A DNA stretch of 64,000 nucleotides, from positions 620,001-684,000 of the forward strand of contig CP011268.1 in NCBI GenBank assembly GCA_001007975.1. Reading direction: 5' to 3'. Each line of letters begins with the position of its first letter. Position 1 is the stretch's first letter. Both the position numbers and the translations under genes were made by a program. The notes beneath the pieces were generated by a model. It worked only from the letters and a program-made list of their open reading frames with translations, was not told where the DNA came from and searched no databases. Positions 1 through 64,000 of this stretch are shown here, one piece after another. The stretch is from a candidate division SR1 bacterium Aalborg_AAW-1. Its GTDB lineage: Bacteria; Patescibacteriota; Gracilibacteria; Absconditabacterales; Absconditicoccaceae.

Positions 1-6
1 TGATAG

Positions 7-2247
7 ATGATGAGATATCTTTTGTTGTTTCTCTTATTTGTATGTACTATCATTGCTGGTTGTGCTTCTGATAGTAAAGATCACGATTCGAATTCATCAT
101 TTTCTGCATATTCAGAAATTTCAGGATTTATTGTAAGCGATAATATATCATCATCTTCATGATTAATTTTGTTTTTGGAAAATATTACTCAAGACCAGCT
201 TATATCATGATGATATAAAGAAATTCTTCCATATCAAACACCTCATATTCGTGTCTTCGAAATTCATGAAGAAGATCTTGTTACACTTTGATATCCGACT
301 AAACTTGAAAATTTATATGATTATAGATTATATCTTATACTTCAAGATAGTAAACCAAGACAAGCATTTCGAGGTACAAAGGATCGCTATAATCCATTAC
401 CAATTCAATATGGTTGAAAAGATAAAAGTCATATTTATACTATGAAAAACAACGATTACTGAACGGGAGAGAAGATATTGTATAAAAATTTTCAAACTGT
501 TATAGCAACAGGAGTGCTTGATTTTCTTCCTTCCGCTTATAGTGATGATCTTGCAATACAAATTCTTGTACCTAAAGAATCAGAAAAAATTGTTACTCCT
601 AAAAGTGATTGAGAAGATTCTTCACAAAGTATACATATTACTCATGATAGTGTTATATTGCTTAATAATAGAGAAATTGATCGTAGAGATTATACCGAAT
701 CAGATATTATCACATTACAGACATTCCAGTCTAATGGCACACTTATCTACGAAGTGCATGAATCACAATCCTCAGGACCTTATGCTGATAAAAATATCTC
801 TATTATGTCATATAAAGACAGTAATAAAAAAATAATTGATACCTGGACTGGAAATTTTTTAGCAGGAAATTATGCTTTTATTCCTACTGATGCTGGCTTT
901 GTGATCTGAAGAAGTTATGACGAATGGCCAAATGATATCGTCGAATGAAGATCAACTATTACTGAAGATATTGTTAGAACAATGGAACAACAAGAATCAG
1001 AAATACTCAACCGATATCGTCTTATCAATCAAAAGAAATACCAGGAAGCATATAATAAAATTCATAACCCTGATATCACCTACGATCAGTTCGTCGATCA
1101 GTGGAAAAACTATAATCTGGTCAGTGTGGAATCTATTTCTAATCCTTTCGTAGCATTTGATACTTATGAACAAGACAAACTAGATAATCTAGAAGACTAT
1201 AATACATTTATTCCAAGAGTATTTGTACAACGGCAAGATGGTGAAATTTGATATATAGATTCATTATTAAGAGTAATAGATGATAAAATTATTGTTGAAC
1301 AACCATCTATCAGTGTTGATAGCAATAATCATACTCCTTTTATAGAAAGAGAAAATATTGCTAAATTGTATTATCATCGTATTGCTAATCAGCAATTTGA
1401 ACAGGCATATGAGATGCAATATAGTCATAGCCAATCTTTGGAAGAGTTTGCTCGTACTTATAGAGACGTCTTATGAGTGGCAATAAAACAAATAGACGAT
1501 ATGGTATATGATGGTGATGGAGGAGCGACTTCTTCTTCGTCGAGAGGTGTAAATTGACCCATCAATCTTCTTGTAGATATGGTATCACAAGACTCTGTCG
1601 ATAGATATTATATTCAGAAAGAAGTGATCAATGGTAAACTCAAACATATCTCTAGCGAACAGACAACAGAATCTTGTATGTGATGATGATGTGCATATGG
1701 TTATAAACCTCTTATTTATCTTTATCCAGAGCAAGAGCAAGATATTACTGTCCATCTTCCATTGAAGTGAGAATTTATTATTAGTTATCCAAAAATTGGC
1801 ACTGATCAATCTTGGAAGGTCAAAGCAAAACCTGATGGTAATTTAATAAGTTATGATGATAAGAGAGAATATTCTTATCTGTTCCGAGAAGGGAAATTTA
1901 AAAAACCATGGATCATACAAGAGTGATTTGTGGTTAAAAAAGAAGATACGATATCATTTTTACAAGATAAACTTGCATATCTTTGACTTACACCGAAAGA
2001 ATATAACGAATTCATTGTCTATCGATGACCACTAATGATGAAAAATGATTATAATGTGGTTTCATTTCTTACTGATCAATATACCTCACAAGCACCACTG
2101 TATATTCAACCAAAACCTGATAGTATGCAAAGAGTGTTTATGGTATTTCATGGTGTAGATGATTCATATACTGTGCCTTTACAGAATCTCAATCCTTGGA
2201 CAAGATCATGATTTTCGGTAGTAGAATGGTGATGAGCTGAATTGTAA
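7..2247 (+). CDS. Large secreted lipoprotein with a C-terminal KPxIYLYP domain
   Basis: 746 aa when UGA is read as Gly. The N-terminus is a lipoprotein signal with lipobox IIAGC followed by a Ser/Asp linker, so the protein should be anchored outside the membrane. Two similar stretches, roughly residues 325-440 and 450-520, look like repeated NTF2-like modules (RYRLINQKKYQEAY and LYYHRIANQQFEQAY). From about residue 560 the motif YKPLIYLYPEQEQDITVHL begins a domain recalled from many uncharacterised bacterial surface proteins. There are two possible ATG starts, at 7 and 10. No enzymatic motif was seen, so the function is unknown; a cell-surface role is inferred from the lipobox. Confidence 0.85.
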
Positions 2248-2267
2248 TAGCTTGTCATTAGAAAATC

Positions 2268-2295
2268 TTGTATGCTCTCTGATGATTCTTATATA
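2268..2295 (+). promoter_or_regulatory. Probable sigma70-type promoter for the FAD oxidoreductase
   Basis: TTGTAT and TATATA are separated by 16 bases in the gap between the lipoprotein stop and the oxidoreductase start. The transcript would begin about 30 bases before the ATG. Confidence 0.5.
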
Positions 2296-2334
2296 TGATA
2301 AGATTGTTTTATTTGTTCTTGAGAGAATTAGATT

Positions 2335-3630
2335 ATGGAATATCAAATTGGGCGATCCTCATATCTGATGCAGACGAAGTGAGGAATCTGTCCTCCGCTT
2401 ACTGGAGAATATCATACTGATGTCGTCGTGGTTGGTGGTGGAATGGCGGGATTGTTTGCTGCTAAAGAGTTGATTCAAGCAGGTAAGAAAGTCATCTTGA
2501 TAGAAAAAAATATCTGTTGAGGAGGTATGTCAGGTCGTTCTGGATGATTTCTCACTCCTGATAGTGAGTTATGACTTCGTCAAATTGAACAGAGATATGG
2601 TAAAGATATTGCAAAAGATATCTGGGATTATGGACAATGATGACAGGACGCTATCGTCAATCTAGCTCGTGAAGAATGATTTCAATGTGATCTTCAGTCA
2701 GAAGATAGTTTGTTGTTGTGATGGAAGAAAAAAGGAGCACAAGAGGTTCAAGAAGAGTATGAGGCGAGAAAAGAATATGGATATGATGGTACCTATATAC
2801 CTGCCGATAAGCTTTCTGAACACACAGATGGAAAGTACTATACATCGGGAGTCAGATATAGTAATTGTTTTGCTATTAATCCGATGCTCTTCTGTCAAGA
2901 AATGAAATATTATCTTCAAGAACAAGGAGTTCAGATTTTTGAGTATACTACATTACAATCCTATACTCATAACACCGTCAAAACATCAAGGTGAATTATC
3001 CATTGTAAGAATATCATCTTTAGTATGGGAAAAGTGACACCAGAAGTACATAAGGATTTTGCTAAAGATACCTATGGTATCCAAAATTTTATCACCATGA
3101 GTGAGCCACTGTGTGATGAGATAGTACAAGAACTCTTTCCACAAGGAAAACTCATGTGTTGGGACACCAAACTTGCGTTTACGTATTTCCGTTTTACAGG
3201 AGATAATAGACTCGTATTAGGTGGGGGAAATGTTTTCACTGCAGGACTCCCTTTCGATATTCTCTATCCGTATGGTATCCAAAACGTCATCCGTGAGATC
3301 AAAACTATTTATCCAGATATGCAACCGTTTGCGTTTGATCAGTATCGAAATGGGAGAATTGAAGCTACAAAAGATATGATGCCTATCATCGATCGTGATA
3401 CCTCTCATGACAATCATATCTGGGTGCAATGATGTGTCGGATTGCCATGGGCAGCTGCATCAGGTCGTTTTGCAGCTCAACAATTGTTGGGTAAAAAACA
3501 ATCATTAACACCATTCTTTAAGAGAGATAGAAAGTTTTGGATTCCGCGAAGATCAAATAGTGCATTGATCAAATCAGTAGTCTATGGTATCAATAATTTG
3601 TATGCCATGAAACGTCAGCAAGGATATTAA
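2335..3630 (+). CDS. FAD-dependent amino-acid/amine oxidoreductase (DAO family)
   Basis: 431 aa. Near residue 33 the Rossmann dinucleotide-binding motif [17 protein letters not shown] is followed by an acidic strand end (LIEK). The C-terminal [19 protein letters not shown] is typical of the second FAD-contacting segment of DAO-fold oxidases such as gamma-glutamylputrescine oxidase and glycine oxidase. The family oxidises amines or amino acids with FAD; the substrate here cannot be told. Several Gly, including ones in the [10 protein letters not shown] segment, are UGA. The next gene starts 30 bases downstream, so the two may be cotranscribed. Confidence 0.85.
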
Positions 3631-3660
3631 TTATATTTTTTTAATTTATTTATTATAAAA

Positions 3661-4629
3661 GTGAATATGGTAGTAACTATTGTAGTATTAGTAATTGGAT
3701 TACTTGCTCTTATCAAAGGAGCAGATTGGTTAGTAGATGGAGCATCAGCATTAGCCAAACAGTTTGGTGTACCAACTCTTGTGATTGGATTGACGATAGT
3801 AGCATTTGGTACGTCTATGCCAGAATTGCTTGTCAATGTGGTAGCTGCTATGAAATGAAATAGTGATATTGCTTTTGGTAATGTGATGTGAAGTAATATC
3901 GCTAATATCTTATTGATTTTGTGAGTAACCGGATTGATTACCACACTCAAAGTGCAAAAAGATACGACATGGAAAGAAATACCATTTGCATTGTTGGCGA
4001 TGCTGGTACTGTTTGTCTTGTCGAATACGATGTTATTAGATGGTACGGCTACGAATATTCTCACGAAGTCATGAGGAGTTATCTTATTGTTGTTATTTGC
4101 GATATTTTTGTATTATGTGTATGAAAGTACAAAAAAAGCTCCTGACACGGAAGATGATACACCAGTCCCATCAATGTCTTATCCTAAGATGGCGTTGTTT
4201 ATTGTGGGAGGTTTGCTAGGACTGTATTTTGGAGGGACATGGACGGTTGACAGTGCTGTAAAAATTGCAGAATACTTTTGATTGAGTGATTTTCTGATCT
4301 CTACGACTATCATAGCGATTGGTACATCGCTTCCTGAATTAGTCACTTCAGTAGCAGCAGCTCGTAAAAAAAGTGTCGATCTTGCAGTGGGTAATATTAT
4401 CGGAAGTAATATTTTTAATATTTTCTGGATATTATGAGTGACAGCTCTTATTAGACCTATTCCTCTTCCTGTAGGTGCTAACATGGATCTTCTTGTAGGT
4501 ACTCTTGCTACTATATTATTGTTCTTGTTTATGTTTATCGGTAAACGTCATACTTTACAGAGACGACAGTCAGTGTTATTTATTCTCTTGTATATCGTCT
4601 ATGTCGTTATTGTGATTATGAGAGGATAA
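3661..4629 (+). CDS. Na+/Ca2+ exchanger, CaCA family (YrbG-like)
   Basis: 322 aa polytopic membrane protein. It has the two inverted alpha-repeats of the cation/Ca2+ exchanger family: [15 protein letters not shown] with [16 protein letters not shown] in the first half, and [16 protein letters not shown] with [16 protein letters not shown] in the second. The acidic residues in both PEL motifs are the ion ligands in the family. A GTG start at 3661 gives this length; an ATG six bases later is equally possible. A hairpin terminator follows directly. The family extrudes Ca2+ in exchange for Na+ or H+; the coupling ion is not readable here. Confidence 0.92.
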
Positions 4630-4654
4630 TCATATCGTCATACAAAAAAAAGAC

Positions 4655-4687
4655 AAGCACTTTCACCCTGTCAGAAGGTGCTTTTTT
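4655..4687 (+). terminator. Rho-independent terminator after the CaCA exchanger
   Basis: The stem AAGCACTTT/AAGGTGCTT, with one mismatch and an 11-base loop, is followed by a T-run. Confidence 0.8.
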
Positions 4688-4730
4688 GTATATTAACTTA
4701 TTATGGAATATAATGAGATAACTTTATATT

Positions 4731-4997
4731 ATGATAGAAGAGATGAAAAACAAATTTTCCTGACTGTCATTACGTCGAGACAAACATTTTGTGCGTAATT
4801 TAGTCATCGCGATAGGTGTAGTGCTGGTATGGAGAGGGGTATGGCATCTGGCTGATGAATATCTTTTCCCGAATCATCCGACATTATCGAGTATTGTATC
4901 TTTACTCGTTGGTATTATTGTCCTCTATCTTCCTGATGGGACATTAGAGCATCTTGGTGGTTATAAAAAAGAGGAGGAGAAAAAGGAAAAAAAATAA
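4731..4997 (+). CDS. Small membrane protein of unknown function
   Basis: 88 aa. A basic N-terminus (KNKFSGLSLRRDKHF) precedes two hydrophobic segments (about residues 21-36 and 46-64) separated by HLADEYLFPNHP, and the tail is very rich in Lys and Glu. Proteins of this shape are frequent in candidate-phyla genomes and have no assigned role. The ATG at 4731 was chosen because one UGA-Gly at codon 11 lies upstream of the only alternative start, a GTG at 4791 that would cut into the first hydrophobic segment. Confidence 0.7.
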
Positions 4998-5331
4998 TGA
5001 AGCAGTCATTAGACATACTATGAAGTATTTTCTATACTATGTTTGTTTTGCCGCATTCGCTTCGCAAGACCTTGTATGGTAATTTACTTTTTCCTTGATG
5101 TAAAAGTAAACAAAAAAATGACCGAAGGAAATCCCTGTGGGACAAGAACTCATCAAAACTTGCAGATACTTTGGTATCCCTATTTCAGTACTGAGTGTTG
5201 GGTGGAGGCCATAAGCTATATCGGGTAGCGATTTACGTTGAGATTGTGATTCATGTTGCGTTGGTTGCTTCGAACAGGTTGATGAGTTCGGTTTATCTTT
5301 TTTTAATGGATTGGGTTGTTATAAAAAACTC
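4998..5331. other. Gene-poor stretch, no supported gene
   Basis: About 330 bases without a convincing gene. A standard-code open frame at 5043-5228 encodes a peptide with the CGTRTH signature that I associate with spurious ORFs over repeated or structured DNA, and it has no ribosome binding site. The base composition is somewhat richer in G and C than its surroundings. It may be a decayed repeat; nothing more can be supported. Confidence 0.4.
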
Positions 5332-5360
5332 TTGCAATCATGCTTCATCATAACTATATA
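5332..5360 (+). promoter_or_regulatory. Strong sigma70-type promoter
   Basis: TTGCAA (5332-5337), a 17-base spacer and TATATA (5355-5360). It stands about 155 bases before the next start codon and just ahead of a region closed by a terminator, so it probably drives a short RNA. Confidence 0.65.
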
Positions 5361-5365
5361 TAGAG

Positions 5366-5497
5366 TATGATCATCAGTCGCTTGGCACTAAATACGGTAA
5401 TCACAACAACACTTATCATCAGATAGGCAGTTTTGTGCGAAAAGAAAAATATCCCACAATGACTATATCGCTTATCTGAAGACAGATGAGCTTTTTT
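5366..5497 (+). ncRNA. Candidate small RNA or leader RNA
   Basis: A stretch of about 130 bases lies between a well-formed promoter and a terminator (stem GCTTATCTG/CAGATGAGC at 5470-5491, then six T), with no open frame worth naming. It could be an independent small RNA or an attenuator leader of the gene starting at 5515. I could not match it to tmRNA, SRP RNA, 6S RNA, T-box or a riboswitch by eye. Confidence 0.45.
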
Positions 5498-5514
5498 ATT
5501 AAATTGGTTGTGTT

Positions 5515-6039
5515 ATGAATTATTTTGATCATTTAATTATAGCAGATTGAGGAAATTTTCGAGGCAATCTCTGGACTGCTATTTGAGCAATTTGAACGAT
5601 TATAACTTCTATAATTATTATCCGTATTAATCAAAAACAAATACAATTAGAGCATAAACAAAAATATAATATAGAATTAAAAATTATAGAAGATTCTTTG
5701 AAAAATACTGAAGAATGACTTACTCAATTGCCGGAATATTGATTTATTAATGATAATTTTCAAAGACTTAGTCTAATTAATTACTGAAATTGAGAAGCTA
5801 AAAAAATATTTATCACATTATTATATAACGATAATGAATATAAAGATTATATAAGTTTTATAAGTTCTAAAGAAATTCGCTATCTTTTTTCTCAAATTAT
5901 AAAAAGTAAAATTCCATTTTATCAGATTTGAAAAGAATTGAAAATTAATTTTAAATATTATGATGAATTATGAAAAAAACACAGTAAAGATCTTTGTTAT
6001 AAAATACAAGAAAATTACATTTTAGAACGTCAATACTAA
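5515..6039 (+). CDS. Hypothetical single-pass membrane protein
   Basis: 174 aa. A short N-terminus is followed by a UGA-rich hydrophobic segment (about residues 19-34, GAIGTIITSIIIIR) and then a charged, helix-prone cytoplasmic-type region starting INQKQIQLEHKQKY. At least eight Gly are UGA codons, so the gene only exists under table 25. I do not recognise a family. The gene sits between the candidate small RNA and thrS. Confidence 0.6.
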
Positions 6040-6065
6040 CTATTTTATATATTGTTTTAAATCCT

Positions 6066-7952
6066 ATGAACTCACTCTACAATCACCGTCACTCACTCGC
6101 TCACGTCCTCGCACAAGCTATCCAGAGATCACTCGATCCGAAAGTACAACTCGGTACTGGTCCAGCTATCGAAAACGGATTCTACTATGATGTCCTGTTT
6201 TCTGATGGGATAGAATTTGGTGAAGCCAATCTTAAACCACTCCAAAAGATCATGGAAGGTATCGTCAAAGAAGGACAAGGATTTGCATCCTATACTGCCA
6301 AGAACCTCGAAGAAGCGAAAGCGATCGTCACGAATCTTGGACAACATTTCAAGATAGAGCTTCTTGATAAGTTTTTTGCTGCTGATAAGGATGCGAAGTA
6401 TACATTTTGGTATAACTACGTCGATGCACAGATGTTACCAAGATTGGAGAAAAACTGTGATGCAGGATATATCGCTACCTATAAGTCATTGACTGAATAT
6501 TTTACTGATCTCGATAGTAGTGTAACAGGTAAATTTCTTACGTTTATCGATCTATGTGAAGGATGACATGTAGAATCACTCAAAGATATCGCCGATGGAT
6601 CATTTGCATTAGAAAAGATCGCAGGAGCATACCGACAAGCGAAAGATACGAATCCTATGATGACACGTATCTACGGTATTGCGTTTGAAACCAAAGACGA
6701 ACTCAAATCATATCAAACCATGATGGAAGAAGCGAAGAAAAGAGATCATAGAATCCTCGGGAAACAACTCAAACTCTTCACAATCTCAGAACTCGTCGGG
6801 TCAGGACTTCCTCTTTTTCAACCCAATGGTATGATCGTCCGTAAAGAGATCGAAGATTATCTCTGGGCATTGCACAAAGAACATGGCTACTCTCGTGTCT
6901 GGACTCCGCATATCGCGAAGGAAGATCTCTACAATACTTCTGGTCACGCCAAGCACTACTTAGATGATATGTTCAAAGTCCATGGTGGTACGTCCAACGA
7001 AGACTTCTATCTCAAACCGATGAACTGTCCTCATCATATGCAACTGTTTGCTGATAACCAATTTTCATATCGTGATATGCCTATCAGATATTTTGAACCT
7101 GCGACAGTGTATAGAGATGAAAAAACAGGACAACTTGCCTGACTGACTCGTGTACGTTCCATTACACAAGATGACGGACATCTGTTTTGTCGTATTACAC
7201 AACTCAAGAACGAGATCACTACGATCGTAAAGATCATCAAAGAATTTTATAAGACGATGGGAATGCTCGACGGATACCGAGTATCGCTTTCAGTGAGAGG
7301 TGAAGACAAAGAAAAATATCTCGGAGGTGAAGAAGTACGATCTACAGCAGAGTGAGCTCTCAAAGAGATCTGCGATGAACTCGAACTCAACTACAAAGAA
7401 GTACCAGGTGAAGCTGCCTTCTATGGACCGAAACTCGACTTTATGTTCAAAGATGCTATCGGAAGACAACACCAACTTGCTACTTGCCAAGTAGATTTCA
7501 ATCTTCCACAGAGATTTGATCTCAGCTTCGTGAATGAAGCAGGAGAAAACGAAAGACCAGTTGTGATTCATCGTGCGATCGCTGGTAGTTTGGAGAGATT
7601 TATGGGAGTAATGATCGAACACTTTGCTGGAGCATTTCCACTCTGGATGTCACCAATTCAGATGATGATCGTACCAGTTGCTGATGTCTTCAATGACTAT
7701 GCTTTTGCACTCAATTCACAATTTAAATCTCATGACCTCAGATCTCGTGTCGATGAAAGTTCTGATAGTTTCGCGAAGAAAATCCGTAATGCAGAACTTC
7801 TCAAAATCCCTTATATTCTCATCGTAGGAGAAAAAGAACAATCTGACAACAGTGTGAGTGTCAGAGTATACAAGACCAAAGAACAATATACTATGTCTGT
7901 CGAAGAGTTTGTCGCGAAAATGGAGAGTGAATTGAAGGAGAGGGCTTTATAA
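6066..7952 (+). CDS. thrS: Threonyl-tRNA synthetase, form without TGS domain
   Basis: 628 aa; charges tRNA-Thr in the cytoplasm. It begins directly in the editing domain (HSLAHVLAQA, the HxxxH metal motif), so the N-terminal TGS domain of most bacterial ThrRS is absent. The usual LCRGPH of the editing site reads LCEGGH. Class II motif 2 is seen as RDEKTGQLAG with TRVRSITQDDGHLF, motif 3 as HRAIAGSLERFMGVMIE, and the zinc-site cysteine in NCPHHM. An anticodon-binding domain fills the last ~100 residues. Only three of its many glycines are UGA (in GGH, LAGL and AEGA), in keeping with a highly expressed gene. Confidence 0.97.
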
Positions 7953-7965
7953 ATACTACGTTGTA

Positions 7966-8376
7966 ATGGAAAATATTATTGAAGATCAAAATAGAGAAAT
8001 TGAAAAAGAAAGATGAATAATCATTATGCAGCCACCATGAGTAACACAAGTTGAAATTTTGATGGCTCTGGCAGGAATGGATATGCCCATTCTCGTGGTT
8101 GCACAAGAAGAATATATAAAAAATGGAAGTATCGAAGAATTAGTTGCTATGAAATCTGAAGAATTAGTTGTTATGAAATCTGAAGAATTAGTTGTTATGA
8201 AATCTGAAGAATTAGTAAAATTATTACTTACGATACAAGAATATCCACAGGAACACATATTACCTCCTTCTCCCAAGATAAATAAGAATTATCAACTTCC
8301 AAGAACTAAGAAATTCTCTTATGATTCAAAACCTCAAAAAAAATCTAAGAAATCTTTTAATCATAGAAAAAGATAG
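7966..8376 (+). CDS. Small hypothetical protein with 8-residue tandem repeats
   Basis: 136 aa with an acidic start and a basic tail (KPQKKSKKSFNHRKR). In the middle, three nearly identical copies of a 24-base unit encode EELVxMKS (8137-8217). The start ATG is 13 bases after the thrS stop, so it is likely cotranscribed, and it is closed by a terminator. I do not recognise it. The repeats look like recent slippage and should vary in number between strains. Confidence 0.6.
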
Positions 8377-8400
8377 AGCAATTCATTTGCTCTTTTTTTA
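8375..8400 (+). terminator. Rho-independent terminator
   Basis: AGAGCA/TGCTCT stem with a 7-base loop, followed by seven T; it closes the thrS transcription unit. Confidence 0.8.
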
Positions 8401-8455
8401 TTCATACAATTTATTATACTCTCATGAGTAAAATTTATCTCATAAAATAGTTCTC

Positions 8456-8944
8456 ATGCCACGACTTGATCGAGTACTCGTTATCTCAGGATTTCTGTGT
8501 CTGATCGCAGGATTGATAGGCGCAGTCGCTCCGATGATGCCCTGATCCATACTTTCACTTGTTGGATTGTTACTAATCCATTTTAGTGGAACCTACCAAG
8601 TACCGACCACGTGGATTATTGTCTTCATCGTCTTAGTTGTTTTAGCTAATATCGTCGACTATTATCTTCCGATTTGGTGAACGAAAAAATACGGAGGAAC
8701 CAAAGCTGGTGTCACTGGATCTACGATTGGGATGATTGTATGACTCTTTATCATACCTCCTTTGGGGATGATTGTGGGTCCATTTGCAGGAGCGTTTATC
8801 GGTGAATATCTCGCAGCAGAAGGTACAGGAGACAAAGCACTCAAATCTGCCCGAGGTTCTTTTGTAGGATTTATCCTTACGACAGGAATTAAACTCGTAG
8901 TCGGATGACGAATGCTCATCTATGCCGTCCAACTTGTCTGGTAA
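8456..8944 (+). CDS. DUF456 family membrane protein
   Basis: 162 aa with four to five hydrophobic segments. The Gly-rich membrane hairpins GTKKYGGTKAGVTGSTIGMIVG and PPLGMIVGPFAGAFIGEYLA match the DUF456 family (bacterial inner-membrane protein of unknown function). Gly at GGTKKYG, IVGLFI and VVGGR are UGA. It is followed by an imperfect hairpin (8971-8991). Confidence 0.8.
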
Positions 8945-8970
8945 AACTGTTTGATACCTCACCCCAAACA

Positions 8971-8991
8971 CCTCTCCGTGACCGGAAGAGG
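8971..8991. repeat. Small palindrome after the DUF456 gene
   Basis: CCTCTCCG and CGGAAGAGG face each other with one bulge, followed by GGGGCGATTTC. It could be a weak terminator or a remnant of a dispersed palindromic repeat. Confidence 0.3.
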
Positions 8992-9095
8992 GGCGATTTC
9001 ATTCATTTGGCTTTTGATTTGTGGATCGGCACATTAAGAATTAAAAAAACATATCAACATTTATAACTCTTCATTTTAAACTCTTAACTTTTCTT

Positions 9096-9776
9096 ATGTC
9101 TTCTTCGGTTCGTTATCATCATTATCTCCCTTTTTTGACAGGTATGTTTGTAGCTGTAGTACTCGTATCTTGAATTGTATCTACGAAGATTATCAATGTA
9201 TGGTGACTACATCTGGATGGAGGTACGTTGCTGTTTCCGCTGAGTTATATTTTTGGTGATATTTTGACGGAAGTCTACGGATATAAGAGATCTCGTATCG
9301 TGATTTGGACAGGTCTGGTCGCTATGGTAATTATGTCAGTGATGATTATCCTGATCGGTGTGATGCCTGTAGGTGGTGAATGGCCACACCAAGAATCGTA
9401 CAATAATGTACTTATGCTTGCTCCAAGGATTTTTTTAGCAAGTATTATAGCCTATACGGTAGGAGAGTTTGTGAATTCGTATATCATTGCAAAGCTCAAA
9501 ATTCATACAAGAGGAAAACACTTATGGTTGCGTTTGATTGGTTCTACGGTGGTTGGGCAGTTGATTGATACAATATTGTTTGTAGTGATTGCTTTTGCTT
9601 GACTCATAGGACAGTGAGAATTATTCATGATAGCGCTTTCGACCTATATTTTTAAGATTGTGTTAGAAGTCATATTATTCCCTTTCACCAAATATGTGAT
9701 TACCAGATTGAAGACTACTGAGAAAGTAGATCATTTTGATCATGATACGGATTTTAATCCTTTTGTATTGGATTAG
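9096..9776 (+). CDS. Queuosine-precursor transporter, VUT/YhhQ family
   Basis: 226 aa polytopic membrane protein. The motif PLSYIFGDILTEVYGYKRSR and the later GEFVNSYIIAKLK are characteristic of the VUT_1 (YhhQ/DUF165) family, which imports preQ0/preQ1-type precursors for queuosine tRNA modification. No preQ1 riboswitch was recognisable in the 150 bases upstream. Six UGA-Gly codons are present. Confidence 0.85.
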
Positions 9777-9838
9777 CTATTGTATTATGTGCTTGTTTTT
9801 CTATAGTAAAGTAATTTTATTGTTCTCATTATTCATCT

Positions 9839-10897
9839 ATGTTAAGAAAATATTTTTTTCGAGCGATTGTATTTACTATTGTATGTCTTGTCACAGGTTT
9901 CTTCTATGGGTATTCGCTGTGATGACGAGAAGTAGCACTATCGAGTGTCTTTATTATCATCGTATTGGGGTTGTTAGAAACTTCTATCTCGTTTGATAAT
10001 GCTATCGTGAATGTTAATGTCCTAAAAGGCATGAACGATACGCGACAAAAAAGATTTCTGACACGATGAATGGTGATTGCTGTCTTCGGGATGAGAGTAG
10101 TATTCCCTGTTTTGCTTGTTGCGATTTTTGCTGGTATGACACCTTGGGCTGCCTTGAGTTTGGCGGTTACTGATCCTAGTCAATATGGTCATATCTTGAA
10201 TGATTCTCATATTGTGATTGCTGGTTTTGGAGGAGCGTTCTTGATGATGGTGGGATTGAAATTTTTCTTCAATAAAGAGAAATCTATTCACTGGCTCAGA
10301 AGATTCGAGCAAAGTTTGACCAAACTAGGACAGATGGAAGCTATTGAAGCAGCAACGGTATTGATAGTTTTAGAAGTATTTTCTTATTTTATCGACCCAG
10401 CTCATGCCCATGAATTCTTTGTAGCTGGAGTATGGTGAGTAGTATTATATATTCTTATCAATGGTATTGGATCATTCTTCTGACATGGTGAACATGGAGC
10501 CAATATGGTCGTGAAAACTGGTCTGGTAAGTTTTATTTACCTTGAAATCTTGGACGCATCATTTTCATTAGATGGAGTGATTGGAGCATTCGCATTATCA
10601 AACAACATTTTTATCATCGCTATGGGATTGGGTATTGGAGCATTCTTCGTGCGTAGTTTTACCATCTATATGCTCAGACAAGGGACCTTACAGTCATATC
10701 GTTATCTTGAACATGGAGCATTCTATGCAGTGATTGCATTAGCTATTATGATGTTGATTGGTGCGGTTGTTCATCTTCCAGAAGTAGTGGTTGGAGGGAT
10801 TGGATTGATATTTATTGTCTTGTCGTTTTATAGTTCATGGAAAGTGAATCAGGAACATCGTTTTCCGATTCTAAGATGGTTGGGCTTGAAAAAATAA
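9839..10897 (+). CDS. DUF475/TerC-like membrane protein
   Basis: 352 aa with about eight to nine membrane segments. Two related halves carry acidic motifs in the membrane, LLETSISFDNAIVNVNVL and LEILDASFSLDGVIGAFAL, as in the DUF475 family and the wider TerC clan (putative metal-ion exporters). The C-terminal helix-rich EHGAFYAVIALAIMMLIG also fits. Metal export, possibly Mn2+, is inferred from the TerC clan only. It is followed by a clear terminator. Confidence 0.85.
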
Positions 10898-10929
10898 TTT
10901 CCTGACTATTATGGTTGTTAGAGTATAGA

Positions 10930-10955
10930 TAGAGCATTTGCTCTATTTTTTCTTT
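10930..10955 (+). terminator. Rho-independent terminator after the DUF475 gene
   Basis: Perfect 7-bp stem TAGAGCA/TGCTCTA with a two-base gap, then a T-run. Confidence 0.8.
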
Positions 10956-11031
10956 TTCTGTAAATATAGTTGACTTTAGTATCTGTTGTGTTTATAGTAT
11001 TATATGATTTTATATAAATATAAAATATTTT

Positions 11032-11922
11032 ATGGAAGAAATAGAATATAATGCTATTTATAAGTTAAATAAGGGGAAATACTATGTTTCTAGTAATTCA
11101 TTTAAAAAACTCATTGGAGAAGAGAAAGATAAGCTTATTCTTTTGCTTAAAGATCCAGCAGTAAATATTGCAACAAATGATTATATAATTCCTATATCTA
11201 TAATCACATCATATCCTTATATAGAGCTAGAATATAATGAAGATATCGTTCGCACATATCAGCCCGCTGAAGAGACAACAGAAAGCTTGAAAGGTATTCT
11301 TTATGCTGTATTATCTACAGAAAGTAGTAATGAAGAATATAATCAAGATTTATTAGAAAGTATGGAAAATGAGCAACTCCATGATGATGAGTTACACGAG
11401 ACAATACACAATACTATAAAATATATATTACAACAAGATGATGATCCTAGTCGTGATCAATTTTATTTTGAAGCTTGGGACCAGTTTGCTGATGTTTTTT
11501 ATGATAAAATGATGTCTTGGTCATGGAATGATGTAAGAGAGAGTCTACTTATACTTATGTCAGATTGTAAAGATGACTCAGAGGAGCTTCTTCGAGAGTT
11601 TCAAACAGAAGAGTGAGTTAAACAATACTTTAATGATGATGAATGAGATACTACTGATAACAAAGATTTTGAAGATGATGAAGATTATGAAGACTATGAA
11701 GATTATGATACAGAATATTATCCCTCACCAGAAGATGAGATTATATTACTAAACTTAGAAAAAACATATGTAAAAGTTCTTATGAATTTGCATGATCCAG
11801 ATATTATTACGAAACAAGTATATGAATACTTACAACAGTGCGAATATAAAATGGCTCAAGAGCAAGAATTTGATATTGCTATAATGATTAAAGATTATCT
11901 TTCTGTAGCTACAGTGAAGTAA
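11032..11922 (+). CDS. Hypothetical acidic protein with a UVR-like C-terminal motif
   Basis: 296 aa. It has a globular N-terminal ~190 residues, then a strongly acidic linker (DDEDYEDYEDYDTEYY), then a helical C-terminus ending EQEFDIAIMIKDYL. The same ending, EQDQFDIALLIQQYI, closes the next gene. The pattern resembles the UVR motif of UvrB/UvrC/McsA (acidic-x-F-x-x-A), but this is only by eye. First of four consecutive unknown genes on the plus strand. Confidence 0.65.
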
Positions 11923-11963
11923 TGATGGTGTACAATATTTTATAAACATATATTTACAGTCTA

Positions 11964-12704
11964 ATGATGCGTCATCAATTTTGTCTTGTAAAAGAGAAGA
12001 GCTCTTCATCAACATATGATCCACAATCATATCAATATGCTATTTTTGATGCAAGAAAAGGATTGATATCGTTGTTGCATGATGAGGCTATATGACATTA
12101 TCCTCCATTTTCATGATATCACAGTACTTCTACTGATCAGTTCTTGTGACAGCATGGTTTTTATTGATATGATATACCTCAACAAAGCATTAGAGTAAAA
12201 CCATGAGAGAATAGTGATCATATGTATGAACTTTTACAGAAATTTGTACAGTATATCTATCCCAAAGATGATCAGTACGATAGTTATATTACACAATCAC
12301 GAGATCGTTGTGCAAATATGATAGATATCTTTATGATGGACGCGAATCGGTATGAAATTCAGCATATACTGATTCAATTGTTTGCTCAAGTTCAAGATTA
12401 TCATCATAAAGACTATGTGTTTGATCAATTACGTGATGAAAAAACATTTGAACAATATATGAGTCAGCTGTGAGATGAACCATTGAGAGGAGAGGTTGCA
12501 CTTGATTCCATAATTCAGACCCAGATTCTGAAGATTAAATATGAGTATGTTCGTCAGAAAATTCATTTTTATACTACAAGAGACGCTGTGTTGCTCTACG
12601 AAGAATATCTCGAATTGGAGAATTTGATGAAAGAATGTGCAGAACAAGATCAGTTTGATATTGCTTTACTCATACAGCAATATATTGATCCTCATCATAT
12701 GTAA
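11964..12704 (+). CDS. Hypothetical protein sharing a C-terminal motif with its upstream neighbour
   Basis: 246 aa. The first 80 residues contain many UGA-Gly codons (e.g. PPFSGYHSTSTDQFLGQHGF). The rest is mostly helical, and the tail LENLMKECAEQDQFDIALLIQQYI matches the preceding protein's end, suggesting paralogy of the terminal module. No family is recognised. It begins 41 bases after the previous stop. Confidence 0.6.
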
Positions 12705-12735
12705 TTTTTCATTTTATTAGTTGTTGAATAACACT

Positions 12736-14082
12736 ATGAACAAAAAATTTTTCTTTAACAAAGAAGAACTTGTGGACAATAATGGCTATCTTACTAAGAT
12801 TAGTGATTATATACGTAAAGATTGAAGGGTTGATTATGTTTGAGAATATATTTCACTTGAACTTTTTTTAATGTTGTCTAAGGAAATTCCTCATATTGCG
12901 CAGGACTATACTAAACAATGATATAATATACCAATTGTTTATAATCTTCAAAAAGGAATGTTAGTGGAAGATGAATTCAGTGATCTTATTAGGCAATACT
13001 TAGATAAAAGAGATAAAGATATTGTTAACGTATTTAGTGATGATTCTCATATAGAATGAAATGTAGATTATGAACAGGAAATCTATGGAGCGGTTGAAGA
13101 TCTTAAGCGTGTAGTGGAAGAATACTGTTTTGATAGAGAGATGTTGTTGTCATTTCAACAAGAAATTACTGAATTGAAAAAATCATTACAGACATTCTTA
13201 CATACAGATTTATCTCAAAAAATTAAAAATTATAATGAAGATTCTTCTCTAGCAGATCCTATTATACAACAAGTAGAGTTTATTAATAAACGTCTTGATC
13301 GTTTTATTAAAATGCAACCTGAACCTATCCGTACAATTATGACGCGTAGACATGATGGACATTTTAATGATATAGAAGGATTTTCATTTCATTATTTGCA
13401 TAAACTTTATCACTCTAGTAGTGAAAAAATACAGAATAAGGAAAAAGAATTGTCTCAAGAAGAACTCTATAATCAAGCTATTGATGAATTGAGAATAGCA
13501 GTTTTTCAATTAAATAACATCTTTTTTACTCCAGAAGAGAGATCTAATGGAAGTAAGATTCATGAAATACAAGAACCTGTTCTTAAACTCTTTGATAGGG
13601 TATTGAAGTATATATGATCGATACAAAAGAGACTAGAGACTCCAGAGCAATGAGATGGAGTAACAAGAAAGCTTAATCTTTGTATAGCACAATTTCTTAA
13701 TAGTGCTTATCAACACTTACCTGATGATGATAAAAGTGCTGAAATTGGTGTGGTATTTCAAAATTTATGAAGTTCTATTTATGACGCAGTTGATAAGGTC
13801 TTACACTATAAAAAATATGAAACACTTTCTGCAGAATATAATTTTATCAAGGATATATTGACTGCATTACAGTGAGAATATAACAACTATTTTTCGTGAG
13901 ATCCAGTTCCACAATCTGTTCAGGGTTATTTTCAAGAGCTGAGTAAGTTAAGATCAAATTTTATACAAAGTCTCTCAGAAGAAGAGAAGGAATTATTAAT
14001 TCAATTAGCATTAGCATTTGAACAATTTGCTTTTTTAGAAAAAATGCAGGACAATAAACTGATTCCTTCTACAAAAAAATAG
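12736..14082 (+). CDS. Hypothetical helical protein
   Basis: 448 aa, largely alpha-helical and without membrane segments or signal peptide. It begins MNKKFFFNKEELVDNNGYLT and contains long charged helices (e.g. SFQQEITELKKSLQTFL, IQNKEKELSQEELYNQAI). No catalytic motif was seen. It lies 31 bases after the previous gene, so the block 11032-15064 is probably one operon. A cytoplasmic structural or regulatory role is possible, but nothing specific can be said. Confidence 0.6.
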
Positions 14083-14110
14083 AGATAGCTTTATTATATG
14101 ATATACTGCT

Positions 14111-15064
14111 ATGGAAAATTTTCTTACTCCTCGTAAAGACATAGAGAAAACATATACGTATGAAGAACTCTCTAAGGAAGTTTCTCTTGTGTTGGGTATT
14201 GATTTGCCAGTTTCTTTTGGGGAATTTATCGTTCTTGATAAAGAATATATTATCAATATATGTAGTAAATATATCATGGATAAAGATCAAAAGAAGTCTA
14301 ACCTTGCATCATATATCAATAAATACTTTAATGAACATAAACTCATAGCTTCGCATAAGAATGAGATAAATTGAAGTCGAAGACCTCCATTGCCTTGGTC
14401 TTATAGTTGATATTGTTATGAAATTAAGCGCGCACTCAAGATCAACATACCTACACCGCCAAATAAAAAGAAATTTACACAAGCATTATTTCAAGAATTA
14501 TTATGACCATTCCAGCAAGATGATAATTCATATGAGTCTGTGATAGCACATCATTGAAGATTTTTTGTCTCAGATTATGTATGAGAAGAATTAAAGAATA
14601 TATTACAAGAAAAAGAGTTGTTACAATGAAGAAAGAATAAATCTAAGAAAAATTTTACAAATGAAGTAATGTGATCTCAAAAAGTCGAACTACAAGAGCA
14701 TAATCATACTGGTCTTACACAAGAGAGAGAGATTACTCATACTTCACAAAGTGTTATTATAACAAATCAATCACATAACATATCTGTATCAGAGTCTGAT
14801 TTTAAACTTATTCAATGATTTTTAAAAATTATATCATCTCGTTCTACGAGTAATACGAATGCCACATTTCTTGAAGCAGTTATTTCTGTTCTTGAAGATA
14901 ATCTTTCGGGTAGTGAATATTGGAAAGAGAAGTTGGTTATGTATATGATAGATTGAAAACTTGATCTCCAAAAGATAAAAAAAACTTTTGAATATAAGAT
15001 TTATACAGAAAGTAATATCTATAAATTCATTCGCAGTTTTCAACAATCAGAACAATGACAATAA
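14111..15064 (+). CDS. Hypothetical protein, last gene of the unknown cluster
   Basis: 317 aa. The N-terminal ~160 residues look globular (TYEELSKEVSLVLGIDL, RRPPLPWSYSGYCYEI). A polar, Thr/Ser/His-rich linker follows, and then a helical C-terminal domain (LKIISSRSTSNTNATFLEAV). A TATACT element ends four bases before the ATG, which could mean an extra, nearly leaderless promoter or be chance. Family unknown. Confidence 0.6.
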
Positions 15065-15310
15065 AAAAACACGTAGACGAATACGCCCCGTGTCCTTGGG
15101 TGAGGACATCGAGTCCGGTGCTTATTAACCACCGATAAGAAGAGAGAATAGAACGAACTCTTTTTTCTTGTCGATTGTTACCAAAGACTACTCGATGTCC
15201 TCATGTGTGATAATACAGGAAGTGCTTGGTAGGTTTTTCTCTGTATCAGTTCGAGGAATGCCTCTTCATGACTACCTACAATACAGCAGACAATGTGGTG
15301 GAGCCACTGC
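15062..15310 (-). ncRNA. Putative structured RNA of unknown family
   Basis: About 250 bases without coding capacity but rich in complementary arms. A 13-bp perfect helix is formed by GAGGACATCGAGT (15102-15114) and its complement (15190-15202), enclosing smaller hairpins (CGGTG/CACCG; AAGAG/CTCTT). A second region pairs GTAGGT with ACCTAC around a GAGG/CCTC hairpin. On the minus strand the segment ends in ACACG/CGTGT followed by seven T, a terminator, which sets the strand. It lies just past the rsmH-ftsL terminator. RNase P, tmRNA and 6S were considered, but their hallmark sequences were not found. Confidence 0.5.
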
Positions 15311-15349
15311 ATAAGTAATCATGTTGATTTAATACTATCAATTTTTTTT

Positions 15350-15381
15350 AAAAAAAGAAAAATCCAATCATTCTGACTGGA
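15350..15381 (-). terminator. Terminator of the rsmH/ftsL-like unit
   Basis: On the minus strand TCCAGTC/GATTGGA forms a 7-bp stem with one G-U pair and a 5-base loop, followed by a long T-run. Confidence 0.75.
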
Positions 15382-15430
15382 CTATTGCGTGACATATTCT
15401 GTATTGTATGTAGAAGTGATAACTTTTGGT

Positions 15431-15766
15431 TTAACTTCTGACTTCAAGGTACTGAACTGAGTCTTGTTTCAGTGGTGTATTGAAGTTGATTTTATTCCAT
15501 AATTCACTTTGTAAGGTGAGATTATTAAGTTTTACGACGTTATAGGTAAAGTCTACTTTTTCTTGCTGTTTACGTACTTGATCATAGTAGTATCATTCTG
15601 TAGATGAAATATTTACAGTAATGACATACATCAGTGCAAATAAAGAGAGACTGATCGTTAAGAAACTAACTTTTAAATTGTCAGCAGAAAATAATCTTTT
15701 TCGAGAAAATCTTCCAATTTTTTTCTTTTTAATATGTAAATTTTCATAGGGGAAGACACAATTCAT
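15431..15766 (-). CDS. FtsL-like single-pass cell-division protein
   Basis: 111 aa. A basic cytoplasmic N-terminus (HIKKKKIGRFSRKR) is followed by one membrane segment (about residues 34-48, VSFLTISLSLFALMYVITV) and a coiled-coil-like external part (YDQVRKQQEKVDFTYNVVKLNNL). This shape and the position directly downstream of rsmH match ftsL in the division/cell-wall cluster. Sequence conservation of FtsL is low, so the call rests on topology and context. Confidence 0.65.
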
Positions 15767-15816
15767 AAGAGCTAGGAGTTATCAATTAAGAGTGTAAAGT
15801 GATAATGAAATATGTA

Positions 15817-16716
15817 TTATGATTTATTTTTTTCTATAATTCTGAGTTTTGCGCTTCTTGCTGCTTTGTTTTTTTGTACTTCCTGTCGAGTTGGTTTAAT
15901 CACGTGCTTTGTAAGTATAGTGTATTGATTGTCATTTGCAAGGTTTTTGAAGTGATATTTTATAATACGATCTTCGATACTATGAAATGAAATAATAGCG
16001 CAACGACCACCTGGAGCAAGTACAGTATCTAACTGACTTATGAAATCATCTACATGTCAGAATTCATTATTTGTAACGATTCTTATACACTGAAAAATAG
16101 GTGCAAGTTCATTTTTTGAAATCCTTAATTCATGGAGAAGTTTTGTCAATCATGTTGTTGTCTTGAGATCTTCGTTATGTTTGTTCTTATTGAGAAGAGT
16201 CGCAAACATGTTTGCTCTTTTTTCTGTAAAATCACCATATTCTATAAACCAACGCTTCATATCATCGATAGAAGATTCTTGTATGAATTCGTAAGCAGTC
16301 TTTCCAGTCGTTGTATCAAATCTCATATCAAGAGGACCTTGTCACTGAAAAGAAAATCCGCGGACATTATCCGTCACATGTTCTCGATTGATCCCCAGAT
16401 CTAGTAATATAAAATCTACTCAATGGTTAGGCGAATGATCACTGATAGTGGCATAACTTGAGGTAAGATAGTCTAGAGTTATATGTGACGGCAGTATAGG
16501 AAATTGTTCCTGAATTCTAGCTTGTCCACGTGCCATAACCAGATGATCTCTATCGTAGCATTGAATCAAAAGATTGCTATCTGACTGAAGGCGTGAGTTA
16601 ATAAACGAGAGAGTGTGTCCACCATGTCCAAAAGTACCATCAACGATGACTTTTGCATCATGAGGAATATATTCAAGTATTTCATTGACTAAGATAGAAA
16701 CATGTTGTTTGACCAT
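15817..16716 (-). CDS. rsmH: 16S rRNA (cytosine-1402-N4)-methyltransferase RsmH (MraW)
   Basis: 299 aa, the usual family length. Methylates N4 of C1402 in the ribosomal P site using SAM. Visible hallmarks are the N-terminal HVSILVNEILEYI, the SAM-binding VDGTFGHGGHT, DFILLDLGINREHV, and the C-terminal PGGRCAIISFHSIEDRIIK and NKAARSAKLRII. It is part of the classical division cluster, with an FtsL-like gene after it. One UGA-Gly sits just before VDFILLDLG. Confidence 0.96.
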
Positions 16717-16739
16717 ACAATGAGGAGAAAAAAGACAAA

Positions 16740-16907
16740 TTAGAGAGAGAGAGTGTGTTGGAGAGCAGTTTCAATTTCAAGTTGATATGCTTGATCAACT
16801 TGCCCCATCTCTTTGAGAAACTCTTCTCTTTCTGTTTCAGAAAGATTTATCCAAACTTCTTGGATCATGATATCAATTTGGGTTTGTTCAAGAGCGAGTG
16901 TATCCAT
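16740..16907 (-). CDS. Small acidic protein upstream of rsmH
   Basis: 55 aa, acidic and helical (LALEQTQIDIMIQEVWINL, SETEREEFLKEMGQVDQAYQL). It occupies the place where mraZ usually stands but is far too short and does not resemble MraZ. It starts MDTLALEQ and its stop lies 23 bases before rsmH. Function unknown. Confidence 0.55.
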   Translation of the reverse strand: MDTLALEQTQIDIMIQEVWINLSETEREEFLKEMGQVDQAYQLEIETALQHTLSL

Positions 16908-16998
16908 AGTAAATAAAGTTTATAGAGATAAAACTTATACCATACTATGGTAGTAGTGAAAGTTGAGACAATTGCAAATAAAACTCAAGTATTTTCTA

Positions 16999-17026
16999 TA
17001 AAAAAATCCCGCATAAAGCGAGATTA
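16999..17026 (-). terminator. Terminator of rplI
   Basis: On the minus strand AATCTCGC/GCGGGATT forms an 8-bp stem with one G-U pair around five bases, then a T-run. Confidence 0.8.
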
Positions 17027-17054
17027 AGGGTGTCATAACGATAGAGGATAATTA

Positions 17055-17600
17055 CTATTCAGCAGCAGCTTCAACAACTTCTTCTGTTTTAGTTTCTTCT
17101 TTTTTTCCTTTCGCTGCAGCTACTTCAGCCTTCACAGAGATAGAAAGATCTTTTTCTACACCATTGTATTGGAATGGAATCGTATAATCACCAACAGCAG
17201 CAATTTTCTTTTTCATTTTGAAAAGATGGTCTTCAACTTCTACGTTATAGAGATCTTTGATTTTTGCGACAATGTGAGCTGGATCAATCTTTTCGTAGAG
17301 AGCTCATTTTTCGTTTGCAGTCATCGTAAATGTAAGACCATTATCAGAAGCAATTTTATCAAAAACAGCTTTATATCCATCTGATTTTTTAGCTTTGACT
17401 TCTTGCGCTTGTTGCATTCTCTTCTCGTAAGCATAGAGGGCATCTTTATCAGCAAGAACAGCAATTCCTTGTGGGAACAATACATTTTTTGCAAAGATAG
17501 GTTTTACTTTCACAACTTCATATTTTTCTCCAAGGTATTTGTTTGACTCAAGGAGGATAACATTGATTCTTCTATCAATTCTAGCAGGTTTTTTTGCCAT
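17055..17600 (-). CDS. rplI: 50S ribosomal protein L9
   Basis: 181 aa. The N-terminal rRNA-binding domain is clear (INVILLESNKYLGEKYEVVKVK, KNVLFPQGIAVLADKDAL), with a ten-residue basic extension before it. A long connecting helix (KRMQQAQEVKAKK) leads to the C-terminal domain, and the gene ends with an extra Ala/Glu/Lys-rich tail. One UGA-Gly (NEKGALYEKI) joins the two parts. It is divergently transcribed from the FKBP gene. The start MAKKPARID was preferred over upstream in-frame codons that would add a hydrophobic stretch foreign to L9. Confidence 0.93.
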
Positions 17601-17703
17601 GATCTTCTCAAAAATTAACAACAATAAAATAAGCAATGCTTCATTATACGGAAATGTGACGCTGATTGCAAGGTAAAATAATGATTTCAGTCAGAAAATA
17701 CTC

Positions 17704-17731
17704 TTGCAATTCTGTACTAGGAAATTATAAG
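17704..17731 (+). promoter_or_regulatory. Probable promoter of the FKBP lipoprotein gene
   Basis: TTGCAA, a 16-base spacer and TATAAG, about 50 bases before the start codon. Confidence 0.5.
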
Positions 17732-17781
17732 TGATATATCATATACATGATATCTTTTATTTTTCATATTATTTCATTTCT

Positions 17782-18441
17782 ATGAATAAAAAATTATTGC
17801 TTTTAGCTTTGCCTGCTGTTTTAGTGGTTTGAGGATGTTTTGGTTCTCAAGATGCTAACCAAACTACTGATGATAGTGTTTTATCTTGAACTACTGCTAT
17901 GAATACGACACAACCTACTCTTGAACAATGCCAAGCGGCTGTAACCTCTTATCTTGAATCTCAAAAAAACATTACTCCTGATACTTCTAAGAAAGTTCAA
18001 TCTGGATCTGCAATTACTGTTGATTATATTGGAAGACTTGCGAACGGAGAAGTATTTGATACATCTATTGAGTCTGTTGCAAAAGAATGTGGACTATATA
18101 ATGAAGCAAGAGGATACGGTTCAGGACTTGATTTTGTTGCTGGATCAGGGCAAGTAGTTGCTGGTTTTGATGAGGGAGTAATGAATATGACTCTTAATGA
18201 AACGAAAACAATTGAAATGACTGCTGATAAGGCGTACGGAGGAGAAACAATTGCTCTTCCTAAAGAAGGATTTCCTACAAAATCTGATGGTAGTGCTTAT
18301 GTTGCTGGAGATACCTTCCCAACAATGATGGGAACTATCGAAATTGTTGCTGTAGGAGACAAAGAAATTACTATTAAAAATCCTAGTCCATTAGCTGGTA
18401 AAGATCTTATCTTTGATGTTACGGTTAAAGCTATTCAATAA
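17782..18441 (+). CDS. FKBP-type peptidyl-prolyl isomerase lipoprotein
   Basis: 219 aa. Lipoprotein signal with lipobox VVGGC (first Gly UGA). After a Thr/Ser-rich linker comes an FKBP domain of the SlyD/FkpB type: SAITVDYIGRLANGEVFDTS, then a ~25-residue insertion, then GSGQVVAGFDEGVMNM, NETKTIEM and DKAYGGE. It should catalyse proline isomerisation during folding of exported proteins at the outer face of the membrane. It is closed by a terminator shared with the convergent glycosyltransferase gene. Confidence 0.93.
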
Positions 18442-18469
18442 TTTCCTATTGGATATGGTTATAATAAAA

Positions 18470-18499
18470 AAATCTTTCTTTAAGAAAGATTTTTTTTAT
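18470..18499. terminator. Bidirectional terminator between FKBP and glycosyltransferase genes
   Basis: AATCTTTCTT/AAGAAAGATT palindrome flanked by an A-run and a T-run; it serves both converging genes. Confidence 0.8.
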
Positions 18500-19647
18500 T
18501 CATGAAAGAGATTGTAATAATTGGTATAATCTATTGCGCTTCAGATAGGTACATGTTTTTTTGAAGGGGAATTATCGAGAACTTTTCTAAGAGTTTCTTG
18601 AAGTGGTTGTACTTTACCATAGGGTATAAAGAGAGTAGTATTGTGATCTAATACTTCTGGAAGTGCACCAACCTTGCTGGCAATGAGTGATAGTCCCATG
18701 GCTTGCATTTGTACTGCAGTATAACAGAAGCCCTCACTCATAGAAGGAATAATACCAATATGACAGATACTCATCCATGTTCTGAGCTCTTCTTCGTTTT
18801 CTACCGGATCAATTCGTATTACTTGTTGTGTAAGATAGTTATCTTTTATTTGTTTATCTATAGTATCGATCTGATATTGTATTCCATGGTGATAACGTTG
18901 TTTTGTACGTGGTGCGATAAGTACGAGTTTTGTGTCAGGATATTCTTCTTTGATCTCTGAGAATGCTTCTATTAGATAAGGTAATCATTTTTCATATCAT
19001 AATCTTCCTACAAAAAGCAAGAGTTTGTCTGACACAGATATGGTGTGAGCATGCTTGAGTTCGTCTTGTTGATTTGCTGTGACTTGTTCACGATTCCAGA
19101 AGTTTGTATCAATTTGATTGAGCATAACGCTTATGTTTCCATTATTTAGTTTTGGATATGTTTGTTGAATCAACTCTTTGCTTGACTGTGAGACAGTTAT
19201 GATCTTCTTCCACGGGAGATGACAAACAATCCATTCAAATAAAATATAGAAGATTGCTTTTCGTCATTTAAGATGGTATCGAAGAGTATCATAGATTTCA
19301 TGGATAGTAATGGTGACTGGTTTATTGGATATTTTACTAATAATCCAAGCTGGAATAGCGCTTGTGAAAGTTGATGTATGGATATGATCTACAGAACGAA
19401 TAAGTTCTCTCTGTTGTAGTGCAAATCGGAGTACGGAGAAGAGTATGGTGAATCTGTTGTGTCCAACTCTATAGATGAGTACGTTACTTTTTTTTTCTAT
19501 CTTTTTTAAATCAGAACGATGACGAGAGGTCAGAACAGTTATTTTCATGTTTTGTTCACTACAAAATTGTGTAACATCATCGAATAATGTTTCAATCCCA
19601 CCAATAAAAGGATGAAAATAATCAAGAATAAAAAGAGTATGTTTCAT
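18496..19647 (-). CDS. Glycosyltransferase family 4
   Basis: 383 aa GT-B fold enzyme. The N-terminal acceptor side has the loop FHPFIGGIETLFDDV. The C-terminal half has LLFVGRLGYEKGLPYLIEAF and the nucleotide-sugar motif SMSEGFCYTAVQMQAMG, as in GT4 mannosyl/glucosyltransferases. The second gene of the pair starting at 20742 ends only 3 bases before this start, so they form an operon, probably for cell-surface glycan synthesis. Donor and acceptor are unknown. Confidence 0.93.
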
Positions 19648-19650
19648 GAA

Positions 19651-20742
19651 TTATCTTTGAAATAAGGAACTATAGATGAGTCTAATGAGTATTTTGAATG
19701 CGCTCATATTACTTTGTCATTTGCTTAGACTATAATCAGTATATTTAATATGAACAGGTACTTCAGTAAAAGAGAGTTTGGAACGACGAAGACATTCGAT
19801 GATATCATTTTGATAACTAAATCGATCTGAAGTAATAATGATATTGTTGATTGCATGATTATTATAAACTCTATATCCTGTAGAAACATCGGTAAGTCGT
19901 AGCCCATTGAAAATATAAGTTATAATCCTTCCTCATTGGAGTATTATTTTTCTCATAAGAGGAAGATTAGTAGTCTGACCACCTTTGACAAATCTACTAC
20001 CAAAAATAACATCATATTTATTGGTGCTTGCTGTTGATATGAAAGTTTTCATATCATTGATATCCATTTGTCCATCAGCATCATAACTCACTGCTCGTTC
20101 ACATCATAGTTCTTTCATATGTCTTTTAGCAAAATAAAATAATGTTTTATTTGCCGCGCCAGGTCATCTATTGATGATATGTGAGAGAAGAATAATATTT
20201 ATAGTGGGGTGTTGTTGTTGTAGTGTTGTGATAACTTGTTCTGTCGTATCGATTGAGCCATCATTACAAATAGCAATATGAATAAATCCTGCTGCTATAA
20301 TTTCTTCAATAACATGCCCAATGACGGATGATTCGTTATATGCCCTTATCAGAAAGAGGTATTTTTTATATTCAGATCAGTTCATAGGAATATTATAGTT
20401 ATGGTTTTTTAGTGTCCATTCACGAAGTGCTTGTGCACTAGTAAATCTCGTTAATTCTTGTTGTTGTTGTAATGTATATTGTAATAAGGAAAATACAACG
20501 ATACCTAATCATATAATGGATATATAAACGATAAAATCCGATCCTTTTTCTACACCAACTATCGCTCAAAGTTGTGATAGAAGCATAGGTTTGAGAGCAA
20601 CCAGTCCTATCACCAATAGTCATCATGAGAAAACAAGAACATGGAAAATACGCAGTCTATTTCTTTTTCCTGCATCAATTACCATATAGAAAAGGATAAT
20701 GACACTGATAAGTAGTATAAGCTGTAAAAGAGTAATATTCAT
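19651..20742 (-). CDS. DUF2304 membrane domain fused to a family 2 glycosyltransferase
   Basis: 363 aa. Residues 1-110 are a membrane module of the DUF2304 type: three hydrophobic helices with a KPMLLSQLGAIVGVEKGSDF loop and a trailing helix LLQYTLQQQQELTRF. From about residue 135 a GT2 domain of the dolichol-phosphate-mannose-synthase type follows: RAYNESSVIGHVIEEI, CNDGSIDTTEQV, the DxD-type SYDADGQMD, and FGSRFVKGG. DUF2304 is normally a separate small protein next to such a GT2; here one reading frame holds both. Likely role: lipid-linked sugar transfer at the membrane. Forms an operon with the GT4 gene. Confidence 0.88.
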
Positions 20743-20839
20743 GTTGAGAAAGGAAAGAAAATAGATATACTCTATACTAGTAAAATATTTGCACTATTGC
20801 AATGAAAACTTTTAATTTTTTGTATGTATTATTGGGACT

Positions 20840-21499
20840 ATGGAACAATCTCATTATTTTAACCAGGATGTTATTGATCCAAAATATTTTTTTCGTATTA
20901 ACGGATTTGTAGATAAGACATCCTTTTCATTAACTTCTGCTAAGTGACTGTTTTCTGCAGAGTATTTTGATCTTGGAACAAGAATTCTCTTAAAATATTT
21001 TTCTTTTTGACCAAATAATAAAAGTGTTCGTTTGCTTGATTTGGGTTGTGGATATGGATTAGTATCCAGTTATCTTGCTTATCAATACACCAGAGGTATC
21101 TTATGATGAGTGGATTTATTTCATATTGATGCGTGTGATAGCTCACCGTTGGCAGTGCAAGTTACAGAACACAATATGAGTAGCTATAGTCACTCCGGAC
21201 TGTCGTATCATATTCAAAACTCTGATATTTTGTCAGATCCGTATTTTTCTGATAAAAGTTATGATAGTATTATAACCAACCCTCCTTTTAGTGCTGGTAA
21301 GAAAGTTGTAAAAGAATTTTTAAAACAAGCATATGATCATCTTGCTCCTCATGGATTGCTTTGGATTGTGATTCCAACCAAAAAATGAGCTAAATCATAT
21401 GGTGAACGATGTCGTCAGGAATTTGGACCTTCGAGTATGGTGATACAAGCATTAGAAGCGTGATATAGAGTTTGGACTATTGAAAAACTTTGATCATAA
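20840..21499 (+). CDS. RsmC/RlmG-like rRNA guanine-N2 methyltransferase
   Basis: 219 aa. SAM-binding motif LLDLGCGYGLVSSYLA and catalytic NPPFSAGKK place it with the N2-guanine methyltransferases (RsmC/RlmG/MTS family). It is shorter than E. coli RsmC (about 340 aa), since the N-terminal inactive half is missing, as in many short bacterial homologues. RNA substrate not determinable. It is divergent from the glycosyltransferase operon. Confidence 0.82.
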
Positions 21500-21558
21500 T
21501 ACATTATATATAAATTATACAAAAATGGTTATTTCTCTTATTGGGAAATTCTTATTTT

Positions 21559-21587
21559 TTGACAAAATTTGATCAATCATATATACT
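21559..21587 (+). promoter_or_regulatory. Near-consensus sigma70 promoter of pilT
   Basis: TTGACA, a 17-base spacer and TATACT, about 45 bases before the pilT start; the best promoter match in the window. Confidence 0.75.
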
Positions 21588-21633
21588 TGAAAAGGAAAAT
21601 AAAAATCTTTTTAATTATATATTCTTCACTTAG

Positions 21634-22809
21634 ATGTTAGAAGATACCACACAAGCAATGCAATCATGATGAGCTTCTTTTACAGAAAATCAATGAAGTG
21701 TCCTATCTCATCAACAAGTTACAACACCTATTCAAGATGTGAGAGTAGATATCACTACTATTATTGAGATGGCGAATCAGAATGAGAAAGTTTCTGATAT
21801 CCATATATCGGCTGGTGATTATCTTTCATTTAGAATTACTGGTGATATTGTAAAGCAAACACAATATGGTAAAATATCTAGTGAGTTTATGGAGCTTTTC
21901 CTTAAACACCTGATGCAATCTGATACAGATAGAATTGCAAAATTTTGGTCTCAAAAAGATATGGATTTTGCCTATTTGTCCAAAGATGGTACTACCTATA
22001 GAGTAAATGCCTTTATGAAATTATGAAAAGTCGCTGTAGTGATGAGAAAAATTAATGCAACTGCTAGATCTATTGAATCATTAATGTATGAAGATATTGC
22101 TTGAAGTATTAAAAAACATATCTTGTCTCGTAAGACTTGATTGTTTCTTGTCTGTTGACCAACAGGATCTGGTAAATCAACATCATTAGTTGCTATGCTC
22201 CAATATCTTAATCAAACAACTAATGCACATATGATTACGATTGAAGACCCTATAGAATTTATTTTTAAAGCTGAAAAGTGCTTGATTTCTCAAAGAGAAT
22301 TGTGAGGTGATACTTGGTCATTTATTAATGCCCTAAGATCAGCAATGAGAGAAGATCCTAATATTGTCTTTGTTGGAGAAATTCGTGATACTGATACAGC
22401 TGAAGCTGCTCTCAATCTTGCAGAAACAGGACATATGGTATTTTCTACGCTGCATACTTCATCCGCAGCATCTACGATTAATAGATATCTCTCTCTTTTC
22501 CCTCCAGAAATTCAAAGTAATGTATCTGATAGATTATCAGATTCGTTAGCATGAGTACTTAGTCAGTATTTAGTAAAAAGTAAGGATGAAGCATCGAGAA
22601 TTTGATTATATGAATTAATGATTAATAATACAGCTGTAAGAAATAATATTAAAAAATGAGATATTAAAGGGATTGATAATATTATTGAAACATCTTCAAG
22701 CCATGGAATGATTTCTATGAAATCATACGCACAGAGATTGCTTTCTCAATGACTTATTTCTGAAGAAAGTGTACAGTGGTTATTCTTAAATACACAACAG
22801 ACAGATTAG
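21634..22809 (+). CDS. pilT: Type IV pilus retraction ATPase PilT
   Basis: 391 aa. Walker A CGPTGSGKST (first Gly is UGA at 22156), Asp box MITIEDPIEF, Walker B NIVFVGEIRDTDTAEAAL and His box GHMVFSTLHTSSA are all present, with the PilT-type AMREDPN. Hexameric ATPases of this family depolymerise type IV pili for twitching or attachment. Its own strong promoter precedes it, and three small genes, two of them pilin-like membrane proteins, follow on the same strand. Confidence 0.94.
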
Positions 22810-22884
22810 TAATTTATAGTTGTATTTAGTACTTATCCTCTTATTATATACGTATATATTTTAATATCTAATATTATTATTTTG

Positions 22885-23313
22885 ATGCCTACGGACTTTA
22901 TTACTGCAATGAATGCTGCTATTGAACAATACCTTCCTTCTGATCTCCATGATAAGGCGAAACAATTTACTATACCTATTGAGTTTATTGAAAAATTACC
23001 TGCTCTTGTTGTGCTCATTCTTAATTCAAGATCCATGAGTGATGCTTCAGAAAAACAAAGTTGGTTTAATCTTCTGCCTTTGATGACTGATGAACAGATT
23101 GCAAAACTGAATGATATTTTAACAAGAGAAAAAGAAAAACTTGAAGAAATTGAGAAAAAATATGAAGACAAAAAATTAGAGATTAAGAAAAAATATCTTA
23201 TGAAATGGCAAAATATGTGATATATTAAGAAAATGGAAGATATTAAAGCTCAAGAAGCTGGAGTTGCGATACAAGAACAACAAGAGGCTGATGCATTGCT
23301 TGATAATATTTAA
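22885..23313 (+). CDS. Hypothetical protein with C-terminal coiled coil
   Basis: 142 aa. A globular first half (ITAMNAAIEQYLPSDLHDKA, FIEKLPALVVLILN) is followed by a long charged coiled coil (DILTREKEKLEEIEKKYEDK) and an Ala/Gln-rich end. ATG at 22885 was preferred to the preceding TTG. Located between pilT and two pilin-like genes, so a role with the pilus or secretion machine is possible, but the family is unknown. Confidence 0.6.
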
Positions 23314-23326
23314 TTTTTGATTGGTT

Positions 23327-23788
23327 ATGAGAAAAAAAATTATATCTTTGTTGTTAGGAATATGGATAATATTACTTTCATGATTGCCATTAGTAACATT
23401 TGCACAAAATGATTTAATGGATACCATTTTTCAGCCATCAAGAAATTTAGATCATGTGATTAATATAGGAACAAATAAAAATGCTGTTGGTAATGAAATT
23501 TTTCGTGGCAGTACCTCACTAAGTTTTAGTGATTGATTTACGAATAATGCTCCTTTATTAGTAAGGATAACCCAAACACTTCTCAGATTAACTATTGCAC
23601 TGGCTGTGCCTGTGCTCATTTTTATTGGGGTAAAATTGATTAAGAGTGCTATGAATGGCGGAAAGGTTCAGGATGCTTTGAAAGAGATTTCTGGTGTTTT
23701 GATTGGTTTGGCTTTAGCGTTATCAGCTATGGGTATTATTTATTTGATACAGTCTATTGCTCTTCGTTCCTTAAGTGGAGTAGTATAA
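23327..23788 (+). CDS. VirB2/TrbC-like (Mbov_0395-type) pilin-like membrane protein
   Basis: 153 aa with a cleavable signal peptide (LPLVTFA|Q) and, in the C-terminal half, two hydrophobic helices separated by a short polar loop (LIKSAMNGGKVQDALKEI). This is the layout of VirB2-like conjugation pilins and of the Mbov_0395 family annotated in candidate-phyla genomes. Probably a subunit or membrane partner of a secretion or pilus apparatus; assigned by topology. Confidence 0.65.
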
Positions 23789-23807
23789 TTTATTATTTAG
23801 CGCTATC

Positions 23808-24173
23808 ATGATGAGTAAATATATATGAATACTATTTTCTTTTTTTATAATAGGATCGACTTCTGCTATTAGAATAACTGTACCACCAAGTGATGGTAAT
23901 AGAGATGTTGCTGTAACCTGACCTACACAGATAGAGTCTAATGGAGATTTAGTTCTGAATTATATTAAACTCATCAATGAATATCTCTGGATTGCTATGG
24001 TTGTGCTTTCATTTGCAGTGTTCATACGAATAGGTTTTAAGCTTTTTACCAATGAGGCAGGAACTGATGGAGCAAAAGATGTTCTTAAAAATGGTTTAAT
24101 TGCACTTTGAGCAGGTTTGATGATTATCTTATTCTCTTATACTATTGTGAGAGTGGTGATTAATATTATATAA
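23808..24173 (+). CDS. Second VirB2/TrbC-like pilin-like membrane protein
   Basis: 121 aa. A short signal peptide is followed by two hydrophobic helices around a polar loop (KLFTNEAGTDGAKDVLKNGL), the same arrangement as its upstream neighbour 19 bases away. The loop positions KxxxxxxGxxxxKDxLK match between the two, so they are likely ancient paralogs. Closed by a terminator. Confidence 0.62.
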
Positions 24174-24192
24174 TGTTTATATTTCTCAGCAT

Positions 24193-24217
24193 AAATACCT
24201 TCATTAAAGGTATTTTT
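24193..24217 (+). terminator. Terminator after the pilin-like genes
   Basis: AATACCTT/AAGGTATT stem and a short T-run. Confidence 0.75.
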
Positions 24218-24235
24218 TCTTATAGTGTTATTTTT

Positions 24236-26503
24236 TTATTGGGTTGGGATTAGGAATCTTTTATTATAATAGCTAATGTTTTTGAGGTATCATATGAATC
24301 GTATCTGATCTTCGTCGCTGAGAATATCAGTGATTGCCGTCAGGTCATTATTTTCTAATCGTGTATTCCAATTATTGAATCAGATATACATATAATCCTG
24401 ATTATCATCAAGCAGAGTTCGTAGTGTTAATAATTCACTATATTGTTCAAGGAGATGCTGTATGTGTGTGTGGAGAATGTGATGTGATGAATCGTTAGAG
24501 TGAAGAACAATCTTACAGTAAAGATCAATAAGTTCACTACTATGATAGTCTTTTTGATGTGATTGTTCACACGAGATGATATATTGAACATAGAGTAAAA
24601 ATCAAAAGAGTGTTTCTTTCACACCAGCAAAAAGAGATAATAATACAGGCGCATCATAATAATGGTGAATATGAGATTGTATAAGAAGATTATTATAACG
24701 ATGAATTAACCAAAAATCTATACAATACATACGGTCTTTGAGATTTATAATCTCTTGATCTGAAACAGCTTTTTGGATGTCTTCAATAATTTCTTCTTCA
24801 TGACCTATTTTCTTATAAGGTTCATATACACTAGCAATAATATCATGATGGGAATATTTTAATAATGTACTGATATCATCACCAAATACTGATTTAAAGG
24901 TATCAAGAATTTCAACTTTCTTAATAAAGAGTTTGATTTCGCTACGATTCAGATCTTGTAAAAGAATAGACCAATAGGATTCGTTAAGAAGTTGTATAAT
25001 AAAAAGATTAGAATCATGAGCAATAATTGATGCTTGAGATGGGAGTACAAAACTATCTTTCCCTGATCTTACATGATTGAAAATATACTGATAATAAAAG
25101 ACATTTTTTTCATATAATTTGAAATAATTAGCGTAGTACTGAACTGTCTCATGTTGTGAACCAAAAAGAGCATAACGTGTGAGTAGAGATCTTAATAATT
25201 TGGGTTTTTGTAATCTCAGATATCCGTTATCACCTCTTGCTAGCCAAAAACCACCAATAAAAGAAATATAAAAATTAATCAATTTATCAAATGTTATTGT
25301 TTGGATTTGAATATTCTTAGGAAGTGAATTCGTATCAATATGATCCGTTTCTGAAAGATATGATAAAAATTCATCAATAGATTCCTCAATATGTTCTCCC
25401 ATGAGAGGTGAAATTTGTTGTTTATTATTCGTAAATTCTTGAATTTTAACTTTAACGTATTGTTGGAGTCAGAAAAAGAAATCTTTTTTGATAGTAGAAA
25501 ATTGTATGCTCAATTCTATGAGTTCGTTGATTCTTGAACCATCATGAATAAAACTTTCAATAAGATCATGATGCTCATAAGGAGGATACATGGTTGCAAG
25601 AATATGCTGGGAAATAATTTTCCCTTCTCCGTCGCTAAATAAATATCTGATGAGAATATCGGCAGGTACAATGAGATCTATAATCTTTTTTTCTAAGGTA
25701 GAAAAATGTGGAGTCTGACATAATTCTTGGTACAGTTCGATATATTGTTTGCTTTGTTTTTCATGTGTCTTGTGTTGTAACTCTCCAGCAAGAAGCCAAG
25801 AAATAAGTTCTTTGTTATCATCATTGATGACATAAAAATATTCTGAAAGATGTTTGAAACTATGAAAGAGAGAGAAAATAATGTTGATATCATCAGTGAG
25901 TAAGAGTTTTATCCTCTGAAGATCTTTAGGTTTCAGTTCTTTACCTGTATTTTCAAACACCACTTCATAAAATGATCGAAAAAGTTTTACAAATCGATCA
26001 AACTGTTGCTTCTTGCTTTTTTTAGGAAAGACTTTAATTTTACTAACAAAAATGAAAACAAGAAAATAAATAGTATAAATAAAATGATTAAAGAGGATGT
26101 CGTCTTCGTCTTCAAATAACTGAATAGTTTGTGCAGCAAAAAACATCGATAATCATGTTGCAATGATGTTTGGACTATAGTTTTTATATCCTATAAAATT
26201 AGCGGAACTGTTGTAGGCATAGTAGATATCAATATTTTTGAGAGTAATAGTTGGGTCATCTCCAAATCCAATTTTCACATCGAAAGAATCTAAACTAATA
26301 TCAAACAAGTTTAACTTATAATGTTCTGCCATACGTCTGTTAATCAGTCAGAAAAATTGTTTTGAAGAGACAAAAGATACAAACATACTAGCTGGATTCA
26401 TGCCGATTTGCATCATAGCTTCCTTAGCAAAAAAAGAAGAAAGAATTTTCTTAAATAAGACCGTATGGTGATTGGGCTTTGAAGAGTTTTTTTTATTTGC
26501 CAT
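24236..26503 (-). CDS. Large hypothetical protein
   Basis: 755 aa assembled across four internal UGA-Gly codons. No signal peptide; one moderately hydrophobic stretch around residues 120-140 (FNHFIYTIYFLVFIFV). The rest is helical and charged, without recognisable catalytic motifs. Its ends are MANKKNSSKP and KRFLIPTQ. The start was set at the ATG giving MANKK because upstream codons overlap the rsmG promoter region. Family not recognised; length and low UGA use suggest a genuine cytoplasmic or membrane-associated protein. Confidence 0.65.
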
Positions 26504-26539
26504 AGATGAAGTAACTACTAAAGAGAACATATCTTATGC

Positions 26540-26568
26540 TTGAATGAGTATAGTTATTTGAGTATACT
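26540..26568 (+). promoter_or_regulatory. Promoter of rsmG that decides its start codon
   Basis: TTGAAT, 17 bases, TATACT. The predicted transcription start (about 26575) lies after a GTG at 26569, so translation must begin at the later ATG at 26602. Confidence 0.6.
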
Positions 26569-26601
26569 GTGCAAGATAAATTCTTTATTCGACACAAGAG
26601 T

Positions 26602-27183
26602 ATGAACGAACGAAAACCATTAATTGAGTTGTTTCTTGAAATTAACAGTCAGCTCAATCTTTCTGCTATCAGAGATGAAGAAGGGGTATACACTAAGCAT
26701 ATTATGGATTCTTTGGAATTGACGAAAGTATTGGATTTATCACAATATGGTACTCTTTGTGATGTCGGAACTGGTGGTGGATTCCCACTTCTTGCATTGT
26801 CGAAGTATAAAAACGATGAGGGTTTGAAATTACAACTTATAGGACTTGATGCTCGTCGCAAAAAAATAGATGCCATCAATCAGATGATAGAAAAGTTGGA
26901 ACTTCCTGACACGAAAGCAGTCCGATCGAGAGTAGAGGATCATAGACAGATGTATGATATTGTTACAGCTAGAGCTGTTGCTTATGCTGATAAGATTATC
27001 CAGCGATGTGTACCATTGTGCAAGAAATGATGAATTATCTGCTTATATAAGGAAGTAAAAGAAGAAGAGAGAGAAGATATCCTGAAGCAATGCAAAAAAT
27101 TCTCTCTCACAATAGAGAAAGAACATAAGTATAGATTGTTTGAGCAGGATATTGAGAGAGTTATTTATGTCTTGAGAAAATAG
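26602..27183 (+). CDS. rsmG: 16S rRNA (guanine-527-N7)-methyltransferase RsmG (GidB)
   Basis: 193 aa. The N-terminal LEINSQLNLSAIRDEEGVYTKHIMDSLE is the RsmG signature; the SAM-binding CDVGTGGGFPLLAL and the YDIVTARAVAYADKII follow in the usual order. Methylates G527 of 16S rRNA. The ATG at 26602 is used (see promoter note). One UGA-Gly near the C-terminus (KKGGIICLYK). Confidence 0.93.
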
Positions 27184-27188
27184 ATTGT

Positions 27189-27845
27189 TTACTGTCAGCT
27201 TATAAAACCATACATATCAATTACTTTTGCCTTTGAATATAGAAGTTGAGATTGCTTTGATGTTGTGAAATCAAATGTATAGAGAGAAATATTATCAAAA
27301 ATATTCTTATTGTTCTCATAAAAGTTTTTAATTTTAAGAAGAGATTCTTTATTAACACGATTGACTTTGAGACTTTTTTTAAAGTATTGATCATATGCTG
27401 GTATATTTGCAAATACTCACAACATGATTTTTGTAACTAATGTATCACTTGGATTGTATTCAACTCATAATGATTCGATTATGTTTTGTTTGCATTCTAA
27501 TAATATTTTTATATTCTCTTCATTATACTGATCTACATCGATTTCCCATAATATAGGACTCATTTCAGATATTGCTATAATTAATTTTTGGTAATGCTTT
27601 ACACTTTTCTCTAGTAAGAAAGAAGATCCTCTTAGCATTCATCGACTTGCTAGATAGAATCCTAATTGTAAACAGCTCATTTCAATATTCTCTTTGTTAG
27701 CTAATTCATGAAGTCTCTGTTCTTTATAAAATTTGTAAAAATAATTGTAGCAAAAATCAAATGATGCATATCTTTCATTAGGTTTTCTTCATTTATTCTT
27801 TGCGTTTCATTCTAGGAATTTATTGATTGATGTTTGGATACTCAT
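27189..27845 (-). CDS. Conserved-looking hypothetical protein
   Basis: 218 aa, soluble. Segments such as CLQLGFYLASRGMLRGSSFL, LWEIDVDQYNEENIKILLEC, TLVTKIMLGVFANIPAYD and KAKVIDMYGFISG give a strong impression of a widespread conserved family that I recall only as an uncharacterised protein found in diverse bacteria. No catalytic motif can be named. It overlaps nothing and stands convergent to rsmG, five bases beyond its stop. Confidence 0.65.
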
Positions 27846-27910
27846 GACAATCTTTAGTGAAGTAAATTTATTATTGTGGTGCTTACATTCTAGAAATTTC
27901 TCAGATATAT

Positions 27911-28741
27911 TTATCCAAAGGTATTACAAGCACTAAAACTTTGGGTGTTGTACCCTTTCATCAATCGTTCTTTTCTCTGTTCTGATGAGCCATGAGTTCG
28001 TGATTCTGGTTGGGTATATCCTGCGGTGGTTTCTTGAATATGATCATCACCTACAGATTCAGCTGCATCGATGGCTTCATAGAGATCATTAGGTTCTAAG
28101 ATGCCTTGTTCATTAATTTTTCCTATCCAGATTCACGCCAGACAGTCTGCTTGGAGTTCGAGTTTGATAGAGTCTTCATTATCTCTTTGATTGATTTGTT
28201 GGGTAATTCAGAGAAGTTGTTGGACATGATGTCCCACTTCGTGAGCTAAGACATACGCTTGTGCCAGATCTCCTCCTTGTGCTCCAAATCTTCTCGTCAG
28301 TTCTTCAAAAAACGTTTCATCCAGATAGATGGTCTGATCGAGTGGACAATAGTGAGGACCTACTTGTGATACAGCACCTCCACAAGCTGATTGTGTTCAT
28401 CATCTAAATAACACGAGAGTCGGATCTTGGTAGGTAATACCACTCTTTTTGAATAATTGTGTCCAAAGACTATTGAGTGATCCGATAACGGTAGATGCAA
28501 AGACTTCATATTCATCTTCACCATCATATACGGAAGGAGTATTGTCTTGTTGTTGGACGATAGGTGCTTGTTCTTGAAGATCTTGTCGTACTTGGAGTGC
28601 TTGTTCTGGACCGTTAAAATATCCTATTGCCAATACTAGAGCAATTCCAATAAGTCCTACTCATCCTATGCTTTGAACCATCTGAGTTCATCTTCTGTCT
28701 TCTACACGTCATCTTGTAGTAAGTTTATCTCGTAATGCCAT
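27911..28741 (-). CDS. Neutral zinc metallopeptidase, YpfJ family
   Basis: 276 aa. One N-terminal membrane anchor ([16 protein letters not shown]) after a basic stretch RDKLTTRGRVEDRRG typical of the family. The zinc motif HEVGHHVQ is followed by the third ligand region [15 protein letters not shown] and the C-terminal [15 protein letters not shown]. Function in the family is little known; an extracytoplasmic protease is inferred. A TATACT element lies just upstream on the minus strand. Confidence 0.92.
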
Positions 28742-28771
28742 GATGTATAGTATACTGATAAATAAGTTTGT

Positions 28772-29350
28772 TTAGTACTCTCCTGTACAACCTAGTGGAG
28801 GGATAGCGTATCATACATCATCACCCACTTTTACGCTTATAAGATTTCCACTAAATTCATAGTTTGTATACTCATCTTCAAGATTAGATATGCGATTAGG
28901 TCAAGCTGTTCGTATATTATCAACTCTAACACAAGGTGCAGAATATTCTCACTGATTTTCATTCAGGAGATAAGGAGATCATCGAGGATCAGTATTTAAT
29001 GATTTGAGAGATTCATTATATATACCTGCAGCTTGTTCTATTTTTCTAAGGCTTGATATCCATGTGGTCTTACAAGCATGAGTATTAGGTAAATCTGATA
29101 AACGTCCACTTACTGTTCTGCATGGTAATTCACTAGATATTGTTCCTGTGATGTCTTTGAGTGGTAATCAGGTATTTGTTTGTGCCATAAAAATAACAGC
29201 TTTAAGATCTTGAAAATCTTTTTGTACTTGTGTGTATCTCGCTTTGTCTTGTATTCATTTCACCCTAGGTATTAATGCTGATGATAAAATACCTATGATG
29301 ACGATTACAATAAGCATTTCTATAAGGGTGAATGCTTTATATATTTTCAT
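28772..29350 (-). CDS. Type IV pilin-like/pseudopilin protein
   Basis: 192 aa. Prepilin N-terminus KAFTLIEMLIVIVIIGILSS with a short basic leader and Glu five residues after the cleavage position, as required for pilin assembly, though the residue before Phe is Ala rather than Gly. The globular part has several Cys (about four) that could form disulfides and ends GCTGEY. Together with pilT in this window it supports a type IV pilus. It lies between mutS and the zinc peptidase and has its own promoter. Confidence 0.88.
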
Positions 29351-29381
29351 AGTGTGTGATGAAAATAAAACTTTTGTTAGA

Positions 29382-29409
29382 AGTATACTAATTTTCTTGT
29401 TTAATACAA
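29382..29409 (-). promoter_or_regulatory. Promoter of the pilin-like gene
   Basis: On the minus strand TTGTAT, 16 bases, TATACT, ending 32 bases before the ATG; it starts inside the short gap after mutS. Confidence 0.6.
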
Positions 29410-29416
29410 AGTTCTG

Positions 29417-32014
29417 TTAGCTCTTTAATTCCATTATCTTGATCAAAACTTGCATCGCTTGAATGGGTGTTATCGTATTGATATCTGTATTATCCAAAAT
29501 TCAGAGGATTTTTTGGGATTTATCATCTGCTTGTGACGTGGTTCCTATAAAAGATCAAAACAGATTTTCCTGATGCTGTGGATGTTGTGTTTGGTTTGTA
29601 TATCCAGAAAGATAGTATTTAGCTTGTTCTAAGATTTGCTTACTGATTCCAGCTAATCTCGCCACTTCTAATCCGTAGCTTTTCTCCATACCTCCAGGAA
29701 GTACTTTTTTAAGGAAAATAACTTCATGATCATTATCATAGACACCGACATGGAAGTTCTTGATACTTGTATAAGAATCTGCAAGAGTAATGAGTTCATG
29801 ATAGTGAGTAGCTACTAAGACATTACACTTCACTTGAGTTGCAAAATATTCTATAATAGCTCTTGTGATACTGAGTCCATCATAGGTACTTGTTCCTCTT
29901 CCAAGTTCATCAAAGATGACGAAACTATGTTTGGTAGCATTATTGATAATATTCGCTACTTCAATCATTTCGGTCATAAAGGTAGATTGGTTTTTGGCGA
30001 TAATATCTCCACTACCAACTCTTGCAAAAATTCCATCTACAAGTGCAATAGTAGCTTCACGTGCAGGTACAAAGAGTCCACAGTGCGCCATAAGTACAAT
30101 CAGAGCATGTTGCCTGAGAAAGGTTGATTTTCCACCCATATTAGGTCAGGTAATCAGATGGATTTCATTATGGATGATGAGATCATTGGGGATGAATGAT
30201 TCAGTTACTCATAATTGTGCTTCGATAATAGGATGTCTTGCTTGCATGATATGTGTTTCACCTTGTGATACTAGTGTAGGCTGTACATACTGATGTTGTT
30301 TGGCAAAAATACCCATACTCGTATAGATATCCAAATATGAGACAGCTTCCGCAAGTTGGGCAAGATGATGGTATTCGTTGGTTACTTCTGTTTGGAGTTC
30401 TTTGAGGAGTTCAAATTCTTGTTGAGCAAGCTTATCTTTTGCCCCAAGGAGTTCGTTCTGTAATTGATCAAGATAGGGTGTACTATATCTCTGTCCTGTC
30501 TTGAGTGTCTGTCTTCTTTCAAAATCAAAATATTCATCTCATTGTACTCTTTTTGATTCGAGAAGTTTGATATTTTTTGGTGTTACTTCAATAAGATATC
30601 ATTGGTTACTAACGAAGATTATCTTTACTTCAGTGCTATCAAGATGATTGATAAGTTGCTGATGATACTGGAGTAATATCTGATCAGTATGGTGCACAAG
30701 ATTTCTTAATTCATCAACACTTGTATCATATCAAGTACGGATATATTCACTTGTATTATTGGAAAGTTCATCGTCTGGTTTCAATATCTCTGTGAGACGA
30801 TCGTAGAGAGCAGTCAGATGTTTTATTTTTAATTCTTTGTCGATAGCTCTGAGTTCGCTTTGACATCATTGACCAGTACCACCATAGAGTAGTGTGTGGA
30901 GTGTAGTTCTCAGTCTTTGAAATGACTGGTAATGAGGGACTTTGTAGATCAGTCTGGTGAGTAGTCTAGGAATATCATATAATCATCCTAGGAGTCTACT
31001 GATTGCTTGTGCTTCATCGAATTCATCCATCCAGTATGCAATATGGAGTTGTCTTGCGAGGATCTGATCGCTATTTTTCAGTGGATGAGAGAGGAGGGAT
31101 TTGAGTAATTTGCTTCCTGAACTCGTTTGACAGGTATCAAGAATTCAAAAAAGAGAATACTGACTGTCTTGGTCGTATGAGGAACTAAAAAGTTCGAGAT
31201 TCTTAATCGTGACATCATCCAGGAGGACATAATCTCCAGGACGATAGAGACTAATACGATAGACGGTGCTAATATCTTGTTGTTGTGTTTTGTACAGATA
31301 GTGTAATAATAATGCAAATGCTATCGCTCTATGATCTGCAAGTGCTTGTCCAAAGCTACTTATCGACTGAATTCTCAGCATTGAGGTAATAAATTGTTCT
31401 GGATTATCTAACATATCTCGATAGGAGATGACAGTATTGGGTTGTGTTTTGAGAGATTCGGCAAGTTCTTTAATAAACGGAGATGTCTTGTGAAGAATGA
31501 TCTCTCTGGGATGGGTGAGGGTTATAACTTGATGCAGTTCTGTCAAGGTTGAACAACTATAACTTCGATATTCACCAGCGATAAAATCTCATCGAGCGAG
31601 ATGGTACAGTGTTGTATCTCCATAAGACTGATTCGATATACAGAGAATATGATTTTCGCTGGATTGTTTTTCATCGATATAGGTACCAGGAGTAATGATA
31701 GACGTGATAGCACGCTGTACAATCTGACCTGGTTTCGGTTCTGTCATCTGGTCAGCTATAGCTACTTTGTAGCCTGCTTTGATAAGTTTGGCGATGTATT
31801 TGTCGATACTATGGTATGGCATTCCAGCCATAGGGATAGGATTATCACTGGTTTTGTTTTTTGCAGTGAGGACAAGATCGAGGAGTTTACTACACAGCTG
31901 TGCATCTTCCCAGAATACCTCATAAAAATCACCCAAACGGAAAAAAAGAATACAGTCAGGGTTTTGCTGCTTAAGATCGACGTACTGTTGCATAGCAGGA
32001 GTGAGTTTGATCAT
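29417..32014 (-). CDS. mutS: DNA mismatch repair ATPase MutS
   Basis: 865 aa, normal for the family. The mismatch-contacting motif FFRLGDFYEVF is at residues ~24-34. The C-terminal ATPase has Walker A TGPNMGGKST, whose first Gly is UGA (30146-30148), Walker B FVIFDELGRGTSTYDG and the signature LVATHYHEL. Recognises mismatches in newly made DNA and recruits the repair machinery. No mutL is visible in the window. A TATACTAT element lies just upstream. Confidence 0.97.
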
Positions 32015-32073
32015 ATTCCACTGATAAACTGAATAGGAGTATAGTATATATTTACTACCTGAAAATCAAGAGT

Positions 32074-32163
32074 CAAAAAAAGCTCTTCGACTGAAGAGTA
32101 ATATATAATATGAATAATATTTTTAAATTAGGTATCTGTGGGATTTGAACCCACGGTTGTAAA
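32074..32163 (-). repeat. Left attachment-site-like repeat: displaced 3' end of tRNA-Cys with terminator
   Basis: 32130-32163 matches the 3' 34 bases of the tRNA-Cys gene at one mismatch (T-arm GTGGG/CCCAC intact), and 32081-32098 repeats its terminator hairpin (CTCTTC/GAAGAG). After 32163 the similarity ends abruptly, so this is not a complete tRNA. Confidence 0.85.
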
Positions 32164-32260
32164 AATTCTGAATCTGACTAAGGAACATAGATTTTCAAAA
32201 TATCTCTTTCATAGATCGGATCAATTGAAAATATATCATTAAAATCAGTACAACTTTACT

Positions 32261-32359
32261 TTATAAATCTAATTCTGTAAATCTATTTGTGGTGACATTG
32301 ATAAGGAATAATTGTTTTTCTTGTTTTGTAAAATCATTGATCATGAGGATAGTATCCAT
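32261..32359 (-). CDS. Possible 32-residue ORF beyond the copA terminator
   Basis: MDTILMINDF start, TNRFTELDL end. It lies in the 230 bases between the copA terminator and the left repeat, where no other coding signal is seen. No ribosome binding site is evident; it may be a remnant or chance. Confidence 0.2.
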   Translation of the reverse strand: MDTILMINDFTKQEKQLFLINVTTNRFTELDL

Positions 32360-32362
32360 GTA

Positions 32363-32392
32363 AAGAAAAACCTGTACCGAGATACAGGTTTT
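32363..32392 (-). terminator. Terminator of the copper operon
   Basis: AACCTGTA/TACAGGTT, 8 bp with a 6-base loop, followed on the minus strand by TTTTTCTTT. Confidence 0.8.
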
Positions 32393-32401
32393 CATTTTAA
32401 T

Positions 32402-35400
32402 CTATTTTTTCCAATTTTCTCTTGGTACAAAATGCATCATATCAAGCGTGGTATAAGTCTTTTTTGGAAGACCAGCTATGATTATATCGTTGCCAAATAG
32501 ATTTGTGATAGTATCATATTTTTTCTTAAACAGATTCTCTTCTATCATCATCTGGGCCTCATCGTATCATACATATGTGGAATGGTAAGTCGTTCAGTCA
32601 ATAGTATAAATGTGTTTTTTTGGATTGATAATATTTTGTAATTTCAGAGGAATATTGTCATTATCATAGAGATAGAATATTTTCAATTCTTCAAATGGCG
32701 TCTGAGTGATAAATAATGAGTTTTGAACATCTAATCAACTAAATCATTCGTTATTCATTATATGAACTTCGTCTAATAATGTATTTGTAGGAGCAAGTAT
32801 TCATACGATTTTCACGCTTGGAAGTCAGAAGAAATCGTTTAAGCTATCTCAAGCTTTTTTGATCAATCCCTCCTCTTTCATCATTTGAGCTTCTTTGAAA
32901 CCTATAATTATTTCCGGTTCCGTACCAAATAATCATGTTCATTCTGATATTTTTAATCCACTTAGTAACTGATCTGTTCATAAGAATATTTTTGGTACTC
33001 ATCATGGAGTAAATCAGATTTTATTTGGAGTATTTATCATAAATTGGTTTAAATCAGTTCTCAGTGCAGGACTAAGTTTCTGGGACAAGGAAGAAATGTT
33101 TTGTCCACTTCATATCTGAGCAAAATTTCGGAAAAATCCTAGAAATACGACCGTCATAATAACTGGGGCGAATATTGATATCCAATTTTTTCTATGAGTA
33201 TGGAAGAATTTAAGTAAGAGAGAATTTATAACTACAGAGACCGAACTCATTGCCATAGCTAGTCATGCAAATTCTGGTTTGAGAACAAGTCCTAATGATG
33301 CCAATGCTCCACCGGCGATAGGAATTCACAAAACATTGTAGAACAAAGCGAAGAACATATTCTGTTTAATTTTTCATACGGTTTCTTTGCTAAGTTTGAT
33401 AGCAGTGATAACATCGTTTAGATCGTTTTTCATGATAACCACGTTTCCTGATTCCATAGCAACATCAGCTCAGGAGCCCATTGCAATTCAAACATCTGCC
33501 TGTGTAAGCGCAGGAGAATCATTTATTCAATCTCCTACCATAGCGACGATATGTCATTGGTCTTGAAGTTCTTTGACTTTCGAAGCTTTGTTTTCTGGAA
33601 GGACTTGAGCAAAAACATGATCAATTCAGACTTGATTCGCTATTGCTTGAGCCGTTCTCTGGTTGTCTCCAGTCATCATATAAACTTGAATTCACATCGC
33701 TTTTAGTCTTTTGATTGCTTCGATTGATGTATCTTTGATCGTATCGGCGACTGATATTGTTCAGATCATTTCTTTGTCTGTAGCTATTAGCATCACAGTC
33801 TTTCATTCTGATTCTAATTGCTCTATACTATACTGGTCTATGACTGGAATATTATTTTCTGTAAGTAATATTTTGGTACCAAGGAAATAAATCTGACCAT
33901 CTATTTCTCATATCACTCATTTTCCAGGAATTGCTTGGAAATTGGAAACAGTAGAAAATCAGATTCTTTTCTCTTTTCAATATCTAACGATAGCCTCTGC
34001 CAATGGATGTTCTGATTTGGATTCCAGTCAGACTGCTATTTGCAAAATCAAATCTTGGTCGTATCCATCCACTGATGTGATGTCGGTAACTTCTGGTTTT
34101 CATTCTGTGATAGTTCAGGTTTTGTCGAAAACGATCATATCTACTTTACAAAGAGTTTCGAGTGGTTCTCATCATTTGATAAGAATTCATTTTTCGGCTC
34201 ATTTACCAGTTCATACCATTAGGGCTGTTGGTGTAGCGAGACCCAATGCACATGGACAAGCAATTACTATCACTGCCGCGAAATAAAGCAATGCCGTAGC
34301 AAAACTTACTCATAGGAAGAAGAATCGGATTAAGAAAACGACGATCGCTATCCCAATAACAGAAGGCACAAATATTCAGGATATTTTGTCTGCAAATCAT
34401 TGGATTGGCGCCTTGGATCATTGTGCCTCTTGAATAAGTTTGATAATCTGAGCAAGAGCTGTTTCATTTCCAACTTTGGTTACTTCGAATTCGAAGCTTC
34501 AGAGCTTATTGATTGTTCATCCAAATACTTTTGATCAAGTGTTTTTTTCTACTGGCATACTTTCTCCGGTCAGCATAGATTCATCTATACTTGAATGTCA
34601 GGAGATAATCATTCAATCAATAGGTATTTTTTCACCTGGCTTTACTAATATAATATCTCATTTTTTTACTTGATCTATATCTACATCCACGAAACTAGTT
34701 CCTCTTTTTACTTTGGCTGTCTTGGGCGCTAGTCACATAAGTTTGGCTATAGCTTGAGATGTCGATCACTTTGCTCTGGCTTCCAGATATTTTCATAGTG
34801 CGACAAACATTATAAGCAAGCTTGATATTTCAAAGTAGATATTTCAGATTTTCTCTCAGTTTAATCAAATCCAGGATCATGTTTGATAGATAAAGAGAAT
34901 AAAATTATATAAACTGAAAATAAATGCTACTCAGGTTCATATTGCTATGAGGCTATACATATTAAATGTCTTCATTTTCAACGCAGATCGTGCTCATTTG
35001 AAAAAGTCTGCTCAGATGATGAATTGGATAGGGGTTGTCAAAATCAATGAAACGATAGCCATTCGTGGCATTATCAATCATCACCAAGGCAACAGTCATG
35101 GGAAAAAATCGTATAACATAAATATAATCATTGGCACACTAAGCAATGCCGAAATACTGAATTTTCTCCATCGATATTTTGTTTCTTTTTTCCTTTTTTC
35201 TGTTTCGTCTATTTTCTGAATTTCATCTTGGATAACTCATGTATATCAAGCATTTTCTACTGCCTTGATTAACTGATCTTGTGATATATTTCAAGCAACT
35301 TTGACCATAGCTTGTGAAGAAGAAAAGTTTACGTTGGCATTTTGTACGCCCGGCACTTTCTTAAGTGACTTTTCTATGAGCAGCGCACATGAAGAACAAT

Positions 35401-35722
35401 GCATTCCTTCTATATCTATGGAAAGCATTTGAGATGAATTTAAAGAATTGGACTCAGGTTGAATTTCATTTTGGATTGAATTATATTCTTGATAGCTATT
35501 TTCCTTTCATTTTGTGTGAACAGTATATCATGTTCATTCTTGTATAGAAGATATGATTTTATCTGGATTTATTTCTCCAGGATTGTATTGAATTTCTACT
35601 TCCTTGTTTGGTAAAGAAATAGAAACTGACTGTATTCATTGTAGTCATGACATACTAGCTTTGACTAGTTTTTCACAAGAGGGACAATGAATTTCTGGTA
35701 TTATTACAAGTATTTTTGTCAT
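32402..35722 (-). CDS. copA: Cu+-exporting P1B-type ATPase CopA with a duplicated C-terminal extension
   Basis: 1106 aa. Two N-terminal heavy-metal domains (HCPSC at residues 12-16, MHCSSC at 107-112) lead into a P1B-1 ATPase: membrane metal site ACPCALG, actuator TGES, phosphorylation motif DKTGT (its Gly is UGA), SEHPLAEA, and hinge GDGINDSPA. TM motifs near MSSVSVVINSLLLK match Cu+ pumps. After the usual end (~residue 860) about 240 further residues follow: one extra hydrophobic helix and a soluble part with an internal repeat (EAQMMKEEGLIKK...LLDEVHIMN and EAQMMIEENLFKK...LDMMHFVP). Last gene of the csoR operon. Pumps Cu+ out of the cytoplasm. Confidence 0.93.
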
Positions 35723-35749
35723 TTGAATTATGGAATTAAAAATAAAAGA

Positions 35750-35959
35750 TTAAATTACTTTATATCCAGTTTCTTTTTGGATGTGATTTGCTATTTTGTC
35801 TCTAGATATAATTCCATCATCATATTCGATATCAACTGTTTTTGTTTGACTATTTACTGATGATTGTTTGATACCAGGAAATTCTTTCAACGATAACTTG
35901 ATGAGGGCTTCACAAGATGAACAATGAATTTGTGGAATAGATAATGTCATATTTTTCAT
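35750..35959 (-). CDS. CopZ-like copper chaperone (single HMA domain)
   Basis: 69 aa, one ferredoxin-like heavy-metal domain with the metal motif HCSSC at residues 12-16 and a typical ending ANHIQKETGYKVI. It would carry Cu+ to the ATPase encoded 27 bases downstream. Part of the minus-strand copper operon. Confidence 0.9.
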   Translation of the reverse strand: MKNMTLSIPQIHCSSCEALIKLSLKEFPGIKQSSVNSQTKTVDIEYDDGIISRDKIANHIQKETGYKVI

Positions 35960-35999
35960 ATTTTGAATTTTGATAAAGAATAAAATTATGAAGATTATA

Positions 36000-37355
36000 T
36001 TATTTAACTACTATCTTCGCATTATGTGAAAGTCACATCGCACAGTCGAACTCATATTCTCATGCAGTAGCTGCATGTACAACAAATGTAATCTGATTTC
36101 ATTTTTTTATAGATTGAATATTCTCATCTAATCCTGGGATATAGATTGTACTCATGCATCCATAAATGTTTGTCTCAATATCAATTACTATCGTATAAGT
36201 TTTATCTATTTGTAGGTTTACTACTGATGGGGTTAATCCTGAATCAGTATAGGTCATGTTTATAATTTGTGTAGATTGATTGCTATTTACACTTGTATTT
36301 GTTTCTCACGAATGGAATCTCGTTGCTACGACACTATAGGAGTTTGCAATATTGTATAATCCAAGAAGAATAACTAATACTCAAATAGCTTTGAATGCAA
36401 TTTGTGCTGTTTTTCCTTTGAATATACTTGTCAAGCTTCAGATACCCATAAGCCCTGGCAATGTACCTATAGCAAAAAGTGCCATCACGATCATTCACAT
36501 TCAGAAACTTCCTGTATTCATTGCATATATTTGCATTGCAAAAGTGAATCCGCAAGGTAAGAAGAATGTTAATACTCAACTACTAAATGTTCATAAATAT
36601 TTTCTGAATCAAGTATCTTTATCTTGAAGTAAGTCAGTTTCTTTCTTTGCAAACAACCTTCATGTTGGTAAACTTAATGATACTGAGCTTAATTTTGGTG
36701 ATATATGTGTTAGATTGACTCACAACATTATCATAACAACTCACACTATGAGTGTCATGATTGACATCATAAATGGTGATAACCTAATAACTGATCCAAA
36801 CAATCATAACAGTCCTCACAAAATACCGAATCAGATTATTCTTCAAGCATTAAACCAAAAATGAGGAATAATTTTTTGTCCGAATGTTTGTTTATTATTA
36901 CTTTTATTCCACTTGCTAGATATTGCTAACACTAATCATCCAACCACAGCCATACAACTTGAGAAACCAGCAGTTATTCAGATAAGAAGTACAAGTGATA
37001 GTGAGGGTGATCATTGAGATTTGATGTCAAACAATGATGATACTCCAGTTTTGCTTAATATAAAGTATAAAAACATAAATCAAAGCAAGCTCAGAATCAT
37101 TACCTTATAATCATCGATATTTTTGCTTAACCAAGGATTACTAGTTACTTCTTCACTAACTTCATAGCCGCACTCATGAACAACATTTCTAATATCATCC
37201 ATATTAGGGATTTTCTCATATCAGATAGTTACTGTTCATTTAGAAATATTAGCTTGTACAGTTTCTATTTTATCAATCTTAGAAATGGATTTTTCCAAAA
37301 GTAATTTACACGAATTACAGTGCATACCTTTGATATTGATTGTTGTGAGTTTCAT
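36000..37355 (-). CDS. HMA / TauE-SafE (UreH_2-like) membrane / cupredoxin-like fusion protein
   Basis: 451 aa in three parts. Residues 1-70 are a heavy-metal domain with MHCNSC. Residues ~85-345 are a six- to seven-helix membrane domain of the TauE/SafE-UreH_2-DsbD kind, with Cys in GFSSCMAVVGG and LPCGFTFAMQ. The C-terminal ~100 residues end in a cupredoxin-like metal site: VVHAATAGEYEFDCAMGLSH, with the Cys, Met and His that bind copper in that fold. About 24 of 43 Gly are UGA by hand count. Likely moves or buffers copper across the membrane for the operon. Confidence 0.85.
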
Positions 37356-37453
37356 AATTTTTTATGAATTTATAAAAGTTAAATTTATTATGTCAGAAAA
37401 CTCAATTTACTAAAAGTAAAAAGAATTGATAGTGAGATACCTCTCTGTAGATC

Positions 37454-37843
37454 CTATATCGATTTAACTATAATTCATACTAAGTCAGAAAAGTTTTGAT
37501 ATCTAATATTTGGTGGCTCTCATAGATCTAGATTAGAATATGACTGATGAGAGTCGATTATAGTGGAGTATTTGTCGGTATATGCGATTATGATAGATAG
37601 ATCAATAGAAGGTATCTTGAGCTGATCCTTAGATTTAATCTCGCATTGCGAATATTGATCAACATAGATAAGCTTGCAACAGTCTATATTGTTTTTGGTT
37701 TTTTCTGATGTATGATCATTCTTACAAGAACTTATGGTTCATATTTCATTATGATCAAAAATACCCATCATACTCCCATGTACTATGGAACTTGATGTAA
37801 ATATATAAAATAATAAACTTATGATTCAAAAGACTTTTTTCAT
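37454..37843 (-). CDS. Small secreted Cys-containing protein of the copper operon
   Basis: 129 aa. N-terminal signal peptide (VFGIISLLFYIFTSSSIVHG), then a short exported domain with SCKNDH and DCCKLIYVDQYSQCE, whose Cys and His could bind copper or form disulfides. No family recognised. It lies 19 bases after csoR and 98 bases before the fusion gene; a periplasmic copper-binding or accessory role is inferred only from context. Confidence 0.65.
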
Positions 37844-37862
37844 AGTTTTCTTTATGGATAAA

Positions 37863-38138
37863 CTATTTATTTTGTGCTGTCTTTACTATGGTAAGTATTT
37901 CTTCTATCATTTCAGCTTGTCTTTTTTTATCATTTGATTTGACTGCATTTATAAAGCAACATCATAAATGATCTTCAAGAAGTTGGATATTTGTAGATTT
38001 CAATAATCATATTACAGCTAGATTTTGTTGAATAACTTTTATACAATATTGTTCATTTTCTATCATAGAAATAATTTTTTCCAAAGAACTCTTTGCTTTC
38101 TTAAGAGAAATAATAATTTTTTCTTGTTGTGGTTTCAT
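37863..38138 (-). CDS. csoR: CsoR-family copper-sensing repressor
   Basis: 91 aa all-helical DUF156 protein. The Cu+ ligands of CsoR are present in order: Cys in QYCIKVIQQNLAV, then His and Cys in EDHLGCCFINAVKS. Binding of Cu+ releases these repressors from DNA. It is the first gene of the minus-strand copper operon and has a perfect inverted repeat between its promoter and start, so it should regulate its own operon. Confidence 0.92.
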
Positions 38139-38163
38139 TTGAATATATCAAATTAAATAAATA

Positions 38164-38184
38164 ACCTATACCATAGGTATAGGT
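38164..38184. promoter_or_regulatory. Probable CsoR operator
   Basis: Perfect inverted repeat ACCTATACC-ata-GGTATAGGT, 26 bases before the csoR start and just downstream of a minus-strand TTGCAT (about 38206) and CAATAT promoter. The arms resemble known CsoR boxes with a G/C-tract around TAT. Confidence 0.75.
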
Positions 38185-38255
38185 ATATTGTAATCGAAAA
38201 AAAATAAAATGCAAGAGATTTTGAGTGTAAAAATAATCAGGATGTAATACCAGTA

Positions 38256-38354
38256 ATGAGAGATAAAAATCAATGATGGATATCTGTACCTGAACATAAA
38301 ATCAAGGACATATATAAAAAATGAGATAATATTACTATTATTTTTAAACATTAA
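38256..38354 (+). CDS. Possible short ORF or gene remnant at the island edge
   Basis: 32 aa from an ATG (MRDKNQGWISV...), with the open frame reaching 16 codons further upstream without a start. Reading needs two UGA-Gly. The sequence looks protein-like (PEHKIKDIYKKGDNITII) but is short, so it may be the tail of a gene lost during integration. Confidence 0.25.
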
Positions 38355-38439
38355 AAAAACTCTTCAATTGAAGAGTAATATATAATATGAATAATATTTT
38401 AGATTAGGTACCTGTGGGATTTGAACCCACGGTTGTAAA
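38351..38439 (-). repeat. Right attachment-site-like repeat (3' tRNA-Cys and terminator)
   Basis: Matches 32074-32163. Contains the terminator ACTCTTC/GAAGAGT followed on the minus strand by a T-run, then the 3' 34 bases of tRNA-Cys. Confidence 0.85.
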
Positions 38440-38480
38440 GCTTTGCAGGCTCCTGCATTGGACCACTCTGCCAAGGTACC
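38406..38480 (-). tRNA. tRNA-Cys (anticodon GCA)
   Basis: 75 bases without encoded CCA. Acceptor GGTACCT/AGGTACC, anticodon stem GGAGC/GCTTT with loop CTGCAAA, T-arm GTGGG/CCCAC with TTCAAAT. Its 3' end served as the integration site of the copper island and was restored by the island's own copy. Confidence 0.93.
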
Positions 38481-38528
38481 GTAAGCTCTACTATATCTAA
38501 AGAGGAGTTGTTTTGCAAGATTATTTAC

Positions 38529-39146
38529 TTACTTCGTAAAGACATAGATATATCCTACTGTTCTCCCTTGATCGAGAATAGGAGTTTCTTCGATGTGAAA
38601 GAAAGCATATTCAGCAGCTTTTTTGATATCATCATAGGTATGACCTTCTCTGGCGATTTTGAATGCTTCATCTCCATGTCCTCGTACGAAAGCGTTTCTC
38701 TGATAGAAGTAGGTTGCTACGAATGTTCCTCATGGCTTCAGGATACGTTGCATTTCATCAAAAAAATCATGTAAGGTATTAATATACTCAAAGAAGAAAA
38801 AACCTAGAGCAAGATCCATACTTTCACTTTCAAGTGGAATATGTTCACTACAGTCAGTACAAATCTTTTCAATCTGTGAACTACGGAAGTGATCAAGCAT
38901 CTTCTGAGATATATCCAGAGCGATGTAGCGTTGAAATTCACTATTCTTGAAGTGCTCAAAAACTCTTCCGTCACCAGCACCTATATCGAGAATAGATAAT
39001 CCTTTGAGAGATCTTGGGAGATATCTAAGAAATCTGTTATTGTCTACGCTGTTGAGATGAGTCCAATATTGGCGATAGAATTCACTTGCTTTGTCAAATC
39101 ATTCACGACTATTGAGTTGAGGTATGGTATATTTTTTGTACGACAC
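38529..39146 (-). CDS. SAM-dependent class I methyltransferase
   Basis: 205 aa. Motif I LSILDIGAGDGRVFEHF, acidic ALDISQKMLD, and ALGFFFFEYINTL with LKPGGTFVATYFY give a Methyltransf_11-type fold. No in-frame ATG exists between the stop of the preceding exonuclease gene and the conserved region, so a GTG at 39146 is chosen, lacking a clear ribosome binding site. Substrate unknown. Confidence 0.8.
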
Positions 39147-39177
39147 AATTTTACAGGTAGGGGTTAAAAGTGGAGAG

Positions 39178-39741
39178 TTAAGAGTATTGTTTATATTTTT
39201 GCATAACGAGATAGAGCGCAGTGGTGTCATATCTTGCATCATGGGCAGTGATATTGCCCATAGCAAAGAGTTCTTGACTACAAGATTGAACTTGATCTTC
39301 AGAGATATTATAAAAAGATAATAATTCTGACAGTTTTGGTCGTTTATATCCACCATTGTGATGATGAGGAATCTTACAGATCGGGGTGAAGTGTTGCATG
39401 GTACAGAAGGTTTCTGGCTCATAGACTAACCCTAGTCTTTCATATTCGTATTGAATAAACTTCTTATCAAATCAGGCATTATGTGCTACTAAGGTATAAT
39501 TATCTAACAGAGAAGAAATGTGGTCATACTGGTCAGCAAATGTTTTTCCTTCTGATAATTGCTCTAAAAGTTCTTGTGAAAATCAATGAATTGACTGTGC
39601 GTAGGGATCCATTGCATCTACACGAAAAAAGAAATTTTGTGATTGTTGAAATTGCCAGTGTTCGTCTACAAGAATATAAGAAAGTTGTGCAATCTGACCA
39701 GGATGATAAGAATTCGTCTCCGTATCAAGTATAAGATACAT
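39178..39741 (-). CDS. DnaQ-like 3'-5' exonuclease (DEDDh)
   Basis: 187 aa. Exo I LDTETN, Exo II HNAGFDKKFI and Exo III HDARYDTTAL carry the four acidic residues and the His of DEDDh exonucleases. Could be the proofreading epsilon subunit of DNA polymerase III or a stand-alone RNase T/oligoribonuclease-like enzyme; the length fits both. The start codon follows the stop of the DUF4012 gene without a gap, so the two are translationally coupled. Confidence 0.9.
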
Positions 39742-41331
39742 TTAGCGTTTGAGATTGAAATTTATAAAAACTTGTTTCGTGCTATTGTTATTTTGTGTCA
39801 TGATAATATAGTCTATACCAGCTCAAAAGGGACTAGTAAATGGCGTGTTTCACACATCTCCTGTGATACTGGTAATAGTAACTGATGAAGGATGATACAG
39901 TTGTGATTTACTTTCCCAAAACCTTTGTACTCCATCAGGTCAAACAGTTGGTGCTAGTGAAAGTATACCAAGTTCTCTAGGTGTAAGACTGATATTATAC
40001 TTCCTTGCTAAACTATCAATATATTCTTTATATGAGGAAGGAACACTTATTTTATATTCGATTTCCATAGTATAGTCTCCTGCTTGTAATGATGAAATAT
40101 TGATCTGATCATTATTCATTTGTTCGATGATGATATCACCAATCTGATCTCTAATTGTTATGGTTTTTGTTACAAATTCATCTATTTTGTTAAATGATTT
40201 GTTCGTGTCCCAGGAATAGAGGGTGGTGGCGTTCGGAATAGTGGTGAAATTATATTGAGTCAGTACTTCATTGAGTCCTGTAGATATAGTTGGAATATAA
40301 ATTCATACTGAATACTGATTCGTCAGTGATGTAAACTGATTGATAAAGTTTTTAACGACATTCATACCTTGTTGTGAAAAAAACTTCTGTGAATCACTGA
40401 GGTAATATTCTTTTTTATTAGGAAGGTCGTCTCATCTTATAAGATCAACACTTGCATTCATAAATTGTCGTTCTCGTGTCTTTCTATCTAGTCATGGCAT
40501 AAGCTTCTTGAGTGTATCAGTATTAACAAATATAACCCCATCAATAGGTCTATGGCAAATATCTTGACATACTTGAGTAGGAATATGGGCATCACTTTCT
40601 GGACTATTAAATGTCTTATTATATAACTGAATCATGTAATCTCCATCAATATTCGTGAATCAGAATTTATTCGATGCAATCCAACCAAAAGGAGTTCAAC
40701 CATAAATAGGATCTGATCGTGTTGGTGGGCGTACTGAGATTCGAGGCATAGTCTTATAACCAAGATAACTATCAATCATATGGATTGTTCTAATTCTTCC
40801 TTGTAATATCCTTACATAAGCAAATGAACCGAAAAATCATCCATTAGGTCTACGTTCTGATGAATTCTGAAGGATGACAAGATAACTTTTTGGGACATTT
40901 GCTCCCATATACAAAAGAAGTTCATCTTTGTACCTATACGTGTCTTTAAGAAAATAGGCAAGACGAGAGTATTGTTCATTATCTTTGAGGAGAGTTTCTG
41001 TTTGAGTTACTATTTGCTCTCGTAAACGATTGATAGTATCTTTTTGGGTTTCAAAAATATTTTCATTCTTAAGATATGACTGAATGATGGAATCGATATC
41101 ACTTACAACATCTGCTGTTTGTTTATTATATACGCTAAGATAGGTTGCTACTGTTCAGAGTCTGTTCGTTAAGATGTCTTGTTTGTCGCCAGTTAAAATA
41201 TAGCTTACAAGGGCATATAGTCACATCATGAAGAATGAAATAACAGTCACCATCAAAAAAGGTATCGAAATAGTATCGGTCCGTTGTTCAATGCGTTTAG
41301 ATTTTTGTCGTCATCGTTCTCCTCTAGACAT
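39742..41331 (-). CDS. DUF4012 family membrane-anchored protein
   Basis: 529 aa. A basic N-terminus and one membrane helix (IPFLMVTVISFFMMGLYAL) precede an extracellular part with a helical stalk and the DUF4012 core PKSYLVILQNSSERRPNGGF. Such proteins are common in Gram-positive and candidate-phyla genomes near surface polysaccharide genes. Enzymatic function is unknown; a cell-wall or glycan role is inferred from family context. Confidence 0.85.
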
Positions 41332-41367
41332 AGAAACGGTATAGTAAAATGATGGTTTTTTTTTTAT

Positions 41368-41862
41368 TTAAGAATAAATGTTTTTTGTTTGTTCTGCAAG
41401 TTTGGAATCATTTGTTTTATCTAATCTGAAGGGAATATATTGTTCTTTATTGTCTATGAAATTTGATAATTGTTGTATTACTTGATCATCTCCAGATAAC
41501 ATTTCGTGTAAGAATATGCTTGTATTTTTCATAGAAAACCATTGTATATCAATCATAGCATGAGTGTCTTGAATAGAAATTTTTTCAGTAAGATAGGTTG
41601 TAAAAAATGTTATTATATTATCAGACATATATACATTTCAGATCTCAAATAAAGATTCTGGTGATAATACTATTGCTCATGCTGTTTCTTCTTGGGTTTC
41701 ACGAATAGCACAATCTAATACACTTTCTCAAATTTCACATTTCCCACCAAATCAATTTCTCAATCATGGCATCTTTGTCGCTGGTCCATTTTTTCATAAT
41801 AAAACAAATGTTTCTCATTCATTTTCATAGAGAGGGAATACTACTGAAAGTTCTTTGTTCAT
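41368..41862 (-). CDS. NUDIX hydrolase
   Basis: 164 aa. The NUDIX box GGKCEIGESVLDCAIRETQE with following ETAGAI satisfies GX5EX7REUXEEXGU; the box ends in a UGA-encoded Gly. Upstream KNGPATKMPGLRNWF is similar to the 8-oxo-dGTPase/MutT subgroup (MTH1-like). It hydrolyses a nucleoside diphosphate linked to another group, probably oxidised nucleotides. Without UGA = Gly the catalytic box would be split from the protein. Confidence 0.9.
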
Positions 41863-41904
41863 CGTGTTATGAGTGAAAATAAGTAAATTCTTTCATGGCT
41901 ATTA

Positions 41905-42552
41905 TTACATTGATCGTTTGTCAGGATTATTTCTTTTTGTTGTATCTTTATCCATGTATTCTTTTATTACCTCTCCTAGTGTCTCTACAAGGATGTCAAA
42001 TTTTTCATATGACTGATCTGTGAGAGGGGCAGAATCGTTATGAGTATATGATTTTGATTCAAATTGCGCTTTTTTGTCTCGAAGGAGATTGGCTACTTTT
42101 TTAGGACTATCGATATATGAGAATGTTGTGTTGATACCATGATCAAGTGTTATCATAATTTCACCTTTTCAAAAAATTCTATCACTGACTGAGTTCTGAG
42201 CCTGGCTAATGCTTTCAATATTGTCTCGATGACATTGTTGTATACTATAGTTGAGAAGTTTGTTTCGTTGAAAAATAGAAATTCCTTGTTTATTGATGAC
42301 AAGTGCATCCAGATAGTGGTTAAGGAATTGTAGGATAAAATGCACGTAAATTATCATAGCTACTCCAGCTAATATCCAAGTAATAAGAGTGATGGATGGA
42401 AAAAAATACTGTGATATCGAATAAAGTATCCACAGTAAAATCATAAGTCAAAGTGTTACAAAAAAATGCTTGAAGTGAATGCTTCAATGGTGACCGATGA
42501 TGATACTTTCATCTGATAATGTCATATATTGTCTTAGTATATATGTTCTCAT
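41905..42552 (-). CDS. Membrane protein with a bacterial PH-like (YdbT/bPH_2) region
   Basis: 215 aa. Two adjacent membrane helices (FFVTLGLMILLWILYSI, TLITWILAGVAMIIYVHF) are followed by a beta-rich region beginning YLDALVINKQGISIFQRN, the arrangement of bacterial PH-like membrane proteins, and a polar C-terminus. Function unknown. It lies upstream of the NUDIX gene by 42 bases. Confidence 0.65.
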
Positions 42553-42566
42553 ACTATGAACTATAA

Positions 42567-42594
42567 CAAAAAAAACTTGCAATTCAATGCAAGT
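42567..42594 (-). terminator. Terminator of rpmE
   Basis: ACTTGCA/TGCAAGT stem with a 6-base loop, followed by eight T on the minus strand. The TTGCAA inside is part of the hairpin, not a promoter. Confidence 0.85.
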
Positions 42595-42621
42595 AATAGT
42601 GTTTCTTCGTAACGGATGAAA

Positions 42622-42855
42622 TTATGAAGACTTTTTTGATGCTTCTTGCATTCTTGCCATTTTCTCAGCAAAAATCTGGCTTCTTCCAAGAGAAACTTTC
42701 TTTTGTACTTTATCTGGGTTGTAGACAGGATGAGAAAGATGACTTGATTCAACTTTGATAGGTCCTTGTGTAGTAGAGTATACCGTAAATTCATATCCAT
42801 GGATATCTTGTACAGTAACTTCTTTCATTTCTGGATGGATGTTTTTTTTTGCCAT
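42622..42855 (-). CDS. rpmE: 50S ribosomal protein L31
   Basis: 77 aa. N-terminal MAKKNIHPEMKEVTVQDIHG and the central SSHLSHPVYNPDKVQKKVSL are L31 hallmarks. The CxxC zinc pair of the C+ type is absent, so it is the zinc-free form. No UGA-Gly, as expected for a ribosomal protein. Confidence 0.92.
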   Translation of the reverse strand: MAKKNIHPEMKEVTVQDIHGYEFTVYSTTQGPIKVESSHLSHPVYNPDKVQKKVSLGRSQIFAEKMARMQEASKKSS

Positions 42856-42920
42856 AATAATAGAGTAATAATAGTATATAAAGTATTATATTGTGTTTTT
42901 TTATAGTATAATGATTCGAA

Positions 42921-43424
42921 TTATCTTACAAATTTTTTGTTCAGTGGGTGATGAGAATAGATTTCATCTGGCTTAAACCAGTGAGCAATTTCTAATTTAG
43001 CTTCACCAAGATCAGCTGATCCATGAACAATATTGTAGAGATCAGTACCAGGATTTGCATCAAGATAACCAAATGACATATGAGCATAATCTCCTCTAAT
43101 AGTTCCTGGAGCTGCAGACTTCGGTTCTGTGCTACCGATAAGTTTACGAGCTATTTCAACAGCTTCAACACCTTCCCAAACCATAGCAAGAATAGGAGCT
43201 TGAGCCATCATTTTCACAACAAGATCAAGAACTTCTTTACCTCTTCTCGTACCTAAAGTACCAATCCCTTCATAGTGACCAATAAGTTGTTCTTCTGTTG
43301 CATGAATAAGTTTCATAGCCACAAGAGTAAGTCATACTCTTTCAAAACGAGTAATGATTTCTCCAACGATGGTACGTCCCACCGCATCAGGTTTAAGAAT
43401 AACAAGAGTTTGTTCAAGTTGCAT
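42921..43424 (-). CDS. ndk: Nucleoside diphosphate kinase
   Basis: 167 aa. Transfers the gamma phosphate between nucleotides through a phospho-His in NIVHGSADLGEAKLEIAHWF. Also present are the N-terminal EQTLVILKPDAVGRTIVGEI and the GTIRGDYA substrate loop. The Ser-Asp after the catalytic His reads Ser-Ala, and about 20 extra residues around the C-terminus exceed the common 140-150 aa. One UGA-Gly (ERVGLTL). Confidence 0.94.
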
Positions 43425-43460
43425 AAGATATTTTGTTTAGTGAATTAAAATATCCGTATC

Positions 43461-43489
43461 ACTATACAGATTTCTTCTTTGTGTTGCAA
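43461..43489 (-). promoter_or_regulatory. Promoter of ndk
   Basis: On the minus strand TTGCAA, 17 bases, TATAGT, ending 37 bases before the ATG. Confidence 0.65.
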
Positions 43490-43527
43490 GGGAAAATGAT
43501 ATTATCATTGTATTTTGTGAATGAGTC

Positions 43528-43555
43528 TTGCAATTCTTTGGTATATCTGTATCTT
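43528..43555 (+). promoter_or_regulatory. Promoter of ftsH
   Basis: TTGCAA, 16 bases, TATCTT, about 30 bases before the ftsH start; back to back with the ndk promoter. Confidence 0.55.
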
Positions 43556-43584
43556 GAAGGTTGGATATTTTAGTTACTCTAGTA

Positions 43585-45507
43585 ATGATGGCATCTCTCA
43601 AAAAACCTTATAAAATCATCAAAATAAATCTCCTACGAGTTGTATTGTGAATTCTTGCGTTTACTATTTGATTAAACTTGATTAGCAAAATATTTGTATC
43701 AGGCGGTGATGTAGAAGTCGTTCAAAACAAAAAAGATGTATCCCTGGATGAGTTTCTCTCCTGATACGAAAATACCTTATTTACCAAGATTAAACTGACG
43801 AATGGTACTGATTTAGAAGGATATATCCCGGTATCATGAGCTGGTGGCTCTTCACTTTCTCTCATGTCACTCCAAAAAGATCTCACTATCAAGTATTATG
43901 ATGTGATTCAGACTAAAAAACCTCTTGATACATCATTAGTTGATATGGGAATAGCACTTACAGGCTGATCAGTGATTGATATTGTTTATGAAGAAGAATC
44001 GTTGCTAGCGTGATTATTTTTCAATACCATATTACCTATCCTCTTATTGGTAGTGATTTTTACCGTGGGAATGAGATTTTTCTCTGGTAAATGATGATGA
44101 ATTGGTGGTATGAATCCGTTTGGTAGTATGATGAATGTCGGAAAACTTGCAGGACAAGACAAAAATGCCAAAAAAGTGAAGTTTTCTGACGTGATTGGTA
44201 TGGCAGAGGTAAAACAAGAACTGACCGAGGTGGTCGATTTCCTCAAGAATCCTGATAAATACCATAAACTTGGGGCTAAAATTCCAAGAGGAGTATTGTT
44301 GTACTGACCTCCAGGAGTCGGGAAAACTCTTCTTGCCAAAGCAGTCGCAGGAGAAGCAAATGTAGCCTTCTTCTCAGTATCAGGTTCTGAATTTATGGAG
44401 ATGCTTGTGGGTATGGGAGCGTCGAAAGTGAGAGCGTTGTTTGACAAAGCACGTGCTGCAGGTAAGGCCATCATCTTTATCGATGAGATCGATGCGATCG
44501 GGAAGAGAAGAGGTGGTGGAATGTCAGGATGACATCAAGAACAAGAACAAACCTTGAATCAAATTCTGACTGAGATGGACGGATTTGGAACCGATACGAA
44601 CGTGATTATCTTAGCATCGACAAATAGACCAGATACCCTCGATCCAGCCTTGCTCAGATCAGGAAGATTTGATCGTAAAGTACTGGTAAATACTCCATCG
44701 AAAGAAGAGAGAAAAGAAATGTTTGAATATTATTTGAATAAGAAAAAGATCGATAAGGATATCAATATCGATAGTATCGTGAATAGATCTTCAGGAATGG
44801 CTGGAGCTGATATCGAAAATATCGTGAATGAATCAGCTCTCAAGGCAGCTCGTGATAATTCGAAAAAAATTACCAATGCTGATCTCAACTATGCAATCGA
44901 GAAAGTCGTTATGGGACCAGAAAGAAGAACAACGGTGATTACAGAAGATAAGAGAAAACTTGTCGCCTATCATGAACTAGGACATGCCGTGACCTCGTAT
45001 CATCTTACCTATGCTGATAAACTCGAAAGAATCACGATCGTACCGAGAGGACAATCATTAGGAGCGACACGATATAGTCCTGAAGAAGACTTAAATCTGG
45101 TCAGTAAAGCTCAGTTTTTGGATAGATTAGTCAGTCTGTTGGGAGGTCGTGCAGCTGAAGAAATCTTCGTAGGTCCTGATCATATTACGACAGGTGCATC
45201 GAATGATTTCGAAAGAGCGACAAAAATCGCTGCAGATATGATCTTAAAATATGGTATGGATGAAGAGATGGGAACGATTATGTATCTGGACAAGGGAGAA
45301 GATCAGACTGCTGGACACTTCCGTCGATATAGTGATAAAACTACCGAGATGGCAGATCATAAGATCAAAGCACTCATCGCTGATGCCTATACCAAAGCGA
45401 AAAAAATCCTGACGAAAGATAAAGCCAAAATCGAGTTGATCACGTCTAAACTCCTAGAGAAAGAAAGTCTCAGTAGAGAAGAGTTTGAGGAGATGATGGA
45501 AGAATAA
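43585..45507 (+). CDS. ftsH: ATP-dependent zinc metalloprotease FtsH
   Basis: 640 aa membrane-anchored AAA+ protease that degrades unneeded membrane and cytoplasmic proteins. Two N-terminal helices (LRVVLGILAFTIGLNLI and [17 protein letters not shown]) flank the extracytoplasmic domain. Walker A YGPPGVGKT has its first Gly as UGA (44305-44307), Walker B is [11 protein letters not shown], the second region of homology contains [12 protein letters not shown], and the zinc site reads HELGH. UGA is frequent in the N-terminal third and absent after the ATPase start. Two adjacent ATG are possible starts. Confidence 0.97.
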
Positions 45508-45524
45508 ATCATAAAAAAAAGAAG

Positions 45525-45551
45525 AACCCAGCAATTGCTGGGTTTTTTGAT
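45525..45551 (+). terminator. Terminator of ftsH
   Basis: AACCCAGC/GCTGGGTT with a 4-base loop and T-run; almost the same hairpin closes htpX. Confidence 0.85.
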
Positions 45552-45574
45552 AAAGAATTACACAAGCTCTTTTC

Positions 45575-45829
45575 TTAGAGAGAAAATATGACTTGGTTAA
45601 TGTATTGAAATTTGTTTTTTATTTCTTTTTCATAATCTATACGTTGTCTCGCTTGTGTTTTTTCTGGTTCCGTTAACTTTAATATAAGAAGAACCTCAAT
45701 TTGAGTTTCCATTTTATATATTGTTACGTGTTCATTTGTTTGGAGTTTTATTCCAATAAGTTTCAATTCTTCTTTTTTAAAGAATTCAATTAAGTATTGA
45801 ATATCTTCATTATTAAGTTGTTTATTCAT
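45575..45829 (-). CDS. Small hypothetical protein
   Basis: 84 aa, acidic, helix then strands (EDIQYLIEFFKKEELKLIGI, IEVLLILKLTEPEK). No UGA codon and no known motif. It stands alone between ftsH and the pseudouridine synthase gene. Confidence 0.5.
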   Translation of the reverse strand: MNKQLNNEDIQYLIEFFKKEELKLIGIKLQTNEHVTIYKMETQIEVLLILKLTEPEKTQARQRIDYEKEIKNKFQYINQVIFSL

Positions 45830-45891
45830 ATTTTATATATTTTTTGTATTTGTCTGTATTATATGAATATGAAATATAAAGTCAATAAAAA

Positions 45892-46854
45892 TTACCAACT
45901 CCTATCACATTCTACATCCATCATCTCTCCTTCGATATCGAGAAATTGGAGACGGTAGGCTTGGAGGTGCATGATGTCGTTTTCATCGAGATCTTTCTTA
46001 TCCATATAGAGATAATCTCCTCTGACAGGAAGCCCGTGTTGACTGAGGTGATAACGGATCTGATGCGTACGACCTGTGAGGATTTCTACTTCAAGTTCTG
46101 CGTAGCTGGAGTCTGGTATGTGATTTAGTTGAGTGACTTTTGTAATTCCCATCTTCGGTTCGTAGTGAGGAACTTTGGGGATGACGAGTTCTTGGATGAT
46201 ATGAGGTTTACCTCCCGCTAAGGGAGGTAGAGTCATACTATCGAGAAATTGTTGACCTTTGTCGGTGATGAGAATTTGTGCACGGTAGAACTTCTTGAGT
46301 GGAACGAGCTCTTTATCTTCAATAGTGTCTGCTGAGGATTTTTGCATCCAGAGGTCTTTGAAGTATTTGAGTCACTCTTCAGTCTTCACGATCAGCATAA
46401 GTCCATCCGTTTCCTTATCCAGGCGATGGATAAGTCCGGCTCTAATGAAGTTTCCTGTTGTAGGGAGATTTTGTGCTTTGAAATACTGATACAACGCTCC
46501 GACCATATTCACGTGTTCTACTCATCGAACAGAATTGGGATGAGAAAGGACTCCCTTGGGTTTATAGACGACGAGATAATCTTTTTTCTCTACTAATATT
46601 TTTAGATCAATGGCAGGAGAAAGAGCAAGCATTTCTGACTCCATATATCTCTCAGGATGGACAATCGTGATGATGTCTCCCTGTTTCAGTCAGAGTGACT
46701 TTTTTTTCACTACAGTATCATTCACGAGAATATCTCCACGAGCCACCAGACGATGAAAAAAATTACGAGTATACTCGTGGTTCTTCGTGAGATAGACGTC
46801 AATCCTTTCTCAGCCGTTGCCTTCATAGGTGATGATGTTCGTTTTTTGGGACAT
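45892..46854 (-). CDS. RluA/RluD-family rRNA pseudouridine synthase
   Basis: 320 aa. An N-terminal S4 RNA-binding domain (NFFHRLVARGDILVNDTVVK) precedes the catalytic domain with HRLDKETDGLMLIVK, where Asp is the nucleophile, and the RTHQIRYHLSQHGLPVRGD motif. Isomerises uridines in rRNA. In the catalytic domain an in-frame palindrome encodes LPPLAGGK, a probable insertion. Divergent from htpX. Confidence 0.93.
46210..46228. repeat. Palindromic insert inside the pseudouridine synthase gene
   Basis: ACCTCCC-gctaa-GGGAGGT, a perfect 7-bp inverted repeat encoding LPPLAGG on the minus strand in a loop position between two conserved strands. Confidence 0.5.
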
Positions 46855-46879
46855 GAGGTGTGTTCTTGTTCAAAATTAC

Positions 46880-46907
46880 TTGCACTGACTATACAGATTT
46901 CTATACT
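46880..46907 (+). promoter_or_regulatory. Promoter of htpX
   Basis: TTGCAC, 16 bases, TATACT. It covers a TTG at 46907 that would otherwise extend htpX, so the ATG at 46943 is the likely start. Confidence 0.6.
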
Positions 46908-46942
46908 TGGATCAAAGGATTTTATTTTCTAGTCTCTCTGGC

Positions 46943-47830
46943 ATGCTTAAAAGAATGTTTTTCCTCTTTGGAATCAATATTGCTATCTTGATTACTCTGA
47001 ATATTTTGCTCTTTTTGGCAGAAAGATTTTTTGGTATCTCGATAGAACCCAATAGTTATTCAGGACTTATTGTATTGGCTATTGTAATGGGATTTGGTGG
47101 TGCTATCGTGAATTTACTCATCAGTAGGTGGTCAGCGAAGAGATTGTATAATATCCAACTCTTTGATTCATCGATTGGTGATGCAAAATTGAGGCTCGTG
47201 TATACTACTGTAGAACAGATTGCCTTCAATCATAAAATCACGATGCCGGAAGTAGGAGTCTATGAAGCAGGAGAAGTGAATGCTTTTGCTACGGGAGCAA
47301 GCAAAAATAAGAGTTTAGTTGCAGTATCATCTGGTTTGATTGAAATGATGAGTCCTGACGAGATTCAGGGTGTGGTTGGACATGAGATGGCGCATATCCT
47401 GAATGGTGATATGGTGACGTCTACGCTCTTACAAGGATCACTGAATACGTTCACGATTGTGGCTGCGAGAGTGCTGGGTGGTATTATCGATGCAGCGATA
47501 AGTAAATGAGAGAATAGAGGTGGAGGTATCGGATATCTGTTGATCGTGAATATATTGAATATGGTATTCGGATTCTTAGCTTGACTGGTGCTTATGGCTC
47601 ATAGTAGACACAGAGAATACAAAGCGGATCTGGGTGGTGCGAAATTTACCAGTAAGAGTGCTATGATTGCAGGACTTAAGAAACTTGCTCAGATATATGA
47701 AAACCCTGTTCCACAAGATGGATTCGCAACTATGAAGTTCTCTGGAGGAGGAAATATTGCAGAATGGTTTTCTACACATCCACCATTAGCGAAAAGAATT
47801 GCTGCGTTGGAGAATAATCACTTGCTATAA
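46943..47830 (+). CDS. htpX: HtpX-like membrane zinc metalloprotease
   Basis: 295 aa. Two N-terminal helices, zinc motif GHEMAHILNGD, a second membrane pair around GIGYLLIVNILNMVFGFLA, third ligand in HREYKADLGGAKF and the C-terminal STHPPLAKRIAAL are all as in HtpX. Degrades misfolded membrane proteins. With FtsH 1.4 kb away it forms a membrane quality-control pair. Confidence 0.95.
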
Positions 47831-47856
47831 TTAGAAATTTATAATAAAAAAAAGAG

Positions 47857-47879
47857 ACCCAGTAGTTGCTGGGTTTTTT
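47857..47879 (+). terminator. Terminator of htpX
   Basis: ACCCAG/CTGGGT stem and T-run. Confidence 0.8.
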
Positions 47880-47881
47880 GA

Positions 47882-48586
47882 TTAGTTTAAAGGCTTAAAG
47901 GTTGATATTATTTCTTGGAAATAGTTGAGCCATCCTCCATGTTCCGTTAAAAGATCTACTAAATCAGTGGCTATATCTTGCGGTCAGAAATAACTAAAGT
48001 AATACTTATTATTGAATCATAGGAGATCTATAGAACAAGATGGGTCTGAATTAGTGATACATCTTTGATATTCTTTGCGATATCATTCAGGAGTTCGCAC
48101 AATTATACCAAATACATCAACATGTCATGTAATATAATCAGATGTACTATCTCGCTTTGATAATTCTGGATTAGGTATTCCTGGCCATCAGGATTCTTGT
48201 GTAGGTAATGTGATATGGATAGATTTTATAAATCATGAATAAAAGGATTGTACTTCTTCACTAGGTTGATAAATAAAGGCTGTGTACTCTTCCCATCACT
48301 TAGGTAAAATAAGTTGAAATCAGAACTCTGTATTTGTATAGACGAGAGGATTATTACTCTGTGGATTTGTGGTTCATGTGACGAGTTGGATAGTTCATGA
48401 TGTGATCTTTCCTGAAGCTTCTGAGAGAAAATCTGTAGATCAAGAAGTGTTGTTTGATGAAGAGATAATCTCTCCAGAGAGTGCAGTTTTCTGTTGTTGT
48501 ATATGAGTTTTCGGAAATTTAATAAAAACTGCTACTCCAATACCAACAAGGATAAGAATAATGATGATAAGTAATGGTTTTTTCAT
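47882..48586 (-). CDS. Membrane-anchored hypothetical protein, paralog A
   Basis: 234 aa. One N-terminal helix (KKPLLIIIILILVGIGVAVF) anchors an external domain after a Ser/Thr/Gly linker. The domain starts NTEFGFQLILPKGWEEY, reminiscent of PsbP-like folds. It is paralogous to the gene at 52061-52747; the first ~110 residues are nearly identical and the rest has drifted. Function unknown. Confidence 0.75.
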
Positions 48587-48660
48587 AATTATTTTTCACT
48601 ACATAAAAAAGATTGAAGAGACTATACAGAAATATAGCATTACTTCAATCGTAAGAAAAT

Positions 48661-49266
48661 TTATCCTTGATACAATTCTTCCACTTTCTCCCAATTGATC
48701 ACTGACCATCGAGCTTCGATATAAGCTGGTCTTTTGTTTTGATAGTTGAGGTAGTAGGCGTGTTCCCAGACATCCAATCCGAGAAGTGGAGTTTTTGCTT
48801 CCATAAGTGGGCTGTCTTGATTCGCGGTAGCGATCACTTCCAGGCTCTCTCCTGATTTTACTAACCATGCCCATCCACTTCCAAATTGGTTCGTAGCAGT
48901 AGTAGAGAACTTGTCTTTAAACGCTTCAAATGATCAGAACGTATCGTTGATGGCTTGAGCGATTTTCCCTGTTGGAAGATTGTTGTCTGATGGTGTTTTC
49001 ATCATGGTCCAGAAGAGACTATGATTGTGATGACCTCATGCATGATTTCTGACTACAGCTTGAAGTGAGTCAGGAAGTTCTGTTTTTTTCGTTAATAAGT
49101 CTTTCAGTGACCAGTCGCTGTATTCTGGATGTGATTCAAGACCTGCATTGAGTTTGTCGATATAAGTTTGGTGATGTTTGGTATGATGGATTTGCATGGT
49201 CTCACGGTCGATGACAGGTTCAAGAGCATCGTAAGAATATGGTAATGGTGGTAGGGTAAATGCCAT
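48661..49266 (-). CDS. sodA: Fe/Mn superoxide dismutase
   Basis: 201 aa. Metal ligands are visible: His in [11 protein letters not shown], His in HHNHSLFW, Asp in LDVWEH and its His. Converts superoxide to hydrogen peroxide and oxygen. The Gly before HHNH is UGA. The gene suggests exposure to oxygen, notable in a reduced genome. Confidence 0.96.
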
Positions 49267-49301
49267 AATTGATTACATATTACAAGATAAATATACTTTA
49301 G

Positions 49302-49329
49302 ATTATAAAGTAGTGAGGGAGAAAATCAA
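49302..49329 (-). promoter_or_regulatory. Promoter of sodA
   Basis: On the minus strand TTGATT, 16 bases, TATAAT, about 35 bases before the start. Confidence 0.6.
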
Positions 49330-49340
49330 GAGAGATTGAT

Positions 49341-50549
49341 TTATACTTTAATATCCAAGTCGTTCAATATGGTCAGATAGTCATTTTTTTTGTCACCATA
49401 CTTGGTCTCGAGATAGTCATGGAGAAGTTGTTTCCAATTCGCCCATGAAGAACCAAAATCTGAGGAACTATCGACCAGATCTTGGACTGCTTGATCCATA
49501 TTCAGTGGCGTCTGTTTGAGTTGTACATCACGGAGGGACTGACGTAGAGTAGTATCGATATGTTCATGCATCATCTCATAGGATCCATTCTGAGAATAGA
49601 GAGTTACTGTTGTACGAGAAAGCGGTAATGCTGTATAATGAAATGAAAGAGAAAAGTGATCTGACTGAAATGATTGTGCAGATTGTTTTTTAAGTTTCTC
49701 TCGATGATTATGGAGAGAGAGTTCGGTGATATGATCTTGATGCTCTGTAAGGGTAATATAGGGATTGATTGCTATTTGATTGAGTATCCATTGTTGAGAT
49801 TGAAGATCGTACTGACTCAGCCACTGATAGAGATTAGTTTCTAGAGGACTGGTAGACCAGACAGTTCATAGACACAGATAGTTCTTGTACGAGAAACTGT
49901 GATGGATATGTCAGGAAATAAATTTTGTCGTTGGATAATCTAAAAAATGAGGACTGATGGCTTTATCTTTGTAGAAAAACTGACTTTTGATACCTGGAAA
50001 CTTTATGTTAGCAGTATAGTAATGATGGACGATAGTGAGATGCTGATGTTCTTGAATCTGATCTTCTATATATGAGTTGAGAAGATAACTTTCTGTTTCG
50101 TTGGTGTTGGTACTTTCACGAAGTATACGCAAACTTACATCTCGGTCAGGGTAGTACTCGTGTTGTGGTGTATATCGTGATCGAGAAAGCATATACGGCA
50201 TAAACAGAAATTTCTGACTCTGGATCGTGTGAAGTTCGGGTGTCGTGATAATATGGAGATAGGGGTGGGATTGTTGGTTGAGTATTTTTTCTGTTTCTGA
50301 ATAGACAAAATGCTGACCGAGTCGATCATGATTTCCAGCAAGGACATAGACGTGTTTGTGTTGATCGGCAAGTTCTAGAAACAGATCTAGAAGAGCTAGG
50401 AGGGAAGGTCTATGGTAGGAGAAGTGATAGACATAATCTCCTAAAAACACAATATGATCATCGTCATGTTGTGTGATATACTCACGAATAGTGTCGAGAG
50501 TAAGCGTTCCATAACGAGGATGGATATGAATATCTCCTATAAAGAGCAT
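49341..50549 (-). CDS. Calcineurin-like metallophosphoesterase
   Basis: 402 aa. The five family motifs are present: GDIHIHPR, FLGDYVYH, LAGNHDRLG, an isolated His in VHHYY, and GHIHHS (first Gly UGA). The catalytic part covers about 230 residues; the C-terminal ~170 residues are not recognised. SbcD-like nucleases and RecJ-type partners share this fold, but no SbcC lies nearby, so the substrate is open. Confidence 0.85.
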
Positions 50550-50882
50550 GGATAGGTGTTAAGAATTAAGAATTAGCAATTAAATAGTAATGAAATACAT
50601 ATTTGATACAATAAAAAAATCGTCACATCTTGAGATGTCGTATTTATTTTGATATTGACGAAGTATACTATATCAAACAATCTCTTGAAATGGCTTATAT
50701 ATATCACTATATACATAGTATGATTGTCTAATATAGTATGATTGTCTAATCATGAGTATGTTGTCATCAAGATGAGATGATGTATTCCGTAGGTTCTAGA
50801 TTCGCCTATGTCATCAACCATGGACATTTTTTTTGTCCAAAAAATCTACAATATAATATAAAACCTTAAAAAATCAAGAAAA
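50550..50882. other. Intergenic region with a hairpin and an 18-bp tandem repeat
   Basis: Holds a terminator-like hairpin (GACATCTC/GAGATGTG-type, 50613-50635) whose T-run is on the minus strand, although no minus-strand gene precedes it, and two adjacent exact copies of an 18-base unit (50715-50732, 50733-50750). The last 40 bases before the next gene are A/T-rich and lack a Shine-Dalgarno sequence. Nothing coding is seen. Confidence 0.5.
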
Positions 50883-52007
50883 ATGAAAAATGTAAGTACA
50901 GAAATCAAAAACAAAACAGTAAACACATTAAATGTAACAACAATGAAAACAAAAATTCACATCATGGCGGTATGTCTGCTTAGTGTAGTAATGGTTATCT
51001 CATGCAGTAAGTATGAGGATGACTTAGTAGTAGATGAGACTATGTCTCAGAAATCAGCTCAAGGTGATTTTGAAATGCAACTTATGAGTACGAGTAGTAC
51101 AGTCATTAATATTGCTCCATCAAGTGGCTATACCTCCAATAGTAGTGTGACCATACCTGCTCATAAAGGAATGAGTGCTGCAGTAGGTGGTGTTATCCGT
51201 GCAAGAGTACTTTATAGGATTGGAACTTCTAATTCATTTAGAGTAGAAATTAGTAAGCAAGATGGAGGTAATTTTACCACAGCAGGGACGGCTCTTGTAA
51301 GAATAAAATCTACAAGCGGCGTTGTTGCTACAGGTTCATCTATAGCATTACCTCTTGGGCAGAACAAAGTTGAAACAACTATTACAGGTTCTTTTGGGCA
51401 AGGCATCCTACATTTCTATCCTATGGTAGAATCAAGTACAGGTACTAGATATTATGCTGAGCCATTTCTGATGTATAGTGTCCCAATGTACAATATCAAA
51501 AGTTCTTATACTACTGGTGAAGAAATAGGTAGAACAAATGATGTTATTGTGAAGGCTGCTGGTACGTATTTACAAGGTAGTGGATTAAGTGTACAATGTA
51601 CAGAATTCTGTAACCGTTATTATGTAAATGTATATAATAAAAGTACTGCAATAAATAGTGCTGGTCAAATTGGTAATGCTAAAGATTGGTACGGTTATGC
51701 TTCAGTTAAAGGATTAGTACAAGTTCCAAATGGTTCAGCGCCAAGACCCGGAGATATTCTTTGTATGGACAATTATCCATCTGCTTCTGATAAATATGGT
51801 CATGTAGCTATTGTTATTGAAGTAGTTAATGGAACTAATGGTTACATTAAAATAGCTCAGCAAAATGCTGGTAAAGTTCCATTGGGAGTATCTAATTATG
51901 ATACCCGTTGGGAGCATGCTATAGGAGGTCAATTGTCTTATAATTCATCAACTAAAATAATTACACCACCTCCAGGATTTAAAATTCAAGGTTTGTTACG
52001 ATTGTAA
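50883..52007 (+). CDS. CHAP-domain lipoprotein, probably acquired from Bacteroidota
   Basis: 374 aa. The lipoprotein signal ends VMVISCSKYEDD, the style of Bacteroidota surface lipoproteins (Cys-Ser followed by acidic residues). After a beta-rich domain (SSVTIPAHKGMSAAVGGVIR) a CHAP cysteine peptidase/amidase domain shows catalytic Cys in VQCTEFCNRYY and His in DKYGHVAIVIE, preceded by PRPGDI. All 36 Gly are GGN, none UGA, unlike nearly every neighbour. Likely cleaves peptidoglycan at the cell surface or in a neighbouring cell. Confidence 0.88.
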   Translation: MKNVSTEIKNKTVNTLNVTTMKTKIHIMAVCLLSVVMVISCSKYEDDLVVDETMSQKSAQGDFEMQLMSTSSTVINIAPSSGYTSNSSVTIPAHKGMSAAVGGVIRARVLYRIGTSNSFRVEISKQDGGNFTTAGTALVRIKSTSGVVATGSSIALPLGQNKVETTITGSFGQGILHFYPMVESSTGTRYYAEPFLMYSVPMYNIKSSYTTGEEIGRTNDVIVKAAGTYLQGSGLSVQCTEFCNRYYVNVYNKSTAINSAGQIGNAKDWYGYASVKGLVQVPNGSAPRPGDILCMDNYPSASDKYGHVAIVIEVVNGTNGYIKIAQQNAGKVPLGVSNYDTRWEHAIGGQLSYNSSTKIITPPPGFKIQGLLRL

Positions 52008-52024
52008 ATTATTCTCTTAAAATT

Positions 52025-52060
52025 AAAAAATCTTCCTAGTTGTTGCTAGGAAGATTTTTC
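52025..52060. terminator. Bidirectional terminator
   Basis: AATCTTCCTAG/CTAGGAAGATT, 11 bp with a 6-base loop, with an A-run before and a T-run after; serves the CHAP gene and the opposite paralog B. Confidence 0.85.
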
Positions 52061-52747
52061 TTAATCTAAGGATTTAAAGATTGGTAAAATATATTTTGGT
52101 TCTCCTCCATCTCATCGTTTTTCATAGAGATCTTTGGGCATTTCTTGTGGTCAAAAAGATGTAAAGTTATAATCTGTATTGCTTCATAGGAAATTTAAGA
52201 TAGTTGTACATGATGCGTTAGGGTAAGGAAAACACCTTTCATATTCTTTTTTATAGTCGCTTTTAAACCATATTCATACTGTTAACATCTCTGCATATCA
52301 TGGAATACGGTTGATAGTATCTGTGGTAGCTTTATTAGGATCTTCGGGTCCATATCGTTCTAATTTGGTAGGTAGTGCAATAGAGATAGATGCTATGGTT
52401 CACGGATATGTAGTATCTTGTTTGTGACGATATACAAACGCCTTATAATCTTCCCATCACTTTGGAAGTGTAAGTTGAAATCAGAACTCTGTATTCGTAT
52501 AGACGAGAGGATTATTACTCTGTGTATTTGTAGTTCATGTGACGAGTTGGATAGTTCATGATGTGATCTCTCCTGAAACTCCTGAGAGAAAATCTGTAGC
52601 TCAAGAAGTGATGTTTCATGAAGAGATAATCTCTCCAGAGAGTGGAGTTTCCTGTTGCTGTGTATGGGTTTTTGGAAAGTTGACAAAAACTGCTACTCCA
52701 ATACCAACAAGGAGGAGAAAAATGATAATGAGTAATGGTTTTTTCAT
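52061..52747 (-). CDS. Membrane-anchored hypothetical protein, paralog B
   Basis: 228 aa. Same architecture as paralog A at 47882-48586: N-terminal helix KKPLLIIIFLLLVGIGVAVF, linker with the same SGEIISS and GTIQLVTGTTN, then NTEFGFQLTLPKGWEDY. The C-terminal half differs and adds Cys in ERCFPYPNASCT, where A has QRCITNSDPSCS. Very high DNA identity in the first ~330 bases suggests recent gene conversion. Confidence 0.75.
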
Positions 52748-52784
52748 AATTATGTTGCATAAATAAAAAAAGATTGATCATACT

Positions 52785-52907
52785 CTATAGAAATACGTTA
52801 GTATTTCAATTGTAATAACGAAAAAATAAGTCTTTTGTGAGTTCTTGTATATATAATTCTTCCATTGCATCTCATTTCGATATAGGATCATCTTTGTTGA
52901 TTTTCAT
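52785..52907 (-). pseudogene. Possible gene remnant
   Basis: 40 aa from an ATG (MKINKDDPISKGDAMEELYI...). The same frame stays open about 38 codons further upstream (VAYRGELAEIITNIFVSFER) but offers no start codon and begins inside a terminator, so it looks like the 3' end of a decayed gene. Family not recognised. Confidence 0.3.
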
Positions 52908-52992
52908 AGCAGGCGTTAATATGTCTTTAAATCTTTCAAATGATACAAAAATATTGGTTATTATTTCAGCAAGTTCTCCTCTATACGCAACA

Positions 52993-53021
52993 ATAAAAAA
53001 ATCGTCCCATTTTGAGACGAC
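52993..53021 (-). terminator. Terminator after the GT-C-like gene
   Basis: TCGTCTC/GGGACGA stem with one G-U pair, followed by seven T on the minus strand. Confidence 0.75.
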
Positions 53022-53030
53022 TTTTTGTGA

Positions 53031-56000
53031 TTATTGTACACGTTCAAAGGTAATCAATTGACTTCCACCAGCAAGACTGCTTTGAAGAAGTTGGTTGATA
53101 ATTTCTTGTGTTCATTTCGCATCATTAGCTTTTGATCTGGATTGTATAGCAAGATAATAACCTAGTACTGTTCTTTCATCATTTGATAATTCTTTATTGA
53201 GATCTGTGAGATTTACCTTCCCTTGTGAAGAATTTACTAATGAGAGTGCTTTAGATACATTTATAGGGTCAACTTGTTTTCCAAGAATATCTGCCATATC
53301 GCTTATTCCATCTACTTTTGCAAGTCTTGATTGGAATATATTTCCTATAAGGGCAAAATAATATTGTGCTTCTTTATTGAAGAACCTTGGTACAGCCATT
53401 TTTGCTCTAAAAAGAGTGGCGTCAGACGCGAATGATTGCGTAAGATACGATTGAAGTTGAGGATCGCTGATGCTTGTAATATGAGCAAGAAGCTCTTGAT
53501 CAGAGAGCGTATATGCATATTTTGCTCCCATATTATTAGTATTGATAAGCTTAAGATATCCATCTTCTATCATTTTTACCAGCATGGTCATGGTTCCATG
53601 TTCTATAATAGTATTCGTAGTAGTATCAATTTTGGCCATAAATCTATCAAATAATGATGAGTTTCCTTCGCCTTGAACTACTGATCAGATATTAGGATCA
53701 ATAACAAGATATTTTATCTTCTTGTCTTGTAATCTCAAATTAAGATTACAGGTATTTTCATCAGATCACCATTGTCGAAGATTGGTTAAGAGTCCATCAC
53801 TGATGATATTGTTTTGATTATCTAAGAAATACTGAAGATAGGTTCCTGCAATCAGTACACCATCATCATCTTTACGAGTTTTTACGTAGTTGATAAAGGC
53901 ATTATAGTGTCCAAATTGTAAATTGAAGACGTCTTGTGCATTATAATTGTATTGTATGACTTCTTGTTGTCAGAATCCTTGTGCCGAGAAGAGGAATTGA
54001 ACTTCTTTACCCGTAGATCATTTATATCGCACAAATGGTCCAGATCATCACTGAGAAGCTATTCTTGTGAGATTAAATAGAGTTTGTATAAGCGCTGCTA
54101 GTATAAGTATTCCGACTGCTATTTTTCAAGCTCGAGAACTGATCGGAGTAGCTTTTTTTATAAGAAGTTGTGATAAGAAGAGAGCATTAGAGAATGTTGT
54201 CCAAGCAATGATACCTACCGCATACCAGATAATACCACTCGCAAGAAATCGCCATATGATCCAACCTGCAAGAGTAACGAGATGTAAAACGATAAGCTCT
54301 TTTTGTTTATTATAGATACTAGAGATAGTACCTGCAATAAGGAGGATAAATGATAATATCCATATAAATCCAATATCAGTATAGTATGAACTGAGATTTT
54401 GAAGTGACCAGTTAAATATTACATTGAAGGGAGTAAGGAATGCATAAGGTATGGCGATGCTTGTATATCATTGTATATCTTTTGTAACTTGCACTACATT
54501 ACTGGTAACATATGTAGTAATACGTTTGGCAATTTCTCAAGAGAGAGAAGATTGTCTTGTAGGATCTGTTTCTTTACTAAGTTCTTTATAATCTTCCATA
54601 ATACCTTGTAGGAATTTGTATTGATTAGAACCTGTGTCGATAGTATTCATAATGCTTTGGATCCCTTGAACTGATTGACCTGCTGTAGGATTTTCACAAA
54701 GTTTATCAGCGGTGGTGTTAAGACTATAACAACCAGGTGTATGAAAGAAAACTTTGAGGAGATGATATCATCGTGCAAAAGGACCATAGCTATTTTGTTC
54801 TATAGTAGTTCGTGTTTTGGGATGGCTAAATACTCTCTGTCCAAATCAGATATATCTTCAAAGATCTTCAATTAATCATCCTCATTCTATTTCTTCAAGA
54901 TTTGTATAGAGTGAATCTTGTGTGAGTCAGGTAGATGAGATTGTACATTGATTTGGTTTTAGATCAGGTAGAGAGGTTCATCCATTTTGCATTGGTTGTG
55001 TAGTAGTATTTCAACTTGTTATGAGATTGTCCGACTCTCCTGTATCTGCAACGAATGCTATACGTTTTTGATATGAATTTTTTGTGTTTGATGATGTTGA
55101 TGTATTGTCAGAGAGAAGTACTCCTTTGATGATGGTACTAAAAGAAAATGAATTATTGATGAGATGATATGTTGTAAGATATGTTCCCTTTATAGTGAAA
55201 AGAAGAATAACAATTGATAGTCCTCGATAGAGAATGGGTTTGAAAATTTGCCAAAGTCTATTCTTTCGCGATATCATAATTTGAGTCGCACTTGAAATCA
55301 GTCAGATAAGACCAAGTTTTGTTGCTAGATTTTTACTTACATAGAAGACCATAGACATTGCTTCGGCTTTCCCCAATACGGCAAGGACAAGGAAAAATAT
55401 TCCAATAACTCCAAAAATTCCAATAAATGTTCCTATAAGAAAGAGGAAAAAAATGATAACATCTTGAAATGCAGTAGGCTTAGAAAGGACAGCAAGAGCA
55501 AAGAAAGATCCTGACAAGAGTGCAGGTATGTTTTCCGAAATTCTTCGAGAAAACGTTTCGAGATTTTTGTGAGTGATAGATTTAATAAAAAGAAATCCTG
55601 ACATAATAGCAAGCATGGTAAGACTCATTACTCACAGATCCGTTTTATTATCGACAAATACAAGAAATGCTCCCATTCCACTCATCAACCAAAGGAGAAA
55701 GTACATCCATCATAAGCTCATAGCATATTGTCACTGGGTGTCTGTAGTGATAATATTTTTTTCTTTGAAATAAGTAATGATCGTAGATAATGAACCTAAT
55801 CCAAAGAAAAGCGCAAGCCATCAACTGATATTATTCATTACTACAGCAAGAGTATCTGGGCTGATGATAAATGATGTGCCAAATGGTTTGAAGAGACTAA
55901 ACCAATATGCAATATAGACCATCCAAAGGTGTGGTGTCATGATAGGTCCTTCAGAAAAGAATAGTCCATTATTGAGAGACCATACTTTAGGGAAATACAT

Positions 56001-56753
56001 ATAGGCATGGTTTGCATCCCAAGCTGTGGAATACGGTATGAAGGAAAGATTAAAACTAAAGAGTATATACAAACAAGTAAGTAAGAGAAGTGATAGGATA
56101 ATTACTTTATATGAAAGTTCAGATTCTCTTAGTGACTCAATAGTTCATCATACTATTGCAGATGTTTCCTTCCATACAGAGCGTTGTGACCATAAGAGTC
56201 GAATAAATCAAGCAAATTGTATTCGCGCAAGGATTGGGAAGAAGAGTTGTGTAAAAATAAGTATATAGTTGAGAAGGAGAAATATTCACAATCCTATTCA
56301 TAGTGCAAGCATCATGTCTGCCCATGAAGTGATGGTATGTTTTACATAACGTTTATATACCCAAGCTCCTCATACATACAGTCCTCATAAGAATATGGTT
56401 ATGATAGTGAGTAAAAGTATGATATTTATAAGAAACATCACAAATCATGTTGTTCATACAAGACCTCATTTCATCACTACATGAAAAAATCATCATATGA
56501 TTATCATAAGTATTGTCGATATACCTAAAGCCTTGAGAGTGAATACTCTTTTTTGAAACAGTATCCAGAGAGGTAGTAGGGCGATAAGAGAAAATCCTAT
56601 AATAAGTTGCCAGTTAGATCATCCACTCATCATATCATAATAATAGGTATGATTCATCATATATGCATGATATGCTTCGATTCATACACCTCACATAAAT
56701 AGTGTGAGTAATATAATTCATAAGCTGTTTCAGAGAGCTTTGAGAGAAAACAT
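53031..56753 (-). CDS. Very large polytopic membrane protein, probable GT-C glycosyltransferase
   Basis: 1240 aa with many hydrophobic helices in residues 1-480 and again around 760-880, separated by a large external region. An acidic motif in the first big loop, STAWDANHAYMYFPKVWS, resembles the Asp-containing loop of GT-C enzymes (ArnT/PMT/oligosaccharyltransferase type). The C-terminal ~200 residues are soluble (LITFERVQ end). Likely transfers lipid-linked sugars outside the membrane. Reading requires dozens of UGA-Gly codons. Identity of the sugar or acceptor is unknown. Confidence 0.7.
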
Positions 56754-56771
56754 CTCGATTAAATAATAAAT

Positions 56772-56806
56772 AAAAAAATAATACCACCATCATAGTGATA
56801 TTATCT
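56772..56806 (-). terminator. Terminator of secD
   Basis: AATATCAC/GTGGTATT stem with one G-U pair, then seven T on the minus strand. Confidence 0.75.
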
Positions 56807-56844
56807 TTGTTTTTCAAGGAGTTCTGACATCTATGGTCAGTATT

Positions 56845-58755
56845 TTATTTTTTAAAGAGTTTTAAGAGTACTTTAGTGAGGGGTACGTTAATAACAAGAA
56901 TGAGTAATCAAGTAATCAGACCTGCAAATCAGAATCATTTAAAGATACTCATACCCATACCAAAGAGCACGATATAGACAATGATATTGGTCGCATTACC
57001 ATCTCTGATTGCAAGCCAACTTCTTGCATATGCAGTATCAACTGCAGAAGATCGACTTTTACCTGCTTTAAGTTCTTCTTGTATTCTCTCATAAATGATG
57101 ATATTGGCATCTATTCCCATAGCTAGAGAAAGAATAATGGCTGCAATACCACTGAGAGAAAATGCATAATCAATTATTTTGAAAATTGCAAGAGAGTAAA
57201 CGAGGAACGAAATCATAACTGCCATACCGATGACTGCTGATCTTAATCAGTAGAAGATAAGAAGGAATAAAAACATAAGTCCTAATCATATTCAACCTGC
57301 AAGAAATGCACCATTGATTGCACCTTCACCAAGAACTGGTGACACTTTCTCTTCTTGAGAAAGAATAAGTGGTGCAGGTAATGCTCATTCATTGAGACTA
57401 TCTGATAACTCTTTAGCACTTTCTGTGGTGAATTCACCATCAATTTGTGCACTACCTCAACAAATTGGTTCATTAATTACTGGTGCAGTTTGTAGTTTTC
57501 ATCATACAAATATTGCCATTTGTTGACCCACAAACGATTTTGTTAAATTACAGAAAATTTCTTTTCCTTTTTCATTAAAGTTAATAGTAATAACAGATTT
57601 ACCAAATTGATTTACTCCTGGAGCAGCATAAGAGAAGAAGGCTCCATTTAATATCTCATTCGTTGATGGATTGACTGCTACAACCCATTGAGGTGATTTA
57701 TTGATAAATACTTCCTCTCCATTGATAATAATGCTTTTTTGAAGAGCAGCTGTAATAGCTTTTTCTTCTTCAGGAGAAATATTATAGATAGCAAGTACTT
57801 GTAAACCTTCTCAACTACCAAATGAGCTTGCATTGAGGTCACTATTGAAGCGAAGTTCTGATGATGTTGTATCATATGAAAGAGTACCAGTAGCATTTGT
57901 ATGAGTATTTCCTGTTGAGACACCAAATTGTTTATTAAACTGTGCAGCAACGCTTGCAAGTTTTTCAACAGTAATTGCGTTATTTTCAGTCTGTTTTACG
58001 CTAGTAATACGAGTAAGCACATATCCTTCAATTGCTGGAGTTCCATTTTCATTCCCATTAATATAGATACCTTCACTTTCGATAAGATCACCTGGTTTTG
58101 CTGTCAGGAAAGCTTCTTTTTTGTTACTATAAATTGGAGAAAGCGTGTCGAAATCTCTATTTTCTAATGCTGTATAGAAGATATCACTTCCTTCTTTACC
58201 TTGTGTTAATTCTACAAATTTTTCAGGATTTGTTTTAATTTGAGTAAAGAGGTCACGTGCCATAGTTTCTCTTTCGCTTACGAGAGCAGCTTGTTCAGAT
58301 TCTTTAGCTGGTACTTTAAATTCAAGCTCAACTGTCTTACCAATGATTTCTTTAGCACTTTCAAGTGAATGAACTCAACCTATCTCAATGACCAGAAAGG
58401 TTTCATTATCAATGTTTTGTTGACGTGCAGAATAATCACTTACTCAGAGTGCTGAAATTCTGTTATCAATATTTTTTAAAATAACAGCTATAGCTTGTCT
58501 TTTTGCAATATCTCTTTCTGATTGAATAGTGTAAATTTGATCGTATTTAGAAAAATCTACTTTATAGGTAAGCTTCACTCATCATGCAATATCCATTCCT
58601 TGACGGAATTCAGTAATACCATGTTGGGTGAATGTTGTTTTTGTTGTTTTTGTTTCTTCATCAAATGTTTTTCCTAATCAGAAAATAATTCATAGAGAGA
58701 GAATAAATCCAATCCCATACCATAATCCCAGAGATCTATACCATTGCTTCTTCAT
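56845..58755 (-). CDS. secD: Protein translocase subunit SecD
   Basis: 636 aa. One N-terminal helix (LGLWYGIGFILSLGIIFGLG), a large external part with GMDIAGGVKLTYKVD (the D1 motif) and a C-terminal membrane half with SLAMGIDANIIIYERI and the helix ending GFAGLITGLLILVINVPLT. It pulls proteins through SecYEG using the proton or sodium gradient. SecF is not encoded next to it; the next gene downstream is the GT-C-like protein. Confidence 0.94.
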
Positions 58756-58904
58756 GATTGTTATTGAGCAAAAAAATTTAAAAAAATAATTACAAGATAA
58801 CTATAGCTAAGATTGATAATAATTACAAGTCAAATTAAATAAAAAATAAGCAATATGAATATGTGCTTATATAAGTTCTGATTGTATATTGCGATCTGTA
58901 AGAT

Positions 58905-58975
58905 CAAGGCGTGACAGGATCGAACTGCCGACAACGGTTCCGAAGACCGATGTGTTGCCACTACACCAACGCCTC
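58905..58975 (-). tRNA. tRNA-Arg (anticodon UCG)
   Basis: 71 bases. Acceptor GAGGCGT/ACGCCTT (first pair G-U), D-arm GTGT/ACAC, anticodon loop CTTCGGA giving UCG, T-arm GGCAG/CTGTC with TTCGATC. The outermost anticodon-stem pair is T-T. The anticodon position is supported by U33 and a purine at 37. Confidence 0.8.
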
Positions 58976-59004
58976 AAAGCAGTTTATTTAATAATGAATT
59001 TACA

Positions 59005-59132
59005 AGACAGGATCGAACGAAATAGCTTCGCATTCCTCGTCCTCCAACGGTTCCGAAGACCGATGCGTTGCCACTATAGATCCGGCATTTATCCGAAGAA
59101 TGAGGAGAGGGACGACGGCACACCAACGCCTC
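59005..59132 (-). pseudogene. Degenerate, insertion-bearing copy of tRNA-Arg
   Basis: Shares three blocks with the tRNA-Arg 30 bases away: the T-arm side (59005-59018), the whole anticodon arm (59045-59076, one change) and the acceptor/D side (59121-59132). About 26 bases replace the variable region and 44 bases are inserted in the D-arm. The 3' acceptor strand ends differently (CTTG for ACGCCTT), so a normal cloverleaf cannot form. Confidence 0.65.
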
Positions 59133-59202
59133 AAAGTAGAGTTTATAACTTTTTTTGAAATACTATTGTGTATAGTATGACTTTATAAAACATTGTAAAC
59201 TT

Positions 59203-60042
59203 TTACCTTTTTACTTCATAGATTTGCCATCTCATAGATTGTTGTTCTGGAGTGATACCATACTGTATATAGATTTCTTTTTGTATTTCAAGGACTTTAT
59301 CGATGAGTATTGCTTCTGTTTGCTCACCCAAAAGAATACGAATATAGGCCAGGAGCATATAATCATTTGTTGTTATCTCACAAATATGTTGCGTTTCATG
59401 AGAGATGACATTGAGCACAAATCCATATGATCTTAATTTTTCTATGATAGTATCTATCTTGTTTTGGATAGTATAGTGTTGAACAGGTACTTGGATTTTG
59501 TAGCTACTCAGGATATTTTTTTGTAATGTTGGCTTACCAAACAAAAAACATAATCCAAAAAATTCCGCAAGAATAAAATCCTGACTAGGTTCAGAGTGAG
59601 ATTTCTTATGGAGGGAAAACCATCATTTCTGCTCGTTGAGGATAGTGGTTCATCACCATTCTGCAAACAAATCGAGAGCATCAAGTTTTGTTAGGAGTTT
59701 GTTTCCGCTCAATTTAGGTATATAGTTGTAGGATCTGTTACTCACTTCATCATATCACTCATACCGCTCAAGAATCGAATACATACTATCGATAAATCAG
59801 TCAGACATATCAGTATTTTCATTAATTTCTTTAATACGATTTGGAATAAGGCGTATGAGTTGCATAGTATTACCTAAATCCTTTCGGGATTGTTCTTTGA
59901 TATGTCACTTGTGGATAGTAATCATACAATGGTCCTGTTGTTTCCATGTTTGTCATCCTGCTGTAATTGTAAATTTCTTTTCTGATAAGGAATTGTTATC
60001 AAGACATAAAAATCCGAAAGTATCTGTTGTTAGAAATCACAT
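59203..60042 (-). CDS. Hypothetical protein
   Basis: 279 aa, soluble, beginning MGFLTTDTFGFLCLDNNSLS, with a small helical middle (MQLIRLIPNRIKEINENT) and a C-terminal domain ending MRWQIYEVKR. UGA-Gly occur in several places. No family recognised. It lies 22 bases after ftsW on the same strand and may be cotranscribed. Confidence 0.6.
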
Positions 60043-60064
60043 GATAGGTCTATTGAGCTAAATA

Positions 60065-61258
60065 TTAATATGTTTTGTGTGGGTCAAGGTAGAGTATTTT
60101 ATACAGGAGAATGACACTTACTACATTTGCCATGAGAGAAGTACCACCATAACTAATAAATGGAAGAGTAAGTCATGTATTAGGTAGAAGTTGTATATTC
60201 ACTCCAATATGCACAAATGCTCATACGATAATGAGTGACAAGAGTCAAATCGATATATATTTAAAGAAGTTATCTCTTACTTGTCCTATTTTTATTACGG
60301 TATAATAGATAAGCAAACCATATAAGATAAATAATATACTAATTCCAAAAAAACCTACTTCTTCTGCATAGGCAGAGAAAATAAAATCACTTTGAGCTTC
60401 AGGAATGTATCAAAACTTTTGTAATCACTTACCATATCAGTTTCCAAAGAATCAACCACCACCAATAGCAATGAGTGCTTGACGTCCTTGTCGTGATGCG
60501 TTTTGTCATGATTCATCAGAATCTGGATTAATATAGACTTCTATTCTATTGGCGATGTAGGTATATCTACAGATACTTGGTCTTTCATTCAGTGGTATTT
60601 CTTTACAATAAGAGTTGTTTAATCATAAAAATCACCGAATCACTAATCAGAGTCATCATGCTCCAATCAGAAACATACGAGCAATATTTTTGATACTAAT
60701 ACCCGCATAGACACCTATAATGACTCAGGTAATGGCCATAATAAGTACTGATCACAGATCTGGTATGAGTGCGAATATTAAGAACAGTAGAGCATTCAGT
60801 ACAAAAAATTTTTTTAAAATTGATCCAGAGTTGAGCAGATGTTCTTTCCTGATGAACCATCGTGATATGAAGATTACATATCCAATTTTAAAGAATTCTA
60901 CAGGTTGAATGGATGGTAGTCATGGGATATTAAGCCATCCTCTTGCTCATCATAATGTAGTCCCAAGAGGTGTGAATACTAATAATTGAAAAATAAGTAC
61001 AATAACGGACACGAAGATGAGAAATTTTTCGTTTTTGAATATTTTGAGAGGAGTAATGTAAGCAATATAAGCTAGTACTGCTACATAAATAAGATTATTG
61101 AGTTGTTTGAAAAAATAGAAATAGTTTGATGCTTCACCATCAAATGTTCATTTTGCAATCAGAGAAAGTGTTGTCGTAAAGGATTCATGAACACTTACAC
61201 TAAAGAGCGCAAGTATACCATATAAGAGAAGAAGTCATGTAACAATAAGTAATGGCAT
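60065..61258 (-). CDS. ftsW: Peptidoglycan glycosyltransferase FtsW/RodA (SEDS family)
   Basis: 397 aa with about ten membrane helices. SEDS landmarks include QPVEFFKIGYVIF, the Asp-containing loop ALIPDLGSVLIM, RQGRQALIAIGGGGFFG, PEAQSDFIFSAYAEE and the ending LPNTGLTLPFISYGGTS. Polymerises lipid II into glycan strands at the division septum or along the side wall. Very rich in UGA-Gly. Confidence 0.94.
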
Positions 61259-61335
61259 TAGTATCATATTCAAAATGAAACAATACTACTATATACGGAT
61301 CTTACTATTACTTATCAAGGATAATTATGGTATGA

Positions 61336-62409
61336 TTATTTTTTGTTAGGAGAAATAAGTTGGTATAATTGTCCAAATTTTTCTTTATAAATAATCATTT
61401 TATCATCATTAGGTTTACTATATTGATAAATAATCTTCGTATATGATCATTCATAATTAAGTCCAGCAAGTTGAAGGAGTGTATGTATTTCAGTACTAAT
61501 TCCTGGTGTGTATAATGACATGCTAATACTTTCATAATTGTCTTGTTCTTCACGAGGATCACTACTTCTTTTTTGTAAAATCACATGATCAAGGAGTCAG
61601 TGAGGATCACGATAGAGCTCTGAAATAATAATTTTTCCATTCCCTTCATCACTGTCGTTGTAGATATAGTCAGTTGTGTAATAGGTTGTATATGGTTCAC
61701 CCTCAGGAAGACTATCCTTTTTTACTTTTTCCCATTGTGAATGTCTTCATTCTTTTTCGAGAATGGTGTAGTTATTAGTGATAAGGCAATGAGCGTATTC
61801 CTCTTGTGTCGCTCCAAAAATTTTCCACATAGGAAAAACATTTGACATAATATTGATGAGCATATTGAGAGGTTCTTTCACTCTGGCTTGGTCTCTAATA
61901 AGTCTCCTAAATATAATTTCTTCTATTGGAGCACGAACTAATACATTATACGCTGTAATGTCGTTATCATGGACAGAAAATGATGTTGGTAATGAATTAA
62001 TCGTATAAAGTCCTTCTATAATAATAATATCATATGCCTCATTGATAGTAATATGGTGAGTTGTTCTTTTTTCGCTAAATGAATAGACAGGTAACTGAAA
62101 TTTTCCTGTTTGAAAATATGTCATAATATCTTGTTGTAAGATGTCATAGTTAATGAGTTTGGGATGATCAAATGTTCCATACAGTAAATATTTCATTTGT
62201 GACTCATTGCTATAATAACTATCTGAACTGATGAGTAATACTTTTTTACCTGATTCAGTCAGTTGTTTGACGAGTTCTTCTCAGATATAACTTTTGCCAG
62301 ACGCAGAAGCACCAGCTAGATAAATGAGTTTGTGATCTTGTTGTATAATAGTATCGATAAGTGTTGTGAGATTATCGAAACTAATAGACAGTTGAGATGA
62401 TGATGCCAT
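61336..62409 (-). CDS. Uridine kinase-like P-loop protein
   Basis: 357 aa. P-loop GASASGKSYIGEEL, then VLLISSDSYYSN and DHPKLINYDILQQDI as in uridine kinases/phosphoribulokinases, and EGLYTINSLP with RDQARVKEPLN. The C-terminal ~150 residues are not part of standard Udk. Likely phosphorylates a nucleoside or a small sugar alcohol; the added domain leaves this open. Confidence 0.82.
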
Positions 62410-62483
62410 GAAAATATATGTTGCATATAAAAGACTGATATCTATACTAAGGGTAATGATATTTATATTTTTGTAAAAAAATC

Positions 62484-63368
62484 ATGAAAAAAAATATATT
62501 CTGACTTGTCTTTTGAGTCATTCTTGGTGTAGTGGTTGTTATGACTCCATCAGTATGTGCTGCGTCATTGACAGCTACAGAATTGACTACTAAAATCATC
62601 CAAACAGCTGATGCAAATACTTCGCCAAGAGAATCATTAGTCCAATGGTATTATAGTGTTGAAGATCTCTATAATAGAGTAAAAAAGATTTCAGAAACTC
62701 ATCCACAACTGGCAAGGCTAGAAATTGTAAAAACTAATCTAAGAAAAGAAATAGATACAAGGAAAAATGCTCTTACGAAAACGACGATCAATACATTTTA
62801 TGAAAATAATCAATTATATTTATCAGGAACTACAGGGCTTTCAAGTCTGTGTAAAAATAACTATCAAATAGCTGATGATTGGTCATATGCATTTGATCTG
62901 CCAACTCCTTTGGTTCTTGCTACACGAGATATTGAATCATCATGTGGACGATATCATCCTTCTAATGGAGATGGGATCTTTCAACTTGTTGCTAAAGAGT
63001 ATGGTTCGAGTGATAACTTTACAATGTGAAACTGGATTGTGATGATGTATGATTATGTTGCATTGGTTCAAAGTAAGATTGCATGGTATCACACTTCTAA
63101 TTCTCTATCCAAAGATACCTGTAGTTCAAAAGATACCACTACTTTAGGTCAGACCGCACCAATTTGTTTATCGTATACTTCACTTGATCTTGATAGTCTT
63201 GTAAAGTATGGAGCATTATATAACGGACTGTCTGGTTGAGTCATTAAGTGAAATATCCAACCAGCAAATCCAAATTACGTTTTCGGAAAATTTGGATCAG
63301 CATATCAGTCTGCCTCTAAAGATTGAATTATTATGAGAGTGTTGAAGGTATTGCAGTATAAACAATAA
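62484..63368 (+). CDS. Secreted lytic transglycosylase-like protein
   Basis: 294 aa. Signal peptide (LVFGVILGVVVVMTPSVCA) followed by a helical region (VEDLYNRVKKISETHPQL) and a lysozyme-like domain with Glu in ATRDIESSCGRYHPSNGDG and IFQLVAKEYGS, the pattern of SLT transglycosylases. Cleaves peptidoglycan, perhaps for pilus passage or attack on another cell's wall. Confidence 0.75.
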
Positions 63369-63390
63369 TTTATTATCATCTCTTGATGTG

Positions 63391-63411
63391 TCGCCATTAT
63401 GGCGATTTTTC
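63391..63411 (+). terminator. Terminator after the transglycosylase gene
   Basis: TCGCCA/TGGCGA stem with TTA loop, then five T. Confidence 0.8.
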
Positions 63412-63448
63412 TTTATGAAAAAAGGAACATTGATCCTTCTTATTGTAG

Positions 63449-64000
63449 TTATTCAATGACGATTTTTGTGGTAGCTGTAGTACTGTTTAAGTCTTTATAT
63501 GTTATCGTTGCGTTAACAGTATATGTTCCAGGAGTAGTAAAGAACATAGGAACAGATGCACATGATCTATCAAAACATTCAATATCTTCACTTGTTCAGA
63601 AATCCCATATAATCTTCGTAGGAGTACCATCAGTATGAAGTGAAAAATCTACTTTATCCCCTACAGAAGCAATTTGAGCAGGGTGAGAATCAATATCTAT
63701 TCTCGCAGTAATGGTAGGTTTTTTGACAAGAATTGGTTGTGGTATGCCAAATTTTGCAACTTTTCATTTCTTAGTTGTGACGGTAACAGTTGGATTATAA
63801 CTTCCATTTTGAGTGTTTTCATCATAGACATAGGTATGCGTTGTTCTTGATTGAGAAGAATTCGTAATAATTTCTCCATCTCCATAATCCCAGGTAAAAT
63901 AAATGATTTCATCATCTTTATCTGTAAGGGTAGTAGTGGATGCGTCAAGAGTAACTTCAAATGGCGATGTTCAGACACTGCTTGGGAATGTGTTGAGTTT
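63449..64000 (-). CDS. PKD-domain surface protein (3' part only)
   Basis: 183 aa of a protein that continues beyond the window. Two PKD-type beta modules are seen: GTSPFEVTLDAS with YFTWDYGDGEIITN, and DFSLHTDGTPTKIIWDFGTS with TTPGTYTVNATITYKD. Such modules mediate adhesion or protein contacts on cell surfaces. The Gly of GTSPF and WDFG are UGA. Confidence 0.85.

Follow-up and report, generated by a model that had tools for sequence, protein, structure and literature searches.

Genomes of the Absconditabacteria (SR1), in which UGA encodes glycine, appear to harbor mobile modules centered on a Bacteroidota-style lipoprotein written in the standard code, often a hydrolase and probably accompanied by a partner protein; we consider this reading reasonably probable. 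The class of genes in question displays an absence of UGA, a foreign-type lipobox, an A-rich leader, a 5′ element in eight instances, and three insertions into a prophage. Unlike the window gene alone, this class furnishes strong evidence. The window, i.e., the 64,000-nucleotide stretch analyzed here, spans positions 620001-684000 of the present genome (G000), a single contig of 1,044,756 bp with the UGA=Gly code; G032, G067, and G141 denote SR1 relatives and L-numbers denote loci (Table 1).

A CHAP lipoprotein gene lacking UGA

The open reading frame at 50883-52007 (forward strand), singled out by the earlier note for its 36 GGN codons and absence of UGA, is real and comprises 374 codons. Since the lipoprotein signal begins at Met21 (ATG 50943) and the alignment places the start of the G032 homolog at the same residue, the coding sequence 50943-52007 is likelier, and the preceding 60 nt look like an A-rich leader. 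A regular expression recognizes in MKTKIHIMAVCLLSVVMVISC both hallmarks of a bacterial lipoprotein, viz., a signal peptide and a lipobox cysteine (ISC, Cys41), and Pfam retrieves the CHAP domain (PF05257; residues 233-328, E=3.9e-14, 53.3 bits against a curated cut-off of 26), thereby bearing out the description of the product as a CHAP lipoprotein. As in other CHAP peptidoglycan hydrolases, the Cys and His motifs are present; Cys239, His307, and Asn328 are identical between the window protein and its G032 homolog (two sequences only) and, by CHAP family membership, are the putative catalytic residues. Unlike in those hydrolases, the N-terminal part matches no family, and the sole full-length relative found comes from another SR1 genome. 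By analogy to the family, the product would be an amidase or endopeptidase of peptidoglycan, anchored by its lipid and directed at the cell wall of a neighbor or host. An AlphaFold model built from the two sequences was too poor for use (mean pLDDT 38), and a sequence search of solved structures with the window protein returned no match.

Bacteroidota surface lipoproteins with an export signal possess a lipobox of the Ser type, acidic residues directly following the Cys, and an A-rich translation start. The window protein shares the Ser lipobox, acidic patch, and A-rich start, but is encoded in an SR1 genome, where its export is putative; its SKYEDD stretch resembles what we take to be the Bacteroidota lipoprotein export signal. 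The lipoprotein signal itself is of Bacteroidota type, as the earlier note had remarked. Exact matches to TCTCTTGAAATnGCnTATATATAT were confined, among the loci scanned, to the promoter-like site of the window and L015:7795, and the same TTGAAA-N17-TATATA arrangement precedes a second UGA-free lipoprotein gene of G000. A Bacteroidota-type promoter (TTG-N18-21-TAnnTTT) was set aside as too weak a signal (4 of 12 upstream regions against 11-14% of residents).

TGA accounts for 33% of the Gly codons in ORFs of at least 150 aa within a 468-kb sample of G000 (about 45% of the genome). A fitted beta-binomial on this sample gives a probability of 0.0097 for 0 TGA among 36 Gly; since ribosomal proteins, EF-Ts, NusA, and further G000 genes whose expression is presumably high are likewise UGA-free or nearly so, the window gene by itself is only suggestive. 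The surrounding genes are UGA-rich, as had been claimed, which sets the gene apart from replicons devoid of UGA throughout, such as the phages of Gracilibacteria and Absconditabacteria described as code-11-compatible, which avoid UGA and possibly infect bacteria of both code types (PMC10746230, Liu et al., 2023). The two phenomena are alike in UGA-free coding sequences tied to UGA=Gly hosts and possibly readable in both codes; however, entire phage genomes are UGA-free there, whereas here it is single genes inside UGA-rich phage or cellular genomes. Elsewhere in the window (32402-37355), two heavy-metal-domain-like genes use UGA for an unusually large share of their Gly (69 of 99 in one and 24 of 43 in the other, the overall figure being 33%). 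At L080 10301-11655, UGA is missing from a DHFR-like gene and from the adjoining thymidylate synthase gene (10 and 19 GGN), which are either immigrant or highly expressed.

Table 1. Coordinates of the window features and of related loci
Feature	Position	Strand	Remarks
Promoter-like TTGAAA-N17-TATATA	50685..50713	+	from sequence; putative function
5′ UTR element (model R1), divergent version	50760..50859	+	among the eight sequences behind the model
UGA-free CHAP lipoprotein CDS, preferred start	50943..52007	+	354 aa; earlier start 50883 gives 374 aa
Lipoprotein signal peptide MKTKIHIMAVCLLSVVMVISC	50943..51005	+	lipobox ISC, Ser at -1; sequence, regular-expression test
SKYEDDL acidic patch after Cys	51006..51026	+	resembles presumed Bacteroidota lipoprotein export signal
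CHAP domain	51579..51866	+	Pfam; Cys239, His307, Asn328 invariant with G032 homolog
Terminator-like hairpin AATCTTCCTAG...CTAGGAAGATT	52029..52062	.	between convergent genes; from sequence
Convergent exported-like UGA-rich gene, candidate partner	52061..52891	-	13 UGA; likely start gives 52061-52747
Paralog of candidate partner, exported-like	47882..48586	-	56% identical; 11 UGA
UGA-free secreted candidate, G000	L015 7984-8745		
UGA-free secreted candidate, G000	L036 4300-5124		
UGA-free secreted candidate, G000	L034 8685-9305		
UGA-free secreted candidate, G000	L036 11529-13136		
UGA-free secreted candidate, G000	in L065		108-aa lipoprotein
Two-gene insert	L014 7348-9307		one UGA-free lipoprotein, one UGA-rich exported-like gene
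Two-gene insert	L031 8322-10007		one UGA-free lipoprotein, one UGA-rich exported-like gene
Third insert	L031 2979-6068		replaces 752 bp of related phage; UGA-free M23 gene, two UGA-rich genes

A class of UGA-free secreted proteins and its marks

The gene had been interpreted as a single immigrant, but it is no one-off. The sampled 45% or so of G000 holds six UGA-free secreted candidates, the window gene included, and leader searches of 353 genomes of the class recovered four UGA-free lipoproteins from a single contig of G032 and three from a single contig of G067, i.e., in two other genera of the same family and on UGA-rich contigs. The four G032 genes total 97 GGN and 0 TGA, and the three of G067 about 52 GGN with no TGA ahead of their standard-code stop; in those sampled genes of these two genomes that do use TGA, it accounts for about 62% of Gly, and in the genes beside the lipoproteins UGA often encodes most glycines. 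The domains represented are CHAP (two in G032), M57, M23, and a weak match to phosphodiester-glycosidase; for several members Pfam recognizes no domain, and hydrolase function is therefore not established across the class. The M23 gene of G067 has a UGA at codon 358, followed by a hairpin and a T run before the next in-frame stop. The product of L036 11529-13136 (AQVGINNEAPLATLDV; 535 aa, UGA-free, 54 GGN) has a Flavobacteriaceae-like N-terminus, this part matching proteins of that family at 31-39% identity.

Several marks accompany the lack of UGA. The residue at lipobox -1 is Ser or Ala in 12 of 12 UGA-free lipoproteins as against Gly in 12 of 12 UGA-using ones (Fisher 7e-7, with a grouping made post hoc, after inspection of the sequences); the set comprises regular-expression lipoproteins of G000, G032, and G067, with the M23 gene added by hand. 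An exception from a fourth genome, G141, is a Ser-type lipoprotein with 5 UGA, with which P becomes 3e-6. Of the upstream cues cited in the earlier note, the A-rich character is distinctive, for in 9 of the 12 UGA-free genes the -40..-1 region reaches or exceeds the 97th percentile of residents; the missing Shine-Dalgarno is not diagnostic, because about 92% of resident genes also lack one. Codon usage beyond Gly is foreign in G032, partly so in G067, and resident-like in G000; the proposed codon-usage test thus gave no sign of immigration for the window gene, which Gly aside is indistinguishable from residents (z=0.25).

Shared leader, phage inserts, and neighboring genes

Six units, drawn from G032 and G067, have about 150 nt before the start in common; their 32-nt core varies at a single pyrimidine, and their 5′ UTRs are up to 96% identical where the mature domains differ. 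Ahead of the window gene and of L015 7984 stands a diverged version, which brings the number of copies to eight. The element is likely, though unproven, to be a structured RNA, as RNAalifold predicts hairpins with limited covariation and single folds are only modestly stable relative to shuffles. In Rfam no family reached its gathering score, with chance-level matches below it. The R1 model recovered from 99 relatives just the eight sequences of its own building set, and nothing from 201 Bacteroidaceae (a search in which the positive control was absent) or from 43 related SR1-phage loci; exact cores were likewise not found in viral contigs.

The G067 contig is a prophage, with matches to integrase, terminase, portal, head, and tape-measure proteins, and related phage loci were found in IMG/VR. 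Compared with phages about 95-97% identical over long stretches, its three UGA-free lipoprotein genes sit in three inserts. Two of these (L014 7348-9307 and L031 8322-10007) list no further gene of at least 80 aa, whereas the third carries additional UGA-rich genes, a lipoprotein (4412-5260) and a 153-aa ORF (5390-5851); hence, two of the three demonstrate the two-gene unit. As the inserts contain UGA-rich genes, their DNA was already of SR1 type before these insertions, which for those cases weakens a direct single-gene transfer from Bacteroidota. Every ORF of at least 100 aa with at least 6 GGN in the 43 SR1-phage loci compared (598 kb) contained TGA. A near-identical AAACTATyCAAATTGGAGT occurs at the right insert borders (L014 about 9312; L031 about 6080 and 9918) and in diverged form in related phages, a possible recombination or promoter site. 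The units recall phage morons or toxin-immunity cargo in having their own leader and terminator-like hairpin, lying between phage genes, and placing a hydrolase near an exported protein; they differ in that the neighboring genes use different genetic codes, the immunity role is putative, and one of the three inserts has extra UGA-rich genes.

The chosen neighbor is exported-like for 10 of 13 UGA-free genes against a background of 17%, with partners picked post hoc; for the M23 gene the upstream neighbor was taken, and its downstream one would bring the count to 9 of 13. From adjacency and the export-like N-terminus, the neighbor is possibly an inhibitor protecting its bearer. HMM searches detected no homology between neighbors of different genomes, including those of the two homologous CHAP genes; a 19-residue motif linking the window neighbor to its G032 counterpart (E=0.012) was not recovered by HMM, and we do not claim homology. 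The neighbors of two G032 CHAP lipoproteins (L013 3600-4847 and 10481-11593) share a 77% identical 179-aa stretch close to the N-terminus but are otherwise different. In the window, the candidate partner and its paralog flank superoxide-dismutase-like, phosphoesterase-like, and CHAP genes.

Provenance and alternative explanations

The closest full-length homolog of the window protein comes from G032 (37-38% identity), the sole genome with one among 59 relatives. The earlier note had anticipated the closest matches in Bacteroidota, yet the A1 profile retrieved only CHAP-domain matches, and no full-length relative, from 399 Bacteroidaceae and 393 Bacteroidales genomes; the searches made found no donor or close Bacteroidota relative. 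UGA-Gly in the nearest SR1 homologs had been named as evidence against immigration, and the G032 protein is UGA-free. With the window protein, a closest-relative scan of genome contigs and a search of phages yielded nothing, and plasmids gave one CHAP-only match; CHAP lipoprotein queries retrieved nothing in viral contigs. Of the original suggestion, the standard-code, Bacteroidota-style surface lipoprotein hydrolase in a UGA=Gly genome is supported; a recent gain from Bacteroidota, as stated, is not, given the lack of a donor in these searches and of foreign codon usage beyond Gly.

We propose that the units are self-contained and move laterally among Absconditabacteria, that each would carry a standard-code surface lipoprotein gene descended from a Bacteroidota source, and that the adjoining exported UGA-rich protein may be its cognate partner, possibly an inhibitor guarding the bearer. 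It is also quite possible that these are simple recent immigrants, single genes taken independently in each SR1 lineage from unsampled Bacteroidota, in which UGA has not yet arisen; this overlaps with circulating modules, differing in its denial of circulation within SR1. The patchy distribution (strong leader matches in 3 genomes among 353 of the class), a codon usage that is foreign in G032 and, in part, in G067, and the recency of the phage inserts fit such immigration, but it sits poorly with a 5′ element and leader family common to two SR1 genera, the prior SR1-type nature of the insert DNA, and the resident-like usage in G000. Likewise, when the leader pattern was used to extract stretches from an 84,980-species collection, all strong full-leader matches within these stretches lay on SR1 contigs.

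A less likely alternative is that selection maintains the standard code, with the lipoprotein being readable in a standard-code cell (a host or co-infected Bacteroidota) and the UGA-rich neighbor only in SR1. A 37% identical homolog pair that is UGA-free on both sides and G000 genes that are resident-like in all but Gly fit selection for standard-code readability; the UGA stop ahead of a terminator-like hairpin in the M23 gene, the Bacteroidota-type lipobox and A-rich leader, and the dual host range proposed for UGA-avoiding phages (PMC10746230) also accord with it. Against this, there is no known route for expressing SR1 DNA or mRNA in the host, a low-GC donor could account for the G000 codon usage, and recency explains most features, recency and unsampled donors together fitting most of the remainder. 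Recency and a need for standard-code reading thus each account for part of the data on the absence of UGA. More doubtful still are code-partitioned units, in which an SR1 bacterium or its phage would carry a lipoprotein that the code, leader, and surface signal of Bacteroidota keep readable to standard-code members of that phylum, next to an exported protein that can be read only where UGA means Gly; were this true, one stretch of DNA would specify different products in the two cell types.

Ordinary codon bias, with the lipoproteins merely being highly expressed SR1 genes that avoid UGA, is improbable: it accommodates the UGA-poor ribosomal proteins, EF-Ts, NusA, and others of G000 and a single-gene probability that is only moderately unusual, but the larger ribosomal proteins of G032 and G067 mostly use UGA (in L2, 6 of 32 and 10 of 34 Gly) as against none in their lipoproteins, and lipobox type, leader composition, and 5′ element track the absence of UGA. 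An assembly chimera or bin contamination is hardly credible, for although the G032 and G067 assemblies derive from metagenomes, G000 consists of a single 1.04-Mb contig, UGA-free genes alternate with UGA-rich ones along individual contigs of three assemblies, and the insert borders are defined by comparison with phage relatives.

A limited literature search found no description of such UGA-free genes inside UGA-rich SR1 genomes. One would expect gene exchange to be hampered where genetic codes differ; the surface proteins described here form a class that repeatedly crosses or straddles the code border, in three genera, in a UGA=Gly prophage, and in units with a common 5′ element, suggesting that genes move between, and are perhaps readable by, cells of two genetic codes. 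For such transfer, UGA serves as an inherent tracer and clock. In cyanobacterial mats, the co-occurrence of Absconditabacteria and Bacteroidetes is reported to have moderate support (PMC8406219). The present pattern likewise suggests Bacteroidota as partners of SR1 and supplies testable candidates for the enzymes and protectors involved.
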